This document shows positions 1-64,000 of a DNA stretch of 64,000 nt, piece by piece (positions within the stretch are counted from its first letter, which is position 1; every line of letters starts with the position of its first letter). The stretch lies in assembly GCF_001399755.1 (NCBI RefSeq), contig NZ_LJCP01000007.1, positions 248,001 through 312,000 of the forward strand, written 5' to 3'. This stretch comes from Thiohalorhabdus denitrificans (GTDB lineage: Bacteria > Pseudomonadota > Gammaproteobacteria > Thiohalorhabdales > Thiohalorhabdaceae). Under the pieces are notes generated by a model. That model searched no databases. It saw only the letters and a list, made by a program, of their open reading frames with translations, and was not told the DNA's origin. Both the position numbers and the translations under genes were made by a program.

Positions 1-455
1 ATCACCGGGTTCTCCGACTGGAAGTGGTTAACGATCACCAGCTCGCCGTCCGGCTTGCAGACCCGGCGCATCTCGTCCACGCAGCGCTTCGGGTTGGGCA
101 CCACGGTCACGACGTAAGCGGCCACCACCACGTCGAAGCTGTCGTCCTCGAAGGTGGTCTCCTCGGCGTCCATCACCTCCAGCAGCTTCACGTTGTCGAG
201 GTGCTCGCTCACCTTCTTCTCCCGAGCCTTCTCCAGCATGGGCTCGGAGATGTCGATGCCGTAGACCTCCACGTCGCGCGGATACAGCGGGAGGGAGAGG
301 CCCGTGCCCACGCCCATCTCCAGCACCTTCTCGCCCGGGTTCAGGTCGAGGTGGTCCAGAACCGCCTTGCGGCCGGGGTGGAAGATGGCCCCGAAAACGG
401 TGTCGTAGACGCCGGCGAGGCGCTGGTAGGCCTTTTCGACGGAGCTCAGGTCCAT
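1..455 (-). CDS. Class I SAM-dependent methyltransferase, PmtA/UbiE-like (3' end outside window)
   Basis: Open from the ATG at 455 to the window edge (151 codons visible). Glycine-rich SAM motif I VLEMGVGTG lies at residues 45-53, the acidic ribose-binding end of strand 2 is GIDIS (66-70), and VMDAEE (94-99) and DDSFDVV (104-110) fit motifs II/III. The overall pattern resembles the small soluble phosphatidylethanolamine N-methyltransferases (PmtA) that make phosphatidylcholine, and also UbiE quinone methyltransferases; the missing C-terminus prevents a choice. The ribosome site is weak (GAGAGGA, rather far upstream). No operon partner is visible. The methyltransferase fold is certain; the substrate is inferred. 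Confidence 0.8.
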   Translation of the reverse strand, partial: MDLSSVEKAYQRLAGVYDTVFGAIFHPGRKAVLDHLDLNPGEKVLEMGVGTGLSLPLYPRDVEVYGIDISEPMLEKAREKKVSEHLDNVKLLEVMDAEETTFEDDSFDVVVAAYVVTVVPNPKRCVDEMRRVCKPDGELVIVNHFQSENPV

Positions 456-686
456 GGCCGGGGAGGGTCCTCTCGTCTTGGCGGATCGGCCGGGGGCTCC
501 CCGTTCGGAACCCCCCGGCGAAAACCGTTGTACGATGCCAGATCCCGCACGATCCCGGCAAGCCGGGAAAAAGGGGACTTATAGGGGCAAGTATGGAGGG
601 CGCTGGGGGAATCCATTACAATGCCCGCCGGTGCGGCGCACCCGGCCACACCGCCCGCGAACCAGTCACGCAAAAAGGGGCCTTGC

Positions 687-1091
687 ATGCAGCGCATCCT
701 TGCCACCCTGGTCCTCGGTGCGAGCCTCCTGCTCGCCTACCCCACCGAGAGCAAGGCGGCCAGCTACGTCGCCCAGGACGTCTGGTACAGCACCCTCTAC
801 GGGGCCGCCATCGGCGGCGTCAGCGGCACCGGGGTCATGCTCCTCACCGACGACCCCCTGGGCAACACCGACTACATCGTCACCGGGGTGGGCATCGGCA
901 TCATCTCCGGCATGCTCTACGGCATCTACTCCTACGCCGCCGCGCCCAGCTACGGCGCCCTCGCCAACGTGGACGCCAGCGGCACCACCCATTACGCCAT
1001 GCCCATGCCCGAGCCCTACATCAACCGCTTCAGCGGCGGCGAGCAAGTGGAAGTGGGCGTGCGCATGGACCTGATCCGGGGGCGGTTCTAG
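687..1091 (+). CDS. Hypothetical exported glycine-rich protein
   Basis: 134 aa. The ATG at 687 is chosen over an in-frame ATG at 621 because AAAAGGGG sits just before it and because it places an N-terminal signal peptide (hydrophobic 4-17, TESKA-A cleavage-like site near 24). The mature part has two Gly/Ala/Ile-rich stretches (about 38-55 and 66-85) that could be short membrane hairpins or glycine-zipper segments, then a polar tail. It points away from the methyltransferase at 455. No family recognised. A 9-bp GC hairpin at 1101-1122 follows the stop. Confidence 0.65.
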   Translation: MQRILATLVLGASLLLAYPTESKAASYVAQDVWYSTLYGAAIGGVSGTGVMLLTDDPLGNTDYIVTGVGIGIISGMLYGIYSYAAAPSYGALANVDASGTTHYAMPMPEPYINRFSGGEQVEVGVRMDLIRGRF

Positions 1092-1100
1092 CAAGGCCCG

Positions 1101-1122
1101 CCCGCCCCCGCCTGGGGGCGGG
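1101..1122. terminator. GC hairpin after the 687-1091 gene
   Basis: Perfect inverted repeat CCCGCCCCC / GGGGGCGGG with a 4-nt loop, 9 nt after the stop codon. There is no T-run, so it is either a weak terminator or an mRNA 3' stabiliser. Confidence 0.45.
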
Positions 1123-1293
1123 TACCCGATGGGGGGAATTGGTCGGGCCCCGCGCATCCCGTAGAATTCCCCCCTCGATCCGCCACGGCGCGGACTGCTC
1201 CGCCCGGAATCCCGACCAAAATGGTCGGTCCAAAGGGGCGAACCCGAACACCCAACGGCCCGGCCGCCGGGACCGAACCCACGGAAAGCAGCC

Positions 1294-1728
1294 ATGAGCG
1301 ACGAACAAGCGACCGTAGCGGAACGATTCGAGCGCAGCGACGAGGCCCTGCGGGACTGGGAGCGCCGCATCAACGCCGGGGAAGAGGTGGACGTCTGGGA
1401 CACCACCAACGCCGGCATCGGGATCATCAAGGACCTCATCAAGGCCTACCTGGAGGTGCTCGACCGCGACTGGGAAGGCACCGAGGACGACCTCCTGGCC
1501 CTGTGGAAGGTGGCGGTGAAGAAGAACCCCAGCCTCAACACCATCCGCGACAACTGCCGCGAGCTCATCTACTACTACAACTGCGTGGACATGGACCGGC
1601 GCGACGCCCTGCCGGAGAACGCCCACAAGCAGGCCGTCCGCACCGCCCGCCACGTCTACCTCTACCTGCGCACCCGCGCCGAGGAAGCCGGCGCCCTTGA
1701 AAAGTATCAGGGACTCGGGGCAGGCTAA
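1294..1728 (+). CDS. Hypothetical soluble helical protein
   Basis: 144 aa with no signal peptide or membrane segment. Composition is charged and helix-prone, with a conserved-looking core around residues 40-110 (DTTNAGIGIIKDLIK, then an Asn/Tyr-rich stretch RELIYYYNCVD). GC-rich codon use is like the core genes. It lies between the 687-1091 gene and tRNA-Lys(TTT), with a 200-nt gap upstream and none of the usual operon partners. No family recognised; the reading frame is supported by length, composition and the absence of a better frame. Confidence 0.6.
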   Translation: MSDEQATVAERFERSDEALRDWERRINAGEEVDVWDTTNAGIGIIKDLIKAYLEVLDRDWEGTEDDLLALWKVAVKKNPSLNTIRDNCRELIYYYNCVDMDRRDALPENAHKQAVRTARHVYLYLRTRAEEAGALEKYQGLGAG

Positions 1729-1858
1729 GCCGAACCAAGCCCCCGTACGAAGTAGGGGAAACGGGCGCAAGGAGCGGGGCGAAACCGGCCGGCGAAAGGG
1801 GCGGGAATTGACCTCTGGCCAATCCCTTGGCAGACTTCTGCGCTTCTCGACGACTGTC

Positions 1859-1934
1859 GGGCCGTTAGCTCAGTTGGCAGAGCAGCTGACTTTTAATCAG
1901 CGGGTCGCAGGTTCGACTCCTGCACGGCCCACCA
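1859..1934 (+). tRNA. tRNA-Lys (anticodon TTT)
   Basis: 76 nt including encoded CCA. Acceptor GGGCCGT pairs with ACGGCCC, and the anticodon loop CTTTTAA is closed by GCTGA/TCAGC. The T arm carries GGTTCGACTCC. A good intrinsic terminator follows. A decayed mobile-DNA island begins immediately downstream, so the 3' end is a likely past integration site. Confidence 0.97.
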
Positions 1935-1944
1935 AATAAATCAA

Positions 1945-1975
1945 GGCTCTAGGCCATTTGGTCTAGGGCCTTTTT
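1945..1975 (+). terminator. Intrinsic terminator of tRNA-Lys(TTT)
   Basis: Arms GGCTCTAGGCC and GGTCTAGGGCC pair over 11 positions (with G-T pairs) around the loop ATTT, followed by TTTTT. Confidence 0.85.
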
Positions 1976-2139
1976 GTTTGTTGGTCCGAATTGGGTACGA
2001 AAATATACGAGTCCGAATGCTCGATATTGACCAATAATTCTGAAGCTTAGCGGTAGTCCCAAGGTGGTGACCTAAGGAAAGTTTAGGGTATAGTAAGGGG
2101 GTTCCTGTATATCACTTCCCAAAAACCAAGGAGGGGTAA

Positions 2140-2712
2140 ATGCGCCAACTTGCCCTTTTAGTAACTTTATTATCTCTTTCCCTTTACCCTGCAATAGCTC
2201 TATCAGGACCTTTTGGAATTGAAATGGGGATGTCGATAGATAAACTAAATACGGCTGATATGAAAAGTCAAGGGATGATTGATTTAGAAAACCCGCCAAA
2301 GCCACACCCCAAATTAAAACACTATACAGTAATGCATACGAAAGAGACTGGTGTTTGCCTTGTAAATGCATTGACAGGGCTAGTTCGTAATGACAAATAT
2401 GGAAAGGATATTAAAAGGCTATTTAAAAAGCTTAAGGGTCAATTAGAAGGAAAGTATGGGGATTTCGAGGATTTACAATATATGGATCCAGATGGGTTGT
2501 GGGATGAAAGAGATGAATGGATGATGTCAATTAATAAGGGGGAAAGGCAATATGCTTCTATAAAAGAAAACTTAAAAGGGGATATAGAATATATAGATAT
2601 GCAAGTGTTAGCTTCTGGCCCTAGTGCGGGAGCGATAAAGATAATGTATAAGTTCTCCAATTTCGAAGAGTGTGATAAAGTTATTTCTGAATCTAGTGCT
2701 TCTACATTATAG
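2140..2712 (+). CDS. AT-rich orphan secreted protein
   Basis: 190 aa. The ATG is preceded by AAGGAGGGG at ideal spacing. Residues 1-22 form a clear signal peptide (LALLVTLLSLSLYPAIALS). The mature domain begins GPFGIEMGMSIDKL, a start seen in small exported domains that bind or fold around a conserved Gly-Met segment, and contains two Cys (about 75 and 177) that could form a disulfide. Codon use is strongly AT-biased, in sharp contrast to both flanks, which indicates recent transfer. It sits between tRNA-Lys and a recombinase fragment. No function can be assigned. Confidence 0.75.
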   Translation: MRQLALLVTLLSLSLYPAIALSGPFGIEMGMSIDKLNTADMKSQGMIDLENPPKPHPKLKHYTVMHTKETGVCLVNALTGLVRNDKYGKDIKRLFKKLKGQLEGKYGDFEDLQYMDPDGLWDERDEWMMSINKGERQYASIKENLKGDIEYIDMQVLASGPSAGAIKIMYKFSNFEECDKVISESSASTL

Positions 2713-2799
2713 CAAAAAATAACCCACGTTTGGTGCGCGGGGGCGCAGCAAAAACCATGCCCCTCCCCATTTGGGGCGGCATGGTGCCCCCCGGTTAGA

Positions 2800-3090
2800 T
2801 TCCTTTGGCCTTCCCTGGTACTTCCCTTCCTGCTTCGCCTTCTCGATCCCTTGCCGCTGCCGTTCCCTCCGTTGCTCGTAATCTTTCCGGGCAATAGCCG
2901 CCATCATGTCCAGCATCATGCCGTTAATGGCGTCCTGCATTCGGGAAGTAAACTCGTCGCTAGTATCGGCTTCCTGTAAGGCCCTATGACTAGTCGGAAA
3001 ATCCAAGGCGACCACCTGTAGGCCCTTAGCCTCAATCTCCGCTCTGAGGGCTTTCCAGGCAGTCGCAGGAAGGCGAGGAAGCCTATCCAC
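2800..3090 (-). pseudogene. Serine recombinase (resolvase) fragment, both ends lost
   Basis: The reading frame begins DRLPRLPATAWKALRAEIEA and continues through GMMLDMMAAIARKDYEQRR and AKQEGKYQGRP, which is the E-helix/C-terminal part of the catalytic domain of Tn3-type resolvases and invertases. The N-terminal half with the catalytic Ser is missing, cut off by the IS481-like element. The C-terminal helix-turn-helix normally following GRP is replaced by unrelated residues that run into the preceding gene. It is therefore a non-functional relic of a larger element. Real homology spans about 2800-3090, although the frame stays open to 2707. Confidence 0.8.
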
Positions 3091-3148
3091 AGACTCAACT
3101 AGCTGTGGGGTTTAAATAGATTATCCACGGGTTTCAACCCAGTAACGC

Positions 3149-4142
3149 TGTAGGTGGGAAACTGCAGCAACCTGGGAGAAACACCGTGGACGTCCACCAA
3201 AATGCCCGGCATACGCCAGCAGGTCGAGAGGTATGGGTCCGACGCGTCCTGGAAACGGGACGTAGTTTTCGGTCGGTAGCTGCCGAAGTCGGGGTCTGCA
3301 CCAGGACCGTGCGGAAATGGGTACGGCGGTATCAGGCAGAGGGCCAGTCCGGCCTAAAGGATCGCTCCTGTAGGCCGCGCCGGAGTCCGGGGGCGACGGC
3401 TCCGGGCCGGATCTAGCGACTCGTGCGGCTGCGCCGCCTTGGCTGGACCGGCAAGCGCATTGCCCAAACCTGCGGGGTCTCTCGGGCCACGGTGTCCCGG
3501 ATTCTCCGGCTGCGGAAGCTGAGCCGGGCGCGGGACCTGGTGCCGAAGCGGCCGGCGAATCGCTATGAGCACGAAGCACCAGGCGACCTGGTGCACCTGG
3601 AAATCAAGAAGCTCGGACGCTTCGAGCGCCCCGGCCATCGGGTGACGGGGGAGCGCTAGCAGAGCTCGCCGGGCGCCGGCTGGGAGTATGTCCACGTGGC
3701 CGTGGATGATGCCTCGCGGCTTAGCTACGCGGCTGGGCAAAGCCCGATGAGCGCCAGGAGACGGCCGAGCAATTCCTTCGGGAGGCACTGGCCTATTTCC
3801 GCCGCCACGGCATCTACCACGTGCACCGGGTGTTTACGGACAATGGCAGCTGTTACCGCTCCAGGCGCTTCCGGCGGGTGTGCCGCGGCATGGGCATCCA
3901 ACAGGGCTTCACCAAGCCCTATTCGCCACAGACGAATGGCAAGGCGGAGCGCTTCATCCAGACCGCGTTGAACGAGTGGGCCTATGCTGCGGAGTACTGC
4001 TCTTCCGAACAGCAGCCGCAAACAGCTGCCCGAGTGGCTCAAGGAGTACAACTGGCTACGGCCACATGGAAGTCTGAACGATCGGCCACCAGTCAGCGTT
4101 CTGGGGTAACCGGGGACAACCTCTTGCTACAGCACACCTAGA
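3149..4142 (+). mobile_element. Decayed IS481-family insertion sequence
   Basis: A transposase relic (3186-4141) is bracketed by imperfect ends. The left end reads TGTAGGTG-N6-CTGCAGCAA starting at 3149. The right end, read inward from 4142 on the other strand, reads TAGGTG-TG-CTGTAGCAA and overlaps the transposase stop. The ends are inferred by eye, and no clear target duplication was seen. Confidence 0.6.
3186..4141 (+). pseudogene. IS481-family transposase, multiply disrupted
   Basis: Translation in pieces gives the IS481 layout: NARHTPAGREVWVRRVLETG and a helix-turn-helix (VGVCTRTVRKWVRRYQ), a second HTH (CGVSRATVSRILR), then the DDE catalytic region (HLEIKKLGRF, WEYVHVAVDDASR, VFTDNGSCYRS, TNGKAERFIQT). 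Lesions are an in-frame TAG near 3414, another TAG at 3657, a +1 shift near 3725 (PDERQETAEQFL continues in the next frame), and further shifts near 4015 and 4110. The D, D and E positions are all recognisable, but no intact protein can be made. Confidence 0.85.
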
Positions 4143-4149
4143 AACCAAG

Positions 4150-4713
4150 CTAATTCCCAGTAGAGCTTCCTAGCTCCTCCAACCGCCGGATAAGCACCCG
4201 CAAATCGCTCTCCAGGTTGCTGCGGATGGCCCAGGGGCCGATGACCGGTGGGACCCAGAATTCCGGCACCATGCGGGTGCGGAAGCGGATGCGGGTGCCT
4301 TCGGTGACCGCCGCCAGCTCCCAGCGGGTGCTGCCCGACTCGACCTCGGAGGCCTCCGGGACCACGCGGCTCTCGATAGTGCGCTGGTGGCGGGTGGTGA
4401 TCTCCTCGATGCGCTCCATCTGCCGGCAGAAGAAGGCCACGCACGATTCCAGGACGGTGCGCACCCGTTCCATGCCCCCCGCCATGCCGAGCCGTTCCGC
4501 CTCGATGATGCTGGGGTTTAGTTGCTCCAGCCGGTCGTAGTCGGTGAGCAGGGCGAAGACCCGGTCGGGGGGTGCTTCCACCACGGCCTCGAACTGCACC
4601 GTGTAGGCTCGCCCGTCCTGCTCCACGTCCAGGTGGCGGACGGTCTCGGCGGAGGCGGTGGCGACCAGGCCCAACAGGGCCAGGAGGAGGATTAGCCCGA
4701 GTGCCCTGCCCAT
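4150..4713 (-). CDS. Exported SRPBCC (START-like) domain protein
   Basis: 187 aa. Signal peptide at 1-22 (LGLILLLALLGLVATASA). The rest shows the SRPBCC/polyketide-cyclase pattern: VQFEAVVEAPPDRVFALLTDYDRLEQLNPSI at the first strand and helices, a central sheet, then WAIRSNLESDLRVLIRRLEE as the long C-terminal helix. Such domains bind hydrophobic ligands; here it would act in the periplasm. It starts shortly after the IS481 relic and is transcribed toward it. Downstream of the HAF-repeat gene (97 nt), it could share its transcript. The ligand is unknown. Confidence 0.75.
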   Translation of the reverse strand: MGRALGLILLLALLGLVATASAETVRHLDVEQDGRAYTVQFEAVVEAPPDRVFALLTDYDRLEQLNPSIIEAERLGMAGGMERVRTVLESCVAFFCRQMERIEEITTRHQRTIESRVVPEASEVESGSTRWELAAVTEGTRIRFRTRMVPEFWVPPVIGPWAIRSNLESDLRVLIRRLEELGSSTGN

Positions 4714-4809
4714 GGTCCGGCCCTCTGGCGGGAGCCCGGGAGGCCGCTTCCTCCCAGGCGGGAGGGTTCTTGGAATGAGACCACGGCGGGGGCGGCGGGT
4801 TGCCGGGGA

Positions 4810-5640
4810 TCAGCGGGCGGTGGCGCCGTTGTCCCGGGGCGTGAGCAGGTAGGAGCGCTGGGTCCCGAGCAGGCCCTTCTTCCAGCCCACGATCTGCCCG
4901 GCGCGGTTGATGTCCTGGATCCGCAGGTCGTCGAAGTAGTCGGGGCCGGGCTGGAACTGCTCCTCCACGGGGAATTCGGGCACCGCCTCCGGCGCCACCA
5001 GGGCGCCCAGCTCGTGGTCCGCCAGGAACCGGCGGATCCGCCGCTCCATCTCCCCCGGCTCCTCCTCGGGGATCTCCCCGTCATAGGGCTCCATGCCCGA
5101 ATCCTCGGTCCAGCGGAAGCCCACCTCCCGCCCCTCGGCGTCCAGCGTCCAGCCGTAGACGGTGCCGTCGTCGGTGATGCGCTCGGCGGCGCCCGCCTCC
5201 CGGGCGGCGTCCGGCAGGTCGCCGAGGTCCTGCACCGCCCCCTCGGCGTCCCATAGCACGGGGTCCCGTTCGGGCTCGTAGTCCCCGCCCCCGGAGCCCA
5301 CCGCCACGCCCTCGTTATTGATGTCCCGCACCATGGCCACGGGGTTTCCGGCCTCCCGGCCCTCGCCGCCTTTCCACTCCGGCAGGAAGGGCAGGACGGT
5401 CACCTCCTCGTCCCCCGGCTGCCAGCGCCAGGGGGCCGTCCATACCGTGCCCCGCTGGCCCACCACAGTGCCGTGGTCGTTGAGGGCCGACGCCCGGTAG
5501 TTGGAGCCGTCGGCGCCGATCTCCACCACGTCGAAGACGGGCAGCTCCCCGGCCTCCGGGGGCGGCTCGGCCCGGGCGGCGCAGGTGGCCAGGGCGAGGC
5601 AGGCGAGGGTGGTCGTGGCGGCCGTGGGGCGCCTGGGCAT
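4810..5640 (-). CDS. Secreted HAF-repeat protein
   Basis: 276 aa, start ATG at 5640 with GGGAGG before it. Signal peptide at 1-24 (ACLALATCAARA). The mature region has repeated HAF-type motifs: ALNDHGTVVGQ, INNEGVAVGSG, ITDDGTVYGWT and INRAGQIVGWK, each ending a short beta repeat as in extracellular HAF proteins of unknown role. It has no PEP-CTERM tail, unlike the larger HAF protein at 49.4 kb. It is divergent from the MFS gene at 6012. Function unknown. Confidence 0.75.
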   Translation of the reverse strand: MPRRPTAATTTLACLALATCAARAEPPPEAGELPVFDVVEIGADGSNYRASALNDHGTVVGQRGTVWTAPWRWQPGDEEVTVLPFLPEWKGGEGREAGNPVAMVRDINNEGVAVGSGGGDYEPERDPVLWDAEGAVQDLGDLPDAAREAGAAERITDDGTVYGWTLDAEGREVGFRWTEDSGMEPYDGEIPEEEPGEMERRIRRFLADHELGALVAPEAVPEFPVEEQFQPGPDYFDDLRIQDINRAGQIVGWKKGLLGTQRSYLLTPRDNGATAR

Positions 5641-6011
5641 GCGGTTGCCTCCCTTTCCGTGCCGTGGGGTTCCGGGGCGGGGCGCGCGGTCCGTCCCGCC
5701 GGTCGCTTCCCCATTGTTGGCACAGGGGACGGCCGCGGTCAGGGCCGTCCTCTTTTTTGGCGCATACCTCCAGCGAAAACAGCGTTCTGTCTGGGTTCCC
5801 GGGCCCGCCGCGCATTTTTTTGGGCGGGGCCCGGGAATTTTCGGCCCGTAAATCCTTCTTAAGGGTTTTCGGGAATTCTCCCTAGGGCATCCCCCCAGCC
5901 CTTCAGAGGGTTTTTCCGGTAGGGCCGGCCAGCCCGGTAACGGCCTGTTTCTCCGTGTACAACCGCTTGGGGCCCCGCGGGCCCGCTACCGAACCGAAAA
6001 GAGGGAAGACC
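5641..6011. other. Divergent intergenic region with two terminator-like hairpins
   Basis: Between the HAF gene (minus) and the MFS gene (plus). It contains a textbook plus-strand terminator at 5727-5758 and a second strong inverted repeat at 5796-5837 (TTCCCGGGCCC against GGGCCCGGGAA), although no plus-strand gene precedes them. No further ORF is supported. Confidence 0.5.
5727..5758 (+). terminator. Orphan intrinsic terminator
   Basis: GGACGGCC / GGCCGTCC hairpin with an 8-nt loop followed by TCTTTTTT. It is oriented to stop plus-strand transcription, but the nearest upstream gene is on the other strand. Confidence 0.6.
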
Positions 6012-7211
6012 ATGACGCATCCGCGCCTAGCGCTGCTTCTCGGCGCCACGATCGCCATTAGCCCTCTGGCCCTCGACGCCAGCCTGCCCGCTTTCCCCGC
6101 CATCGCCCATACCCTGGGTGTCTCGGTGCAGGACGTGGGCCTCACGGTGAGCATCTTCCTCCTGGGCCTGGCCCTGGGCCACCTGATCGGCGGCCCGCTG
6201 TCGGACCGCTACGGGAGGCCCAGCGTCATGTTCGGCGGGCTGGCCCTGTTCGCGGGGGGCAGCCTGGCCATCGTGGGGGCCGAGTCCTTCGCCGCGCTCC
6301 TGAGCTGGCGGATCCTCCAGGCCCTGGGGGCGGGCTTCTGCCTGGTGAGCGCCCCGGCCATCGCCCGGGACCACTCCAGCGGGCCGGAGGCCGCGCGGCT
6401 GTTCAGCCTCATCGCCCTGGTCACCTTCCTGGTGCCGGCGGTGGCGCCGCTGCTGGGCACGCTGACCCTGGAGCTCACCAGCTGGCCGGGCATCTTCGCC
6501 CTGATGGCGGCCTACGCCGTCGGCATCAAGGTGATGCTGCGCCAGACCCTGTTCCGCAGCTATCCGGTCCGGCCGGACCGCACCAAGCCGCTGCACACCC
6601 TGGTAACGGACTACCGGGTGGTGCTGCGGCACGGCACCGCCATGCGCCTGCTGTACATCCTGGCCCTGGTGTTCAGCGTCAACATGCTGTTCCTGACGCA
6701 CGCCTCCTTCGTGTTCCAGGAGTGGTTCCGGCTCTCCCCGGCCCAATTCTCCGTCATCATGGCCGCGGCGGTGGGCTCCATGGCCGGCTTCAACCTGTTC
6801 AACAGCTGGCTCCTGCGCCACTACGGCCCCGCGGCCATCCTGCGCGCCACGGTGGTTCTGCAGGCCCTGGCCACCTTCTACCTGCTGGCGGTGACCCTGG
6901 CCGGGCCGTCCCTGGAGCTGTTCCTGCCGGGCGTGCTGCTGGCGGTGGGCACCTTCGGCGCCGGCCTGCCCAACATCTTCACCCTGTTCCTGGAGTTCTT
7001 CCGGGAGATCGCGGCCACCGCCTCGGCCATGCTCGGCGCCCTGAAGTTCAGCGCCGCGGGGATCATCAGCGCCTTCTCCTCGGTGCTGGTGGGCGGCGAC
7101 CTGTGGACGGTGGTGCTGATGATGGCGGTGTGCTCCTTCGCCGCCCTGGTGCTTGTGTGGGACGCCCCGGGAGCCGTGGCCCGGACCCACGAGGCGGAAA
7201 TGGCCGCCTAG
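6012..7211 (+). CDS. MFS drug/metabolite efflux transporter, Bcr/CflA type
   Basis: 399 aa. ATG at 6012 preceded by AGAGGGAAG; the frame opens further upstream but that part is not protein-like. Twelve hydrophobic helices. The first helices (SPLALDASLPAFPAIAH) resemble Bcr/CflA proteins, motif A is GGPLSDRYGRPSVMFGG (about 62-78), and motif C-like GFCLVSAPAIARD follows in helix 5. Members export drugs, sulfonamides or cysteine by proton antiport. The gene stands alone and is divergent from the HAF gene. The substrate cannot be read from sequence. Confidence 0.85.
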   Translation: MTHPRLALLLGATIAISPLALDASLPAFPAIAHTLGVSVQDVGLTVSIFLLGLALGHLIGGPLSDRYGRPSVMFGGLALFAGGSLAIVGAESFAALLSWRILQALGAGFCLVSAPAIARDHSSGPEAARLFSLIALVTFLVPAVAPLLGTLTLELTSWPGIFALMAAYAVGIKVMLRQTLFRSYPVRPDRTKPLHTLVTDYRVVLRHGTAMRLLYILALVFSVNMLFLTHASFVFQEWFRLSPAQFSVIMAAAVGSMAGFNLFNSWLLRHYGPAAILRATVVLQALATFYLLAVTLAGPSLELFLPGVLLAVGTFGAGLPNIFTLFLEFFREIAATASAMLGALKFSAAGIISAFSSVLVGGDLWTVVLMMAVCSFAALVLVWDAPGAVARTHEAEMAA

Positions 7212-7283
7212 GCCCGCCCGGGCGCCTTCCTCCCGGCGGCCCCCCGGGGTCGGGGGGGAGGGAGCAAGAAAAGAGGGGTGTGG

Positions 7284-7316
7284 GAAAGAAAAAGGGGCGG
7301 CCCTCGGGCCGCCCCT
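7284..7316 (-). terminator. Terminator of the DUF3015 gene
   Basis: GGGGCGGCCC / GGGCCGCCCC hairpin at 7294-7315; on the minus strand it is followed by a T-rich tract (CTTTTTCTTTC). It may also slow transcription coming from the MFS gene. Confidence 0.8.
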
Positions 7317-7340
7317 GCGCCGTTCCCGGAAAGCCGGGTC

Positions 7341-7805
7341 TTAGGCGGTGGTGCGGGAGGCCGCGTCCTGCAGGCCTTCCACCACTTGGCCGGCGGTCAC
7401 CTGCTCACCGCCGTAGATGGAGGCGAAGTCGTCCTTGGCGGCCTGATAGAAGGCGGCCCGGTCGCTCTCGGGCACGTTCATCAGCTCGGCCGCGGAGGCG
7501 AGGGTCTCGCCGTTGCCGGAGGCCATGTCGGCGGCCAGCTTTTCCATGTTGGAGGACACGAAGGCGGTCAGCTTGGCGTCGGACTGCACCACGCCGTCCT
7601 GGTCGCAGCCCAGGGTGCCGGAGGTGATGCCGAAGGTCTGGTTGCCGGAGGTGCCGTTGGTGGTCACGGCGAGCACCTGCGGAATCACGCCTTCCTGGCC
7701 GTCAAAGATCATGGTGCCGACACCGCAGCCGGTGCTGTCCTTGGCCATGGCCGAAGACATGGGCAGGGCCGCGAGAACGGCGACAACGGCGGTTTTCTTC
7801 CACAT
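7341..7805 (-). CDS. DUF3015 family exported protein
   Basis: 154 aa. Signal peptide 1-21 ending SSAMA. The mature start GCGVGTMIFDGQEGVIPQVLA and the motif TSGNQTFGITSGTLGC are diagnostic of DUF3015, periplasmic proteins of unknown role. Two Cys (27 and 69) probably form a disulfide. Single gene: a terminator follows it, and a 190-nt spacer separates it from the DUF4105 gene upstream. Family assignment is firm, function unknown. Confidence 0.9.
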   Translation of the reverse strand: MWKKTAVVAVLAALPMSSAMAKDSTGCGVGTMIFDGQEGVIPQVLAVTTNGTSGNQTFGITSGTLGCDQDGVVQSDAKLTAFVSSNMEKLAADMASGNGETLASAAELMNVPESDRAAFYQAAKDDFASIYGGEQVTAGQVVEGLQDAASRTTA

Positions 7806-7937
7806 AACCCAAGTCCCCTTTTGGTTGGGTGGTCAGTTCGGGTCCGCCTTATTGGGCCCGACCTGCGGGGAAGTGTCAACCATCACAAGGGGTTGTCCCG
7901 GGACAGGGGGATTAACGGGATTTCCGGGGGGGATTGT

Positions 7938-7980
7938 CTGTCCGGAAAGGTCGAATAGTAAGTGTTCCCTTACCGGACAG
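7938..7980 (-). terminator. Inverted repeat after the DUF4105 gene
   Basis: CTGTCCGG at 7938-7945 and CCGGACAG at 7973-7980 form an 8-bp stem with a large loop, 15 nt past the DUF4105 stop codon. A T-run is lacking, so this is a weak call. Confidence 0.35.
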
Positions 7981-7994
7981 GGTCGCTCCCCCCC

Positions 7995-9947
7995 CTAGAA
8001 GTGCCAGTTCCAGGACAGCTGCCCTTCCGTCCACCAGTGATCGAGGAGGTGGCGCCGCGCGGCCTCCAGCCGTAGGGAATGGTTGCGGGTCAGGCGCACG
8101 CGCTGGTCGAGCCGCACGGAGCCCTCGGTGAAGGGGCTGCCCACCCCGAAACGCTGCAGGCGGCCGTGCAGGTGCACCCGCCAGCCGGGCAGGGGGTCGC
8201 CCACCACGCCGAGGCTGGGGCCGAGTCCCAGGGCGTAGCCCCGCTCCAGGGCGCCCGAGGCATCGGCGGTGCCCTCCAGCAGGGCGTAAACGATGCCCCG
8301 GCCGCCCAGGTCCCAGGCGATCCCCGCGCCGCCGTTTGTGCGCCAGCGCCACGGCCGTTCGTCCTCCTCCCCCTCCGGGTCGAAGGGGTAGCGGTCGGCG
8401 GCGGTGTTGATCTTCCAGGAGATGGGGCTGCGGAATTCGTCGCGGGGGGAGAGGGAGACGATGCTCGCCAGCTCCACCCGGTGGACCTCGGTGGAGGCGT
8501 CCCGGTCGTAGCGCCGCACCGCTAGGTCCAGCAGCTCGATCTTGGCCCCCTCCACGTAGCCCCCCTGGGGGTCCAGGAGGTCGTGGTAGGCGGGACGGAG
8601 GCCGATCTCCTGGTAGCCGTAGCCGTCCCGCAGGCCGGCGCCGAGCCGGAGCCGCGCGGAGCGGTGGCCCTCGTCGGGCCGGACCTCCGGGGACGGGGCC
8701 GGCTCGGTCACCCCGGGATGGTCCACCCGGCTGCGGGTGACCAGGATGGAGCGGGCCCGCTTGGCGCTTTCGTCGTCGCGCTCCTCGCCGGCGCGCAGGT
8801 AGCGCAGGTAGTGGTAGGCCAGCTCCAGGGTGCGGGCGGACTCTCCGGGAGGCAGGGCGGCCACGGCCTCGGCGTCCGGCCCCCTGCGCCCCTGGGCGAT
8901 CTCCTTGGCCAGCCGTTGGCGCGGAGGCTGGAGGTGGTTCCCGCGGTACAGCACCTGGGTCTCCAGGGCGGGGCGGTAGACGGGCTGCCCCATGAGCCCG
9001 GGGACCCGCCGGACGGCCCGCACCGTGTCGGCGGGGATGGCCCAGTAGTCGAACTGCTCGCTTAACGACAACGTCGGGCGCGCCGCCTCCATGAGGCCCA
9101 GGAGCTGGGAGGAGCAGTTCTCGCTGAAGAAGTAGTAGTCGAAGCGGATCCCCCGCAGCTCCCACAGGTGGCGCACCATGCGGTCCACCTCCTCCTGGGC
9201 GAAGTTGAGGGGGTACTCCCAGATGTCCCGGCTTTCCAGGTCGTTGTAGAGCTTGACCTTCTCGTAATAGGGGGCGATGGAGAAGCGCCCCGGGTAGAAG
9301 CCGGTGAGGCCCTTCATGGCGAACAGGAAGCCGCCGTCGTTGCCGGTGTCGGCCGCGTAGTTCACCGCGTAGGCGAGCATCCGGTTGCGGCGGGTCTGGT
9401 TCGGCCGGTCCAGGCGCAGCAGGGTGTGCCCGAACATGGAGGAGGGGTTGTTCAGGTAGGCGGCGGGGAAGACCAGCGTGACCCCCGCGGCGTTGAGCTG
9501 GTCCCGCCACCATTCGAAGCGGGGGCAGGGCCGCTCCGGCAGCCGGTCGGGGTCGAAGTCCAGCTTGCGCTTCAGCCACTGGTAGCGCGCGGGAAAGGCA
9601 CACTGGGGATGCTGGCGCCCCTCCTCCCCGGACTGGACCGGCTGGTGGGGGCTCGGTGGGCGGAAGAAGGCGCCGAGGGTGGCCTCCAGCTCCGCCCGGG
9701 GATCCGTCTTCCCCTCCGGGGCGAAGAAGAAATCGGGGTCGTCCGCCCGGCTCTCCCCGCCCGTCAGGCCCCCCTCGTAGTGGAGCAGGGCGCGCCATTG
9801 GGGGGATTCCGCCAGCCCTTGCTCCCGGGCGGTCTGGATTAGCTCCGCCAGGTAGGCGCCCTCCGCGCCAGCCGCCGGTGCGGGGCCGAGCAGCCCCAGG
9901 AGGAGCCCGAGCAGGGCCCGGGCGGAAAGCGAACGGTTGGCGGGCAC
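7995..9947 (-). CDS. DUF4105 (Lnb N-terminal periplasmic) domain protein
   Basis: 650 aa from a GTG at 9947; GGGGGAG precedes it at good spacing and it starts 2 nt after the stop of the BON gene, so the two are translationally coupled. The long open frame upstream overlaps the BON gene in another frame and is not coding. Signal peptide (LLGLLLGLLGPAPAAGA). The middle carries the DUF4105 signature: NPSSMFGHTLLRL, ANYAADTGNDGGF-type segment, and YYFFSENCSSQLL with a candidate catalytic His and Cys as in papain-like lipid-modifying enzymes. The C-terminal about 300 residues alternate in beta-barrel fashion and end in WNWHF, suggesting an outer-membrane barrel. Confidence 0.85.
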   Translation of the reverse strand: MPANRSLSARALLGLLLGLLGPAPAAGAEGAYLAELIQTAREQGLAESPQWRALLHYEGGLTGGESRADDPDFFFAPEGKTDPRAELEATLGAFFRPPSPHQPVQSGEEGRQHPQCAFPARYQWLKRKLDFDPDRLPERPCPRFEWWRDQLNAAGVTLVFPAAYLNNPSSMFGHTLLRLDRPNQTRRNRMLAYAVNYAADTGNDGGFLFAMKGLTGFYPGRFSIAPYYEKVKLYNDLESRDIWEYPLNFAQEEVDRMVRHLWELRGIRFDYYFFSENCSSQLLGLMEAARPTLSLSEQFDYWAIPADTVRAVRRVPGLMGQPVYRPALETQVLYRGNHLQPPRQRLAKEIAQGRRGPDAEAVAALPPGESARTLELAYHYLRYLRAGEERDDESAKRARSILVTRSRVDHPGVTEPAPSPEVRPDEGHRSARLRLGAGLRDGYGYQEIGLRPAYHDLLDPQGGYVEGAKIELLDLAVRRYDRDASTEVHRVELASIVSLSPRDEFRSPISWKINTAADRYPFDPEGEEDERPWRWRTNGGAGIAWDLGGRGIVYALLEGTADASGALERGYALGLGPSLGVVGDPLPGWRVHLHGRLQRFGVGSPFTEGSVRLDQRVRLTRNHSLRLEAARRHLLDHWWTEGQLSWNWHF

Positions 9948-9949
9948 GG

Positions 9950-10396
9950 TCAGGCTCCCCCGTCCACGGTGAGGGCGGAGACCACCCGGCGGGCCCCTTC
10001 CACCTGCTCCGCAGCGCTTACGGCGCGGGCGATCCGGTCCCAGCTTTCCAACTCGCCGCGCAGGGTGACCACGCCCTCGGAGACGTCCACGTTCACGGCG
10101 GCCAGGCTGCCCGCCCCAAGCACCCCGGACAGGGTGGTCTTCACCCGGGCCTGCAGTCCCCGGTCGGCCAGCCAGGAGCTGCTGCCCTCGCTCCACTCGC
10201 CGAGCTTCTCCCCCACGAAGCGGCCCTGCTCCTGCATGGAATCGCGGATCTCCCGGCCGAGATCCCCGAGCTCCTTGCGGATGCCGTTTTCCTCGGCCTT
10301 TTCGGCCTTTTCCGCCCCGCCTTCGGCGGCCACGGGCCCCGTCCAGGCCAGGGCCGCCACCGCCAGGGCCGCGGCGATTCCGATGCCTGCGCGCAT
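9950..10396 (-). CDS. Exported BON-domain protein
   Basis: 148 aa from ATG 10396 (GGGGG before it; in-frame codons further upstream lack a signal peptide). Signal peptide 1-25 (AAALAVAALAWTGPVAA), a charged Glu/Lys spacer (27-45), an amphipathic helix, and one BON domain at about 78-146 (VNVDVSEGVVTLRGELES, then ARAVSAAEQVEGARRVVS). BON domains bind phospholipid membranes, as in OsmY and DolP. Coupled to the DUF4105 gene downstream, so both probably serve the outer envelope. Confidence 0.85.
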   Translation of the reverse strand: MRAGIGIAAALAVAALAWTGPVAAEGGAEKAEKAEENGIRKELGDLGREIRDSMQEQGRFVGEKLGEWSEGSSSWLADRGLQARVKTTLSGVLGAGSLAAVNVDVSEGVVTLRGELESWDRIARAVSAAEQVEGARRVVSALTVDGGA

Positions 10397-10665
10397 GGTT
10401 CCCCCCGATTGCTCGAAAACGCTTGGTTCGCCTTTGCCCGGATGGGAACGCCCACCCCGGCGGGGTGCAAGGATAGGCCAAAAGCCACGCCGGATCACGT
10501 CCTTGGGAAAGAAGGGCGCGGGCCGGGGCTCCTTATGAATGGTATCCGCAAGGGATCTTCCGGGGGGTGGCTAGGATTTGCCCGGATTGCCGGTCTCTGC
10601 CCAGGTGTAAAGAATTTCTTCAGAACATTACCCACGGCGAACCCCAAGGGGGGAGGGCTCCCGCG

Positions 10666-10875
10666 ATGTCCTATCGGAAATCCGTCTTTTCCTATTTCGA
10701 TCCCGTCGAGGTCTGGCATTTCCATCCCGACTGCCCCGACTGGCCCGCGAAGGACTACGAGGAGCGCTTCTGGACCCCCTCCCATGGGCGATTCTGCGAC
10801 CGCTGCCTGGAAGAAGCCGGCCTTCGCACCTGCGAGCTGGAGGAGGCCCCCTCCGGATACCGCATGGCCGGCTGA
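10666..10875 (+). CDS. Small Cys/His-rich protein, possible zinc binder
   Basis: 69 aa from ATG 10666 with AAGGGGGGAGGG upstream; the in-frame ATG at 10567 lacks a ribosome site. Metal-ligand candidates are H18, H20, C23, C44, C47 (FCDRC) and C56, with aromatic residues in VWHFHPDCPDWP. The spacing suggests a single zinc site. It faces away from the BON gene. No named family recognised. Confidence 0.65.
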   Translation: MSYRKSVFSYFDPVEVWHFHPDCPDWPAKDYEERFWTPSHGRFCDRCLEEAGLRTCELEEAPSGYRMAG

Positions 10876-11386
10876 ACCGCATTCCCTCCCGGGGTCGCTC
10901 CGGACGCGGCCCATCCCTTTCCCGAGTAACCGCAAGCCCGATCTCCGGCCGAGGCGTAGGCGCATCCCCGGTACGCCCACCAAGCGGGGGAGACGCGTCC
11001 GGGCCCCTGGGCCGCGCTGGCCAGCCCCTGGCTGCAGCGCGCGGGAGCATTCCGCCAACGCCTCAAAGTGCCCCGGGTCCGCAAGCAAAACGCCCCCTGT
11101 ATTGCTCTCTGTAAAACGCCCCATACAGAAAATTCGGCATCTCCCGTATGCCCCACCTGTCATCCCTATTCCCGGGAACGTGGGCGCAAAAGGGGCCACA
11201 AAGAACTATAGGGTTACAGGTCCCAAGGGTATGGCGCAGGGATCCCTGTTCTCTTCCTTGTAAAAGGAAAGGACAGTACCAGCCCGGGTGGAGTAGGAAG
11301 CAGTGCCATATGAGCTGGCCCTAACAGAGTGAGCCGGGCCTTTGGAGGCCCGGAAAAGCGACACGGCTCGCTTAATGGAGGTGAAA
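10876..11386. other. 510-nt intergenic region
   Basis: No convincing ORF. Contains a 10-nt direct repeat AAAACGCCCC (near 11088 and 11113) interleaved with CTGTAT/ATACAG, a CAGGGATCCCTG palindrome near 11237, and a hairpin (GCCGGGCC / GGCCCGG-type) just before the beta-barrel gene's ribosome site. It may hold the promoter and a structured leader for the 11387 gene; no known riboswitch was recognised. Confidence 0.4.
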
Positions 11387-11920
11387 ATGTCTATTCATCG
11401 TTTGATACTGGCAGGGGCGCTCATGGGTGTGGCTCCAACCGTGGTTTGGGCCCAGGAAGCGGACAGATACGGTCCGGTGAAGGGCGACCAGGAGGTCACC
11501 CTCTCCGGAACGGGCACCAGCGACACGGAGTTCGAGAACAACCGCATGGGAATCTCCGGCTCCTATGGTATGTACTTCCGGGACCGGCTGAAGTTCAGTC
11601 TCCGGCAACAGCTGAATGTGGTGGACCTGCCCGGGGACAACGCGTGGAGCGGCTCCACGCGCGTCGCCGCCGACTACCACTTCGATCTCGGTCGGTGGTG
11701 GCCCTATGTGGGCGCCCAATTCGGCTTCATCTACGGGGATGGCGTGCAGGAGACCATGATCGCCGGGCCCGACGCGGGCGTTAAGTACTACGTCCACGAG
11801 GACACCTTCGCCTTCTTCGAGACGGAGTACCAGGTGCTGTTCGAAAGCGCCGACGAGGCGGAGGCCCTGATCGATGACGGTGCCTGGGTGCACACCGTGG
11901 GGGTGGGCTTCAACTTCTAG
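11387..11920 (+). CDS. Small outer-membrane beta-barrel protein
   Basis: 177 aa from ATG 11387 (TGGAGGTG 4 nt upstream). Signal peptide 1-21 (ILAGALMGVAPTVVWA). The mature part alternates polar and hydrophobic residues (MGISGSYGMYFRDRLKFSL, STRVAADYHFDLGRWWPYVGAQFG) and ends in an aromatic residue (VGVGFNF), the usual outer-membrane insertion signal. About eight strands, like OmpW/OmpX-size barrels. The gene stands alone. Ligand or role unknown. Confidence 0.75.
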   Translation: MSIHRLILAGALMGVAPTVVWAQEADRYGPVKGDQEVTLSGTGTSDTEFENNRMGISGSYGMYFRDRLKFSLRQQLNVVDLPGDNAWSGSTRVAADYHFDLGRWWPYVGAQFGFIYGDGVQETMIAGPDAGVKYYVHEDTFAFFETEYQVLFESADEAEALIDDGAWVHTVGVGFNF

Positions 11921-12056
11921 GAGGAGACTCGGACCGCGCGGCCCCGTTCCGCCCCGTCCGGGGCGGGACGGGGGTCCATTGCGGGCCCATCGCCCCCTTG
12001 GTTTCCCGGTTCGCAGGAAGGGAACGGGCAAGGGGCCTCATGCGTCGGAACGAGCG

Positions 12057-12422
12057 ATGGATGAAGCCGATTCGCCGATTACCAGCCTGAGCGCCGTTAC
12101 CATCGGCGTCTCCAACATGGCCCGGTCCGTGGCCTTCTACCGGGGGCTGGGCTTTGTCGTGCGCCACGGCGGGGAAACCGAGTCCTTCACCAGCTTCTAC
12201 GCCGGCTCCGGCTACCTGAACCTGGCCCTCTACCCGGAGCGCTCGCCCCATTGGTGGGGCCGGGTGATCTTCTACGTGGAGGACGTGGACCGCCATTACC
12301 GGCGGGTCCTGGAGCGCGGCATCCGGCCGGAGCGGGCCCCGGAGGATGCCCCCTGGGGGGAGCGGTATTTCCACGTCATCGATCCCGACGGCCACGAGGT
12401 CAGCTTCGCCCACCCCCTCTGA
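12057..12422 (+). CDS. VOC family (glyoxalase/bleomycin-resistance fold) protein
   Basis: 121 aa; ATG at 12057 gives a normal VOC start. Two beta-alpha-beta-beta-beta modules: SAVTIGVSNMARSVAFYRGLGF (12-33) and VIFYVEDVDRHYRRVLERGI (about 70-89), ending FHVIDPDGHEVSFAHP. The pattern is that of metal-dependent lyases, dioxygenases and resistance proteins; the short length matches one domain that dimerises. No neighbour hints at the substrate. Confidence 0.85.
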   Translation: MDEADSPITSLSAVTIGVSNMARSVAFYRGLGFVVRHGGETESFTSFYAGSGYLNLALYPERSPHWWGRVIFYVEDVDRHYRRVLERGIRPERAPEDAPWGERYFHVIDPDGHEVSFAHPL

Positions 12423-12456
12423 GCCCGGCCGGGACCCGCTTCCCGGGAAGGGGCCG

Positions 12457-12669
12457 CTAGTCCCCCCGGAAGCACTGCTCCGCTTCGCTACGCGCCCAGA
12501 GGTTGGTCTCCAGGCTCTCCCCCCACAGCTCGGCCCGGGCCGCGGAGCGGGCCAAGCGCTCCTCCGTCTCCGTAGCCTCGCTCCAGGAGCGCCCGGAGGC
12601 GCGCTCGAAGATGCGGATCGCCCGGGACTGCACGGCTTCCTCCTCCGGGGCCGGGGCGGGGTAGGTCAT
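12457..12669 (-). CDS. Small hypothetical acidic protein
   Basis: 70 aa. Its ATG overlaps the stop of the flavin-fold gene (ATGA), so it is translated from the same mRNA. Ala/Glu-rich and helical, with no signal. No family recognised. The coupled start is the main evidence that it is real. Confidence 0.55.
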   Translation of the reverse strand: MTYPAPAPEEEAVQSRAIRIFERASGRSWSEATETEERLARSAARAELWGESLETNLWARSEAEQCFRGD

Positions 12670-13217
12670 GGGGTTTCTTCCTTGATTTGCCGGGCTTCGG
12701 CGGGGACCAGGCGGGGGATGCGCTTGGAGCAGTTGCCGAAGACCTGCTCGGGCGTGACCCGAACAAAGCGCTGGGCCGTGGGCCAGGTGTCGGAGTAGGC
12801 CCCGGGGTCCTCGACGACCTCCGCGGCGCCGTTCACCCGCACCCGCAGGGCGTTCTCGAAGTCGATGAACAGCATGCCGATGCGGGGATTGACCAACAGG
12901 TTTCCCAGGGAGTTGAAGAGGTTGTTGCCGCTGAAGTCGGGGAACACCAGGGTCCGCTCGTCGAGGACCCGCACGGCGGGCTGGGGCCGGCCCTCGGGGT
13001 CCGGCTCCGTGGACCGGAAGCTGGCGTCGCAGTTGCCGTCCGCGTCCGCGGAGGCGATGAAGAAGAAGGGCCGGGCCTCCAGGAACTCCGCGATCGGCGC
13101 GTTGATCCGCTCCCTGAACATCTGGTTCAGGGCGGCCTCCGGCCAGGCGTCTGGCCCGGCAAAGCGCTCCTGGGCGGTCCGTTCCCCGGGGTGAAGCAGT
13201 TCGTCTCGCTTGCGCAT
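12666..13217 (-). CDS. Pyridoxamine 5'-phosphate oxidase-fold (FMN-binding) protein
   Basis: 183 aa. Split-barrel flavin-binding pattern: EARPFFFIASADADGNCDASFRS (strand 1-2), RTLVFPDFSGNNLFNSLGNLLVNPRIGMLFIDF (core), RVRVNGAAEVVEDP, and FVRVTPEQVFGNCSKRIPRL at the end. This subgroup of PNPOx-like proteins acts on unknown substrates rather than making PLP. A TetR-type operator (AAACAA-N4-TTGTTT at 13233-13248) lies just upstream, and the tetR gene follows on the same strand. The small gene 12457-12669 is coupled to it. Confidence 0.85.
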   Translation of the reverse strand: MRKRDELLHPGERTAQERFAGPDAWPEAALNQMFRERINAPIAEFLEARPFFFIASADADGNCDASFRSTEPDPEGRPQPAVRVLDERTLVFPDFSGNNLFNSLGNLLVNPRIGMLFIDFENALRVRVNGAAEVVEDPGAYSDTWPTAQRFVRVTPEQVFGNCSKRIPRLVPAEARQIKEETP

Positions 13218-13232
13218 GGTTAGTGCCTATAC

Positions 13233-13248
13233 AAACAAACGATTGTTT
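13233..13248. promoter_or_regulatory. TetR-type operator, site 1
   Basis: Perfect inverted repeat AAACAA-ACGA-TTGTTT, 16 nt upstream of the ATG of the flavin-fold gene. It shares CAAACG-N-TTG with two other sites in this locus, one before the tetR gene and one before the haem-oxygenase-like gene. Confidence 0.65.
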
Positions 13249-13286
13249 ACTTTACCGCGCCGAGGCCCGGCGCGGAAGGCCGGGGC

Positions 13287-13838
13287 CTAAAGGAGCTCGG
13301 CGAGCTCGTCGCAGGCGCGGTCCAGGGGGCCGGTGTCGCCGCAGATGCGCAGCCACAGCACCGCTCCCTCGATGCGGGCCACGGCGTCGTTGGCCAGGCG
13401 CTGGGCTTCCTCCGGCCCGTAGGCGGATTGGAGGACGTGGGCCAGAGCCGCGGTCCACTCCTCGAAGAAGGCGCGGATCCGGTCGGCGAAGGGCAGCGTG
13501 GCCTCGGCCACCTCCAGCCCCATGTGGCCCATCAGGCAGCCCCGGGTCTCCAGGAAGTAGGCCCGGGTGGCCTCCATGATGGCGTGCCAGCGCACGGAAG
13601 CGGGCCGGCTCTCGTCGTAGGCGCGGTCCGCCACCATTCCACGCAGCTTCTCGCCCACCCGGGCCAGGATGGCCAGGGCCAGCTCCTCCTTGCTGGGGAA
13701 GTAGTAATACAGGCTGCCCTTGAGCAGACCCGTGGCCTTGGCGATGTCCGCCATGGTGGTATTGCCGTACCCCTTTTGGCGGAAGAGGGTCTCCGCCTCC
13801 TCGAGCACGGCCTCGCGGTCGGTTTTCCTTTGTGGCAT
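13287..13838 (-). CDS. TetR/AcrR family transcriptional regulator
   Basis: 183 aa from ATG 13838. N-terminal TetR helix-turn-helix at about 26-50 (TTMADIAKATGLLKGSLYYYFPSKEEL split by family spacing), preceded by AVLEEAETLFRQKGYGN. The C-terminal ligand-binding domain resembles the TetR_C group with RGCLMGHMGLEVAE, often found with oxidoreductases. A CCAA-N3-TTGG palindrome sits 14 nt upstream, and related sites occur before the two neighbouring operons, so autoregulation plus control of those genes is inferred. Confidence 0.9.
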   Translation of the reverse strand: MPQRKTDREAVLEEAETLFRQKGYGNTTMADIAKATGLLKGSLYYYFPSKEELALAILARVGEKLRGMVADRAYDESRPASVRWHAIMEATRAYFLETRGCLMGHMGLEVAEATLPFADRIRAFFEEWTAALAHVLQSAYGPEEAQRLANDAVARIEGAVLWLRICGDTGPLDRACDELAELL

Positions 13839-13851
13839 GAGGGGGTCCTTA

Positions 13852-13862
13852 CCAACGTTTGG
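13852..13862. promoter_or_regulatory. TetR-type operator, site 2
   Basis: CCAACGTTTGG (CCAA-N3-TTGG inverted repeat) 14 nt before the tetR start codon. On the minus strand it reads CAAACGTTGG, matching the CAAACG-N-TTG core of the other sites but with a spacer one base shorter. Confidence 0.5.
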
Positions 13863-13938
13863 CGGAATTCTTCGGAGGGTGGAGCCTTTTGTCAAATCCG
13901 GGTGGGTGGGGGTGGGGCAATCATTGGAGGTTGGCGGC

Positions 13939-14229
13939 TCATTTTTGGACGATAATGGCCCAGTTTTCAGTCTCCTGGGCGAAATCCAAGAACCGGTAGC
14001 CCTTCTCGTCGCACCAGGCGCGTACGTCGTCCCCGCACGGCGGGTAGTCCACCAGGAGCTTGGCGGTGGTCCCGTGCTCAAGGGAATCCATGGCCTGGTT
14101 GATGGCCAGGAGATAGCCGGGGCAGGTCTGGCCGCGGACGTCGATGGCGGTGGTGCCGTCGTCCTGGGGCGTGACCGCGGCGTAAATGGTTTTTTCGGGG
14201 TCCTTCCGCTTTCTTCCGAAGAGTCGCAT
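13939..14229 (-). CDS. TusA-like (SirA/YedF) sulfur-carrier family protein
   Basis: 96 aa from ATG 14229 (GGGAGCG upstream). The TusA fold is visible: VRGQTCPGYLLAINQAMDSL (32-50) with the sulfur-binding Cys at 36, then ATTAKLLVDYPPCGDDVRAWCDEKGY-type second half. The canonical CPxP is CPGY here, and two extra Cys (65 and 73) occur. TusA proteins relay persulfide sulfur in tRNA thiolation or sulfur oxidation. It lies between the haem-oxygenase-like gene and tetR on the same strand, after a strong hairpin (14261-14282). Confidence 0.85.
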   Translation of the reverse strand: MRLFGRKRKDPEKTIYAAVTPQDDGTTAIDVRGQTCPGYLLAINQAMDSLEHGTTAKLLVDYPPCGDDVRAWCDEKGYRFLDFAQETENWAIIVQK

Positions 14230-14260
14230 GGGTGTCGCTCCCTTACCGCTCAAACCATGC

Positions 14261-14282
14261 GTGGGCCGGGGGCCCGGCCCAC
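14261..14282. terminator. Hairpin between haem-oxygenase-like and TusA-like genes
   Basis: GTGGGCCGGG / CCCGGCCCAC, a perfect 10-bp stem with a 2-nt loop. No T-run; it may partly stop or process the upstream transcript so the two genes are expressed at different levels. Confidence 0.5.
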
Positions 14283-14295
14283 GCCACCGTTGCGC

Positions 14296-15132
14296 TCACG
14301 AGGCCATGGGGGCCTTCCAGAGCTTCATCTGCTCGTCCCAGAACTGGGACCACAGGCCCAGGTAGTGCTCGGCCTTGGTCCGGACGGGCTCGTACTGCTC
14401 CGGGGTGAGGGCCTGCATGAGGATGTACCAGAGGTCGTCCTCGTGGTCATCGTCGTAGGCGGTCCACTCCTCCTCGTCGCTGGTGCCGTGGAACTCGTAG
14501 TAGCCGTCCTTCACGTCGATCCCCACCGCCATGACCGCCTCGCGCAGGGGCGGGCTGAACAGGACCACCTGCTTCTCCGCGATGGTGAGGAAAAGGGTGA
14601 GCACGGCCAGATCCTGGTAGGCCGACTCCAGGTTGTGGTGCAGGGCGTCCGCCACGGGCGTCGGGGTGTAGGTCTCCCGTTCCTCGCGGCCGACACCGAG
14701 CTGGTCCAGCAGGTCCTCGAAGAGGGGGTAGTGGGCCAGGGCGGGGTTGCCCCGGTAGTAGCCCGCCTGGTCCACCCCCGGCCGGAACCCGAACTCGTCC
14801 AGGGCGTTCAGGGTCAGCAGGAAGCGGGACGGCATCTTGCTCCCCGGCCCCAGACGGCTCTCCACCTGCTTGGTGAGCAGCTGGGCGATGAGCAGGGCGT
14901 CGGTGAAGATCTTGACCCCCGCGTGCCGGTATTCGAGATGGATCCGGGCCAGGTCCTCCTTGGTGAACTGGCCGTCCGCCAGGGCTCGGCCGGCGGAGTG
15001 TCCCACCAGGCGATGGTTGTGGATGGTCTCCTGCAGCTCCTGGACGAAGCCTCGGTTCCGCTCCCAGAGGTCGGGGGGAACGGTGGCTTGGATGGCTTGC
15101 TTGGCCAGACGGCGGGGGTTGTCGAGGTCCAT
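14296..15132 (-). CDS. Haem-oxygenase-like fold protein (TenA/HDO-type, possible di-iron enzyme)
   Basis: 278 aa, nearly all helical. Candidate metal ligands in the order seen for haem-oxygenase-like diiron oxidases are E67 and H70 (HLEYRH), E186 (TIAEKQ), H215 and D219 (FHGTSDEEE). The last ligand of the usual H-x3-D-x2-H motif is Glu222 here. Relatives include TenA, PqqC and iron-containing redox enzymes; the reaction cannot be told. A strong sigma-70 promoter and a TetR-type operator lie directly upstream, and the TusA-like gene follows. Co-regulation with the flavin-fold protein is inferred. Confidence 0.75.
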   Translation of the reverse strand: MDLDNPRRLAKQAIQATVPPDLWERNRGFVQELQETIHNHRLVGHSAGRALADGQFTKEDLARIHLEYRHAGVKIFTDALLIAQLLTKQVESRLGPGSKMPSRFLLTLNALDEFGFRPGVDQAGYYRGNPALAHYPLFEDLLDQLGVGREERETYTPTPVADALHHNLESAYQDLAVLTLFLTIAEKQVVLFSPPLREAVMAVGIDVKDGYYEFHGTSDEEEWTAYDDDHEDDLWYILMQALTPEQYEPVRTKAEHYLGLWSQFWDEQMKLWKAPMAS

Positions 15133-15149
15133 GAGGTGCTCCCTTTTTT

Positions 15150-15163
15150 AACAAACGGTTGGT
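15150..15163. promoter_or_regulatory. TetR-type operator, site 3
   Basis: AACAAACGGTTGGT, containing CAA-ACGG-TTG, located between the -10 element and the ATG of the haem-oxygenase-like gene, where bound repressor would block transcription. Confidence 0.6.
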
Positions 15164-15171
15164 CCCTTTCA

Positions 15172-15200
15172 TATAAAACGCAGGGAATAACCGGTGTCAA
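15172..15200 (-). promoter_or_regulatory. Sigma-70 promoter of the haem-oxygenase-like gene
   Basis: On the minus strand, TTGACA (15200-15195), a 17-nt spacer, then TTTATA (15177-15172): a consensus -35, ideal spacing and a good -10. Transcription would start near 15165, inside operator site 3. An inverted repeat ATATAAAAC/GTTTTATAT (15171-15179 and 15206-15214) overlaps it. Confidence 0.7.
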
Positions 15201-15373
15201 CAACGGTTTTATATCAACAAATTAGAACCTTTTGATGGTTGGGCCGCCGAGGGAGGCTCCGCCAGTGGTAAGGGGGGCAAGCCCGAATCGGGGAACCAGG
15301 GGTTGCCCTTTGGCGACGCAACGTATAGAAGAGGGCCCAATCAAAGAATCCGGACCAAGAGGAGGAGAAACCA

Positions 15374-15481
15374 GTGGGCTTTATTCTTGTAGGACTGGCT
15401 CTGCTGCTGGGCCTGATCGGGCTGGGGATGGCCGTGACCGTGCTCATCACGGGTATCCAGGCGGGCTCCGGCGCGCATTAA
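15374..15481 (+). CDS. Tiny one-helix membrane peptide
   Basis: 35 aa from a GTG at 15374 with GAGGAGG at ideal distance. Residues 3-27 form a single hydrophobic helix (GFILVGLALLLGLIGLGMA), and the tail is short (TGIQAGSGAH). A textbook terminator follows 27 nt after the stop. Ribosome site, codon use and terminator together make a real gene likely. Comparable one-helix peptides act as subunits of membrane oxidases or transporters, but no partner is adjacent. Confidence 0.7.
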   Translation: MGFILVGLALLLGLIGLGMAVTVLITGIQAGSGAH

Positions 15482-15508
15482 GCCCCGGCAGGCTTTCGCA
15501 TAAAGAAG

Positions 15509-15537
15509 GGCCAGCGGTCAGCCGCTGGCCTTTTTTT
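15509..15537 (+). terminator. Intrinsic terminator of the 15374 peptide gene
   Basis: GGCCAGCGG / CCGCTGGCC with loop TCAG, followed by seven T. Confidence 0.95.
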
Positions 15538-15570
15538 GCGTGGTTTCCAGCCCGGCCTCCGGCGTGGGGG

Positions 15571-16149
15571 TTACCGGAAGGCGTAGTGAATGGACGCCCG
15601 GACCTGTATTTCGTCCCGCGACGGCTCGGGTTGGTCGAAGGGGTGGGTGTTGGTGTGCTCCCGGTAGCATTCCTGCAGCCGGGGCAGGGCGCTGTCGGTG
15701 CCGTGGAGGAGCAAGGGGAAACCGGACTCCGCCGCGTCCGAGGCCAGGGTCAACCGCTTTCCGCGGCGCAGCACGCGGACGGGGGCCTCCTCCCAGGCCC
15801 CAAGGTCCAGGTGGACCACGTTGCCGCGCAGCGCCCGGGCCTGGAAGCGACCCACCCGTTCACGGTCCACCGCCAGGGTCACCCGGTACTTCCGCCCCTT
15901 GGGGAGGGTCCACTCGGTGTTCTGCACCAACAGGCCCAGGTGACCGTTGAGGAACAGGGCGAAGCCGTAGGAGGTGTCTCCGCCCTCGGCCGTGGATATG
16001 AGGCAGCCCCGGAAGGCGCCGGTGGAATCGCTGAGGAGGACCTCCCCTTTCCAGGGACCCGAGGAGAAGGCCTCCCGGGTGGCGGCGTCCACGGGGGCGG
16101 CCAGGAGGAGCAGAAGCAGGAATGCAGCAGGCCGGTACCTGACACGCAT
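15571..16149 (-). CDS. Hypothetical secreted protein
   Basis: 192 aa from ATG 16149, preceded by GGAG; the frame opens at 16212 but only the inner Met gives a signal peptide (AAFLLLLLLAAPVDA). The mature domain is beta-rich: FRGCLISTAEGGDTSYGFAL, LGLLVQNTEWTLPKGRKYRV, VTLAVDRERVGRF. This is reminiscent of small beta-sandwich proteins that respond to stress, such as the invasion-associated locus B fold; weak resemblance only. Three Cys. Convergent with the 15374 peptide. Confidence 0.65.
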   Translation of the reverse strand: MRVRYRPAAFLLLLLLAAPVDAATREAFSSGPWKGEVLLSDSTGAFRGCLISTAEGGDTSYGFALFLNGHLGLLVQNTEWTLPKGRKYRVTLAVDRERVGRFQARALRGNVVHLDLGAWEEAPVRVLRRGKRLTLASDAAESGFPLLLHGTDSALPRLQECYREHTNTHPFDQPEPSRDEIQVRASIHYAFR

Positions 16150-16513
16150 CGGCCGTTTCTCCGGTAAATGTGGGGGTTTTTTCAGGCTCCCGCGGCCGGG
16201 GTGCCGAGGCAAGGCGGCTGCGCCGCTAATTGACGTGTCTGGAGGCGGCCAATCGGGGGAGGGGGTGAAAGCTTGGCCAGATGGAGGAAATCCCAGAGGA
16301 AAGAAAAAGAAGCAAAAAATATATAACTTAAAGCCGGGCCATGGAGGATCCCCCGTAGCGGGAGTTCGGTTTTCCGGTACGAGCTTGCTCGGGAAGGCGG
16401 TGGCTACGGATCCCCGACTCGAAAAATTCGGCGCCGGCTCTCCACGGGGTGGACCTTTGGGGTGTTAGTGATATCTCATGGGGAAAGGGGTCTATCCTCT
16501 GGAGGGGGAAATC
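16150..16513. other. 364-nt intergenic region with a possible structured leader
   Basis: No ORF supported. A candidate RNA structure lies upstream of the 16514 gene: CCGTAGC (about 16351) pairs with GCTACGG (about 16401) and encloses a CGAGC/GCTCG hairpin. It matches no riboswitch known to me. An A-rich tract near 16300-16330 may be promoter DNA. Confidence 0.35.
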
Positions 16514-16930
16514 ATGACGGCACCATCCGATACATGGGGAAGCGGGAGCGATATCCAGTCGCTCCGGCGGCGTTTCCGGCGTTTCGCCCTGTTCCAGCTG
16601 CTGGTCCTTGCCGGGGCCGTCGCCTCCGGCATCGGTGGGTTCATGCTCGTGGCGGCTTCCGGGGCCGTCCTGGGGGCGGTCTTCGCCCTGTGGGCCGGGC
16701 TGGCCTGTCTGGTGCCCCTGCTCAAGGTGGCCATGGAGTTCGACGCCATCCCCACCAGCTTCGCCCCCATTCGCAAGCCCGAGTACGAGCAGCTGTGGGA
16801 GCGCGCCGTGCGCAGCCCCGAGCTGCGCGCGGAGGTGGAGGATATCCTGCGCCGGCGGGACAGCATCACCCGCTACGAGTACCGCCATCTGATGGGGGAT
16901 GAGGATCCGGACGCACTGCTGCTGCCGTGA
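16514..16930 (+). CDS. Hypothetical membrane protein with two helices
   Basis: 138 aa from ATG 16514 with GGAGGGGGAA before it. Two adjacent membrane helices at about 27-50 and 54-75 (FQLLVLAGAVASGIGGFMLVA, then VLGAVFALWAGLACLVPLL) are followed by a soluble charged tail with EYEQLWERAV and EDILRRRDSITRYEYRHLM. Shape and size are those of small inner-membrane proteins with a cytoplasmic domain. No family recognised. A perfect bidirectional hairpin separates it from the convergent gene at 17225. Confidence 0.65.
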   Translation: MTAPSDTWGSGSDIQSLRRRFRRFALFQLLVLAGAVASGIGGFMLVAASGAVLGAVFALWAGLACLVPLLKVAMEFDAIPTSFAPIRKPEYEQLWERAVRSPELRAEVEDILRRRDSITRYEYRHLMGDEDPDALLLP

Positions 16931-16972
16931 AAGGGGGGAGCGGCGGCAAGGGATGGTCAGCCATGCGGCGAA

Positions 16973-17001
16973 GCGACGGCCCGGGAAACCCGGGCCGTCG
17001 C
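16973..17001. terminator. Bidirectional hairpin between convergent genes
   Basis: GCGACGGCCCGGG and CCCGGGCCGTCGC form a perfect 13-bp stem around AAA, between the ends of the 16514 and 17225 genes. T-runs are absent. Confidence 0.6.
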
Positions 17002-17012
17002 TAGTTCGGCGC

Positions 17013-17225
17013 TCAGGGCTGCATGGCTCGGCGCTTCCGGTCCAGGGTGAGGGTACACACGACGTGGACCCCGATCCCGCCCATGATGAGCGCCGTGACG
17101 AGGGTTCCCCCTATGTTCTGCCCGAGCAGGCTGGTGCCGATCCACAGAACCAGGGCCGCGATTACCAGATAGGCTATGATCGGACCAACAATCCCGCAGC
17201 GGGCGTTCTGCGCTGGCGTGGCCAT
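17013..17225 (-). CDS. Small two-helix membrane protein
   Basis: 70 aa from ATG 17225, with GGGAGGA upstream. Two hydrophobic helices (about 11-31 IVGPIIAYLVIAALVLWIG, 38-60 GTLVTALIMGGIGVHVVCTL) and a basic tail DRKRRAMQP, so both ends are probably cytoplasmic. No family recognised. Divergent from the DUF3108 gene. Confidence 0.65.
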   Translation of the reverse strand: MATPAQNARCGIVGPIIAYLVIAALVLWIGTSLLGQNIGGTLVTALIMGGIGVHVVCTLTLDRKRRAMQP

Positions 17226-17382
17226 GTGCGATCCTCCCTTGGGGTGGCCCCGGCCCCCGGAGGGCCGGGGTGTTCGATAGAAACCCAACAGGCTCTTGTC
17301 CAGCATACAACCTGGAGGCCCTTTTGACCTTTTTCAAGAAAACCAAGGATCAAGAAAATGCCGTCATCGGAGGGGAGGGGTG

Positions 17383-18183
17383 ATGGCCCGCCGACCATTG
17401 CGGCCGCTGCTTCTGTTTGCCGGCCTGCTCTTCGCCCTCCCCGCCCCGGCCCAGGACGACGCGGCCTCTTCTTCGGCCGGTTGGGAGATCCGGTTCGAGG
17501 AGCTGTACTACGACGTGAGCTGGTCGGGGATGAAGGCCGGCAAGGGTATGTTCCGCGCCTATCCCACCCACACGGGGCTGATCCTCCGGGCGCAGATCTG
17601 CTCCTCCGGCCTGGTGGATGTCTTCTATCCGATCCGGGACCAGGTCTATACCTCCACCCGGCTCAAAAACGACGAGCTGGTGCCCAAGCACAACCGGATC
17701 ACCCAGATCGAGCGGGGCCGTACCAAGGAAAAGACGCTGGACTTCCAGTACGGGGGGGAGGTCCTTTACCGGAAAGGGGATAAGGAAAAGACCATCGAGA
17801 TCCCGGACGGGACCCTGGATGTGCTCTCCGCCATCTACGCCATCCGCCGCATGCCCCTGGACGAGCAGGAGGAGCGACGGCTGTCGTTGATCGACGGCGA
17901 CAAGCTGAAGACCCTTGTGGTCCCTGTCATGGACCGGGTGGAGAAGGACGGCAAGGAGCTCCTGAGGGTGCAGCCCTACACGGTGGGACCGGACGGCAAG
18001 CGCAAGGGCGGAGACGACTGGCTGCTGCATCTGACTGCGGATCGCCGTATCCCGGTGAGGATGAATCTGGACCTTTCCTTCGGCTCCCTGGACATGCGCC
18101 TGACCAAGGTCCGCCATGAGCCCGGGGACGATCCGGATTCCCCCCGGATGTTCTGCGACGATGAGGTAAAGATGCCCCGCTAG
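17383..18183 (+). CDS. DUF3108 family exported protein
   Basis: 266 aa from ATG 17383 after GGAGGGGAGGGG. Signal peptide 1-24 (LLLFAGLLFALPAPAQ). The mature sequence follows DUF3108: FEELYYDVSWSGMKAGKG, QICSSGLVDVFYPIRDQVYT, GTLDVLSAIYAIRRMPL, then a beta-rich end with ADRRIPVRMNLDLSFGS. Members are periplasmic lipid-binding-like beta proteins of unknown role. Monocistronic by appearance. Confidence 0.85.
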   Translation: MARRPLRPLLLFAGLLFALPAPAQDDAASSSAGWEIRFEELYYDVSWSGMKAGKGMFRAYPTHTGLILRAQICSSGLVDVFYPIRDQVYTSTRLKNDELVPKHNRITQIERGRTKEKTLDFQYGGEVLYRKGDKEKTIEIPDGTLDVLSAIYAIRRMPLDEQEERRLSLIDGDKLKTLVVPVMDRVEKDGKELLRVQPYTVGPDGKRKGGDDWLLHLTADRRIPVRMNLDLSFGSLDMRLTKVRHEPGDDPDSPRMFCDDEVKMPR

Positions 18184-18266
18184 CCCCGGGGGTGCGCGGC
18201 GGTGGACGCCGAGTGCAGGCCCTTGCTTTAATCGGATGAGGAACCACTAGCCTGCAGGTACCGAGT

Positions 18267-18647
18267 ATGAGGCGGCTTATTCCCGGGCAGGAGCGGCATG
18301 ACGCCATGGTTCGTCGCATCGCGCAGGGACTCCGCGACGGCGGATTCAACGAGGTGCTGGCCGACGGGGTGGACGGGTTCGAGATCCCGGATCCCATCGG
18401 CGGGCGGGTCCCCGATGTCCTGGCCCAGGGCCATCGCCTGCACATCTACGAGGTGGAGACCGAGGAGACCCTCGGCAGCGAGGAGACACGCCTGCAGTGG
18501 CAGGCCTTCGACCGTTTCGTCCGGAAAGACGACAACGCCCATTTCGTCATCGTCGTGCCGCGGGGGCTGCGGCTGAAGGCGGAAGCGCAGAAGAACTACT
18601 ACCAGCTGTCGGCGGAGGTGCGAGAGGAAGACTTCGCCGAAGAGTGA
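18267..18647 (+). CDS. Possible PD-(D/E)XK-fold protein, unknown function
   Basis: 126 aa. The core reads PD (49-50), a 10-residue beta stretch, then IYEVET (60-65), followed by a helix (TRLQWQAFDRFVR) and HFVIVVPRG. This is the alpha-beta-beta order of the PD-(D/E)XK nuclease fold with D50, E62 and E64, but the usual Lys is replaced by Glu, so activity is doubtful. No methyltransferase is adjacent. The 18679 gene follows after 31 nt and may share the transcript. ATG 18267 has no strong ribosome site. Confidence 0.6.
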   Translation: MRRLIPGQERHDAMVRRIAQGLRDGGFNEVLADGVDGFEIPDPIGGRVPDVLAQGHRLHIYEVETEETLGSEETRLQWQAFDRFVRKDDNAHFVIVVPRGLRLKAEAQKNYYQLSAEVREEDFAEE

Positions 18648-18678
18648 CCCGGTCCGATCGCCAGGAAGGAGGCGCGCC

Positions 18679-18969
18679 ATGGCCTACACGTTCCAATCCC
18701 TGGACCTTCCCCCGGAGGAGGAGATGGTGCCCGCCGGCGAGGGTGGGGATGTCGCCTGGGTGGATGTGGACCTGAACTTTCGGGACGACGAGACCGGGCT
18801 GGAGCCGATGGTCCGGGTGCGGGTGCCCGTGGCCTACGGCCCGGTAGGAAACGTTGACCAGATGCACAGCGAGGCCGTCCGGGCGGCCGAAGACCTGGCC
18901 CAGCTGGCGGCCTCCCATCTGGAAGAGAACGACGTGGACAGCCTGGTGCGCATGGCCATGGGCGGATAG
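18679..18969 (+). CDS. Hypothetical small acidic protein
   Basis: 96 aa with AAGGAGG upstream. Strongly acidic; beta-prone middle (WVDVDLNFRDDETG, MVRVRVPVAYG) and a helical end (EAVRAAEDLAQLAASHLEEN). Follows the 18267 gene in the same direction. No family recognised. Confidence 0.6.
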   Translation: MAYTFQSLDLPPEEEMVPAGEGGDVAWVDVDLNFRDDETGLEPMVRVRVPVAYGPVGNVDQMHSEAVRAAEDLAQLAASHLEENDVDSLVRMAMGG

Positions 18970-19063
18970 AGCGGCAGCCCGCGGTAGGCTCGCCCGGATC
19001 CCTCCGCCCGCGGGGGGCCGGGCGCCTGCACCAGCCGAAAGACCCAGCCCGGGCTCCGCGGTC

Positions 19064-19414
19064 CTACTGAACCGGCGTTCCCTCCGTGATGGACTCCCAC
19101 TCGGATCGTGGGATCTCCTCCAGGCTGTACCCGGTAAGGTACTCCACGGCGGCGGCCCGGAGCCAGTAGGCGAGGGTCAGCAGATCCGCCTCCAGGAGCT
19201 GGGAGCGGGTGGCGTCCTCGTTGGGGGAGAGGTCGATGACCAGATGCTCCTCCTCCTCCCCGGGGGCCTCCGCCAGCAGGATGGAGGCGTTCCCTTCCGT
19301 GTCGATGGAGAACCACCAATCCCGCCCCCGTAGGGGGGCGCCCGACACCCGGTATTTTTCCTCCCCGATCATGGAGTCGGGGCTGATGGTCAGCGGCACC
19401 CGTTGCTGGTTCAT
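19064..19414 (-). CDS. Hypothetical cytoplasmic protein
   Basis: 116 aa from ATG 19414 with GAGAGGGA upstream; the open frame beyond it is not protein-like. Acidic, beta-rich N-terminal half (RDWWFSIDTEGNASILLA) and a helical C-terminal half (LLEADLLTLAYWLRAAAVEYL). No signal or membrane segment, no family recognised. Convergent with the 18679 gene. Confidence 0.6.
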   Translation of the reverse strand: MNQQRVPLTISPDSMIGEEKYRVSGAPLRGRDWWFSIDTEGNASILLAEAPGEEEEHLVIDLSPNEDATRSQLLEADLLTLAYWLRAAAVEYLTGYSLEEIPRSEWESITEGTPVQ

Positions 19415-19677
19415 GGCAAGTCCCTCTCCTGTTCTCGCTGAAATCCCGATCGATGGCTCGGCTCCGGGGGTGCCGGGAAGGGAAGCCGGTTCCGGCCCCG
19501 AACCGGAGGGGGCCCTGCCTGCCGTTCGACCGGTGGTCCCGGGGAAGCTGAGGCGGCTCAGGGCCTTCTCCCGGGTGGCCGGTTTCTTCAAGTTCTGTTA
19601 GGAATTATGGAGCATCCTCGGGACCTTGGGAAAAGTGGGTCGATCCCGACCGAAGGGTTCGCCGGGGTCGGATGCGC

Positions 19678-19709
19678 AAAAAAAAGGCCCGGGCCTGAAA
19701 GCCCGGGCC
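19678..19709 (-). terminator. Intrinsic terminator of the candidate small RNA
   Basis: GGCCCGGGC / GCCCGGGCC, 6-nt loop, followed on the minus strand by eight T. Confidence 0.9.
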
Positions 19710-19860
19710 GCCCCCTTCCCGGGGCTGGGGACCGAAAGGAAACCCCGGGAGGCGGGGGTATGGAGGGAGAAAAGGAGATGGGCGGCGCATCGTATTGCCC
19801 AGTAGACGCAACAAGCTCTCCATACGGAAGGCTTCTCCGCCCATCCGCTTTATGCCAGCA
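19678..19860 (-). ncRNA. Candidate pseudoknotted small RNA
   Basis: On the minus strand two long helices interleave: GATGGGCGG (19845-19837) pairs with CCGCCCATC (19785-19777), and GTATGGAG (19825-19818) pairs with CTCCATAC (19765-19758). This order (A, B, A', B') is a pseudoknot. A perfect 9-bp GC terminator stem and eight T end the unit. No protein-like frame covers it. The 5' boundary is a guess, and no consensus promoter was found. Confidence 0.5.
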
Positions 19861-20075
19861 GGAAGACCCGTTTCCTACCTTTTCTCTCCTCTACATAAAC
19901 TTCGACCATAGGGCTCGCGGTTCGTTTTCGGTTTGGCCGAATTTTTTCAGGCCCTCGACCCCGTCGGGCCGTTCGGAGCCCGCCGCGCCGGCATCCCTCC
20001 CACTGACGGGATCCCCATGGAAAAAGACCGGTGGCCCGGCCACCGGTCTTTCCTGGGCCAAGCCGGAACCCTGGT

Positions 20076-20528
20076 TCAGGACTTGCCTTCACGCTGCTTG
20101 CGCCGGGCCTCGGCGAGCCGCTCTCCGAGGCCGCGCTCCTTGGCCACCTTCGCGCGCTGTTCCGAGAGATTCGGGGCCACCAGGGGGTAGTCCCGATCCA
20201 GACCGAAGGCATCCCTGTATTGCTGTGGGGTCATGCCATGGGCGTTGTTTAGGTGGCGCTTGAGGGTCTTGAACTGCTTGCCACAGACCAGGCAGGTCAG
20301 CTTATCTTTGCCGATCGCCTTCTGCGGCGACATGATCGGTTCGCGCTTCTCGCCCCCCCCTTCCTGGGTCTCCTCGGCCTCTCCTTCCGTTGCAGGCGCC
20401 GGCCCTTCCCCTTCCATCTTCGTAAGGGTGCTATACGAGTCCTGCAGGAGCTGAAGAACCTCCTGCGCCGATTCGGCATTGGCCGCGTAGTTGGCAGCGA
20501 TCTGGGCAGCAAGCTCACGGGTTCCCAA
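20076..20528 (-). CDS. MucR/Ros-type zinc-finger transcriptional regulator
   Basis: 150 aa with a TTG start at 20528, chosen because GGAAGGAG lies 8 nt upstream and the family begins with a helical segment such as TRELAAQIAANYAAN; ATGs further out lack both. A low-complexity Glu/Gly linker (40-65) precedes the Ros domain: SPQKAIGKDKLTCL, zinc ligands C79, C82, H92, H97, then TPQQYRDAFGLDRDYPLVAPNLSEQRAKVAKE. MucR proteins are nucleoid-like repressors binding AT-rich DNA. A TTGCAT-AA-ATGCAA palindrome lies at 20606-20619, possibly for autoregulation. Confidence 0.9.
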   Translation of the reverse strand: MGTRELAAQIAANYAANAESAQEVLQLLQDSYSTLTKMEGEGPAPATEGEAEETQEGGGEKREPIMSPQKAIGKDKLTCLVCGKQFKTLKRHLNNAHGMTPQQYRDAFGLDRDYPLVAPNLSEQRAKVAKERGLGERLAEARRKQREGKS

Positions 20529-20859
20529 AGAGTGTCTCCTTCCTGGTTGGTTCGGAGGGATCGGAGTATACATACATAGAGTCCTTTTTTCCAAAATAGT
20601 TTCCGTTGCATAAATGCAAGTGCATTCAAAGCATCATTTCAGAGAAATGTTGTAGAAGTAAAGCCGCTCGTCCTAGGAATCCTGCGGGACAATCCGAAGG
20701 CCGGGAGGGGTACAGGCGAACCTCCCGAAGGGGGGTTGAAACCGCAATCAGAATATGGTTTAAAGACCGTAGGTGGAATAAGGGTAAACCGGTGCGGGAC
20801 GCCCACGAAGTTCCTCCTGGCCAGGTCGCCCCGCACCCAACGCATCAAAGGAGGTTCCT
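20529..20859. other. Intergenic region between mucR-like gene and 20860 peptide
   Basis: AT-richer than the flanks. Contains the 14-nt palindrome at 20606-20619 and a CGGGAGG/CCTCCCG hairpin (20702-20727) that could be part of the leader of the 20860 gene. No ORF supported. Confidence 0.4.
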
Positions 20860-20973
20860 ATGGATTCCACCACCAAGAAGGAAGACTTCCTGGAAAACCT
20901 GCCCCTTCTCGTGGTCTTCGGCCTGGCGGCCCTGGGGCTGGCGAGCTTCTTCTCCGTAGTGCTCTTCGGCTGA
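20860..20973 (+). CDS. Tiny one-helix membrane peptide
   Basis: 37 aa, ATG at 20860 preceded by AAAGGAGG at ideal spacing. Charged N-terminus (MDSTTKKEDFLENL), then one membrane helix (PLLVVFGLAALGLASFFSVVLFG) to the end. A GC hairpin (GGCCCCTG / CAGGGGCC) lies just past the stop. Second such peptide in this window (see 15374). No partner gene recognised. Confidence 0.7.
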   Translation: MDSTTKKEDFLENLPLLVVFGLAALGLASFFSVVLFG

Positions 20974-21326
20974 TCCACGGAGGGGCTGGCCCCTGCCGGC
21001 GGCAGGGGCCACTCCTCCCCGCGCATCCTGGGCGTCCCCGCCCTTCCGAACCGGGTTTCCCCCTCCCTGCCCGGTCGGAAGACGCGGGGACGATCCTTTT
21101 GGGTCCCACGCTTCTTTGCTTCCGGGGCCGGACTCCATCCCCCAGCATCCTCGTCGGCGCTCCAGGAAGGCCAACGCGGACCCTCGGACCGGCAGGGGGG
21201 AGCTGGCAGGGGGCGGCTATTGCGGCTGGATGGGCAGGCCCCCGAAGGGAATGCGGGGGCGCGGGCGTGAAAGGTAGGTCTCGGAAGGGAACGCCCCCTG
21301 TTCAGGGGGCGGGGCGAGGACCCCGG
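20974..21326. other. Intergenic region, nothing further seen
   Basis: 353 nt of GC-rich sequence between the 20860 peptide gene and the end of the 21542 gene. Apart from the hairpin near 20987-21009, no gene, repeat or regulatory site is supported. Confidence 0.4.
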
Positions 21327-21542
21327 CTATTCCTTTCCCGGGGTCCGGCTAAAGTCCGTCTCCGCGATCACCCGGGCATCCGGGCGGCGGACCTGGATCT
21401 CCTTCAAGGCCACCAGGGCGGAGCCGAAATCGGTGTAGGCCGGGCTCAGGGCCTCCGCCAGCACGCGGCGTCCGTCCTCCGCCTGCCGGTCCACCCCGAT
21501 CCAGTACCGCACGGGCAGGGCGTCATCGGCGGGAGCGTCCAT
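21327..21542 (-). CDS. Hypothetical small soluble protein
   Basis: 71 aa, ATG 21542 with GGAGGA upstream. A single compact alpha/beta pattern (VRYWIGVDRQ, FGSALVALKEIQVRRPDARVIAETDF). No cofactor motif, no family recognised. Same direction as the Lar-like gene 88 nt upstream. Confidence 0.6.
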   Translation of the reverse strand: MDAPADDALPVRYWIGVDRQAEDGRRVLAEALSPAYTDFGSALVALKEIQVRRPDARVIAETDFSRTPGKE

Positions 21543-21629
21543 GATTCGTCCTCCAGTGTCCTAGCGGGCGGGGGAGTGTCATACTCCCCGGTCGGGCACC
21601 CGGAATTCTCCTGGGCAGCCGGATCGGGA

Positions 21630-21812
21630 TCAATAGGGGTCGACTTCCACCACGCGGTGGTTCCACTCCTGGCGCGCCCCGTCGTGGCCCATTCCCATGG
21701 GGCCGAAGGCGTCGCAGGTTTCGCAGGCTATGGCGCAAAACCCCTCATCGATCTCCAGGATCTCCAGGTCCGTGCCGCCGCAGAACGGGCAAGGCTTCAG
21801 GTCTTCATTCAT
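21630..21812 (-). CDS. Lar-type zinc-ribbon protein
   Basis: 60 aa from ATG 21812 (open frame continues upstream but is not protein-like). Zinc ligands C8 and C11 (PCPFCGG) and C30 and C33 (CETC), followed by GHDGARQEWNHR. This is the Lar family layout (restriction alleviation protein, mostly phage or Rac-prophage encoded), although many chromosomal copies have unknown roles. The nearest restriction system in this window is 30 kb away. Confidence 0.75.
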   Translation of the reverse strand: MNEDLKPCPFCGGTDLEILEIDEGFCAIACETCDAFGPMGMGHDGARQEWNHRVVEVDPY

Positions 21813-22043
21813 GATCGGTCCTCCGAAGGCCATAGGCCGTGGGTAGGTGGGCCCAGTTGAGAAAGGCGGCCGGGCCTGCCTTGCCACCCTGGTCATGGGG
21901 CGACGAGGATTCCGGCTGGACCCTATGATAGGAGAGACCGGGGCGCGGCGCACTAATTCCTATGCCCCCAAGGGGGGAGCGCCCGCCCCGGCTGACCCCC
22001 CGCCCCGAACGGCGGCCAGCCCAAAGGGAATCCGTACGGCGCC

Positions 22044-24122
22044 ATGGAACCCCCCGACCTCAAGCAGCCGCGGCTCTACATCAATCGCCTGCTCTCTCTG
22101 CTCGCCTTCAACGCCCGGGTCCTGGAGCAGGCCAAGGACCCCGCCGTCCCCCTGCTGGAGCGGCTCAAATTCCTCTGCATCTCCTCCACCAACCTGGACG
22201 AGTTCTTCGAGATCCGGGTGGCGGGTCTCAAGCAGCGCATCGAGCTGGGGGTCACCCAGGTGGGCCCCGACAATCGAACGCCCACCGAAGTGATGGATGT
22301 CATCAGCGAGGAAGCCCACGCGCTGGTGGAGGAGCAGTACCGGGTCCTCAACGAGGATCTGGTGCCGGCGCTGGAGGCGGAGGGGGTTCGCTTCATCCGC
22401 CGCGGCGCCTGGAGCGAGGCGCAGCGGGGCTGGCTGCACCGTTACTTCCGGGAAGAGCTGCTGCCCATCCTGTCGCCCCTGGGCCTGGATCCGGCCCACC
22501 CCTTCCCGCGCATCCTCAACAAATCCCTGAACTTCATCGTCAGCCTCCAGGGCCGGGACGCCTTCGGCCGCAGCGGCGGGGTGGCGGTGGTGCAGGCGCC
22601 GCGGGCGCTGCCGCGCCTCATCCAGCTGCCGTCCGAGGAGACGGACAGCGGGCCCTACGACTTCGTCTTCCTCTCCTCCATCATCCACGCCTTCGTGGAC
22701 GAGCTGTTCCCCGGGATGACCGTCACTGGCTGCTACCAGTTCCGGGTCACCCGCAACTCCGACCTGTTCGTGGACGAAGAGGAGATCGACGATCTGCGCC
22801 GGGCCCTGGAAGGGGAGCTGCCCCAGCGCCGCTACGGGGCCGCCGTGCGCCTGGAGGTGGCGGACAACTGCCCTGACGACATGGCCGACTACCTCCTGGA
22901 GGAGTTCGGCCTCGGGCGGGAGGATTTTTTCCGGGTCAACGGGCCGGTCAACCTCAACCGCCTGCTGGCCATTCCGGACCTGGTGAACCGCCCCGACCTA
23001 AAGTACACGGGCTTCACCCCGGGCCTGCCCCCGGAGATCGCCCACCAGCCGGACCTGTTCGCCGTGCTCCGCGAGCAGGACGTGCTGCTCCATCACCCCT
23101 TCGAGTCCTTCACCCCGGTGGTGGACTTCCTCCGCCAGGCCGCGGCGGACCCCCACGTGCTGGCCATCAAACAGACCCTCTACCGCACCGGTCCGGAATC
23201 GGCGGTGGTGGACGCCCTGGTGCAGGCCGCCCGCGCCGGTAAGGAGGTGACGGTGGTGGTGGAGCTGCGCGCCCGTTTCGACGAGGAGGCCAACATCGCC
23301 CTGGCCAACCGCCTGCAGGAGGCGGGGGCGCACGTGGTCTACGGGGTGGTGGGGTACAAGACCCACGCCAAGCTGATCCTGGTGGTGCGGCGGGAAGGGG
23401 GCCGGCTGCGCCAGTACGTCCACCTAGGGACGGGCAATTACCATCCCCGCACCGCCCGCCTATACACGGACTACGGCCTGCTTACCACCGACCCCCGCAT
23501 CGGCGAGGACGTGCACAAGGTCTTCCTGCAGCTCACCAGCCTGGGCCGGGCCTCGGACCTGAACCACCTGCTGCAGGCGCCCTTCACCCTGCACGACGCC
23601 CTGCGCGACAAGATCAAACGCGAACGGAAGAACGCCGAGGCGGGTCGGCCGGCGCGCATCATCGCCAAGGTCAACTCGTTGGTGGAATCCCGGCTCATCC
23701 GCGACCTCTACCGGGCCTCCATGGCGGGGGTGCCCATCGACTTGGTGGTGCGCGGGATGTGCTGCCTGCGCCCCGGGGTGGAGGGGATCTCGGACAACAT
23801 CCGGGTGCGCTCGGTGGTGGGGCGGTTCCTGGAGCACACCCGCGTCTACTACTTCGAGAACGGCGGCAGCCCCGAGCTGTACGGCTCCAGCGCCGATTGG
23901 ATGGAGCGCAACTTCTTCCGCCGGGTGGAGGTGGCCTTCCCCATCCGCGACTCCCGGCTGCGGGCCCGCCTGCTCCGGGAGCTGGACGCCTACCTGCGGG
24001 ACAACACCCAGGCCTGGCTGCTCGGCAGCGACGGAGCCTACCACCGCGCGGAGCCGGGGGAGGGCGAGGCTCCCTTCTCCGCCCAGCAGGCCCTGCTGGA
24101 GGACCTTGCCGAGGAGCTTTAG
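22044..24122 (+). CDS. ppk1: Polyphosphate kinase 1
   Basis: 692 aa, normal length. Polymerises ATP gamma-phosphate into polyphosphate, reversibly, at the inner membrane. N domain starts LYINRLLSLLAFNARVLEQA with FLCISSTNLDEFFEIRVAGL (about 47-66). Catalytic PLD-like domains follow with KQTLYRTG, VVVELRARFDEEANI and the phosphorylated His441 in YKTHAKL, then YVHLGTGNYHP and the second His motif near LYGSSADWMERNF. Convergent with ppx, 6 nt between the stops. Confidence 0.97.
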   Translation: MEPPDLKQPRLYINRLLSLLAFNARVLEQAKDPAVPLLERLKFLCISSTNLDEFFEIRVAGLKQRIELGVTQVGPDNRTPTEVMDVISEEAHALVEEQYRVLNEDLVPALEAEGVRFIRRGAWSEAQRGWLHRYFREELLPILSPLGLDPAHPFPRILNKSLNFIVSLQGRDAFGRSGGVAVVQAPRALPRLIQLPSEETDSGPYDFVFLSSIIHAFVDELFPGMTVTGCYQFRVTRNSDLFVDEEEIDDLRRALEGELPQRRYGAAVRLEVADNCPDDMADYLLEEFGLGREDFFRVNGPVNLNRLLAIPDLVNRPDLKYTGFTPGLPPEIAHQPDLFAVLREQDVLLHHPFESFTPVVDFLRQAAADPHVLAIKQTLYRTGPESAVVDALVQAARAGKEVTVVVELRARFDEEANIALANRLQEAGAHVVYGVVGYKTHAKLILVVRREGGRLRQYVHLGTGNYHPRTARLYTDYGLLTTDPRIGEDVHKVFLQLTSLGRASDLNHLLQAPFTLHDALRDKIKRERKNAEAGRPARIIAKVNSLVESRLIRDLYRASMAGVPIDLVVRGMCCLRPGVEGISDNIRVRSVVGRFLEHTRVYYFENGGSPELYGSSADWMERNFFRRVEVAFPIRDSRLRARLLRELDAYLRDNTQAWLLGSDGAYHRAEPGEGEAPFSAQQALLEDLAEEL

Positions 24123-24128
24123 CGCCCT

Positions 24129-25631
24129 CTACTCAATCTGGAGCGAAAAGCCGGCGGCGGCCAGGAATGCCGCCTCCTGCTCCAGGTCGGCGCGGGTCAG
24201 CGGATGCTCCTCCAGCCAGCCAGCCGGGAAGCGGAGCCGCAACGTCCCCTTCCGGGCGTCCGCCCCGAGCTCGGGCAGGGGCAGGGGCCGCCGGTTGCGG
24301 TGGAGCACCGCGGCCAGGCGCAGGAGCACGGCCAGCTGGCGCGCCGGGCGGGCCCAGCGCTCCGGCAGGGCCTTGAAGGGTCCCCCGGGGAATTTCCGGC
24401 GGTGGGCGCGGATGAGGGCGGCCAGGAGATCCTGTTCCTCCCGGGTGAAGCCCAGGAGGTCGGCGTTGGCGGCCACGTAGGCGCCGTGCTTGTGGTAGCC
24501 GCCGTGGGCGATGTCCAGGCCGATCTCGTGCAGCCCGGCCGCCCAGCGCAGGTAGGGGCCGGCCCAGTCCGGATCCAGCTCCCAGCCCGGTCCGGCCCGC
24601 TCCAGGAGATGGGCGGCGGTGGCGGCCACCCGCTCCGCCTGGGCCGCGTCCACGTGGTAGCGCTCGGCGAGGGCCGCTACGCTGGTCTCGCGCACGTCCT
24701 CATGGCGGATGCGCCCCATCAGGTCGTGGAGCACCCCCTCCCGCAGGGCCCCCTCGGCGGCCCCCATGCGCTCGATGCCCAGCATCTCGAAGGTGGCCAG
24801 CAGGATGGCCACCCCGCTGGCGAAGACCGGGGCCCGGTTGGCGCCCAGGCCCTTGAGGTCCAGCTGGTCCGCATGGCCCGCCCGGATCAGGGCGTCACGG
24901 AGCCGCTCCAGCCCGTCCCGGGTGATCCCGCCCTCGCTCCAGCCCGCGGCGGTCAGGACCTTGGCGGCGGCGCGGATGGTCCCCGAGGCGCCCACCGCCT
25001 CGTCCCAGCCCAGCGCGCGGAAGGCCTCCCCCCAGGGCTCCAGCTCCTGACTGGCCGCCAGGAAGGCGCGCCGGAAGCGTTCGGCGGTGATGCGGCCGTC
25101 GGAGAAGTGCTGTTGCGTCAGGGAGACGCAGCCCGTGTACAGGCTTTCCATGCGGCGGGGTGTGTAGCCATCGCCCACGATCAGCTCGGTGGAGCCGCCC
25201 CCGATGTCCACCACCAGGCGGCGGTCCGTGGGGCCCACGGCCAAGCTGTGGGCCACGCCCAGGTAGATCAGGCGCGCCTCCTCCATGCCCGAGACGATCT
25301 CGATGGGATGGCCTAGGGCCTCCTCCGCCCGCTCCAGGAACGGGCCCGCGCGGCGGGCGCTGCGCAGGGTGTTGGTGCCCACGACGCGCACCCGGTCGGC
25401 GGGCAGCCCGCGCAGGCGCTGCCCGAAACGGGTCAGGCAGGCGAGGGCGTGCTCCTGGACCTCCGGGTCCAGGGTACGGTCCTCCCGCAGCCCGCCGGCG
25501 AGCCGCACCATCTCCTTGAGGCGGTCGAGGACCTTGAGCTCGCCAGGGCGGACCCGGGCGACGATGAGGTGGAAGCTGTTGGAGCCGAGGTCGACGGCGG
25601 CGACGGTCTGGGCGGTGGTTTCGGAGGCCAA
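24129..25631 (-). CDS. ppx: Exopolyphosphatase / guanosine pentaphosphatase
   Basis: 500 aa from a TTG at 25631 (GAGGGC upstream); residues before it are not protein-like and overlap sixA. ASKHA phosphatase: VAAVDLGSNSFHLIVARV near 10-27, TNTLRSARRAG, VVDIGGGSTELIVGDG near 140-155, and the C-terminal HD-like helical domain with LHEIGLDIAHGGYHKHGAY. It releases phosphate from polyphosphate ends and can hydrolyse pppGpp. Only 13 nt downstream of sixA, so one transcript; convergent to ppk1, forming a polyphosphate turnover unit. Confidence 0.95.
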   Translation of the reverse strand: MASETTAQTVAAVDLGSNSFHLIVARVRPGELKVLDRLKEMVRLAGGLREDRTLDPEVQEHALACLTRFGQRLRGLPADRVRVVGTNTLRSARRAGPFLERAEEALGHPIEIVSGMEEARLIYLGVAHSLAVGPTDRRLVVDIGGGSTELIVGDGYTPRRMESLYTGCVSLTQQHFSDGRITAERFRRAFLAASQELEPWGEAFRALGWDEAVGASGTIRAAAKVLTAAGWSEGGITRDGLERLRDALIRAGHADQLDLKGLGANRAPVFASGVAILLATFEMLGIERMGAAEGALREGVLHDLMGRIRHEDVRETSVAALAERYHVDAAQAERVAATAAHLLERAGPGWELDPDWAGPYLRWAAGLHEIGLDIAHGGYHKHGAYVAANADLLGFTREEQDLLAALIRAHRRKFPGGPFKALPERWARPARQLAVLLRLAAVLHRNRRPLPLPELGADARKGTLRLRFPAGWLEEHPLTRADLEQEAAFLAAAGFSLQIE

Positions 25632-25644
25632 GACGCCCTCGCGG

Positions 25645-26148
25645 TCAGGGGCTGCCGGCCAGGGCCCGGGCCTGGGCGGGGGTAAGGGCCCACTGGAGGG
25701 TGGCGGTGGCCGGCTCGGCGTTGTCCGGCAGGGAGAGCATGCAGGCACCGGCCTTGGGGAAGTGATGGAAGCTCCAGTCCACCCCCGCCAGCGCCAGCCC
25801 CACCAGATTGCCCAGGTCCGGCTCGTGGCCCACCAGGGCCACCACTTCGTTGGGCGGGGTCTGCCACAGCCAGCCCAGCTGGTCCCGGGGCCGCCGTCCG
25901 GAGGTCAGGGCGTCGGTGCGGATGAAGGCGGGGTCGTTGAAGACGCGGGCGACGGTCTCGGCCGTCTGCACCGCCCGCTGGGCTGGGCTGGAGGCCACCA
26001 GGTGCAGCTTGGGCACCTGGGTGCGCAGGCCTTGGGCGACGGACTCCACCTCCCGTTGTCCCTCGGGGGTCAGCTCGCGGCTCGCGTCCCGGCCGTCGGC
26101 GGCCACGTCCTCGGCGGCGCCGTGGCGGATGAGGAGGACGGATTTCAT
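25645..26148 (-). CDS. sixA: Histidine phosphatase SixA
   Basis: 167 aa. Histidine phosphatase branch 1: RHG at 8-10 supplies the phospho-accepting His9, followed by SPAQRAVQTAETV (second Arg) and VGHEPDLGNLVGLALAG (second His). Length fits SixA, which dephosphorylates phosphohistidine proteins such as ArcB or PTS components. Its place upstream of ppx suggests a role near phosphate or energy signalling. The start ATG has GGAGG upstream. Confidence 0.9.
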   Translation of the reverse strand: MKSVLLIRHGAAEDVAADGRDASRELTPEGQREVESVAQGLRTQVPKLHLVASSPAQRAVQTAETVARVFNDPAFIRTDALTSGRRPRDQLGWLWQTPPNEVVALVGHEPDLGNLVGLALAGVDWSFHHFPKAGACMLSLPDNAEPATATLQWALTPAQARALAGSP

Positions 26149-26251
26149 GGCGTCTCCTCCTGCGTGGGATGTTCCGGGTCCCTGCCGGCATTATGGGCAT
26201 CCTGGTGAGCCTTGGGAATGCCGGTAGGGGCCGGGTGGGCGGCGCCGGGGG

Positions 26252-27142
26252 TCAGGAGCGGACCTCGGAGCCGGTGAGCCGCTCCAGGACCCGGATCAGC
26301 GCCGCCATGTCCTCGTCGCCGTGGCCCAGGGCGCGGGCGGCGCTGACGGTCTCCCGGGTGGCCGCCGTCTGGGGCAGGGGCACGGCGGCCTTGCCGGCGG
26401 CCCCGGTCACCAGGTCGAGGTCCTTGGCCAACAGGTCCACGGGGAACTGCTTGGCGAAGTTTCCGGCGAGGATGTTGCCCCCCTTCATGCGGAACAGGGG
26501 AGCCCCCAGCGGCCCGCCGTCGATGGCCTCCAGCATCTGGTCCGGATCCAGCTCCAGGGCCCTCCCCAGGTTCAGCCCCTCGGCCAGGCTCTGCATGAGG
26601 TTGCCCAGCATCAGGTTGAGCACCAGCTTCATGTGGGTGCCCTGGGGAATGTCCCCACAGGGCACCACCGCCTTGCCCATGGCCTCCAGCACGGGGCGCA
26701 CGCGCTCCACGTCCTCGGCGAGCCCGCCCGCCAGCACCACCAGGTTGCCCTCTTCGGCGGGCTTGACCGTCCCCGACACCGGGGCGTCGATGAAGCGGCC
26801 CCCCATGGCGTGCACCGCCTCCGCCGCCTCCCGCGTGGCCTCTGGGGAGACGGTGCCCATGTTGACCACCGCCTTGCCCCGGCCGAGCCCGGCCAGCACT
26901 CCGGCGTCGCCATAGAGCACGGTGTCCAGCGCCTCGGAGCTGGTGACCATGATGACCACCACGTCCGATTCGGCGGTCAGGATCGCCGGGGTGCTGAAGA
27001 CGGTAACTCCCTCGTCGGCGAAGGGCCGGGTTTTGGCCGGGGTGCGGTTGAAGACCCCCAGCTCGTAGCCCCCGCCGTGAACGTTCCAGGCCATGGGAGT
27101 GCCCATGGCGCCCAACCCGATGAATCCCACTCGCTCCGCCAC
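26252..27142 (-). CDS. NAD(P)-dependent beta-hydroxyacid dehydrogenase (GLYR1/3-hydroxyisobutyrate DH type)
   Basis: 296 aa from a GTG at 27142 with AGGAGG before it; the longer open frame is discarded. Rossmann motif GFIGLGAMGTPMAWN (6-20), substrate motif DAPVSGTVKPAEEG (119-132), catalytic Lys172 in THMKLVLNL. NRT at 32-34 after the second strand suggests NADPH preference, as in glyoxylate/succinic semialdehyde reductases. Stands alone; divergent from the OmpA lipoprotein gene. Confidence 0.9.
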   Translation of the reverse strand: MAERVGFIGLGAMGTPMAWNVHGGGYELGVFNRTPAKTRPFADEGVTVFSTPAILTAESDVVVIMVTSSEALDTVLYGDAGVLAGLGRGKAVVNMGTVSPEATREAAEAVHAMGGRFIDAPVSGTVKPAEEGNLVVLAGGLAEDVERVRPVLEAMGKAVVPCGDIPQGTHMKLVLNLMLGNLMQSLAEGLNLGRALELDPDQMLEAIDGGPLGAPLFRMKGGNILAGNFAKQFPVDLLAKDLDLVTGAAGKAAVPLPQTAATRETVSAARALGHGDEDMAALIRVLERLTGSEVRS

Positions 27143-27284
27143 GGCTTCCTCCTGCGGGGAAGATTCCGCTTGTCGATTAGGGTATGGTAATGCGGCAACG
27201 GCCCCGTGGGCAGGGTGCGGGCACCCGGCCCCTCCCGCCACCTTCCGGGGCAAGGCCAAGAGATTGCATTTGGAGGAGCACCTG

Positions 27285-27947
27285 ATGCCGCGTAACCGTT
27301 CCCTTATCGCCGCGTGTGTGATGGCCAGTGTGGGGCTCGCTTCCTGCACCACCACCAACCCCTACACCGGCGAGGAGCAGACCAGCCAAGCCACCAAGGG
27401 CGCGGCCATCGGCGCGGCCACCGGGGCCGTGGCCGGCCTGATCACGGGCAACCACAGCGCCAAGCGGGCCGTGATCGGGGCCGGCATCGGCGCCCTGGCC
27501 GGCGGTGCGGTGGGCGGCTACATGGACCAGCAGGAGGCCGAGCTGCGTAAGGAGCTGCGTGGCACCGGGGTCAGCGTGACCCGCGAGGGGGATCAGCTGG
27601 TGCTCAACATGCCCGGCAACCTCACCTTCGAGCACGACAGCAGCAGCCTGAATGCCCAGTTCTTCGAGGTGCTGGGCAGCGTGGCCACGGTCCTCGAGGA
27701 ATACGAGAAGACCGTGATCCACGTGGCCGGATTCACCGACGCCACCGGGCCCGAAAGCTACAACCAGCGCCTTTCGGAGCGCCGCGCGGAGGCCGTGGCT
27801 TCCTACCTGCGTGGCCAGGGGGTCCTGGCGGAGCGCATCGTCACCCGTGGCTACGGCGAGAGCCACTTCGTGGCCTCCAACGCCACCCCCGAGGGGCGTT
27901 CCCAGAACCGTCGGGTGGAGCTGACCCTGGAGCCGGTGACCCGGTAG
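27285..27947 (+). CDS. OmpA-family lipoprotein with glycine zipper
   Basis: 220 aa from ATG 27285 (GGAGGAG upstream). Lipobox GLAS-C with Cys21. Residues about 39-82 are a glycine zipper (GAAIGAATGAVAGLITG, VIGAGIGALAGGAVGGYMD), then an OmpA-like peptidoglycan-binding domain: LTFEHDSSSLNA, VAGFTDATGPESYNQRLSERRAEAV, RIVTRGYGESHFVASN, RSQNRRVELTL. Probably tethers the outer membrane to peptidoglycan, like YiaD. A GC hairpin follows the stop. Confidence 0.93.
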   Translation: MPRNRSLIAACVMASVGLASCTTTNPYTGEEQTSQATKGAAIGAATGAVAGLITGNHSAKRAVIGAGIGALAGGAVGGYMDQQEAELRKELRGTGVSVTREGDQLVLNMPGNLTFEHDSSSLNAQFFEVLGSVATVLEEYEKTVIHVAGFTDATGPESYNQRLSERRAEAVASYLRGQGVLAERIVTRGYGESHFVASNATPEGRSQNRRVELTLEPVTR

Positions 27948-28046
27948 GCCCGGACGCGCCGCAGGGCGGCCCGACGGCGCCCCGCCCCGGTCCCCGCAAG
28001 GGGAAGGGCGGGGCGTCGTAGCGTCGGGGGTCCGGGTTCCGGGGCT

Positions 28047-29216
28047 TCAGGGGACGAGGAAACGCCGTAGCCGGTCCACGCCCTCGGCGAGCCGGTCCAG
28101 GCCGGTGGTGTAGGCGAAGCGGACGTGCTCGGCGGCGCGGTGGGCACCGAAGTCGATGCCGGGCGTGATGGCCACGCCCGCCTCCTCCAGCACCCGCCGG
28201 GCGAAGGCGAAGCTGTCGTCGGTGAAGGGGCTGCAGTCGGCGTACAGGTAGAAGGCGCCGCGCGGCGCGCCGGGAAGGCGGAAGCCCAGGTCGCGCAGGG
28301 CCGGCAGCAGGAAGTCCCGGCGCTCCCGGAACGCGGCCCGCCGCTCCTCCAGGATGGCCTCGGTCTCTCCGGAGAAGGCCGCCAGCGCCGCGTGCTGGGC
28401 GGGAGCGGAAGGGGAGAGGAAGATGTTGCCCGCCAGCTTGTCCAGGGCCTCCACGTAGGCCTCCGGCGCCACGATCCAGCCCAGGCGCCAGCCGGTCATG
28501 CCGAAGTACTTGGAGAAGCTGTTGATGACGAAGGCCTCCTCGGTCACCGAAAGGGCCGTGGGGGCCTCTCCGCCGTAGACCAGACCGTGGTAGATCTCGT
28601 CCACCACCAGCACCCCGCCGCGCTCCCGGGCGGCGCCGTTCAGGGCCTGCAGCTGCTCCCGCTCCACCACCGTGCCCGTGGGGTTGGCGGGGGAGCCCAC
28701 CATGGCCGCCACGGTGCGCTCGTCCCAGGCCCCCTCCAGGTGGCCCGCCTCCAGCTGGTAGTCCGTCTCCGGGCCCACCGGGATGGCCCGGCCCTCCCCC
28801 TCGAACAGGCGCACGAAATGGCGGTTGCAGGGGTAGCCGGGATCGGGGAGCAGAACCCGGTCGCCGGGGTTCAACAGCACCCCCATCACCAGCTGCAGGG
28901 CCCCCGAGGCGCCGGGGGTGACGACGATCCGCGCCGGGTCCACCGTCACCCCGTAGCGGCGCTCGTAGAACCCGGCGATGGCCTCGCGCAGGGCGGGCAG
29001 GCCCGTGGCGGGGGTGTAGCCGGTATGGCCGTCGGCGAGGGCCTGCCGCCCGGCCCGGAGCACCGGCTCCGGGGTGGGGAAGTCCGGCTCGCCCACCTCC
29101 ATGTGGACCACGTCGCTTCCGGCCGCCTCCATGGCCCGGGCGCGGGCCAGGAGGTCCATGACGTGGAAGGGGGCGATGTCGCCCATGCGCGCGGCGTGGG
29201 GAAAAGGCTTGCTCAT
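28047..29216 (-). CDS. Class I/II pyridoxal-phosphate aminotransferase
   Basis: 389 aa from ATG 29216. Fold type I: GYTPATGLPALREAI near 67-80, PGASGALQL, NPTG near 178-181, D206 and Y209 in VVDEIYHG, PLP Lys236 in SFSKYFGMTGWRLGW, and the distal Arg near HVRFAYTTG. Similar to broad-specificity aspartate/alanine/methionine aminotransferases; the exact substrate cannot be told. Isolated gene. Confidence 0.92.
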   Translation of the reverse strand: MSKPFPHAARMGDIAPFHVMDLLARARAMEAAGSDVVHMEVGEPDFPTPEPVLRAGRQALADGHTGYTPATGLPALREAIAGFYERRYGVTVDPARIVVTPGASGALQLVMGVLLNPGDRVLLPDPGYPCNRHFVRLFEGEGRAIPVGPETDYQLEAGHLEGAWDERTVAAMVGSPANPTGTVVEREQLQALNGAARERGGVLVVDEIYHGLVYGGEAPTALSVTEEAFVINSFSKYFGMTGWRLGWIVAPEAYVEALDKLAGNIFLSPSAPAQHAALAAFSGETEAILEERRAAFRERRDFLLPALRDLGFRLPGAPRGAFYLYADCSPFTDDSFAFARRVLEEAGVAITPGIDFGAHRAAEHVRFAYTTGLDRLAEGVDRLRRFLVP

Positions 29217-29374
29217 GGTGCGCAAGGGTAGCATGGCGATCCCGCCGAGGGGGCGGGGGCCGGCGGTGCCGCGATAGGGGCCTCCCGCATGGCCAGCCAC
29301 CGGAAAAAGGGCCAGAAATGGGGGAAGTCAGCGTGGTGATGCCTCCGGGCCCACTTGGAAAAGGAGCGTCTGCG

Positions 29375-29512
29375 ATGCCCAGCGAGAAGCCTGCCCGTTT
29401 CCTTGCCCTGCTCTTTGCCCTGGTTCTCGGCCTGACGGCGTGCGAGGGCGAGGGCCCGGCCGAAGAGGCCGGAGAAGACGTGGATGAGGCGACCGAGGAG
29501 GCCACCGAATAA
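29375..29512 (+). CDS. Very small lipoprotein
   Basis: 45 aa from ATG 29375 (GGAG upstream). Signal peptide with lipobox LTA-C (Cys23), then an acidic Glu/Ala-rich tail (EGEGPAEEAGEDVDEATEE). Size and design recall entericidin-like lipoproteins, but without sequence similarity. Followed by a second lipoprotein gene at 29631. Confidence 0.7.
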   Translation: MPSEKPARFLALLFALVLGLTACEGEGPAEEAGEDVDEATEEATE

Positions 29513-29630
29513 CGGCAAGGCCGTGGGTTGCGGAGGGGCCCGCTCCCTCCGGGGGCGTCCCGGAGGGGAGGGAGTACTGCCCTTCGCCTAAGCCTGCGGT
29601 CCGTCCGGATCTCCCAATAAGGAGCTTGTG

Positions 29631-29867
29631 ATGAAGACGTCGAGCTCGTCCCTATGGTTTTCCCTCCTGTTCGTCCTGTTCATCGCCATGACCGCCTGCG
29701 ACGGCGGCGGCGAGCAGGACCAGGGTGACCAAACGCAACAGGATGGCATGCAGGACGGCATGCAGAATGGCCAGGATCAGCAGGACATGGAGAATGGCCA
29801 GGACCAGCAGGATCAGGATATGGAGAATGGCCAGGATCAGCAGGATCAAGGGGGCGGCGGCATGTAG
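29631..29867 (+). CDS. Small Gln/Asp-rich repeat lipoprotein
   Basis: 78 aa, ATG at 29631 after AAGGAG. Lipobox MTA-C (Cys23); mature tail almost entirely Gln, Asp, Gly, Asn, Met with tandem NGQDQQD units at 46-52, 55-61 and 66-72. Likely unfolded and surface-near, perhaps periplasmic. The DNA repeats make length variation by slippage plausible. No family recognised. Confidence 0.7.
   Translation: MKTSSSSLWFSLLFVLFIAMTACDGGGEQDQGDQTQQDGMQDGMQNGQDQQDMENGQDQQDQDMENGQDQQDQGGGGM
29767..29850 (+). repeat. Imperfect tandem repeat inside the lipoprotein gene
   Basis: Three copies of an about 27-33 nt unit beginning AATGGCCAGGA-CAGCAGGA, encoding NGQDQQD plus DME or DQDME. Confidence 0.8.
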
Positions 29868-30055
29868 CCGGTGACCGCTGGCCGTCCGCCCCGGTCCGTG
29901 GTGGCCGGGACGGATCGCCCTTCCTTCCCGGCGTGCCGTGAACGGTCCGCGGCCTGCCGGGGATGGCCCCATGGTGGGCCCCTCCGCTTCCGACGGCTTG
30001 TCCCCTCACCGCTTCCCCCGCAGGATGTTCCTGTCCGAATGGGGGAGGTGGAGGC

Positions 30056-31351
30056 ATGTCCGAGCTGATCGCCGAGCTCGCCGAGGCCGTACACGCGGCC
30101 GGCGGCCGGGCCCTGGAAGCGGGCGGCGCGGTGCGCGACCGGCTCCTCGGCCGGTCCGCCCGGGACGTGGACCTCGAGGTCTATGGCCTGGAGCCCCCCG
30201 ACCTGGAGTCCGTGATCGCCCGCTTCGGCCGCGTGCGCCGAGTGGGGGCGCGGCTGGGAGTCTACGTGCTGCGCGGCGTGGAGATCGCCCTCCCGCAGGG
30301 GCCGGGCGGCGTGGAGGATCCCCACCTTTCCCCGGAGCAGGCCACCCGGCGCCGCGACCTCACCATCAACGCCCTTCTCCGCGATCCCCGCACCGGGGAA
30401 ATCCTGGATTTCCACAACGGCCGGACGGACCTCCGGCGCGGCGTGCTGCGCCACGTGGACCCCGACACCTTCGGCGAGGATCCCCTGCGCCTATTGCGGG
30501 TGGTGCGGCTGCACGCCGAGCTGGGGCTCCGCATCCACCCCCGAACCGCGGCCCTGTGCCGGCGGCTCGCCCTGGGCGGGGTGGCCTGGGAGCGCATCGG
30601 CCAGGAGCTGGAGCGGTGGCTGCTGGGCGCCCGGCATCCCGGCAGGGGGCTGGACGCCCTGATCTATACCGGGGCCGAGCGCCATTTCCCCCATCTGGTC
30701 CGGCTTCTGGGCTGCCCGGACGCGGCGGTGGACAGCGCCTGGGGGCGGACCCGGGCCGCCCTGGAGGCCGCCGCCGGGGAACGGGTGGGGGAGCGGGAGC
30801 GCGACTGGCCGCTCATGCTGGGGGCCCTGCTCGCCGGGACCGGCCGGCCGGATGCGAGCCTACGCCGGGGCGGTCGGCTACAGGTCCCCGGGCACGCCGC
30901 CGTGGCGGCGGCGCGTGTCCCCCTGTTCCTGCACGGCGTGGACCGCAACCGCCACCGCACCCGCGCCGTGGCCGCCTTGGTACGGGAGCAGGAGACCATC
31001 GCCCGGCTGGCCGCGGAGGAGGCCGGTGCCCCCGCCTACCGGCGGCTGGCGGCACGGGTGGACAGCGATCTCCTGCTGCGCCTGAGCCGGGCCCTGCACC
31101 GGGCGGAGCACGGTCCGGCGGCCGGCTTCCCCGCCGGCGAGCGCGCCCGGGAACGGTGGGTGGCGGAGGACCTGCTGGGTAAGGCGCCGCAGCCGATATT
31201 GCAGGGCCGCGACCTGGCGGAACTGGGGGTCGAGCCGGGCCCGGCCATGGGCGAGTGGCTGAAAGCGGGCTTCCAGGCGCAGCTGAGCGGGGCGTTCAGC
31301 GACCGCGAGGGGGGCCTAGCGTGGATGCGGGAGCGGTTGGAAGACGAATGA
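30056..31351 (+). CDS. Class II nucleotidyltransferase (tRNA CCA-adding / poly(A) polymerase family)
   Basis: 431 aa from ATG 30056 (GGGGGAGGTGGAGG upstream). Head motif GGAVRD (23-28), catalytic Asp pair D37 and D39 in RDVDLEVYG, RRDLTINALL and the DPLRLLRVVRLHAEL neck motif. The body lacks an evident HD domain, and the length lies between short CCA enzymes and poly(A) polymerases, so adding CCA to tRNA is likely but not certain. Follows the two lipoprotein genes by chance, convergent with gmhA. Confidence 0.85.
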   Translation: MSELIAELAEAVHAAGGRALEAGGAVRDRLLGRSARDVDLEVYGLEPPDLESVIARFGRVRRVGARLGVYVLRGVEIALPQGPGGVEDPHLSPEQATRRRDLTINALLRDPRTGEILDFHNGRTDLRRGVLRHVDPDTFGEDPLRLLRVVRLHAELGLRIHPRTAALCRRLALGGVAWERIGQELERWLLGARHPGRGLDALIYTGAERHFPHLVRLLGCPDAAVDSAWGRTRAALEAAAGERVGERERDWPLMLGALLAGTGRPDASLRRGGRLQVPGHAAVAAARVPLFLHGVDRNRHRTRAVAALVREQETIARLAAEEAGAPAYRRLAARVDSDLLLRLSRALHRAEHGPAAGFPAGERARERWVAEDLLGKAPQPILQGRDLAELGVEPGPAMGEWLKAGFQAQLSGAFSDREGGLAWMRERLEDE

Positions 31352-31368
31352 AACCCCCGACTAGAAAG

Positions 31369-31980
31369 TCACGCCCCGCCGCCGAACAGCTCCTGGTCCA
31401 CCAGCGTGCAAAGGCCGTGCAGTATGAGGATGTGCACCTCCTGGATGCGGGCGGTGGTGCGGGAGTCCACCCGCAGCACCAGGTCCTCCTCGGGGCGGGC
31501 GAGGTCGGCCAGCTCGCCGCCGTCGGCGCCGGTGAGCACCAAAAGACGCAGGCCGCGCTCGATGGCCGCCTCCGCCGCCTGGAGGATGTTGGCGGACTGC
31601 CCGCTGGTGGAGATCACCATGAGCAGGTCGCCCGCCTGGCCCAGGGCCTGGACCTCCTTGGCGTAGATCTCCTCGAAGGAGTAGTCGTTCGCCGTGGCGG
31701 AGACGGTCACGGGGTTGGTGCCCAGGGCGATGGCCGGCAGCGGCGGCCGTTCGATCTCGAAGCGGTTTACCAGCTCGCCGACGAAGTGCTGGGCGTCTCC
31801 CGCCGAGCCGCCGTTGCCGCAGGCGAGCACCTTGTTGCCCGCCAGCAGGGTCTCGCGGATCAGCCGCGCCGCCTCGACAATGGTGGGGGCGAGCTCCTCG
31901 CCGGTGCGCCGCTTGAGCTCGGCGCTCTCGTTGAATAGCCCGACGATGCGGGTGGTCGGGTCCTGTCCGTGCTGCTCCAT
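31369..31980 (-). CDS. SIS-domain protein, DiaA / phosphoheptose isomerase (GmhA) type
   Basis: 203 aa. SIS sugar-isomerase fold with ACGNGGSAGDAQHFVGELV, SISTSGQSANI-type loop (VISTSGQSANILQAAE) and EVHILILHGLCTLVDQELF. It could make D-glycero-D-manno-heptose 7-phosphate for LPS, or be DiaA, which binds DnaA; synteny with yraN and lpoA is that of diaA in enteric bacteria. The stop of yraN and the start here are 1 nt apart, so they are co-transcribed. Confidence 0.9.
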   Translation of the reverse strand: MEQHGQDPTTRIVGLFNESAELKRRTGEELAPTIVEAARLIRETLLAGNKVLACGNGGSAGDAQHFVGELVNRFEIERPPLPAIALGTNPVTVSATANDYSFEEIYAKEVQALGQAGDLLMVISTSGQSANILQAAEAAIERGLRLLVLTGADGGELADLARPEEDLVLRVDSRTTARIQEVHILILHGLCTLVDQELFGGGA

Positions 31981-31981
31981 T

Positions 31982-32356
31982 TCAGCTCCAGGTTGCGTCC
32001 AGGCGGAAGGCGTCGGGGATCCAGCGCAGGTCCCGGCCGTCCACGGCCACCACGTCGAAGCGGCAGAAGCGGGCGGCGTGCTCGGGATGGGTGGCGAGGA
32101 AGGCGCGGGCCGCCTGGATCAGCCGCCGCTGCTTGCGCGGGCCCACGGTCTCCTCGGGGCGGCCGAAGCCGCTGTCGGCCCGGGCCCGGACCTCCGTGAA
32201 CACCAGCACCTCCCCCTCCAGGGTGATCAGGTCGATCTCGCCCCCCTTGGCGCGGAAGTTCCGCGTCACGGTGCGGTGGCCGCCCTGGCGCCGCAGGTGG
32301 GTGAGGGCCCGCTCCTCGGCGGCGTCGCCGGTGCGCTGGGCGGGGGTACGGGCCAT
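31982..32356 (-). CDS. yraN: YraN family (UPF0102) nuclease-fold protein
   Basis: 124 aa from ATG 32356. PD-(D/E)XK-like core: RNFRAKGGEIDLI with D42, then FTEVRARAD with E55 and Arg in place of Lys at 57. Role unknown; related to Holliday-junction resolvase folds. Between lpoA and the SIS gene on the same strand, the usual gammaproteobacterial order. Confidence 0.92.
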   Translation of the reverse strand: MARTPAQRTGDAAEERALTHLRRQGGHRTVTRNFRAKGGEIDLITLEGEVLVFTEVRARADSGFGRPEETVGPRKQRRLIQAARAFLATHPEHAARFCRFDVVAVDGRDLRWIPDAFRLDATWS

Positions 32357-32466
32357 CTCAGGACCGCCCTGCCGCCCGCCGGTTGGCCGGGCTGCGTGCG
32401 GGGAAGGCTTCCACGAGGCGGTACCTCTCTTACCGGCAGCGGGTACCGGGCCCGGGCCGGCCGGGG

Positions 32467-34377
32467 CTACTTGCCGCCCGGGGTCAGCATGCCCGGCAGG
32501 GGGGCGATGCGGCCATAGCGGTATTCGGCCCACTGCAGCCGCCGCTGGATGCGGCCGTCGGCGTCGGCAGCCAGCTGGCCCGTGGCACCCTCCAGGCGGA
32601 TGTTGCTCAAGGCCCGGTCCAGGGGATCGTTCAGCAGCAGGGACCGCCGCCAGGCGCCCACCACCAGGGAGTAGGCATCATAGCCCAGGGCGTTGAGGCG
32701 CTCCAGGTCCGCCTGCTGGCCGGGGTAGCTCTCCTCGATGGCGGCGGCCGCCTGCCGGTGCTCGGGACGCGGCTCCAGGAACCACGGCAGCTGCTGGAAG
32801 TGGATGCCGTCCATGTCCCGGCGGTCCGACCGGGAGTCGTCCGGGCTGTGCGTGTGGCTGGTGGCCATCACCGGCAGGTCCCCCGCGGCGAAGAAGTCCA
32901 GCTGCGGCATAATGAGCCGGGCGTTGAGGGTCTCCGAGGCGAGGAACAGGAAGTCCAGGTCCTCGCGCCGGGGCGGGGTGTCGTACTCGGGCAGGTTTAC
33001 CTGCAGGGTGCGCTCGAGCCCCTGGCGGCGCGCGGTGACCTGGTCCAGGGCCAGGAAGGCCTTCAGGGTGTCCGAGTAGTCGGAACGGTCCGGATCGAAG
33101 GGCTCCATGGCCCGGGTGGTACCGCCCAGCTCCTCCCAGCGCTGCTGGAAGGCGCCCACCATGCGCTCGCCCCACGCGGTCCGGGGGAACAGGATGCCCG
33201 CCCGGCGATGGCCCACCTGGAAGGCCCGCTCCGCCGCCTGGGCGGCCTCGGTCTCGGGGTCGAGGCCCAGCTGGAAGACCCCCGGGTCCGTCTTGGCCCA
33301 GTTGCTGGTGGTGTTCAGCAGCAGGCTCGGCGGCAGGGTGGAGCCCCGCTGGAGGCGGTCGGCGTACGCGCGGGCCGCCGCCCGCGTCAGGGGACCGATG
33401 ACGGCGGCGTAGTCCTCGGTGTAGACCTGCTCCAGGGCCCGGTCGAGGCCTTCGGCGTTGCCGGAGGTGTCGAAGATGTCCAGCCGGATACCGGCCCCGC
33501 GGTCGGTCCGGTAGTAGGCGGCGAGCATGCCCCGCAGGATGGCGTCCGCCAGCGTGCGGTAGCGGGAGTCCAGGGGCAGCAGGACGGCGACGCGCAAGGG
33601 GGCCTCCTGGACCCGGTCGAGGCGGTCGCGCACAATATCGGCCAGCGGGTGCCCCGGGTACGCCTCCAGCCAGCCTTCCAGCTCCTGGCCGGTCCGCTCC
33701 AGGGGCTGACGGGCGGAGCGGCGCATGATCCGCTCGAAGCGGAGGTAGCCGCTCGGGAACTCCTCGCCCACCCGGTCGATCCGCTCGGTGAGAACCTGCT
33801 CGGGCACAGAGGCCAGCAGGTAGCGGATCCGGGCGATGCTTTCCTCCTGCTTCTCCCCGGCGCGCAGGATGCGGTGCCGCTCCACCAGGGCGTCGAAGGC
33901 CGCCTCGGGGTATCCCTGTGCCAGCTCCAGCTGGGCCAGATAGTCCAGGGCCGCCTCCTGGAGGTCGGCGGGCAGGGCCCCCACGTCGCCGCGCTGCTCG
34001 GCGAGGTTTTCCAGGATGCGGCGCGCGGCGTCGAAGCGCTGGTGGCGGAGGTGGATGCGGGCCCGCAGGAGCGCGGCGCGCTCGGCCTGTCCGGTCCGCG
34101 TCAGCCCCTCGAGCACGCCCAGGGCCTCCACGTCCTTGCCGCCCAGGGCCAGGGCCCGGCCTTGGCGGTACCGCAGTCTGGCGTTCTCCTCGCCCGTTGC
34201 CTCCTCCGCCCGGCGCGCGTAGGCCTCCGCCGCCTCGGTGTACGCCCCCGCCCGCTCCATGCCCTCGGGGGTATCGGGGAGTGGGCCCTCGGGGCCGGGT
34301 CCGGGGGCGCAGCCGCCGAGGGTCACGGCGGTGGCGAGGAGCAACAGGGCGGAGCGCAGCGGGCGTGATAGTGGCAA
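32467..34377 (-). CDS. lpoA: Outer-membrane lipoprotein activator of PBP1A (LpoA)
   Basis: 636 aa. Lipobox LGG-C with Cys23. N-terminal about 250 residues are TPR-like helices (YAEAAEAYARRAEEATGEENARLRYRQGRAL-type repeats); the C-terminal half is a type I periplasmic-binding fold (VAVLLPLDSRYRTLADAILRGMLAAYY, VIGPLTRAAARAYADRLQRG). LpoA spans the periplasm to activate the PBP1A transpeptidase. Divergent from rsmI as in E. coli. Confidence 0.93.
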   Translation of the reverse strand: MPLSRPLRSALLLLATAVTLGGCAPGPGPEGPLPDTPEGMERAGAYTEAAEAYARRAEEATGEENARLRYRQGRALALGGKDVEALGVLEGLTRTGQAERAALLRARIHLRHQRFDAARRILENLAEQRGDVGALPADLQEAALDYLAQLELAQGYPEAAFDALVERHRILRAGEKQEESIARIRYLLASVPEQVLTERIDRVGEEFPSGYLRFERIMRRSARQPLERTGQELEGWLEAYPGHPLADIVRDRLDRVQEAPLRVAVLLPLDSRYRTLADAILRGMLAAYYRTDRGAGIRLDIFDTSGNAEGLDRALEQVYTEDYAAVIGPLTRAAARAYADRLQRGSTLPPSLLLNTTSNWAKTDPGVFQLGLDPETEAAQAAERAFQVGHRRAGILFPRTAWGERMVGAFQQRWEELGGTTRAMEPFDPDRSDYSDTLKAFLALDQVTARRQGLERTLQVNLPEYDTPPRREDLDFLFLASETLNARLIMPQLDFFAAGDLPVMATSHTHSPDDSRSDRRDMDGIHFQQLPWFLEPRPEHRQAAAAIEESYPGQQADLERLNALGYDAYSLVVGAWRRSLLLNDPLDRALSNIRLEGATGQLAADADGRIQRRLQWAEYRYGRIAPLPGMLTPGGK

Positions 34378-34412
34378 GCGGATTTTCCCTTTTCTCCGGT
34401 TAGGCGAGCGCC

Positions 34413-35273
34413 ATGCAGGAAAACGAAACGGGTATTTTATACGTGGTCGGCACCCCCATCGGCAACCGTGCCGACCTCACGCCGCGCGCGCTGGAGACGC
34501 TTTGCGGGGCTGCCGCGATTGTAGCGGAGGACACCCGCCATGTGCAGCGGCTTCTCGCGGACACCACGGCCCGGGTGGAGCGCGTCTCGCTGAACGCCCA
34601 CAACGAGAACGAGCGCATCCCCCGGCTGCTGGAGCGGCTCCGGGCGGGGGAGAATCTGGCCCTGGTGAGCGACGCCGGGGTCCCCGCCGTCTCCGATCCG
34701 GGCGGGCGGCTCGTGGCGGCCGCCCACGGGGCGGGAGTCGCGGTGCGGGCGGTGCCGGGACCGAGCGCCGTCACCGCGGCGCTCTCCGTGGCGGGCCTGC
34801 CCGCCAACCGCTTCGCCTTCGAGGGCTTCCTGCCCACCAAGGCGGAAGCCCGACGGACGCGGCTGCGCGCCATTGCGCAGGATCCGCGCACCGTGGTGCT
34901 GTTCGAGTCCCCCCGGCGCCTCAAGGACCTCCTGGGCGAACTGGCGGCGGCCTGCGGGGCGGAGCGGGAGGCGGTGGTGACGCGGGAGCTGACCAAGCGG
35001 TTCGAGACCAACCGGCGGGGGACGCTGGGGGAGCTGGCGGAGCATTTCGCCGCCCACCCGGAGGAGCAGCGGGGCGAGTTCACCCTCTGCCTGGCCGGGG
35101 CCCCGGAGGAGCCGGCGGAGAGCGGGGCGGCCACGGTGGAGGGGGAGGCGGTCCTGGCGGCGCTGCTGGAGGAGCTTTCTCCCAGCCGGGCGGCCAAGGT
35201 GGCGGCCCGCATCACCGGGCAGCCCAAGAACGCCCTGTATCAGCGGGCCATGGAATGGAGCGGGGCCGAATAG
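34413..35273 (+). CDS. rsmI: 16S rRNA (cytidine-1402-2'-O)-methyltransferase
   Basis: 286 aa. Tetrapyrrole-methylase fold: LYVVGTPIGNRADLTPRALE (9-28), DTRHVQRLL, LVSDAGVPAVSDPGGRLV (about 88-105), VPGPSAVTAALSVAGLP, FEGFLPTK, LFESPRRLKDLL, and the RsmI C-terminal domain ending VAARITGQPKNALYQRAM. Uses SAM to methylate the P-site cytidine 1402. Only 35 nt separate its ATG from the divergent lpoA start. Confidence 0.97.
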   Translation: MQENETGILYVVGTPIGNRADLTPRALETLCGAAAIVAEDTRHVQRLLADTTARVERVSLNAHNENERIPRLLERLRAGENLALVSDAGVPAVSDPGGRLVAAAHGAGVAVRAVPGPSAVTAALSVAGLPANRFAFEGFLPTKAEARRTRLRAIAQDPRTVVLFESPRRLKDLLGELAAACGAEREAVVTRELTKRFETNRRGTLGELAEHFAAHPEEQRGEFTLCLAGAPEEPAESGAATVEGEAVLAALLEELSPSRAAKVAARITGQPKNALYQRAMEWSGAE

Positions 35274-35295
35274 GGGCCCCGCCCCGGGTTACGCT

Positions 35296-36171
35296 TTACC
35301 CTTCCCGGGGGCTGCTTTCCGCCCCCGACCCCTCGGATTCGGATCCGGCCTCCTGCAGATACCCGCCGAATTCCTGCCCGAAGGTGCGGGAGCGGCGGGT
35401 CATGGTCTCGTCGAGGATCGCGGCCAGCTTGCGGCCGAACATCTCCCCCGCGGGGCTGCCGAGGAATTCCAGGTAGTCCCGCAGCTCCTGGTTGGTGGCG
35501 TCGCGGTAGGCATAGAGGAACTGGGCGCTCAGCATCTGGCCCACCTGGCCTTCGATCTGGAAGCGGTTCTGCTCGATCTGCTTCCGGATCTCGTCCACCG
35601 GGGGCGCCTGCTCGGGGGAAAGGGCCTGCAGCATCCCGGCGGTGAGGGCGGTCTGCATGTTGACGACGAAGTCGGTGGTGAATTTGTTCGCCCGGGTGGT
35701 GGCGATGTAGTCATCCACCAGCTGAAGCCGTTCCGGGTTGTTCTCCCGGTATTGCCGGCGAAGGGTGCTTACCTGCTGCAGGGCCTTCTGGCTCGCCTCG
35801 GGGGAGGCGGCGGCTTCCTCCAGGGAGACGACCTTGCGACCGAGCTCGGTGTTCAGGAAGCGCATCACCTCCTGCATGTTCTCCTTGGAGACGCGGTCCA
35901 CGATCCGGGCGTGCACCTCCTCGCGTATGACCTCGGGGGCGAACACCTCGTCGGTGGCCTTGCGCATGGCCGCCTGGGCCTCCGCGGGCAGGGGGCTGCT
36001 CTGGGAGGCCTGGTCGATCCCCTGGTGGAACTGGTCGGGCAGGTAGCTGATGGTGGTGTCGAGCCCGGACTTGTCCATCAGGGTCCAGGCCATTGCCGGT
36101 TTCGACGGGGCCGCGGCGACCGGTGCCGCCAGGAGCAGGCCCAATCCGGCATAGAGAAGGCGCATCCACAT
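35296..36171 (-). CDS. Exported DUF2059-like helical protein
   Basis: 291 aa. Signal peptide 1-21 (GLGLLLAAPVAAA). Almost all-helical with two related halves, each with a segment like FLNTELGRKVVSLEE and YLEFLGSPAGEMFGRKL, the latter typical of DUF2059. A LVDDYIATTRANKF stretch lies between. Periplasmic role unknown. Ends in an acidic Ser/Glu tail. Convergent with rsmI. Confidence 0.75.
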   Translation of the reverse strand: MWMRLLYAGLGLLLAAPVAAAPSKPAMAWTLMDKSGLDTTISYLPDQFHQGIDQASQSSPLPAEAQAAMRKATDEVFAPEVIREEVHARIVDRVSKENMQEVMRFLNTELGRKVVSLEEAAASPEASQKALQQVSTLRRQYRENNPERLQLVDDYIATTRANKFTTDFVVNMQTALTAGMLQALSPEQAPPVDEIRKQIEQNRFQIEGQVGQMLSAQFLYAYRDATNQELRDYLEFLGSPAGEMFGRKLAAILDETMTRRSRTFGQEFGGYLQEAGSESEGSGAESSPREG

Positions 36172-36323
36172 AGCTGTCCCCTTTCGTGTTCCTGGTCGTG
36201 GAAAGGATGCCCCATCCCCCCGCCCTTTTAAATAGCCTTCGGGCGGGAAAAACGCCCTAACCTCCCCGAACTAGCCTCGTCACCCCACCGGGGCGCTTCC
36301 GAAGGACCCATCCTCGACCGAAA

Positions 36324-36350
36324 CGAAAAAGGCGGCCCCTGGGGGCCGCC
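36324..36350 (-). terminator. Intrinsic terminator of the gltBD operon
   Basis: GGCGGCCCC / GGGGCCGCC stem with a 2-nt loop (36331-36350), followed on the minus strand by TTTTT. Confidence 0.9.
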
Positions 36351-36376
36351 TCTCGTTTCCCGAAGACCGGGACGCG

Positions 36377-37852
<1,476 letters not shown>

Positions 37853-37880
37853 GGTCAAACCTCCGTGAGAAAAGCAGTTG

Positions 37881-37903
37881 TAGGAGCGGCGTCCCCGCCG
37901 CGA
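37881..37903. repeat. REP-like palindromic element, single copy
   Basis: TAGGAGCGGCGTCCCCGCCG followed by CGA, containing CGGCG-N4-CGCCG. Lies between gltB and gltD. The same unit occurs twice, inverted, at 45770-45831. Confidence 0.7.
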
Positions 37904-37937
37904 CCCGGTTTTCCGTTGCCTCGAGCCAAACAGCCTC

Positions 37938-42548
<4,611 letters not shown>

Positions 42549-43105
42549 GGATATCTATCTCCGCTTTTGGCCCCCGCCCGGGGTCCGGTGCCGCCGTACT
42601 AGCCGCGCGGTGCGGTCCCAAGCGAACGTCCGGTGAGAAGCGGGGCGGGCTTCAGACACGGCGAGGCCGAGCGAGCCGCCCGAACCCTCTGGTTCTGGCG
42701 AGCGGCTCACCCGGCCCGGTGTTAGGGGTCACGGGCCCAATCTCCACCCGTTGTCAGGTCTCAGTCGAGCCTTAAGAGGCTAGCGTTTTCCTCCTCGCAC
42801 GACAACCCACGCGGTCCCATTCATCCTGCCACGAACGGGTCCTTTCGGCTTGGATTCCCCATCGGCGGGGCGGGTTCGGGGCCCGGGCCCGGCGCCGAGG
42901 CGGTTGAAACGGCGGCCCTTCCGCTCCGGGAGGGGAAAGCCCGTTTCCGGAGAGGGGTGGTTGAAAACCCGTTCGGCATCCCCATCTAGTACCTAGGGTT
43001 ACCGGCGCCCCGGAGGGGCCGCGCCGGCGATACGGGAAGCGGCCGGAATGGCGCGCCCATTCCCGCCCCTTCCCCGGTAGAAACGCACGCAAGCGGAGGG
43101 TTCCC
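42549..43105. other. 557-nt divergent region between gltB and clpB
   Basis: Carries the sigma-32 promoter of clpB at 42960-42985 and presumably the gltB promoter. No ORF is supported. A GC-rich inverted segment (GAGCGAGCCG against CGAGCGGCTC) near 42668-42712 may be a hairpin. Confidence 0.5.
42960..42985 (+). promoter_or_regulatory. Sigma-32 (RpoH) heat-shock promoter of clpB
   Basis: GTTGAAA at 42960-42966, a 13-nt spacer, then CCCCAT at 42980-42985 followed by CT. This matches the RpoH pattern CTTGAA / CCCCATnT almost perfectly. It is 120 nt before the clpB start. Confidence 0.8.
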
Positions 43106-45703
<2,598 letters not shown>

Positions 45704-45725
45704 GGCTCTCCCCCGCCGCGACGCA

Positions 45726-45757
45726 AAAACGCCGCCCCTTGATCGGGGGCGGCGTTT
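45726..45757. terminator. Terminator after clpB
   Basis: AAACGCCGCCCC and GGGGCGGCGTTT pair around a TTGATCG loop. T-rich on both sides (TTTCTATTT on plus, GTTTTTGC on minus), so it can work in both directions. Confidence 0.8.
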
Positions 45758-45769
45758 CTATTTCAACGG

Positions 45770-45831
45770 TAGGAGCGGCGTCCCCGCCGCGAGCTGTTTT
45801 ACCCGGAATCGCGACGAGGACGTCGCTCCTA
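45770..45831. repeat. REP-like elements in inverted pair
   Basis: TAGGAGCGGCGTCCCCGCCG at the left and, on the opposite strand, TAGGAGCGACGTCCTCGTCG at the right, forming one long hairpin (BIME-like). Related single unit at 37881. Confidence 0.75.
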
Positions 45832-45898
45832 CAACGGGGAAAGCGGCTACGGGGTCAGGAAGCAGCAGCGGCCCCCGCCACGACCTCCCGGAAATGCC

Positions 45899-46759
45899 TC
45901 AGGTAGACGGGTCGTGCTGCTCGCAGGCCTGCACGGTGTTCTGCAGGAGGGTGGCCACGGTCATGGGGCCCACGCCGCCCGGGACCGGCGTGATCCAAGA
46001 GGCGCGCTCCTTGGCGTCCTCGAAGTCCACATCACCCACCAGGCGGTTGTCCGGCAGGCGGTTCATGCCCACGTCGATGACCACCGCCCCCTCCCGGACC
46101 CATTCCCCGGGCACCAGCCCCGGCTTGCCCACGGCCACCACCAGCAGGTCGGCACGGCGGACGTAGGTTTCCAGGTCGCGGGTGAAGCGGTGGCAGACGG
46201 AGGTGGTGGCCCCTTCCAGGAGCAGCTCCAGGGCCATGGGCCGGCCCACGTGGTTGGAGGCGCCCACCACCACCGCGTCCATGCCCTTGGGGTCGATCTC
46301 GTACTCCTCGAGCAGGGTGATGATCCCGCGCGGGGTGCAGGAGCGGAACAGCGGATTGCGCTGGGCCAGGCGGCCGATGTTGTAGGGGTGGAAGCCGTCC
46401 ACGTCCTTGGCGGGGTCGATGGCCTCGATCACCGCGCCGGGGTCGATGTGGGCGGGCAGCGGGAGCTGCACCAGGATGCCGTCCACGGTCTCGTCGGCGT
46501 TGAGGCTCTCCACCAGGGAGAGCAGCTCCTCCTGGCTGACGCTGGCCGGGAGGTCGTAGGAGAAGGACTTGATCCCGGTCTTATCGCAGGCCGTGCGCTT
46601 GTTGCGGACGTACACCTGGGAGGCCTGATCCTGGCCCACCAGCACCACCGCCAGCCCCGGCGGCCGGTAGCCGCGCCGGACACGTTCCGCCACCAGGGCC
46701 GCGAGGTTGTCCCGCACCTTGGCGCTGGTTGCCTTGCCGTCGATGATCTGCGCCGCCAT
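45899..46759 (-). CDS. folD: Bifunctional methylene-THF dehydrogenase / cyclohydrolase FolD
   Basis: 286 aa from ATG 46759 (GAGGAG upstream). Catalytic Y50 and K54 in [43 protein letters not shown] near 98-123, and the NADP site [18 protein letters not shown] near 165-182, ending [17 protein letters not shown]. Interconverts methylene- and formyl-THF. Ends 68 nt before the REP pair. A run of tRNA genes lies behind its promoter on the other strand. Confidence 0.97.
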
Positions 46760-46981
46760 GAGGCTCCTCGTCATGCTCCCGCGGAACCGGTCGCGCCGGT
46801 AAAGCGGTGGATGTTGCCACGAACCGGTTTCAGGCGCAAAGCAGGGCGGATTGACGAGGGCCGCCTTGGCTGGGTAGGATTGTCTCCCTTGGCGGCCCGG
46901 GGCCCGCGCCGAAGTTCCGCCCCGAACCGGCTAGATCGGGAAATCGCCGACCCGGGCCCTTCTGGATCGGCGAAATAGAGC

Positions 46982-47058
<77 letters not shown>

Positions 47059-47111
47059 AACACGAATTCGGGCCTGCAACCCCATGGAATGCCGGATCCG
47101 GCACTTCTTTG

Positions 47112-47188
47112 GCGCCTGTAGCTCAACTGGATAGAGCAGCGGCCTTCTAAGCCGCAGGTTGTGGGTTCGATTCCCGCCGGGCGCGCCA
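47112..47188 (+). tRNA. tRNA-Arg (anticodon TCT)
   Basis: 77 nt with CCA. Acceptor GCGCCTG against CGGGCGC (one G-T pair); anticodon loop CTTCTAA between GCGGC and GCCGC. Confidence 0.97.
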
Positions 47189-47265
47189 AATCGGCAGAGG
47201 CGCAATCGGCCGCGGGCCGCCGGCTCCATGCTAGAATGGAGCCCGGATACCCCCCGAATGCGATG

Positions 47266-47341
47266 GTGAGCGTAGCTCAGTTGGTAGAGCCCCGGATTGT
47301 GGCTCCGGTGGTCGGGAGTTCGAATCTCCTCGCTCACCCCA
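47266..47341 (+). tRNA. tRNA-His (anticodon GTG)
   Basis: 76 nt with CCA, preceded by the G at 47265 that becomes G-1. Acceptor GTGAGCG against CGCTCAC, discriminator C; anticodon loop TTGTGGC between CCGGA and TCCGG. Confidence 0.97.
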
Positions 47342-47360
47342 TTTTCGAAAAGCAGTAGAT

Positions 47361-47436
<76 letters not shown>

Positions 47437-47653
47437 TCTAAATCAAGGGCTTATAGAGGTTCCCTTAAGCCTGATTCCCCCTCTGGGTCACACATGGGTC
47501 ACACCCTGATCCTTGTAAGGCCCTTGAGAGACCCAGCCTGGGTGAGGGCACCCGCTCATTCCAGGCCCGCGTGGTCTCCCTGCCTAACCCTGTTCCTTAC
47601 CTCCCTTCCTTGTCCTCTCTCTGCCCCTGCTCACCAAGCGACAGGAGAGGAAT

Positions 47654-48479
47654 TTGACCACCCACAATCCCACCGCTGCGGCCGTTGCCACCCGTGTTCC
47701 CGAGGACCACGCCGTCGGGGGCTTGGAGTACGGCGGCCACCACAACGGGCGCCGCTACGTCCGCCCAGTGGGTATGAACCTTTGGGGCCTGGCCCGCGAG
47801 CTGCCCGGAGAGGACCTGCCGGGGCCCGCAATCATCCTCGATGAGCTCAACGCTGAGCTGGACCGCTGGGACCACTTGCCACCAGCCTTTCATCCCGCGG
47901 TGGCCGTCTTCCTGGAGGATGGCGGCCTGCGGGCGGTTTCTGAGGCGGAGGATTACCGGGCCGTGCTTCCGGAGTAGGCCTGGGAACGCCTGGCCGAGCA
48001 CCTGGAGCAGCACGGCGCCCGCGCCCAGAGCACGATCTGGGGCCGGCACATGCGGGCGGTGCTCCAGGCCTGCGACCGCCCCCCCGGCGCTTGATGCGGT
48101 CCTGGATCACTTCTCCAGCCGGGTCATCACTGCCTTGGACGGCCTGAATGGGATTGGGGAGGATCCGGGGGTCAGCCGGCAGGAAGCGGAAGGCCGGCTC
48201 CAGGACGCTGCGGGTCGGTTGTTCGAGGCGGCGCGGATGCTGGAAGAGACCCCCCTGCTTCGGGATGCGGTGTACCAAGACCTACGGGACCGCCTTTATC
48301 AGGCCCTGTTCTGGTTGGAGCGGGCGGGGTGCGGGGCATGCACCATGACCACGGAGGAGCTCGCGGCGGTGGTGACGGCGGCTAAGCGCCAAGCGGAGCC
48401 AGTATGGGTTCGGGCCTCGGACCTCCAGGAGGCGCCCCTCCCTGCTGAAGCCGAGGCCGTGGCCCGCGTCCCGGCCTGA
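47654..48479 (+). pseudogene. Mobile-element gene broken by one nonsense and one frameshift lesion
   Basis: Begins at TTG 47654 after AGGAGAGG. The first 107 codons end at TAG (47975-47977), but the same frame continues as protein-like sequence (AWERLAEHLEQHGARAQS, GRHMRAVLQACDRPP); CAG to TAG is a plausible mutation. At a run of seven C (48079-48085) dropping one base joins this to LDAVLDHFSSRVITALDGL and on to the stop at 48479, whose frame has no good start of its own. The repaired product would be about 274 aa, helical and acidic. No family recognised; the surroundings suggest phage or plasmid origin. Confidence 0.65.
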
Positions 48480-48561
48480 GCAACCCTTCCCCCTGGCCGG
48501 GTCCCTTCCGCAATTCGCGGGGTTAGGGGCCCGGTTTTTCTCTACCCCCTTCCGGGCACCC

Positions 48562-49138
48562 ATGCCCTCCGCAACACCTGGCGGACCAGCCCACCATCGG
48601 CGGGGTCAGCATCCCGGTGAACGAGCACGGGCGGGTGAGCCTGAATGCGCTCCACCGGGCGAGTGGGGCTGGCTCAGAAAAGGGACCTGGCAGGTGGCGC
48701 CGGTCCCGGCAGGCCCAGGAGCTTGCTGAGGAGCTGAGGCCAGATGTGGCTTCTGACCCTGTTTCGGTTGCGAGCACAGGATCCCCCGGCACCTACGCCC
48801 ACCCCGACCTGGGCATTTCCTACGCCGGTTGGATACGTCCCGCTTTCCAGGTCCAGGTGAACCGCACCTTCCGGCAGTACCAGGAGGGCACCCTGCCGGC
48901 CCGGCCTTCCCGGGGCCTGTTGGAAGGCGCGCCGCGGGCGGTGAAAAAGTTGGAGACGCAGCGGATCGTCCCCTCTGAGGCTCTGACAGAGCCCGTGCCC
49001 CCAGCCGGAACTCCGCGGCGATACCGTGGGCCAGGCCCTGGCCACCATCTGGGATCTGGGGTCGGCGCTGCGGACATGCAATGGGCGGCTGGGGATGGGG
49101 GGGAGTGGGCCGGGGAAGACAATGAGCCTGTGGAATGA
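48562..49138 (+). pseudogene. KilA-N domain (phage antirepressor-type) relic
   Basis: The frame through GGVSIPVNEHGRVSLNALHR, then RQAQELAEEL and TYAHPDLGISYAGWIRPAFQ followed by VQVNRTF matches the KilA-N DNA-binding domain of phage regulators. The frame has no start codon: its N-terminus extends back past the GTG at 48617 without a Met, while the ATG at 48562 is in another frame. Past about residue 130 the similarity stops, and another frame looks coding (GQALATIWDLGSAL), so a second shift is likely. It is a phage remnant. Confidence 0.7.
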
Positions 49139-49346
49139 GGCCGACCAATCATAATACCTATCAAAAAGTTTTTAGGACGTAAACGCTGTCGTGGCGCCCT
49201 CCTCCGCTACCGCAGTATCTCTCCTTGCATCAAGAGCTAGGTAAGGGAAGAGGAAGCATGTCACGGGATGTCGAGAAAGTTTTCACTTAATCCGGAAGAA
49301 GATTGAACCTAATAGGAAAACATTTTATAAACAATTCGATAGTTAT

Positions 49347-49361
49347 TGGCATAGCTGTTGC
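49347..49361 (+). promoter_or_regulatory. Sigma-54 (RpoN) promoter upstream of the PEP-CTERM HAF gene
   Basis: TGGCAT-N5-TTGC: GG at 49348-49349 and GC at 49360-49361 have the exact -24/-12 spacing, with TT after the second block. Predicted start near 49373, 60 nt before the ATG. Sigma-54 control through a PrsK/PrsR-type system is known for many PEP-CTERM genes. Confidence 0.75.
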
Positions 49362-49432
49362 TTCAGGAAGGCAAACGTTACTGGACAACTAGTTCCGGGC
49401 CAGTACGTAAGAGACGGCCCAAGGAGTAGCTG

Positions 49433-50701
49433 ATGCCAACATTATCCGCAAAAAAACCAACCGGCTTGAAAACTACCTTCAGGGATGACGGAGGCCGGCA
49501 GCTCCCGAAGCCATCACTAGGCTGTATGCCATACACCCCTCGAAACACCACTCTGGGGGCGCTGGTGGTGAGTGTCGCGCTCGGCATGGCCGCTCCGGCA
49601 GCCTTGGCGGTGCCCACTTACAATGTAACCGACCTCGGCGACCTTCCCGGTGGTGAAGACCTCAGCAACGCCTCCGACATCAACGATGCCGGCCAAGTGG
49701 TGGGTAGCAGTGAAGACGCTTCAGGGCGCCGGGCCTTTCGATGGGAGTCCGGTAGCGGCATGACAGGCCTGGGCGACTTGCCCGGGGGGGAGGTAGATAG
49801 TCACGCCTGGGGTATCAACAACGCCGGTCAAGCCGTGGGCTACAGCAAAGCCACTGGGCAGCCGGGGAGTCTGGCTGTCCGGTGGGATCCCGGCAGTGGC
49901 ATGACCAAACTAGGCGAACTGCCCGGGGGTGCTGACTACAGCAACGCCTCCGACATCAACGACGCCGGCCAAGTGGCAGGTAACAGCAATGCTGCAACAG
50001 GGTTCCGGGCCGTCCGATGGGAGCCCGGCGGTGGCATAACCAACCTAGGCGACCTGCCCGGGGGGATGGACTACAGTGCCGCCTACGGCATCAATAACTC
50101 CGGCCAGGTGGTTGGCAACAGTGAAGACGCAACAGGAGAGTGGGTGGCCTTTCTTTGGAAGCCAGGCACCGGAATGACTAACCTTGGGGATCTGCCTGGG
50201 GGGGATGTCTCTAGCATCGGTCATGACATCAACAATGCCGGCCAAGTGGTGGGCAGCAGCCAAGACGCTTCAGGGCGCCGGGCCTTTCGATGGGAGGCCG
50301 ACAGTGGAATGACGAAACTGGAAACCCTACCTGGGGGAGATGACCACACCGAAGCCTTCGGGATCAACGACTCTGGCCAAGTGGTGGGCTATAGCCGCAC
50401 CGACAGCCACATCGCCGCCGGGAGGCGCGCCTTCCTCCACGAAGAGGAGGGGGGCATGTTCCAGCTAGATGACCTTATCGATCCTAGCGATCCCCTTGCG
50501 GGTATTACCCTGACTAAAGCCCAAGGGATTAATAATCATGGCCAGATCGCTGCGCATGGACATCTGCCTGGGGAAGAGGCAACCAGTGCCTTTCGCCTGA
50601 CCCCAAAATCTACCTCTGTCCCCGTTCCCGGGCCCTCTAGCCTTGCCTTGCTTGGGTTAGGCTTAGCCGTTGCGGCAGGCTCGGTCCGTCGACAAAGTTG
50701 A
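49433..50701 (+). CDS. Secreted HAF-repeat protein with PEP-CTERM-like sorting tail
   Basis: 422 aa; ATG 49433 has AAGGAG upstream, though Met32 (49526) would give a more normal signal peptide (LGALVVSVALGMAAPAALA ends near 59). Seven repeats of about 46 residues carry I-N-D/N-x-G-Q-V-V-G at 83, 129, 175, 220, 266, 311 and 366, each preceded by LGDLPGG. The C-terminus has a VPGP motif, a hydrophobic helix (SSLALLGLGLAVAAGSV) and RRQS: a PEP-CTERM signal with Gly for Glu. Such proteins are processed by exosortase and displayed or secreted into the matrix. No exosortase is in the window. Confidence 0.85.
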   Translation: MPTLSAKKPTGLKTTFRDDGGRQLPKPSLGCMPYTPRNTTLGALVVSVALGMAAPAALAVPTYNVTDLGDLPGGEDLSNASDINDAGQVVGSSEDASGRRAFRWESGSGMTGLGDLPGGEVDSHAWGINNAGQAVGYSKATGQPGSLAVRWDPGSGMTKLGELPGGADYSNASDINDAGQVAGNSNAATGFRAVRWEPGGGITNLGDLPGGMDYSAAYGINNSGQVVGNSEDATGEWVAFLWKPGTGMTNLGDLPGGDVSSIGHDINNAGQVVGSSQDASGRRAFRWEADSGMTKLETLPGGDDHTEAFGINDSGQVVGYSRTDSHIAAGRRAFLHEEEGGMFQLDDLIDPSDPLAGITLTKAQGINNHGQIAAHGHLPGEEATSAFRLTPKSTSVPVPGPSSLALLGLGLAVAAGSVRRQS

Positions 50702-50780
50702 AGGGAAGCCATTCCTAGGGAGGAACTTTAACAGTGTGAGGAATTCGGGGCCTCGTTGGGCTGTACCTCCTTGAAGGGTC

Positions 50781-50857
50781 AAAAAGCGCTTCCAAGGAGG
50801 CTCACAAAACCGCTTTTTGCCCCCGGCAACCAGGTGTTTCCGCCCCGTTGCCGGGGG
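50781..50857 (+). terminator. Inverted repeats after the HAF gene
   Basis: AAAAAGCG/CGCTTTTT (50781-50818) and CCCCCGGCAAC/GTTGCCGGGGG (50820-50857) follow the HAF stop by 80 nt. The first ends in T; together they probably stop transcription. Confidence 0.5.
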
Positions 50858-50874
50858 TTTCCAGGGAGACGTAG

Positions 50875-51153
50875 CTAAACAGGTTGTCCTGGGGATTTTC
50901 GGCGCCCCGCACGCCGGGCCTCCTTCAGGTTTGTGGGTTCGCCCGTAGGATGCCAAAACCCGGACTTTTTCAGCAGCCTGTTAGGGCGAACCGCGCTACG
51001 GTTGAGATTCCCCTGCCCAAGCAACCGCCCGATTAGCTCGCGCACCTTCCTTGTACGCTCGTACCCAAGCCCCCGCGCCAGGTCCAAGTCGTAGACCATG
51101 GGCTCGCCGTTGATCCAGTAGACCAGGAGGCCCTCGCCGTGGGGGCGCCGCAT
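50875..51153 (-). CDS. Short phage-regulator-like ORF (antirepressor N-terminal type)
   Basis: 92 aa if started at ATG 51153 (a longer in-frame Met at 51249 is less likely). GEGLLVYWINGEPMVYDLDL-type start followed by ARGLGYERTRKVRELIGRLL resembles the N-terminal helix-turn-helix segment of phage Rha/antirepressor proteins. The part after residue about 55 does not fit and is probably degenerate. Lies downstream of DUF3800 on the same strand. Low-confidence family call. Confidence 0.45.
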   Translation of the reverse strand: MRRPHGEGLLVYWINGEPMVYDLDLARGLGYERTRKVRELIGRLLGQGNLNRSAVRPNRLLKKSGFWHPTGEPTNLKEARRAGRRKSPGQPV

Positions 51154-51288
51154 CCCTGCCTGATGCCAATATGCGCTTGTGCCTTGCCACGGGGCCGCGT
51201 CACGCCGGTGGCGAGGCCACCGCTTGAAACTCCTGCCGCGCTTCCGCACACTAAGGGGTACCGGATTGGGAACGCCCGATCGGCGGGA

Positions 51289-51312
51289 GGCCTCGGCGAA
51301 TGCGCCGGGGCC
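51289..51312. terminator. GC hairpin after the DUF3800 gene
   Basis: GGCCTCGGCG / CGCCGGGGCC (one G-T pair) with an AATG loop, 10 nt beyond the DUF3800 stop. The T-rich flank lies on the plus side, so orientation is unclear. Confidence 0.45.
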
Positions 51313-51321
51313 TTTCGCTTT

Positions 51322-52062
51322 TCAGGGGTAGCATTTCAGCCCCCACCCCTGGATTTTCCCGTTCTGGTCCCGCCTGATCTTTGGCTCCAGGATGGCGAAG
51401 GCCCGGTTGGGCTGGCTTGGGTCCAGGATGTGCCGGCCAATCGGCCGGGCCACCATGTCGGCAAGCTGGAGCCCGGCGGAGTTGACCTGCTTATCCGCCA
51501 GCACCAGGTCCAGTGTTTCCCCCATTCCCGCCATCTGGGTCCGGTCCATGATGCGCCGGAACTCCAGTTCCAGGGCCTCGTCCTCTTGGCGGCCCCGCCG
51601 CTCGAACACCACGTGGTTCAGCTTGCCGCGCTGCCCCCTACCCTGGAGCTCCAGGAATACCCGCTCCAGCCCGTACTCCATGGCGATGTGGTAGGGGTTA
51701 TGGTCCACCCCCTTGCGGTGCGCGAAGGCTTCCTTCCGGATGGCCGTGGCCACGATGGTGAATGGGGCCCGGCTAATCAGGTCGGTCAGTTCTTCCATGA
51801 ACGGCTCCCGCAGCCGGGGGTTCAGCAAGAACTCGAAAGGGGGCCGAGCTTTGCGGATTTCCGCCTCGTGGAGGATCACCATGTCGTGGCCGAAGTAGCG
51901 GAACTTCAAGTCCTGGATGGCCGGAACCACCTGCTCCAGGTAGCCGCGCTTCTCGAACAGGCAAAAGGCCAGGACGAAGATGGGGTAGTCCGGGTTGATG
52001 CTGGTGAGCCCGTGGTCCCCGCTTTCGTCCACATAGACGATGTAGTCGCTGAATTCTCTCAA
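51322..52062 (-). CDS. DUF3800 domain protein, coupled to restriction-modification gene
   Basis: 246 aa. N-terminal YVDESGDHG (10-18) is the acidic RNase H-like motif of DUF3800; further acidic positions are VVFERRGRQEDEALELEF and LQLADMVARPIGRH near 200-213, where Asp is conserved. The fold suggests a metal-dependent nuclease. ATG 52062 lies 2 nt after the stop of the MmeI-like gene, so both are translated together, which points to a role in the same defence module. No proven function for the family. Confidence 0.85.
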   Translation of the reverse strand: MREFSDYIVYVDESGDHGLTSINPDYPIFVLAFCLFEKRGYLEQVVPAIQDLKFRYFGHDMVILHEAEIRKARPPFEFLLNPRLREPFMEELTDLISRAPFTIVATAIRKEAFAHRKGVDHNPYHIAMEYGLERVFLELQGRGQRGKLNHVVFERRGRQEDEALELEFRRIMDRTQMAGMGETLDLVLADKQVNSAGLQLADMVARPIGRHILDPSQPNRAFAILEPKIRRDQNGKIQGWGLKCYP

Positions 52063-52064
52063 CC

Positions 52065-55000
52065 CTAGGCCGCCCGGTATTCACCTTCCTCGTTCTGCTG
52101 CGCCTGCCCTAGGGCCTCCAGGGTGTCCAGCAGCTCCGCCACTTTCTTCTTCTGCGCCCGGTGGAACTGGCGGGCCACCACCTCCGGCTCCACGGGGGTG
52201 GTGGCGCCCTCCAGCACCTCCCGCACGGCCTGGATCTGCTCCGGCAGGGTCTTGGGCCAGGAGCGCTTCTTGGCCTGGGTGGTGGCCATTTTCTCGGCCT
52301 GCTCCTCCACCATCTCCGCCTGGGTGGGGGCGCGGCCCTCGGGGTTCTGGTAGTCCGGCCGCAGCCAGCGGATGTGGCCCCGCTTCTCCTCCTCGGCCCG
52401 CTCGGCGTTGAGCGCCGCCAGGCGCCCGAGCAGCTCCTCCTCGGCCTCGGCCTGCTCGGGGTCCAGGTCGGTGCGGGGGGTGGTGCCGCCGGGCTTGCCC
52501 ACCAGGGCCGGGGCCAGGTCGCTCCAGCCGTAGGCCGCCAGGACGGCCTCGTCCAGGCGATCGTGGAGGTCGGCGAGGACGGAGACCAGGCCCTGGTCGT
52601 AAGCGGCCCGCTCCGCCCGGGTCAGCTCCTCCCCGGCGCGGAGCTTGTCCAGGGCGTTGTACATACCGGTGAGGGTGAGGTCGGGGTGCTCGGCCTGCTG
52701 GCGCTTGCGGTGGGCGTCCAGCTCCGCGGCCAGATCCCGGATGCGCTGGCGGGAGACCTCGTCGGTTTCCGGAAATGGGAAGGTCTGGAAGCAACGAGTG
52801 TTCACATAAACTAAATCATTTCCAACGCCCAGCCTACTTCCAGAAGCTAAGGACCAGCGGGCATGAGTCCGACTAGAAAGAATTCCTAAATCAAATGAAT
52901 CGCTTAATGCTATATTGAAGAGCTTATTATCGGGCAAAACATTCTTGTCCAAGAAAACAAAGGTTCGGTGCTTTGTATTTTCAAGAGTTGCAATATAGCG
53001 GTCTAGCCCATCTAACATTTCCCGAAGGTCAGGTCTCGGTTTCCCGAATTGCCACCAATTTTTGGCATATTCGGCTCCGTCCTTGGTGTGCCCTTTTGCC
53101 TCTCGCTCCGGTTTTACTCGCTCGGCGATCCATTGATATACCGCGGGGAAACGGCGTCGCACCTCCTCTTCTTCAAGGCCGTAAAGGTCAATTACCAGCA
53201 CCCCACGGGGTCGTTGGGTAAGATCCCGCCCATTACGGTATTGGCGAATATGTTTTTCTAGACCCGGTGTGGAGCCGAGGCCGAGTTCTTTTGCTTGGTC
53301 TGGCGTAACAATGAAACCAGAGCCAACAAGGGTTACCCCCCGGTTTCCTATGCCAGAATTAGCCTCCAAGGGAATAGCGCCCGAGACATCAGCACCTACC
53401 GTCAGGTCTGGATGTAATTTCCCGCTACGAGTAGCAAGTTCAACAGTAACTCCCTCCTCCCGGGCGGATTTTTCGGAAATAACCCAAGCCAAAGTTCCCA
53501 AGGACCCCCCAGCTTCCCCCACGGTCATGGCGATGCGCACGTCGGCGCCGTCGGCACTGTCCACCCAGGGGTGGTTGGGGATGGCGTAGGCCAGGGACAG
53601 GGGCGCCTTGGCCCGCATGTGGTGCTCCAGGACCCGGCGGTTGAAGGTCTGGGGGAGACTGTTCGTGGTGATCAGCCCGAAACGGCGGATCTCCCCGGCC
53701 CGGGCCAGTTCGGCCGCCTTGTGCCACCAGTACATGACGAAATCGGCGGATTCCGGCACCTCCTCCCAGACTTCCCGTAGGGCCTCCACGTAGCCGTCGC
53801 CGAGGGCCATGCGCATCCGCTTGTTGCCGATGAACGGCGGATTCCCCACCACGAAGTCGGCCGCCGGCCATTCGGCCTTGCGGGGGTTGGTGTAGCGGTG
53901 GACGGGCACCCGGGCGGTCTCGTCCGGCACCCGCTCCCCGGTGGTGGGGTGGGTGGTGTAGGTCACGCCGTCCCAGTGGGTGAGGGCCTGGCCGGCGTCG
54001 TCGGTGACGAGCACGGCCTCGTCGTAGTCGAGCACCGCGTCGCGGCACTCGATGTTGTGGAAGTCCTTGAGCACCGGCTCCTCGGGGGACACGTCGCCGC
54101 GGGTGCGCAAGTGCCACTGGAGGAAGCCGATCCAGAGCACGGAGTCGGTGATCTCCGCGGCCCGGGGGTTGGTCTCCAGGCCGAGGAGCTGGTGGGGATC
54201 CACGGTGACGCCGGACAGCTCCAGTAGGCCCTGGGTCTCGCCCAGGTCCTCCAGGGCGTTCAGGACCTCGCCCTCCAGGCGCTTCATGTGCTCCAGGGTG
54301 ACGTAGAGGAAGTTGCCGGAGCCGCAGGCGGGGTCCAGGACCCGCACCTCGCACAGACGGCGGTGGAAGGCCTGGACGGTCTCCACCGCTTCCTGGGGCT
54401 TGCCCTGGGCCTCCAGGTTGTAGGCGGCGGCCTGGACGTTGCGCCAGTCCTCGCGCAGGGGCTCGATGACCGTGGGGAGGACCAGGCGCTCCACGTAGGC
54501 GCGGGGGGTGTAGTGGGCGCCGAGCTTGTGGCGCTCGGTGGGGTCCAGGGCGCGCTCCAGGAGGGTGCCGAAGATGGCCGGCTCCACGTGGCGCCAGTCC
54601 GCCTGGGCCGCCTCCAGGAGCTGGCCGATGCGGTCCCGGTCCAGGGGGAGCACGGTGGGCTCGGCGAACAGGCCGCCGTTGAAGCGCAGCACCTTGTCGC
54701 GGATGGTGGTGGAGAACTCCGAGCCGGTGTTCATGTCCCGCCACAGGCCCTGGAGCAGCGCGGTGAAGCCCTCGGGGTGGTCCTGGGCCTCCGCCAGCAG
54801 CCGGGTGAAGCTCTCCCGGGGCAGCAGGCCCACGTCCTCGGCGAACATGGTGAACAGGCAGCGCATGAGGAAGCCGCTGGCCACCTCGGCGGCGTGGCCG
54901 TCCGCCTCCAGGGAGCGGGCCAGCACCGCCAGGCGGTCGGCCACCTCCTGGGTGACCCGGGCCGATTGCCGGGCCGGGTCCAGGGCCATGGGGTCCATCC

Positions 55001-55523
55001 AGGCTAGGTACAGGCGCCGGCGGATGGCCGGGTCGCGCAGGTCCTCCAGGGAGATGCGGTGGCTGCGAGGATCGGGGAAGGGGGTGTAGGTGGCCCCGGA
55101 GCGGGAGAACTCCGAGTACAGCTCGATGGAACGGCCCACGTCGGTGACGATCACCAGGGGCGGCCGGCCCTCCTCGATGGGCAGGGCCCGGGCGTAGCGC
55201 TCCGCCTGGGAGCGGGCGCGGAGCAGGGCCTTGTCCAGGCGCTCGGATTCGCCCTGCTCGCCGGTGCCCTTGGCCTCCAGGACGAAGCAGCCGCGGCGGT
55301 ACAGGTCGATGAAACCGTGGGCGGTGGAGCCGTCGCCGTGGTGGAAGGTGACCCGGCGCTCGAACACGTAGCCGTTGTCGCGGGTGTCCTCCCGGGCCGG
55401 GTCCGGGCGGGGCAGCTCCAGCAGGTCGCACAGCTCGTTGAGGAAGAGCTGCGCGTTGGACCGCTCCGCCCCGGCGGCGCCCTGCCAGCGGGTGATGAAT
55501 GCCTCGATGTCCTGATCGCCCAT
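52065..55523 (-). CDS. Single-chain type IIG/IIL (MmeI-like) restriction-modification enzyme
   Basis: 1152 aa from ATG 55523. N-terminal PD-(D/E)XK nuclease with D73-x9-E83-A-K85 ([16 protein letters not shown]), a helical spacer, then a gamma-type N6-adenine methyltransferase: motif [10 protein letters not shown] (397-405) and motif IV NPPF (561-564). Residues about 670-910 correspond to the target-recognition domain, and the rest is a helical C-terminal part. The order matches MmeI, which methylates one strand for protection and cuts about 20 nt away. The gene segment for the recognition domain (about 52795-53515) is clearly AT-richer than both sides, suggesting exchange. Alternative: BREX/DISARM-type methylase, less likely because of the fused nuclease. 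Confidence 0.9.
52795..53515 (-). other. AT-rich insert inside the restriction-modification gene (target-recognition region)
   Basis: Reading from the flanks, codon use changes sharply near 53515 and back near 52795, from strongly GC-rich third positions to A/T-rich ones, while the reading frame stays intact. It covers residues about 670-910 of the MmeI-like enzyme. Confidence 0.7.
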
Positions 55524-55886
55524 GGGTCCCCCGGTGTCGTGCGCCGGACAGGGTACCCGGGCGTTTGGACAAGCGGAAGGCCCCAGCAAGCCCTGTTCAA
55601 AGGGCTTCTAGCCTGAATTTGTCTAATCTAACTTTTATGACCTGCCCCCGTTTTTAGGGCCACTTCTTACTTAGGAGCGCCCGGTGGCTATTCCACGGAC
55701 CCGGCCCAGCTCCGCAGCCCCCAACCTTCCTTCAGCGTCACCCCCGGAACTCCACCTCCGCCTCCCGCTCAACCCCCGTTATCCATTCCAAACTTGACCG
55801 CAGTCATAACGGCACCCCCGGCAGGCGTGCCTAATGGTTCATGGCAGTTCCTATGCAACTTTCCCACGCCAGCGAGGGGCTGAGCC
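55524..55886. other. Divergent regulatory region of narG and the restriction-modification gene
   Basis: 363 nt without an ORF. Contains an AAGCCC/GGGCTT hairpin near 55591, and the FNR-type site and promoter of narG (55794-55835). Confidence 0.5.
55794..55807 (+). promoter_or_regulatory. FNR/DNR-type box upstream of narG
   Basis: TTGAC-CGCA-GTCAT, matching TTGAT-N4-ATCAA at most positions. A -10-like CCTAAT lies at 55830-55835, putting the box centre about 41 nt before a start near 55842, the class II activator position. Anaerobic induction of the nar operon is inferred. Confidence 0.65.
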
Positions 55887-58800
55887 ATGAGCCATTTCCT
55901 CGATCGTCTTACCTTCTTCCGGCGGATCCAGGGCGAGTTCGCGGAGGGGCACGGCCGCACCACCGACGAGGACCGCTCCTGGGAGAAGGCCTACCGACAG
56001 CGCTGGCAGCACGACAAGGTGGTGCGCTCCACCCACGGGGTGAACTGCACCGGCGCCTGCTCGTGGAAGATCTACGTCAAGGACGGTCTGGTGACCTGGG
56101 AGACCCAGCAGACCGACTACCCGCGCACCCGCCCGGACCTGCCCAACCACGAGCCCCGCGGCTGTCCCCGCGGGGCTAGCTATTCCTGGTACATCTACAG
56201 CGCCGCCCGGCTCAAGTACCCCATGGTGCGCGGCACCCTGCTGCGGCTGTGGCGGGAGGCCCGGGCCCGCCATACGGATCCGGTGGAGGCCTGGGGCGCC
56301 ATCGTCGAGGATCCCGAGAAGCGGCGCAGCTACCAGAAGCGCCGGGGCCTGGGGGGCCTGGTGCGCTCCTCCTGGGAGGAGGTGGAGGAGATCACGGCGG
56401 CGGCCAACGCCTACACGGTCAAGACCCATGGCCCCGACCGCATCGCCGGCTTCTCGCCCATCCCGGCCATGTCCATGGTTTCCTACGCCGCGGGAACCCG
56501 CTACCTGTCGCTCATCGGCGGAACCTGCCTGTCCTTCTACGACTGGTACTGCGACCTGCCGCCCTCCTCGCCCATGACCTGGGGCGAGCAGACGGACGTG
56601 CCCGAGTCGGCGGACTGGTACAACGCCAAGTTCATCATGATGTGGGGCTCCAACGTCCCCCAGACGCGCAGTCCCGACGCCCACTTCATGACCGAGGCCC
56701 GCTACAACGGCACCCAGATCGTGACGGTGTCGCCGGACTACGCCGAGGCCACCAAGTTCGCCGACCTGTGGCTGTCGCCCAAGCAGGGAACGGACGCCGC
56801 CCTCGGCATGGCCCTGGGCCACGTCATCCTCAAGGAATTCCACATCGACCGGCAGGAGCCCTATTTCCAGGACTACTGCCGCCGCTACACCGACATGCCC
56901 ATGCTGGTGCGCCTGGACGACGCCGACGGACGCACCGTGCCCGGCCGCTTTCTGCGCGCCAGCGATCTGGCCGAGGGCCTGGGCCAGTCGAAGCACGCCG
57001 ACTGGAAGACCATGACCTGGGACGAGGCCTCGGGGGGTCTGGTGGCGCCGCAGGGCTCCATCGGCTTCCGCTGGGACGAGAGCGGCCGCTGGAACCTGGA
57101 GGAGCGAGAGGGCGGCGCCGGCGGGGAGACCCGGCTGCGGCTGTCCCTGATCGAGGACCGCGACGAGCTGGCCACCGTGGCCTTCCCCTACTTCGGCGGA
57201 GTGGCCCACGAGCACTTCCCGGACAACCAGCAGGAGGAGGTCCTGCAGCGCCGGGTGCCGGCCCGGCGTATCACGCTGGCCGACGGGAGCACGGCGCTGG
57301 TGGCCACGGTGTTCGACCTGATGGCCGCCCACTACGGCGTGGACCGCGGCCTGGGCGACGAGGCCGTGGCCGGCGGCTACGAGGAGGACGTCCCCTACAC
57401 GCCCAAGTGGCAGGAGTCCATCACCAGCGTGCCCGCCGACCATGTGGTGCGGGTGGCGCGCGGCTTCGCCGACAACGCGGTGAAGACCCGGGGGCGCTCC
57501 ATGGTGATCCTCGGGGCGGGCCTGAACCACTGGTACCACATGGACATGAGCTACCGCGCCATCATCAACATGCTGGTGATGTGCGGCTGCATCGGCCAGT
57601 CCGGCGGGGGCTGGGCCCATTACGTGGGCCAGGAGAAGGTACGCCCCCTCACCGGCTGGACTCCGGTGGCCTTCGCCCTCGACTGGGTCCGGCCGCCGCG
57701 CCACATGAACGGCACCTCCTTCTGGTACGCCCACACCGACCAGTGGCGCTACGAGAAGCTCTCCGCGGAGGAGATCCTCTCGCCGCTGGCGGATTCTTCG
57801 CAGTGGAGCGGCAGCCTCATCGACTACAACGTGCGGGCCGAGCGCATGGGCTGGCTGCCCTCGGCGCCGCAGCTCAACCGCAACCCCCTGCGGGTGGCGC
57901 GGGAGGCGGCCGAGGCGGGCAAGGACCCCAAGGACTACGTGGTGGAGCAGCTGCGGTCGGGGGGGCTGGGCCTGGCCTGCGAGAACCCCGACGCGCCGGA
58001 GAACTGGCCCCGCAACCTGTTCGTCTGGCGCTCCAACCTGCTCGGCTCCTCGGGCAAGGGCCACGAGTACTTCCTCAAGCACCTGCTCGGCACCGACGAC
58101 GGCGTGCAGGGCAAGGAGCTGGGCGAGGAGGCCACCCACAGGAGCGAGGAGGTCGCCTGGCACGGGGAGGCCCCGGAGGGCAAGCTCGACCTGCTAGTGA
58201 CCCTGGATTTCCGCATGTCCACCACCTGCCTCTACTCGGACATCGTCCTGCCCACGGCCACCTGGTACGAGAAGAACGACCTCAACACCTCCGACATGCA
58301 CCCCTTCATCCATCCGCTCTCGGAGGCGGTGAATCCGGCCTGGGACGCGCGCTCCGACTGGGACATCTTCAAGGGCATCTCCCGGGCCTTCTCGCGGGTC
58401 TCCGAGGGCCACCTGGGGGTGGAGCAGGACGTGGTGACCGTGCCGCTGCAGCACGACACCCCCGCGGAGCTGGGCCAGGCCCTGGAGGTCGCCGACTGGA
58501 AGAAGGGCGAGTGCGACCCGGTACCGGGCAAGACCATGCCGAACCTAGTGGTGGTGGAGCGCGACTATCCCAACACCTTCGCCCGCTACACCTCCCTGGG
58601 CCCCCGGCTCGATGAGCTGGGCAACGGCGGTAAGGGGCTGAACTGGGATACGAACCAGGAGGTGGAATACCTCGGTGCCCTGAACGGCCGGCATCGCGGC
58701 GACAGCCCGGTGCGGGGCCGGCCGCTGCTGGATTCGGCCATCGACGCCTCGGAGGCGGTCATGGCGCTGGCCCCGGAGACCAACGGCGGGGTGGCGGTGA

Positions 58801-59639
58801 AGGCCTGGTCGGCCCTGGAGCGGGTCACCGGCCGGGACCACCGCCACCTGGCGGAGGGCCAGGAGGACCGTAAGGTCCAGTTCCGGGACATCGTGGCGCA
58901 GCCGCGCAAGATCATCTCCTCGCCCATCTGGTCCGGGGTGGAATCGGAGAAGGTCTGCTACAACGCCGGCTGGACCAACACCCACGAGCTGATCCCGTGG
59001 CGCACGCTCACCGGGCGCCAGCAGTTCTACCAGGACCACCCCTGGATGCGCGCCTTCGGCGAGGGCTTTGCCGCCTACCGGCCGCCGGTGTCCACCAAGA
59101 CCTGGAAGGGGATGGTGGGCAAGGTGGCCAACGGCCACCCGGAGATCGTCCTGAACTGGATCACCCCCCACCAGAAGTGGGGCATCCACAGCACCTACAG
59201 CGACAACCTGCTGATGCTCACCCTGTCCCGGGGCGGGCCGATCATCTGGATCTCGGAGAAGGACGCGCAGAAGGCGGGCATCGAGGACAACGACTGGATC
59301 GAGGTCTTCAACGTCAACGGCGCGGTGGTGGCGCGGGCGGTGGTCTCCCAGCGGGTCCGCGAGGGCATGGCCATGATGTACCACGCCCAGGAGCGCATCG
59401 TGAACACGCCGGGCTCCGAGATCACCGGCAACCGCGGCGGCATCCACAATTCCGTGACCCGCACGGTTGTCAAGCCCACCCACATGATCGGCGGCTACGC
59501 CCAGCAGAGCTACTTCTTTAACTACTACGGCACCGTTGGCTCCAACCGCGATGAGTTCGTCGTGGTGCGCAAGATGGACCGCGTCGACTGGCTGGAGGGC
59601 GACGACGAAAGCATCCTGGCGCAGGAGTACACGCGATGA
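55887..59639 (+). CDS. narG: Respiratory nitrate reductase alpha subunit
   Basis: 1250 aa. Bis-MGD molybdenum subunit of the membrane-bound nitrate reductase. FS0 iron-sulfur ligands H50, C54, C58 and C93 (THGVNCTGAC, RGCPRGAS); the Mo-ligand Asp lies in TWGEQTDVPESADWYN. It reduces nitrate to nitrite on the cytoplasmic side. No twin-arginine leader. Its TGA overlaps the narH ATG by 4 nt. Preceded by GAGGGG and an FNR-type box. Confidence 0.98.
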   Translation: MSHFLDRLTFFRRIQGEFAEGHGRTTDEDRSWEKAYRQRWQHDKVVRSTHGVNCTGACSWKIYVKDGLVTWETQQTDYPRTRPDLPNHEPRGCPRGASYSWYIYSAARLKYPMVRGTLLRLWREARARHTDPVEAWGAIVEDPEKRRSYQKRRGLGGLVRSSWEEVEEITAAANAYTVKTHGPDRIAGFSPIPAMSMVSYAAGTRYLSLIGGTCLSFYDWYCDLPPSSPMTWGEQTDVPESADWYNAKFIMMWGSNVPQTRSPDAHFMTEARYNGTQIVTVSPDYAEATKFADLWLSPKQGTDAALGMALGHVILKEFHIDRQEPYFQDYCRRYTDMPMLVRLDDADGRTVPGRFLRASDLAEGLGQSKHADWKTMTWDEASGGLVAPQGSIGFRWDESGRWNLEEREGGAGGETRLRLSLIEDRDELATVAFPYFGGVAHEHFPDNQQEEVLQRRVPARRITLADGSTALVATVFDLMAAHYGVDRGLGDEAVAGGYEEDVPYTPKWQESITSVPADHVVRVARGFADNAVKTRGRSMVILGAGLNHWYHMDMSYRAIINMLVMCGCIGQSGGGWAHYVGQEKVRPLTGWTPVAFALDWVRPPRHMNGTSFWYAHTDQWRYEKLSAEEILSPLADSSQWSGSLIDYNVRAERMGWLPSAPQLNRNPLRVAREAAEAGKDPKDYVVEQLRSGGLGLACENPDAPENWPRNLFVWRSNLLGSSGKGHEYFLKHLLGTDDGVQGKELGEEATHRSEEVAWHGEAPEGKLDLLVTLDFRMSTTCLYSDIVLPTATWYEKNDLNTSDMHPFIHPLSEAVNPAWDARSDWDIFKGISRAFSRVSEGHLGVEQDVVTVPLQHDTPAELGQALEVADWKKGECDPVPGKTMPNLVVVERDYPNTFARYTSLGPRLDELGNGGKGLNWDTNQEVEYLGALNGRHRGDSPVRGRPLLDSAIDASEAVMALAPETNGGVAVKAWSALERVTGRDHRHLAEGQEDRKVQFRDIVAQPRKIISSPIWSGVESEKVCYNAGWTNTHELIPWRTLTGRQQFYQDHPWMRAFGEGFAAYRPPVSTKTWKGMVGKVANGHPEIVLNWITPHQKWGIHSTYSDNLLMLTLSRGGPIIWISEKDAQKAGIEDNDWIEVFNVNGAVVARAVVSQRVREGMAMMYHAQERIVNTPGSEITGNRGGIHNSVTRTVVKPTHMIGGYAQQSYFFNYYGTVGSNRDEFVVVRKMDRVDWLEGDDESILAQEYTR

Positions 59640-61183
59640 AGATCCGCGCTCAGATCGGCAAGGTGCTGAATCTCGATAAATGCATCGGCTGCCACACCTG
59701 CTCCGTGACCTGCAAGAACGTGTGGACCTCGCGCGAGGGCATGGAGTACGTGTGGTTCAACAACGTGGAGACCAAGCCCGGCATCGGCTATCCCAAGGAC
59801 TGGGAGAACCAGGACCGCTGGAAGGGCGGCTGGGTGCGCCGCAGTGACGGCGACATCGAGCCCCGGCAGGGCGGCAAGTGGCGGCTGGTGGCCAAGATCT
59901 TCGCCAACCCCCATCTGCCGGAGATCGACGACTACTACGAGCCCTTCAACTTCGACTACCAGCGCCTGCACAACGCCGCCCCCACCAAGGCGCAGCCCAC
60001 CGCCAAGCCCTACTCGGCCATCACCGGCAAGCCCATGGAGAAGATCGAGTGGGGGCCGAACTGGGAGGAGATCCTGGGCGGCGAGTTCGCCAAGCGCTCG
60101 CGGGACTACAACTTCGAGAACGTCCAGAAGGAGATCTACGGGCAGTTCGAGAACACCTTCATGATGTACCTGCCCCGGCTCTGCGAGCACTGCCTGAACC
60201 CCAGCTGCGTGGCCAGCTGTCCCTCGGGGGCCATCTACAAGCGGGAGGAGGACGGCATTGTCCTCATCGACCAGGACCGCTGCCGGGGCTGGCGCATGTG
60301 CATCTCCGGCTGCCCGTACAAGAAGATCTACTACAACTGGCAGTCCGGCAAATCCGAGAAGTGCACCTTCTGCTATCCGCGCATCGAGGCCGGCGAGCCC
60401 ACCGTGTGCTCGGAGACCTGCGTGGGCCGCATCCGCTACCTGGGGGTGCTGCTCTACGACGCCGACCGCATCGAGGAGGCGGCGAGCGTGGCCAACGAGC
60501 AGGACCTCTACGAGGCCCAGCTCGACATCTTCCTCGACCCCAACGACCCCGAAATCATCAAGCAGGCCCGCGCCGACGGCGTGCCGGAGGAGTGGATCGA
60601 GGCGGCCCAACGCTCCCCGGTCTACAAGATGGCCATCGACTGGAAGGTGGCCTTCCCGCTGCACCCCGAGTACCGGACGCTGCCCATGGTCTGGTACGTG
60701 CCGCCGCTGTCGCCCATCCAGGCGGCCTCGGACGCCGGGCAGATCGGTAGCGACGGCTTGATCCCGGACGTGGAATCGCTGCGCATCCCGGTGAAGTACC
60801 TGGCCAACATGCTCACCGCCGGCGACGAGCGGCCGGTCACCCACGCCCTGCGGCGGCTGCTCGCCATGCGGGTGTTCAAGCGCGGGCAGACCGTGGACGG
60901 CGAGGCGCGCCAGGACGTGCTCGAGCAGGTGGGCCTCGATGAGGACCTGGTGGAGGACATGTACCGCTACATGGCCATCGGGGACTACGAGGACCGCTTC
61001 GTCATCCCCACCAACCACCGCGAGCTCTCCTCCGAGGACGCCTACGGCGAGCGCTCGGGCTGCGGCTTCAGCTTCGGCGACGGCTGCCACACCCACGGCG
61101 TCACCCGCACCAACCTGTTCGGCAGCAAGAATCCCCGGCACCGCGAGCACGCCCCGCCCACCATCCGGGAGGTCGACGAATGA
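59636..61183 (+). CDS. narH: Respiratory nitrate reductase beta subunit
   Basis: 515 aa. Four iron-sulfur clusters: C16, C19, C22, C26 (CIGCHTCSVTC), CEHCLNPSCVASC, CRGWRMCISGC (Trp in the second position marks the 3Fe-4S cluster) and CTFC with CSETC. Relays electrons from NarI haem to NarG. Overlaps narG and narJ by 4 nt on each side, so translation is coupled. Confidence 0.98.
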   Translation: MKIRAQIGKVLNLDKCIGCHTCSVTCKNVWTSREGMEYVWFNNVETKPGIGYPKDWENQDRWKGGWVRRSDGDIEPRQGGKWRLVAKIFANPHLPEIDDYYEPFNFDYQRLHNAAPTKAQPTAKPYSAITGKPMEKIEWGPNWEEILGGEFAKRSRDYNFENVQKEIYGQFENTFMMYLPRLCEHCLNPSCVASCPSGAIYKREEDGIVLIDQDRCRGWRMCISGCPYKKIYYNWQSGKSEKCTFCYPRIEAGEPTVCSETCVGRIRYLGVLLYDADRIEEAASVANEQDLYEAQLDIFLDPNDPEIIKQARADGVPEEWIEAAQRSPVYKMAIDWKVAFPLHPEYRTLPMVWYVPPLSPIQAASDAGQIGSDGLIPDVESLRIPVKYLANMLTAGDERPVTHALRRLLAMRVFKRGQTVDGEARQDVLEQVGLDEDLVEDMYRYMAIGDYEDRFVIPTNHRELSSEDAYGERSGCGFSFGDGCHTHGVTRTNLFGSKNPRHREHAPPTIREVDE

Positions 61184-61902
61184 GTGCGCACACGGAGACC
61201 CCCTTGCCCTGGGCGCTCAAGGCCGTGTCCCGGATGCTGGCCTATCCCGAGGCCGACCTGCAGGCGGCGACCGGCGACCTGGCCCGGGCCGTGGTGCCGC
61301 GGCCGGAGCTGAACTCGGAGGAGCGCTCGGCGGTGCGGCGCTTCCTGGACGGGCTGGGGGAGGAAGACCTGCTCGACCTCCAGGCCGCCTACGTGGAGAC
61401 CTTCGACCGCAGCAAGAAGGTCTCCCTCTACCTGTTCGAGCACGTCTACGGCGAGTCCCGCGACCGTGGCCCGGCCATGGTGGAGCTGAAGGAGGCCTAC
61501 CGCGAAGCGGGCCTGGAGATCGCCTGCGGCGAGCTGCCCGATTACCTGCCCATGTTCCTGGAGTTCTGCGCCGAGCTGGGGGAGGGCGGGGCCCGGGACT
61601 GGCTGGAGGAGACCGGGCCCATCCTGCAGCAGCTCCACGTCCGGTTGGTGGAGCGGGACAGCCGCTACGCCGTCCCCCTGCGGCTGCTGCTCCGCCTGGC
61701 GGAGCTGGACCCCGCGCCCGAGGAGCTGGTGCGTGCGGCGGAGGCCGAGGAGCGGGACGACACGCCGGAGGCCCATGACCGGGCCTGGATGGAGGCCCCG
61801 GTCACCTTCGGGCCCGACCAGCCGGCGGGAGGCGGTGGCCAGGCGCAGCCGGTGCAATGGGTGGACCGGGACCGGGCCGCCGGGCAGACCGGACGGAGCT
61901 AG
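61180..61902 (+). CDS. narJ: Nitrate reductase assembly chaperone
   Basis: 240 aa. TorD/NarJ-like helical protein: LLAYPEADLQAATGDL-type start (RMLAYPEADL), DLQAAYVETFDRSKKVSLYLFEHVYGESRDRG, YREAGLEIACGELPDYLPMFLEF. Binds apo-NarG until the molybdenum cofactor is inserted, and is not part of the final enzyme. The Gln/Gly-rich tail is longer than usual. Confidence 0.95.
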   Translation: MSAHTETPLPWALKAVSRMLAYPEADLQAATGDLARAVVPRPELNSEERSAVRRFLDGLGEEDLLDLQAAYVETFDRSKKVSLYLFEHVYGESRDRGPAMVELKEAYREAGLEIACGELPDYLPMFLEFCAELGEGGARDWLEETGPILQQLHVRLVERDSRYAVPLRLLLRLAELDPAPEELVRAAEAEERDDTPEAHDRAWMEAPVTFGPDQPAGGGGQAQPVQWVDRDRAAGQTGRS

Positions 61903-61916
61903 CGGAGGGACGGACC

Positions 61917-62603
61917 ATGGACTATTGGAACACGCTCCTGTTCACCTACTACCCCTTGGTAGCGGGCACCATCTTCCTGTTGGGGAGCTTGGTGCGCTAC
62001 GACATGAGCCAGTACACCTGGAAGACCAACTCCAGCCAGATCCTCGACAACTCCCGGAACTTCCAGATCGGCAGTATCCTGTTCCACGCCGGGGTGATCT
62101 TCCTGTTCTTCGGCCACCTGATCGGCCTGCTCTTGCCGCACTCCATCTACCCCTACGTGGGCCTCACCGTAAGCGGCAAGCAGATCCTGGCCATGGTCTC
62201 CGGCGGCATCGCCGGGGTGGTGATGCTGGTGGGCGCGGTCATCCTCCTCTACCGGCGGCTCTTCCACCCCCGCGTCCGCGCCCACTCCACGCGCATGGAC
62301 ACCTTCATCCTGCTCCTGCTATCCGCGCAGCTGGTGCTGGGGCTGTTCACCATCCCCCTGTCCATGGAGCACCTCGACGGCGCCGTGATGCTCCAGCTGT
62401 CGGAATGGGCGCAGCGCATCGTCACCTTCCGTCCCGACGCGGGCCAGTATATTTCCGGGGTGCACTGGATCTACAAGCTGCACATCTTCCTGGGGATCAC
62501 CACTTTCCTGGTGTTTCCGTTCACCCGCCTGGTGCACATCTGGAGCATCCCGGTGGCGTATTTGTCCCGGCAATACCAGCTGGTCCGCCAGCGCCGCACT
62601 TGA
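61917..62603 (+). CDS. narI: Respiratory nitrate reductase gamma subunit (cytochrome b)
   Basis: 228 aa from ATG 61917 (GGAGGGA upstream; 14 nt after narJ). Five membrane helices; haem b ligands H57 and H67 (ILFHAGVIFLFFGHLIG), H189 and H207 (YKLHIFLG, LVHIWS), at the same places as in E. coli. Oxidises quinol at the periplasmic side and passes electrons to NarH. Confidence 0.97.
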   Translation: MDYWNTLLFTYYPLVAGTIFLLGSLVRYDMSQYTWKTNSSQILDNSRNFQIGSILFHAGVIFLFFGHLIGLLLPHSIYPYVGLTVSGKQILAMVSGGIAGVVMLVGAVILLYRRLFHPRVRAHSTRMDTFILLLLSAQLVLGLFTIPLSMEHLDGAVMLQLSEWAQRIVTFRPDAGQYISGVHWIYKLHIFLGITTFLVFPFTRLVHIWSIPVAYLSRQYQLVRQRRT

Positions 62604-62615
62604 GGAGGAGGCCTG

Positions 62616-63371
62616 TTGGTGCGCATCAATCAGGTGGAGCTGCCCGAGGACGAGATCAACCTGGAGTCCGCCTACGTGGAGGGCGGTGGCATCGACGAGC
62701 GGAATCGGGAGGCGGCCCGGCGCCTGGCGGTCCGTGAGCTCCTGCGCCAGCGCGCCGATGAGCTGGGGTACGCCACGGAGGGCCGGACCGAGGCGGCCGT
62801 CGAGGAGGTCCTGGAGGCGGAGGTGCGGGTCCCGGAGGCGGACGAGGAAGCCTGCCGGCGGTACTTCGACGCCAACCGGGAGCGCTTCCGCACCCCCGAG
62901 GAGCTGGAGCTCCGCCACATCCTGCTGGCCGCCGCCCCCGACGACCCCCACGAGCGCACCCGGCAGCGGGACGCGGCGGAGGCGCTGGTGGGGGAGCTGC
63001 AGACCGATCCGGGCCGCTTTCCGGAGCTGGCGCGGACCCGCTCCGCGTGCCCGTCCGCCGAAGAGGGCGGCCACCTGGGGCTGATCGGCCGCGGCCAGAC
63101 GGTTCCCGAGCTGGAGGAGGTGGTCATGCGGCTTCCGGTGGGCCTGGCGGAGCGCCCGGTGGAGACCCGCTACGGCTTCCACGTGGTGGAGGTTCTTGGC
63201 CGCAGCGGGGGAGAACCGTTGGCCTACGAGGACGTGCGGCACCTGATCGCCGACTACCTGCGGGAGCGTGGCTGGCGGCGGGCGGTAAGCCAGTATGTTC
63301 GGCTCCTGGCCGCCCGGGCGGAGATCGAAGGGGTGGACCTGGAGGCCGCGGACAGCCCGCTGGTGCAGTAA
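62616..63371 (+). CDS. PpiC-type parvulin peptidyl-prolyl isomerase (nar operon)
   Basis: 251 aa from TTG 62616 (AGGAGGAG upstream; GTG at 62619 also possible), 12 nt after narI. N-terminal helical part (60-90), then a parvulin domain at about 105-200: ELRHILLAAAPDD, GRFPELARTRSACPSAEEGGHLGLIGRGQTVPELE, RPVETRYGFHVVEVL. No signal peptide, so it is cytoplasmic, like NifM-type parvulins. A parvulin in this place is found in many nar operons of sulfur and denitrifying bacteria and probably helps fold NarG or NarI. Confidence 0.9.
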   Translation: MVRINQVELPEDEINLESAYVEGGGIDERNREAARRLAVRELLRQRADELGYATEGRTEAAVEEVLEAEVRVPEADEEACRRYFDANRERFRTPEELELRHILLAAAPDDPHERTRQRDAAEALVGELQTDPGRFPELARTRSACPSAEEGGHLGLIGRGQTVPELEEVVMRLPVGLAERPVETRYGFHVVEVLGRSGGEPLAYEDVRHLIADYLRERGWRRAVSQYVRLLAARAEIEGVDLEAADSPLVQ

Positions 63372-63407
63372 AAGGCTGGGGGGGTAGGACCAACCGGGGA
63401 GGCGCCC

Positions 63408-64000
63408 ATGAAGAACCTGGAAGGGGTGACGCGCGGCGACCAGTACCGGGCGCTGGGACTGAGCACCCTGGCGTTCACGGTGTGCTTTGCGGTGTGGACG
63501 ATCTTCTCCGTGATCGGGGTGAAGATCCAGCAGGATCTGGGCCTGAGCGAGACCCAGTTCGGCGTCCTGGTGGCGACGCCGATTCTGACCGGCTCCATCA
63601 GCCGTATCTTTCTGGGCATATGGACGGAGCAGTACGGCGGGCGGCTGGTGTTCACGCTGCTGATGCTGATCACCGCGGTGTGCGTATATCTGCTCAGCTT
63701 CGTCGAAAGCTACCCGATGTTTCTGCTCGCCGCGCTGGGCATCGGTCTGGCGGGCGGCTCGTTCATCGTCGGCATCGCCTACACCAGCTACTGGTTCGAG
63801 CAGGAGCGCCAGGGCACGGCGCTGGGGATCTTCGGCGCCGGCAACGTGGGCGCGGCGGTGACCAACTTCGGGGCGCCGTTCCTGCTGGTGGCGATGGGCT
63901 GGGAGCGGACCGCGGTGGTGTACGCCACGGTGCTGGCGGCCATGGCGGTGGTGTTCTTCCTCACCACCAAGGAAGACCCCGTCACCGCGGCGCGTCGGCG
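63408..64000 (+). CDS. narK: Nitrate/nitrite transporter NarK (3' end outside window)
   Basis: At least 197 aa from ATG 63408 (GGGGAGG upstream). MFS nitrate porter: first helix LSTLAFTVCFAVWTIFSVIG, FGVLVATPILTGSISRIFLG with the nitrate-binding Arg in GSISRI, GTEQYGG-type motif A (IWTEQYGGR), nitrate signature GLAGGSFIVGIAYTSYWF and GAGNVGAAVTNFGAPFL. NarK1-type sequence suggests nitrate/proton symport; the missing half may hold a second NarK. 36 nt after ppiC. Confidence 0.95.
   Translation, partial: MKNLEGVTRGDQYRALGLSTLAFTVCFAVWTIFSVIGVKIQQDLGLSETQFGVLVATPILTGSISRIFLGIWTEQYGGRLVFTLLMLITAVCVYLLSFVESYPMFLLAALGIGLAGGSFIVGIAYTSYWFEQERQGTALGIFGAGNVGAAVTNFGAPFLLVAMGWERTAVVYATVLAAMAVVFFLTTKEDPVTAARR

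Follow-up and report, generated by a model that had tools for sequence, protein, structure and literature searches.

The 2.87 Mb genome of Thiohalorhabdus denitrificans (99.9 % complete) includes, close to a block of tRNA genes, a gene for a HAF-repeat protein that ends in a short proline-containing motif, a helix and basic residues, and the question that this locus raises is whether the protein is a cargo of an exosortase and is controlled as such. The DNA analysed, here called the window, is a stretch of 64 000 nt corresponding to bases 248001–312000 of contig 7, and its relevant features are collected in Table 1. Our overall reading is that the gene is very probably an RpoN/PrsR-controlled cargo of the XrtA exosortase, and that the repeats are predicted to form a propeller, which is likely to be a binding module of the matrix.

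Table 1. Features in and around the HAF gene (window positions), and constituents of the XrtA locus found in the same genome
Feature	Position	Strand	Basis or remark
tRNA-Pro, -Arg, -His and -Lys block, 5' of the HAF gene	46982..47436	+	conserved in sister species
KilA-N domain protein, between tRNA block and HAF gene	48617-49138	+	51.6 bits
PrsR box (Haft 'motif 1'), TGTCGAGAAAGTTTTCA	49269..49285	+	11/12 match to TGTCGA-N5-TTTACA
Sigma-54 (-24/-12) promoter, TGGCATAGCTGTTGCTT	49347..49363	+	one mismatch to TGGCACN5TTGC; RpoN present
Shine-Dalgarno AAGGAG	49421..49426	+	read from sequence
HAF-repeat PEP-CTERM protein, 422 aa	49433..50701	+	ORF; TIGR02913, 196.7 bits; PF11949, 41 bits
N-terminal extension with putative Sec signal peptide, ...LGALVVSVALGMAAPAALA/VPTY	49433..49609	+	sequence reading; model helix 42-50
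Seven HAF repeats, predicted seven-bladed beta-propeller	49616..50605	+	AlphaFold2 model, Foldseek
PEP-CTERM signal, VPVPGP + transmembrane helix + RRQS	50618..50698	+	profile scores, leave-one-out model
Probable terminator, GC-rich hairpin, then TTT	50820..50861	+	read from sequence
DUF3800 protein, next after type IIG enzyme	51322-52062	-	
Type IIG (MmeI-like) restriction enzyme-methyltransferase	52065-55589	-	PADLOC, 1557 bits
XrtA locus: regulators PrsK, PrsR, PrsT			785.8, 722.9, 761.3 bits
XrtA locus: EpsB_2 (EpsB2)			TIGR03013
XrtA locus: chain-length determinant; outer-membrane protein			TIGR03007; TIGR03016
XrtA locus: ATPase; deacetylase			TIGR03015; TIGR03006
XrtA locus: glycosyltransferase; amidotransferase; MOP flippase			TIGR03088; TIGR03108; 
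XrtA locus: TIGR03087-like glycosyltransferase			233.7 bits, below cut-off 316.65
XrtA locus: O-ligase			TIGR03097
XrtA locus: PEP-CTERM gene on opposite strand			

The earlier note, made from the sequence of this stretch, had described a gene for a HAF-repeat protein lying under a sigma-54-like site. This observation is real, and the interpretation given in the note is largely upheld. The frame opens with ATG, 6 nt 3' of AAGGAG, although translation might instead begin at M33 (about 49529). The putative signal peptide is clear by eye and has a long n-region, and A57, A59 and VPTY are invariant within the genus.

The C-terminal tail, VPVPGPSSLALLGLGLAVAAGSVRRQS, has the pattern PxP-helix-RR, which had previously been taken for a PEP-CTERM signal on the strength of VPGP, a helix and RRQS. 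Scores from the curated profiles are divided, as hmmscan places the tail just below the cut-offs (17.0 vs 20.7 bits for PF07589 and 15.2 vs 16 for TIGR02595), whereas in a scan of the genome it reaches 22.3 bits with PF07589 and exceeds the Pfam cut-off. A leave-one-out model built from the 16 other tails of the genus gave it 30.1 bits (E 2.3e-8), a model built from the tails of the sister genome alone gave 29.2 bits, and the best of the decoy C-termini taken from 1476 ORFs reached only 8.8 bits. Hence, the tail groups with the remaining ones of the genus, and its reading as a PEP-CTERM signal is upheld. In these tails, any of several residues (A, E, G, S or V) can stand at the centre of PxP, with E between the two prolines in three of 17, and in this respect they differ from the system set out by Haft et al. 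2006 (PMC1569441).

An exosortase had been expected elsewhere in the genome, and a single one was found (PF09721, 264.8 bits). It is of the XrtA subtype (TIGR03109, 347.7 bits), is fused to an EpsI domain, and the genome has one complete XrtA locus, a run of approximately 33 kb. PrsK and PrsR, for which the earlier note had suggested a search, are both encoded in the genome, as is RpoN, in a single copy (478.6 bits). The system is therefore one that is already known, and the HAF gene is newly added to it. The PEP-CTERM/EpsH (XrtA) system with PrsK/PrsR/PrsT was predicted by Haft et al. 2006 (PMC1569441), and in 2023 the RpoN1 dependence of the PEP-CTERM gene pepA of Aquincola tertiaricarbonis, whose genome includes PrsK-PrsR, was shown experimentally and its -24/-12 promoter mapped (TGGCAC/CTGCTT) (PMC9850573). 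The description of the locus as a system of unknown function needs correcting in that this kind of system has been published. The Aquincola PepA belongs to a PEP-CTERM family other than that of the HAF protein, and a floc-formation phenotype is known in that case (PMC9850573). Our literature search found no paper joining 'HAF repeat' and PEP-CTERM.

The sigma-54 site at 49347 has the exact -24/-12 spacing and ends 69 nt before the ATG. On its own it proves nothing, as 4.3 sites with one mismatch are expected by shuffling in 64 kb and two were found. It is lifted above chance by its pairing with a PrsR box, with a spacer of 61 nt, this pair being unique in the window when both strands are considered and appearing 0.0 times in 60 Markov-simulated windows. 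Pairs at a looser threshold occur in approximately 0.7 % of random 300-nt windows, with true sites counted in. Thus, the near-consensus RpoN site proposed earlier stands as to sequence and spacing, while its significance depends on the box. Haft et al. 2006 (PMC1569441) describe a 17-nt motif 1 with a TTTACA end and a spacer of 62.8 +/- 10.6, followed by a sigma-54 motif 2 that lies on average 71 nt from the start codon, and the same arrangement is found upstream of the HAF gene. All three HAF genes examined in the genus have both the pair and the tail, the spacers before the two sister genes being 62 and 60.

Six plausible PEP-CTERM genes were detected in the genome using the Pfam model. The genus tail model recognised nine, beyond which the E value jumps from 1e-6 to 2.15, and the genome thus holds at least nine tagged proteins. 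The paired PrsR box and sigma-54 site precede eight of these nine genes, including the HAF gene, with spacers of 74, 62, 61, 73, 65, 62, 64 and 60 nt (the 62 of the gene at C11:285462 was read from the sequence by eye), and the anticipated regulon of several genes with the same tail and promoter is therefore present. The one gene without the pair, C10:339054, encodes a choice-of-anchor F protein (276.7 bits) and hence may be under other control. Together, the genus tail model and the paired box brought to light three cargo genes in addition to those of the standard Pfam tail scan (L205:3463-4419, L216:868-1584 and L217:793-1587). For two of them the tail score was sufficient, whereas the third lies next to a box pair. 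Each of the three was recognised after the pair had been defined and carries it, though two of the boxes retain only 8/12 consensus letters. One of the three encodes a choice-of-anchor W protein (118.6 bits). When the whole genome was searched for the paired pattern six places were found, and the reversed control pattern gave none, but five of the six are not independent evidence because the pattern was shaped on those five sites. In the sister genome, the pair is likewise found at eight of nine PEP-CTERM genes, some of the boxes being weak.

A further box pair, at C11:284711 (L205:2712-2805, 2920-2979), has no gene behind it but is followed by a conserved terminator. The stretch has no match in Rfam. 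A small RNA was considered and is the less simple explanation, as the sister species has a short gene for a Tat-signal, cysteine-rich protein, HiPIP-like by eye, between the equivalent promoter and terminator (L206, reverse strand, 2281-3092), and loss of this gene is the simpler reading.

Two alternatives would remove the HAF gene from the regulon or its promoter from PrsR control. If the C-terminal helix were an ordinary membrane anchor, the gene would be no exosortase cargo, and the small shortfall of PF07589 and TIGR02595 in hmmscan, together with the presence of VPGP where the family has PEP, would be accounted for. However, the distance between the leave-one-out score and the decoys, the genome-scan score over the Pfam cut-off, the promoter pair shared with other cargo genes and the existence of an exosortase in the genome all argue against this, and we consider it highly improbable. 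The protein might instead be a cargo expressed from some other promoter, the sigma-54 site being a chance match, as the roughly four such sites expected per 64 kb and the one PEP-CTERM gene of the genome that lacks it would allow. Against this are the PrsR box at a spacer of 61, the uniqueness of the pair in the window, its absence from the simulated windows and the pairs, at spacers of 62 and 60, before the sister HAF genes, and there is very little chance that it is correct. Control of the HAF gene by RpoN and PrsR is thus the reading that we retain.

In order to examine the spacing of such pairs, bacterial and archaeal genomes, one for each species, were searched for the exact pattern GTCGAN5TTTACA, 51-81 nt, TGGCAYN5TTGC, and at least 82 sites in at least 80 loci were found. 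Among the matches listed, which span about 59 lineages, an ORF with a PEP-CTERM-like tail starts within 260 nt at 59 of the 82 sites. The spacers of these listed matches form three discrete classes, approximately one helical turn apart, of 51–54 (n=15), 60–65 (n=49) and 72–76 nt (n=17), with a single spacer of 58 nt; none of 55–57, 59, 66–71 or 77–81 nt was seen among them. The class means for the same matches are 51.8 (a class trimmed by the search floor at 51), 62.6 and 74.3, the genus-by-class counts are 11, 39 and 16, and the periodicity was equalled by none of 20,000 uniform samples. The spacers of the T. denitrificans genome itself fall in the upper two classes. A search of the 80 listed loci for further classes without preset conditions yielded few pairs. 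As the classes are discrete and about one turn apart, the natural reading of these sequences is that PrsR needs to be on one helix face relative to the sigma-54 polymerase. Where the available text of Haft et al. 2006 (PMC1569441) gives one mean spacer with an SD of 10.6 and makes no mention of spacing classes, three helical classes are seen here, and our literature search found no paper that reports them. We therefore regard the spacing classes of PrsR-dependent promoters as a new, though modest, advance, which turns a loose description of the site (mean 62.8, SD 10.6) into a sharp rule for finding cargo genes.

The body of the protein belongs to the HAF family (TIGR02913, with a cut-off of 22.65 bits, and DUF3466, PF11949), with which it shares its six to seven repeats; several relatives also have PxP tails at the C-terminus. 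TIGR02913 matches six stretches, and by eye there are six close repeats and one divergent one, so the count of seven given in the earlier note agrees with both this reading and the seven blades of the model described below. No close HAF relatives were found in a search of genome contigs, the relatives used having come from viral contigs and the sister genome. The family is without a PDB structure by sequence, and searches of PDB sequences with the HAF protein found no related chain. An AlphaFold2 model, for which the input alignment consisted of eight HAF proteins, has a mean pLDDT of 81.6 and a pTM of 0.78, with 220 residues at pLDDT >=90 and most repeat blocks at 80–98; confidence is low in the N-terminal extension and around the tail. 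Its strands fall into seven groups, six four-stranded blades and a seventh with three strands (359-366, 372-377 and 384-391). The N-terminal strand 63-67 would complete blade 7, as suggested by the strand order and by its sequence, which is equivalent to the fourth strand elsewhere. The array is thus predicted to be a closed seven-bladed beta-propeller. For what the earlier note called a beta-repeat array, the model and the Foldseek matches thus predict a closed globular domain in place of an extended array.

Foldseek matches to the model in the PDB are beta-propellers (probability 1.00), the best being the fucose-binding lectins PHL (PDB 6fhx), AOL and FleA/AFL (E 1e-7 to 1e-8), which are the nearest solved structures, with enzymes that have propeller domains lower down. 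TM-scores are modest, mostly 0.35–0.5, and hence support the fold class but not the ligand; the lectins themselves are only 11–14 % identical to the HAF model (TM ~0.4–0.5), a likeness at the level of the fold. We regard the propeller fold predicted for the HAF repeats as new but modest, and the matches hint at a multivalent binding role.

Two further alternatives concern what the propeller does and how the gene came to be where it is. Instead of being a lectin or scaffold, the propeller might be an enzyme or serve as a sensor domain in signalling, which would fit the Foldseek matches to virginiamycin B lyase, acylaminoacyl peptidase and gluconolactonase, but no enzyme family scores for the HAF protein, the repeats are alike with no single-site catalytic signature seen, and the fucose lectins are the best matches; such a function is possible, though somewhat unlikely. 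As to location, a mobile element at the tRNA block might have brought the gene in recently. The nearby KilA-N protein, which is probably a phage remnant, the type IIG restriction enzyme and the DUF3800 protein are in keeping with this, as is a repeat of approximately 130 nt just 3' of the gene (50859-50987), possibly a mobile-element end, of which 87 % identical copies are found elsewhere in the genus (C5 and C16 of the sister). However, in the sister species the same tRNA block is immediately followed by a different PEP-CTERM gene, encoding 361 aa, on the opposite strand. Its product is weakly HAF-like (TIGR02913, 16.8 bits, below the cut-off), and the gene has a sigma-54 site of its own and, at a spacer of 76, a weak box. 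The two species therefore both have a PEP-CTERM gene at this block, while the surrounding content differs, and recent arrival on a mobile element is rather unlikely.

The reading that we favour, that of an XrtA cargo with a matrix-binding propeller, suggests the following course of events. PrsK would sense a signal and phosphorylate PrsR, which would bind, on a fixed helix face, to the 49269 box some 100 bp 5' of the transcription start and activate the sigma-54 RNA polymerase at 49347. After export of the HAF protein by Sec, its C-terminal helix would keep it in the inner membrane, VPGP facing the periplasm, until XrtA cuts it and it is passed to the surface or matrix with the exopolysaccharide of the same locus. 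The domain so delivered would be the seven-bladed propeller, which most likely serves the matrix as a binding module, either a lectin or a scaffold. At the level of sequence, the cargo signal, promoter pair, regulators, exosortase and regulon are established; the propeller fold is predicted, and the processing, surface location and ligand of the protein and its function as a matrix lectin or scaffold are inferred. By analogy with the floc formation reported for pepA (PMC9850573), a role in the matrix is plausible.

A stronger proposition, that HAF proteins form a class of seven-bladed propeller lectins new to structural description, which exosortases display on the surface and which bind the polysaccharide of the same XrtA locus, and that PrsR works only from fixed helical positions relative to the -24 box (~52, 62.5 and 74 bp away), is put forward very tentatively and is more probably wrong than right. 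In this, PrsR would be unlike the classical long-range activators of the NtrC type and, if it is true, the strength of the promoters in the cargo regulon may be graded by their spacing class. For the uncharacterised HAF family, the analysis provides both a connection to a sorting system that is already known and a concrete prediction of the fold, which makes the matrix-lectin hypothesis testable with one purified protein.

Follow-up and report, generated by a model that had tools for sequence, protein, structure and literature searches.

A sharply bounded AT-shifted target recognition domain in an MmeI-family enzyme of Thiohalorhabdus denitrificans, and the exchange of such domains between family members

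Restriction-and-modification enzymes of the MmeI family (Type IIL) cut about 20/18 nt from an asymmetric recognition site and methylate one strand. In MmeI itself, the methyltransferase ends at residue 620 and the target recognition domain (TRD) comprises residues 621-825 (PMC4833311). Published accounts describe members of this family as changing specificity readily, as one TRD serves both activities (PMC4833311; PMC4081073), and one of them also names domain exchange (PMC4081073). TRD exchange by recombination is likewise the classical means by which Type I HsdS subunits change specificity (PMC3874165), and movement of domains via recombination has been described to do the same in Helicobacter pylori (PMC3983042).

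Here we analysed a window of 64,000 nucleotides from Thiohalorhabdus denitrificans (contig NZ_LJCP01000007.1, positions 248,001 to 312,000), whose minus strand carries, at 52065-55589, an intact open reading frame (ORF) of 1174 codons with a TTG start. The likely start is the ATG at 55523, which leaves 1152 codons and a span of 52065-55523 that matches the end given in a first-pass annotation made from the letters alone. The features of the gene are as follows (GC3, GC content at third codon positions).

52065..55523, minus strand: MmeI-family (Type IIL) restriction-and-modification enzyme, a single chain (Pfam, PADLOC, PDB 5hr4)
54903..55514, minus strand: N-terminal endonuclease domain, aa 26-229 (Pfam MmeI_N, over its cut-off)
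54666..54878, minus strand: helical spacer, aa 238-308 (Pfam MmeI_hel, over its cut-off)
53541..54389, minus strand: N6-adenine methyltransferase domain, aa 401-683, with motifs DPACGSGNF and NPPF (Pfam MmeI_Mtase)
52767..53324, minus strand: target recognition domain, aa 756-941 (Pfam MmeI_TRD, 44 bits against a cut-off of 27)
52767..53516, minus strand: AT-shifted patch, aa 692-941, GC3 0.44 against 0.96 (changepoint, per-codon GC3, exchanges in homologues)
52068..52766, minus strand: C-terminal region, aa 942-1174, GC3 again 0.95-0.97 (per-codon GC3, phylogeny)

Pfam, PADLOC and the 5hr4 structure agree on the MmeI-like enzyme that the first-pass annotation had proposed. MmeI_N, MmeI_hel, MmeI_Mtase and MmeI_TRD lie in one chain and in MmeI order, the domain arrangement of the MmeI family (Type IIL). 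The C-terminal region has no Pfam match listed and groups phylogenetically with the upstream flank. PADLOC scores REase_MTase_IIG (Type IIG) highest, at 1557 bits, and MmeI (5hr4) is the sole PDB sequence relative at an E-value of 0.001 (E 1.8e-43). An AlphaFold2 model of the enzyme built from 67 sequences (pLDDT 86.7, pTM 0.78) also has 5hr4 as its best structural match (Foldseek 1.2e-31; Z 31.2, rmsd 7.4, 712 residues aligned). Residues D73, E83 and K85 (A1 numbering, aa minus 22), which we read as the putative PD-(D/E)xK residues of the endonuclease domain, are invariant over the 67 sequences and found in this gene, and the NPPF and DPACG methyltransferase residues, invariant or nearly so in the same sequences, are kept as well. 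The gene product is predicted to be an unremarkable Type IIL enzyme, and its subfamily occurs mainly in Pseudomonadota.

The enzyme shares with MmeI the order of endonuclease, helical spacer, N6-adenine methyltransferase, TRD and C-terminal part (PMC4833311), but it is about 230 residues longer, at 21-25% identity. Counted on the sequence alignment, the MmeI base-6 pair Glu806/Arg808 is replaced by Gly/Asp, and Arg810 by Val. Reading the recognition sequence from the MmeI contact residues was given up, since the 806/808 pair fits neither known rule (PMC4833311).

Both genus-mates, G001 and G002, are without the gene; in the stretches compared, their matches to the window stop at 47453 and resume at 55875, with none between, which puts the enzyme in a variable region of about 8.4 kb (47454-55875). 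No R, M or S partner is encoded separately, the recognised neighbours being a HAF-repeat protein and narGHJI. The HAF-repeat protein (49433-50701) adjoins the enzyme and has weak PEP-CTERM-type matches and a GC3 of 0.65. A second narG-like gene (64%) is present in the same genome (G000:C7:370276-373968), and in one genus-mate the match (G001:C6:210-608) is confined to the first 138 residues and contains a single internal TGA. Elsewhere in the window, a 190-codon ORF at 2140-2712 (GC 0.37 and GC3 0.31, against a window GC of 0.68; no NCBIfam match) looks recently acquired. At the thresholds used and own genome aside, relatives of the enzyme occur in 9 of 369 genomes in a class draw and 15 of 398 in a phylum draw, at 51-65% identity. 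Relatives, most of them full-length, are also found at 22 loci on predicted viral contigs (L137-L158; phage genes or host DNA); one of these copies, L152, has 41 stops in the matched stretch when read in one frame and is probably frameshifted.

The first-pass annotation had further described a sharp-edged, AT-richer patch at 52795-53515 that covers the TRD of this GC-rich gene with the frame intact, a description that our analysis bears out with slightly different limits. A two-edge changepoint on third-position GC places the patch at codons 692-941 (52767-53516), with edge support (2 log units) over codons 690-698 on one side and 939-943 on the other, and its log-likelihood gain of 164.8 compares with at most 14.1 in 100 codon shuffles. 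Overall, GC3 is 0.444 in the patch and 0.957 elsewhere in the gene; along the gene it is mostly 0.85-1.00, drops to about 0.42 from aa 692, and recovers at aa 941. The single ORF runs through the patch, which spans the Pfam TRD match and ends where that match ends. GC1 and GC2 are nearly flat across the gene, except at codons 841-920. At columns at least 90% conserved in homologues, this gene has a GC3 of 0.43 in the TRD and 0.98 in the flanks; the dip therefore does not come from amino-acid choice. Flank GC3 is the same as in the adjoining nitrate reductase genes (narG 0.95, narH 0.96; these genes overall 0.92-0.96), so the backbone fits the host and the patch does not. Since aa 692-941 align with MmeI 587-824, the unit takes in the final ~30 residues of the methyltransferase fold as well as the TRD.

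TRD exchange as a mode of evolution, which the first-pass annotation had assumed for such enzymes, is directly visible between homologues. From 262 loci we retained a subfamily sample of 80 at 52-67% identity, discarded six whose matched stretch is interrupted by a stop (L023, L030, L058, L070, L075 and L087), and aligned the remaining 74 homologues with this gene (75 genes, 2775 pairs). Pairwise identities upstream and downstream of the patch are correlated (Spearman 0.72), whereas those of the TRD follow neither the upstream (0.05) nor the downstream flank (0.00). Sliding windows correlate with the flanks at 0.2-0.7 for the most part, but lose this correlation at about aa 726-935 (-0.16 to 0.15). 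Among the 53 pairs with upstream identity of at least 0.85 and downstream identity of at least 0.75, the TRD is below 0.60 identical in 37 and at least 0.75 in 7. One such pair, L018/L031, is 0.983 identical upstream and 0.969 downstream but 0.441 in the TRD, with nucleotide edges at aa 693 and 931; conversely, L013 and L046 have a TRD in common (0.758) on unlike backbones (upstream 0.720, downstream 0.628). Held-out genomes give a like pattern (L049/L100: upstream 0.943, TRD 0.537, downstream 0.874).

Edges were analysed at the nucleotide level in 19 pairs chosen by eye: the upstream edge falls at aa 689-699 in 8 and the downstream edge at aa 917-941 in 15, the remaining edges being blurred or longer. 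The exchange boundaries of the clean pairs coincide with the patch in this gene. Tree tests on 46 rows agree, in that the TRD data reject the upstream tree by 501 and the downstream tree by 525 log units; the downstream data, too, reject the upstream tree, though far less strongly (108 log units; SH p 0.148, AU p 0.0005). These comparisons show, at the level of sequence, that the TRD block is traded as a unit between family members while the flanks are inherited together.

This gene has no close relative, the best identities being 70% upstream and 62% in the TRD. Compared with 70 homologues, its TRD and its downstream flank have the same mean identity (0.51 each) and rank the relatives indistinguishably, with Spearman correlations of 0.15 for upstream against downstream and -0.22 for upstream against TRD. 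AU tests on the TRD data reject neither the gene's flank clade (p 0.206) nor a Thioalkalivibrio clade (p 0.072). Its own swap is instead suggested by base composition and by the match of its edges to exchanges in homologues, and composition is likewise what makes the exchange appear recent. Relative to the expectation from its own flank codon usage, the TRD has a GC3 deficit of -0.53, against a mean of -0.175 in 106 homologues (SD 0.10, most extreme -0.47). Ten other genes with an expected GC3 of at least 0.92 have TRD GC3 values of 0.60-0.91, against 0.43 here. The first-pass annotation's claim of a recent recombination patch thus stands in part: this dip exceeds all others among 107 genes (z -3.6), but AT-richness of a TRD does not in itself establish a recent swap, because 104 of the 106 homologues also have lower GC3 in the TRD.

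We consider it likely that this gene gained its block at aa 692-941, in frame, through exchange with a homologue of lower-GC origin. Recombination between conserved stretches flanking the TRD block would have replaced the resident TRD and kept the frame, with a homologous gene of lower GC as donor, at a time that would be recent on the scale of base-composition adjustment. As one TRD is expected to direct both cutting and methylation in a single-chain Type IIL enzyme, the two specificities would have been altered together. A search with the TRD alone found only itself in its own genome, a best match of 60.9% in plasmids, a single weak match in phage records, and none in viral contigs with TRD patterns. 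An assembly chimera or contamination that fused alleles of two strains could produce a similar picture in a genome of 15 contigs with 1.29% contamination; nevertheless, frame and conserved residues cross both edges, the edges coincide with natural exchange sites and the gene is single-copy, which makes an artefact of this kind barely credible.

The near-universal TRD dips mean that a process besides import could contribute. Two 250-codon control blocks are below expectation in only 26 and 28 of 114 rows (near copies included), in contrast to the TRD in 104 of 106 homologues. The first homologue set shows the dip in 72 of 74 genes and a further set of distinct genes from other genomes in 20 of 20, with duplicates and the gene's own copy uncounted. 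The count of 106 excludes L152 with its stops, the near copies L043, L061, L063, L138, L143, L144 and L088 (the last equal to L031 in its aligned parts), the partial or duplicate L095-L098 and L112, and the partial L157; it also excludes L136 (its duplicate L140 never entered), whose value of -0.02 would make it 105 of 107. AT-rich cyanobacterial plasmid relatives, most of which adjoin DISARM genes, show the dip in 10 of 10 cases, aligned at 23-29% identity with rough edges. The dip also appears in 11 of 12 genes with an expected GC3 below 0.6, an outcome that exchange within the family would not produce by itself. When donors were drawn at random from the family's own flank compositions, in a crude model that ignores relatedness, at most 67 of 106 genes showed dips in 2000 runs, against the 104 seen.

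The dip extends to Type I systems, where HsdS TRDs have a lower GC3 than the longest same-strand neighbour ORF in 28 of 30 cases (mean -0.177) and in 19 of 19 where that ORF lies upstream; these neighbours were not identified as hsdM, and loci were available for 30 of the 70 matches listed. An HsdS TRD in the T. denitrificans genome itself, unrelated to the MmeI-family enzyme (L190; G000:C10:109569-110096), has a GC3 of 0.46 beside an ORF at 0.93, nearly like the MmeI-family TRD.

These counts, in homologues of high and low GC and in HsdS, favour a standing property of TRDs, by which domains too divergent to recombine would escape a recombination-linked, GC-raising force (GC-biased gene conversion or recombination-assisted selection) and drift towards AT. 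Yet at like flank GC3 the TRD spans 0.43-0.91, and in Thioalkalivibrio, with similar flanks, 0.54-0.77, so composition follows the allele; moreover, drift to 0.44 in a genome of GC3 ~0.96 would need very long residence. For this gene we regard such a standing property as rather unlikely. That slow or pausing codons are favoured in the TRD by selection on folding or expression is very improbable: the dip is equal at conserved and variable TRD columns, as such selection would allow, but the TRDs of some GC-rich genes reach 0.83-0.91 (L044, L101).

A special case of the exchange that we prefer is a pool of AT-rich donors, in which low-GC carriers (plasmids, phages or low-GC hosts) would lower GC3 with each import, followed by slow adjustment. 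It would account for the one-sidedness and for the tracking of host composition by TRD GC3 (r 0.71), and full-length relatives do occur among plasmid records (coverage of at least 80% in 74 of the 418 that match), and relatives are present at the 22 viral-contig loci, most of them full-length. However, the viral-contig TRDs themselves lie below their own flanks in all 21 scored rows, including one interrupted by stops, at GC3 0.39-0.76, which does not make an AT-rich reservoir, and annotated phage records give only one weak TRD match; we therefore hold this pool to be somewhat doubtful. More generally, we tentatively suggest that Type IIL and Type I HsdS TRDs may share a one-sided synonymous AT shift relative to their own genes or to neighbouring ones, whatever the GC of the host. 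This could arise if they come from one shared AT-rich mobile reservoir, or if domains too divergent to recombine internally elude the GC-raising force that acts elsewhere. Our limited literature search found no description of TRDs with a one-sided shift in GC3, and we do not claim that none exists. There is reportedly a literature on biased gene conversion in bacteria, which makes the escape reading testable.

If the proposed exchange took place, this gene clearly exemplifies how the recognition part of an enzyme that cuts and protects through one domain can change in a single step. TRD trading is already known as a kind of event, and this gene is an unusually visible example of it. The family picture is one of inherited backbones and traded TRDs with a defined exchange unit at about aa 690-935, which also shows where engineered swaps could be joined. 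Less expected is the one-sided base composition of the traded TRDs, which suggests either that donors are AT-rich or that TRDs escape a force raising GC, and which offers a testable lead on where TRDs originate, or on whether recombination raises bacterial GC. If the escape is real, TRDs would be natural markers for measuring that force.

The methyltransferase-TRD part of the enzyme is related to DrmMI of DISARM and to PglX/BrxX of BREX (PADLOC DrmMI, 270 bits; matches to 8c45 and 9ewz), but this enzyme bears its own endonuclease domain. PADLOC found no match to drmA, drmB or drmC in six further ORFs within 47841-61902 or in two lying upstream, and none of these eight ORFs matched BREX genes. 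Assignment as a DISARM DrmMI was accordingly rejected, there being no adjoining drm genes among the eight, as was assignment as a BREX PglX, with 26 bits to NCBIfam BREX_6_MTaseX against a cut-off of 900 and no BREX cluster. In the alteration of specificity through recombinational TRD exchange, the family resembles Type I HsdS and the H. pylori systems (PMC3874165; PMC3983042). Type I systems, however, place two half-site TRDs in a separate S subunit, whereas here one TRD lies within the same chain that cuts and methylates.
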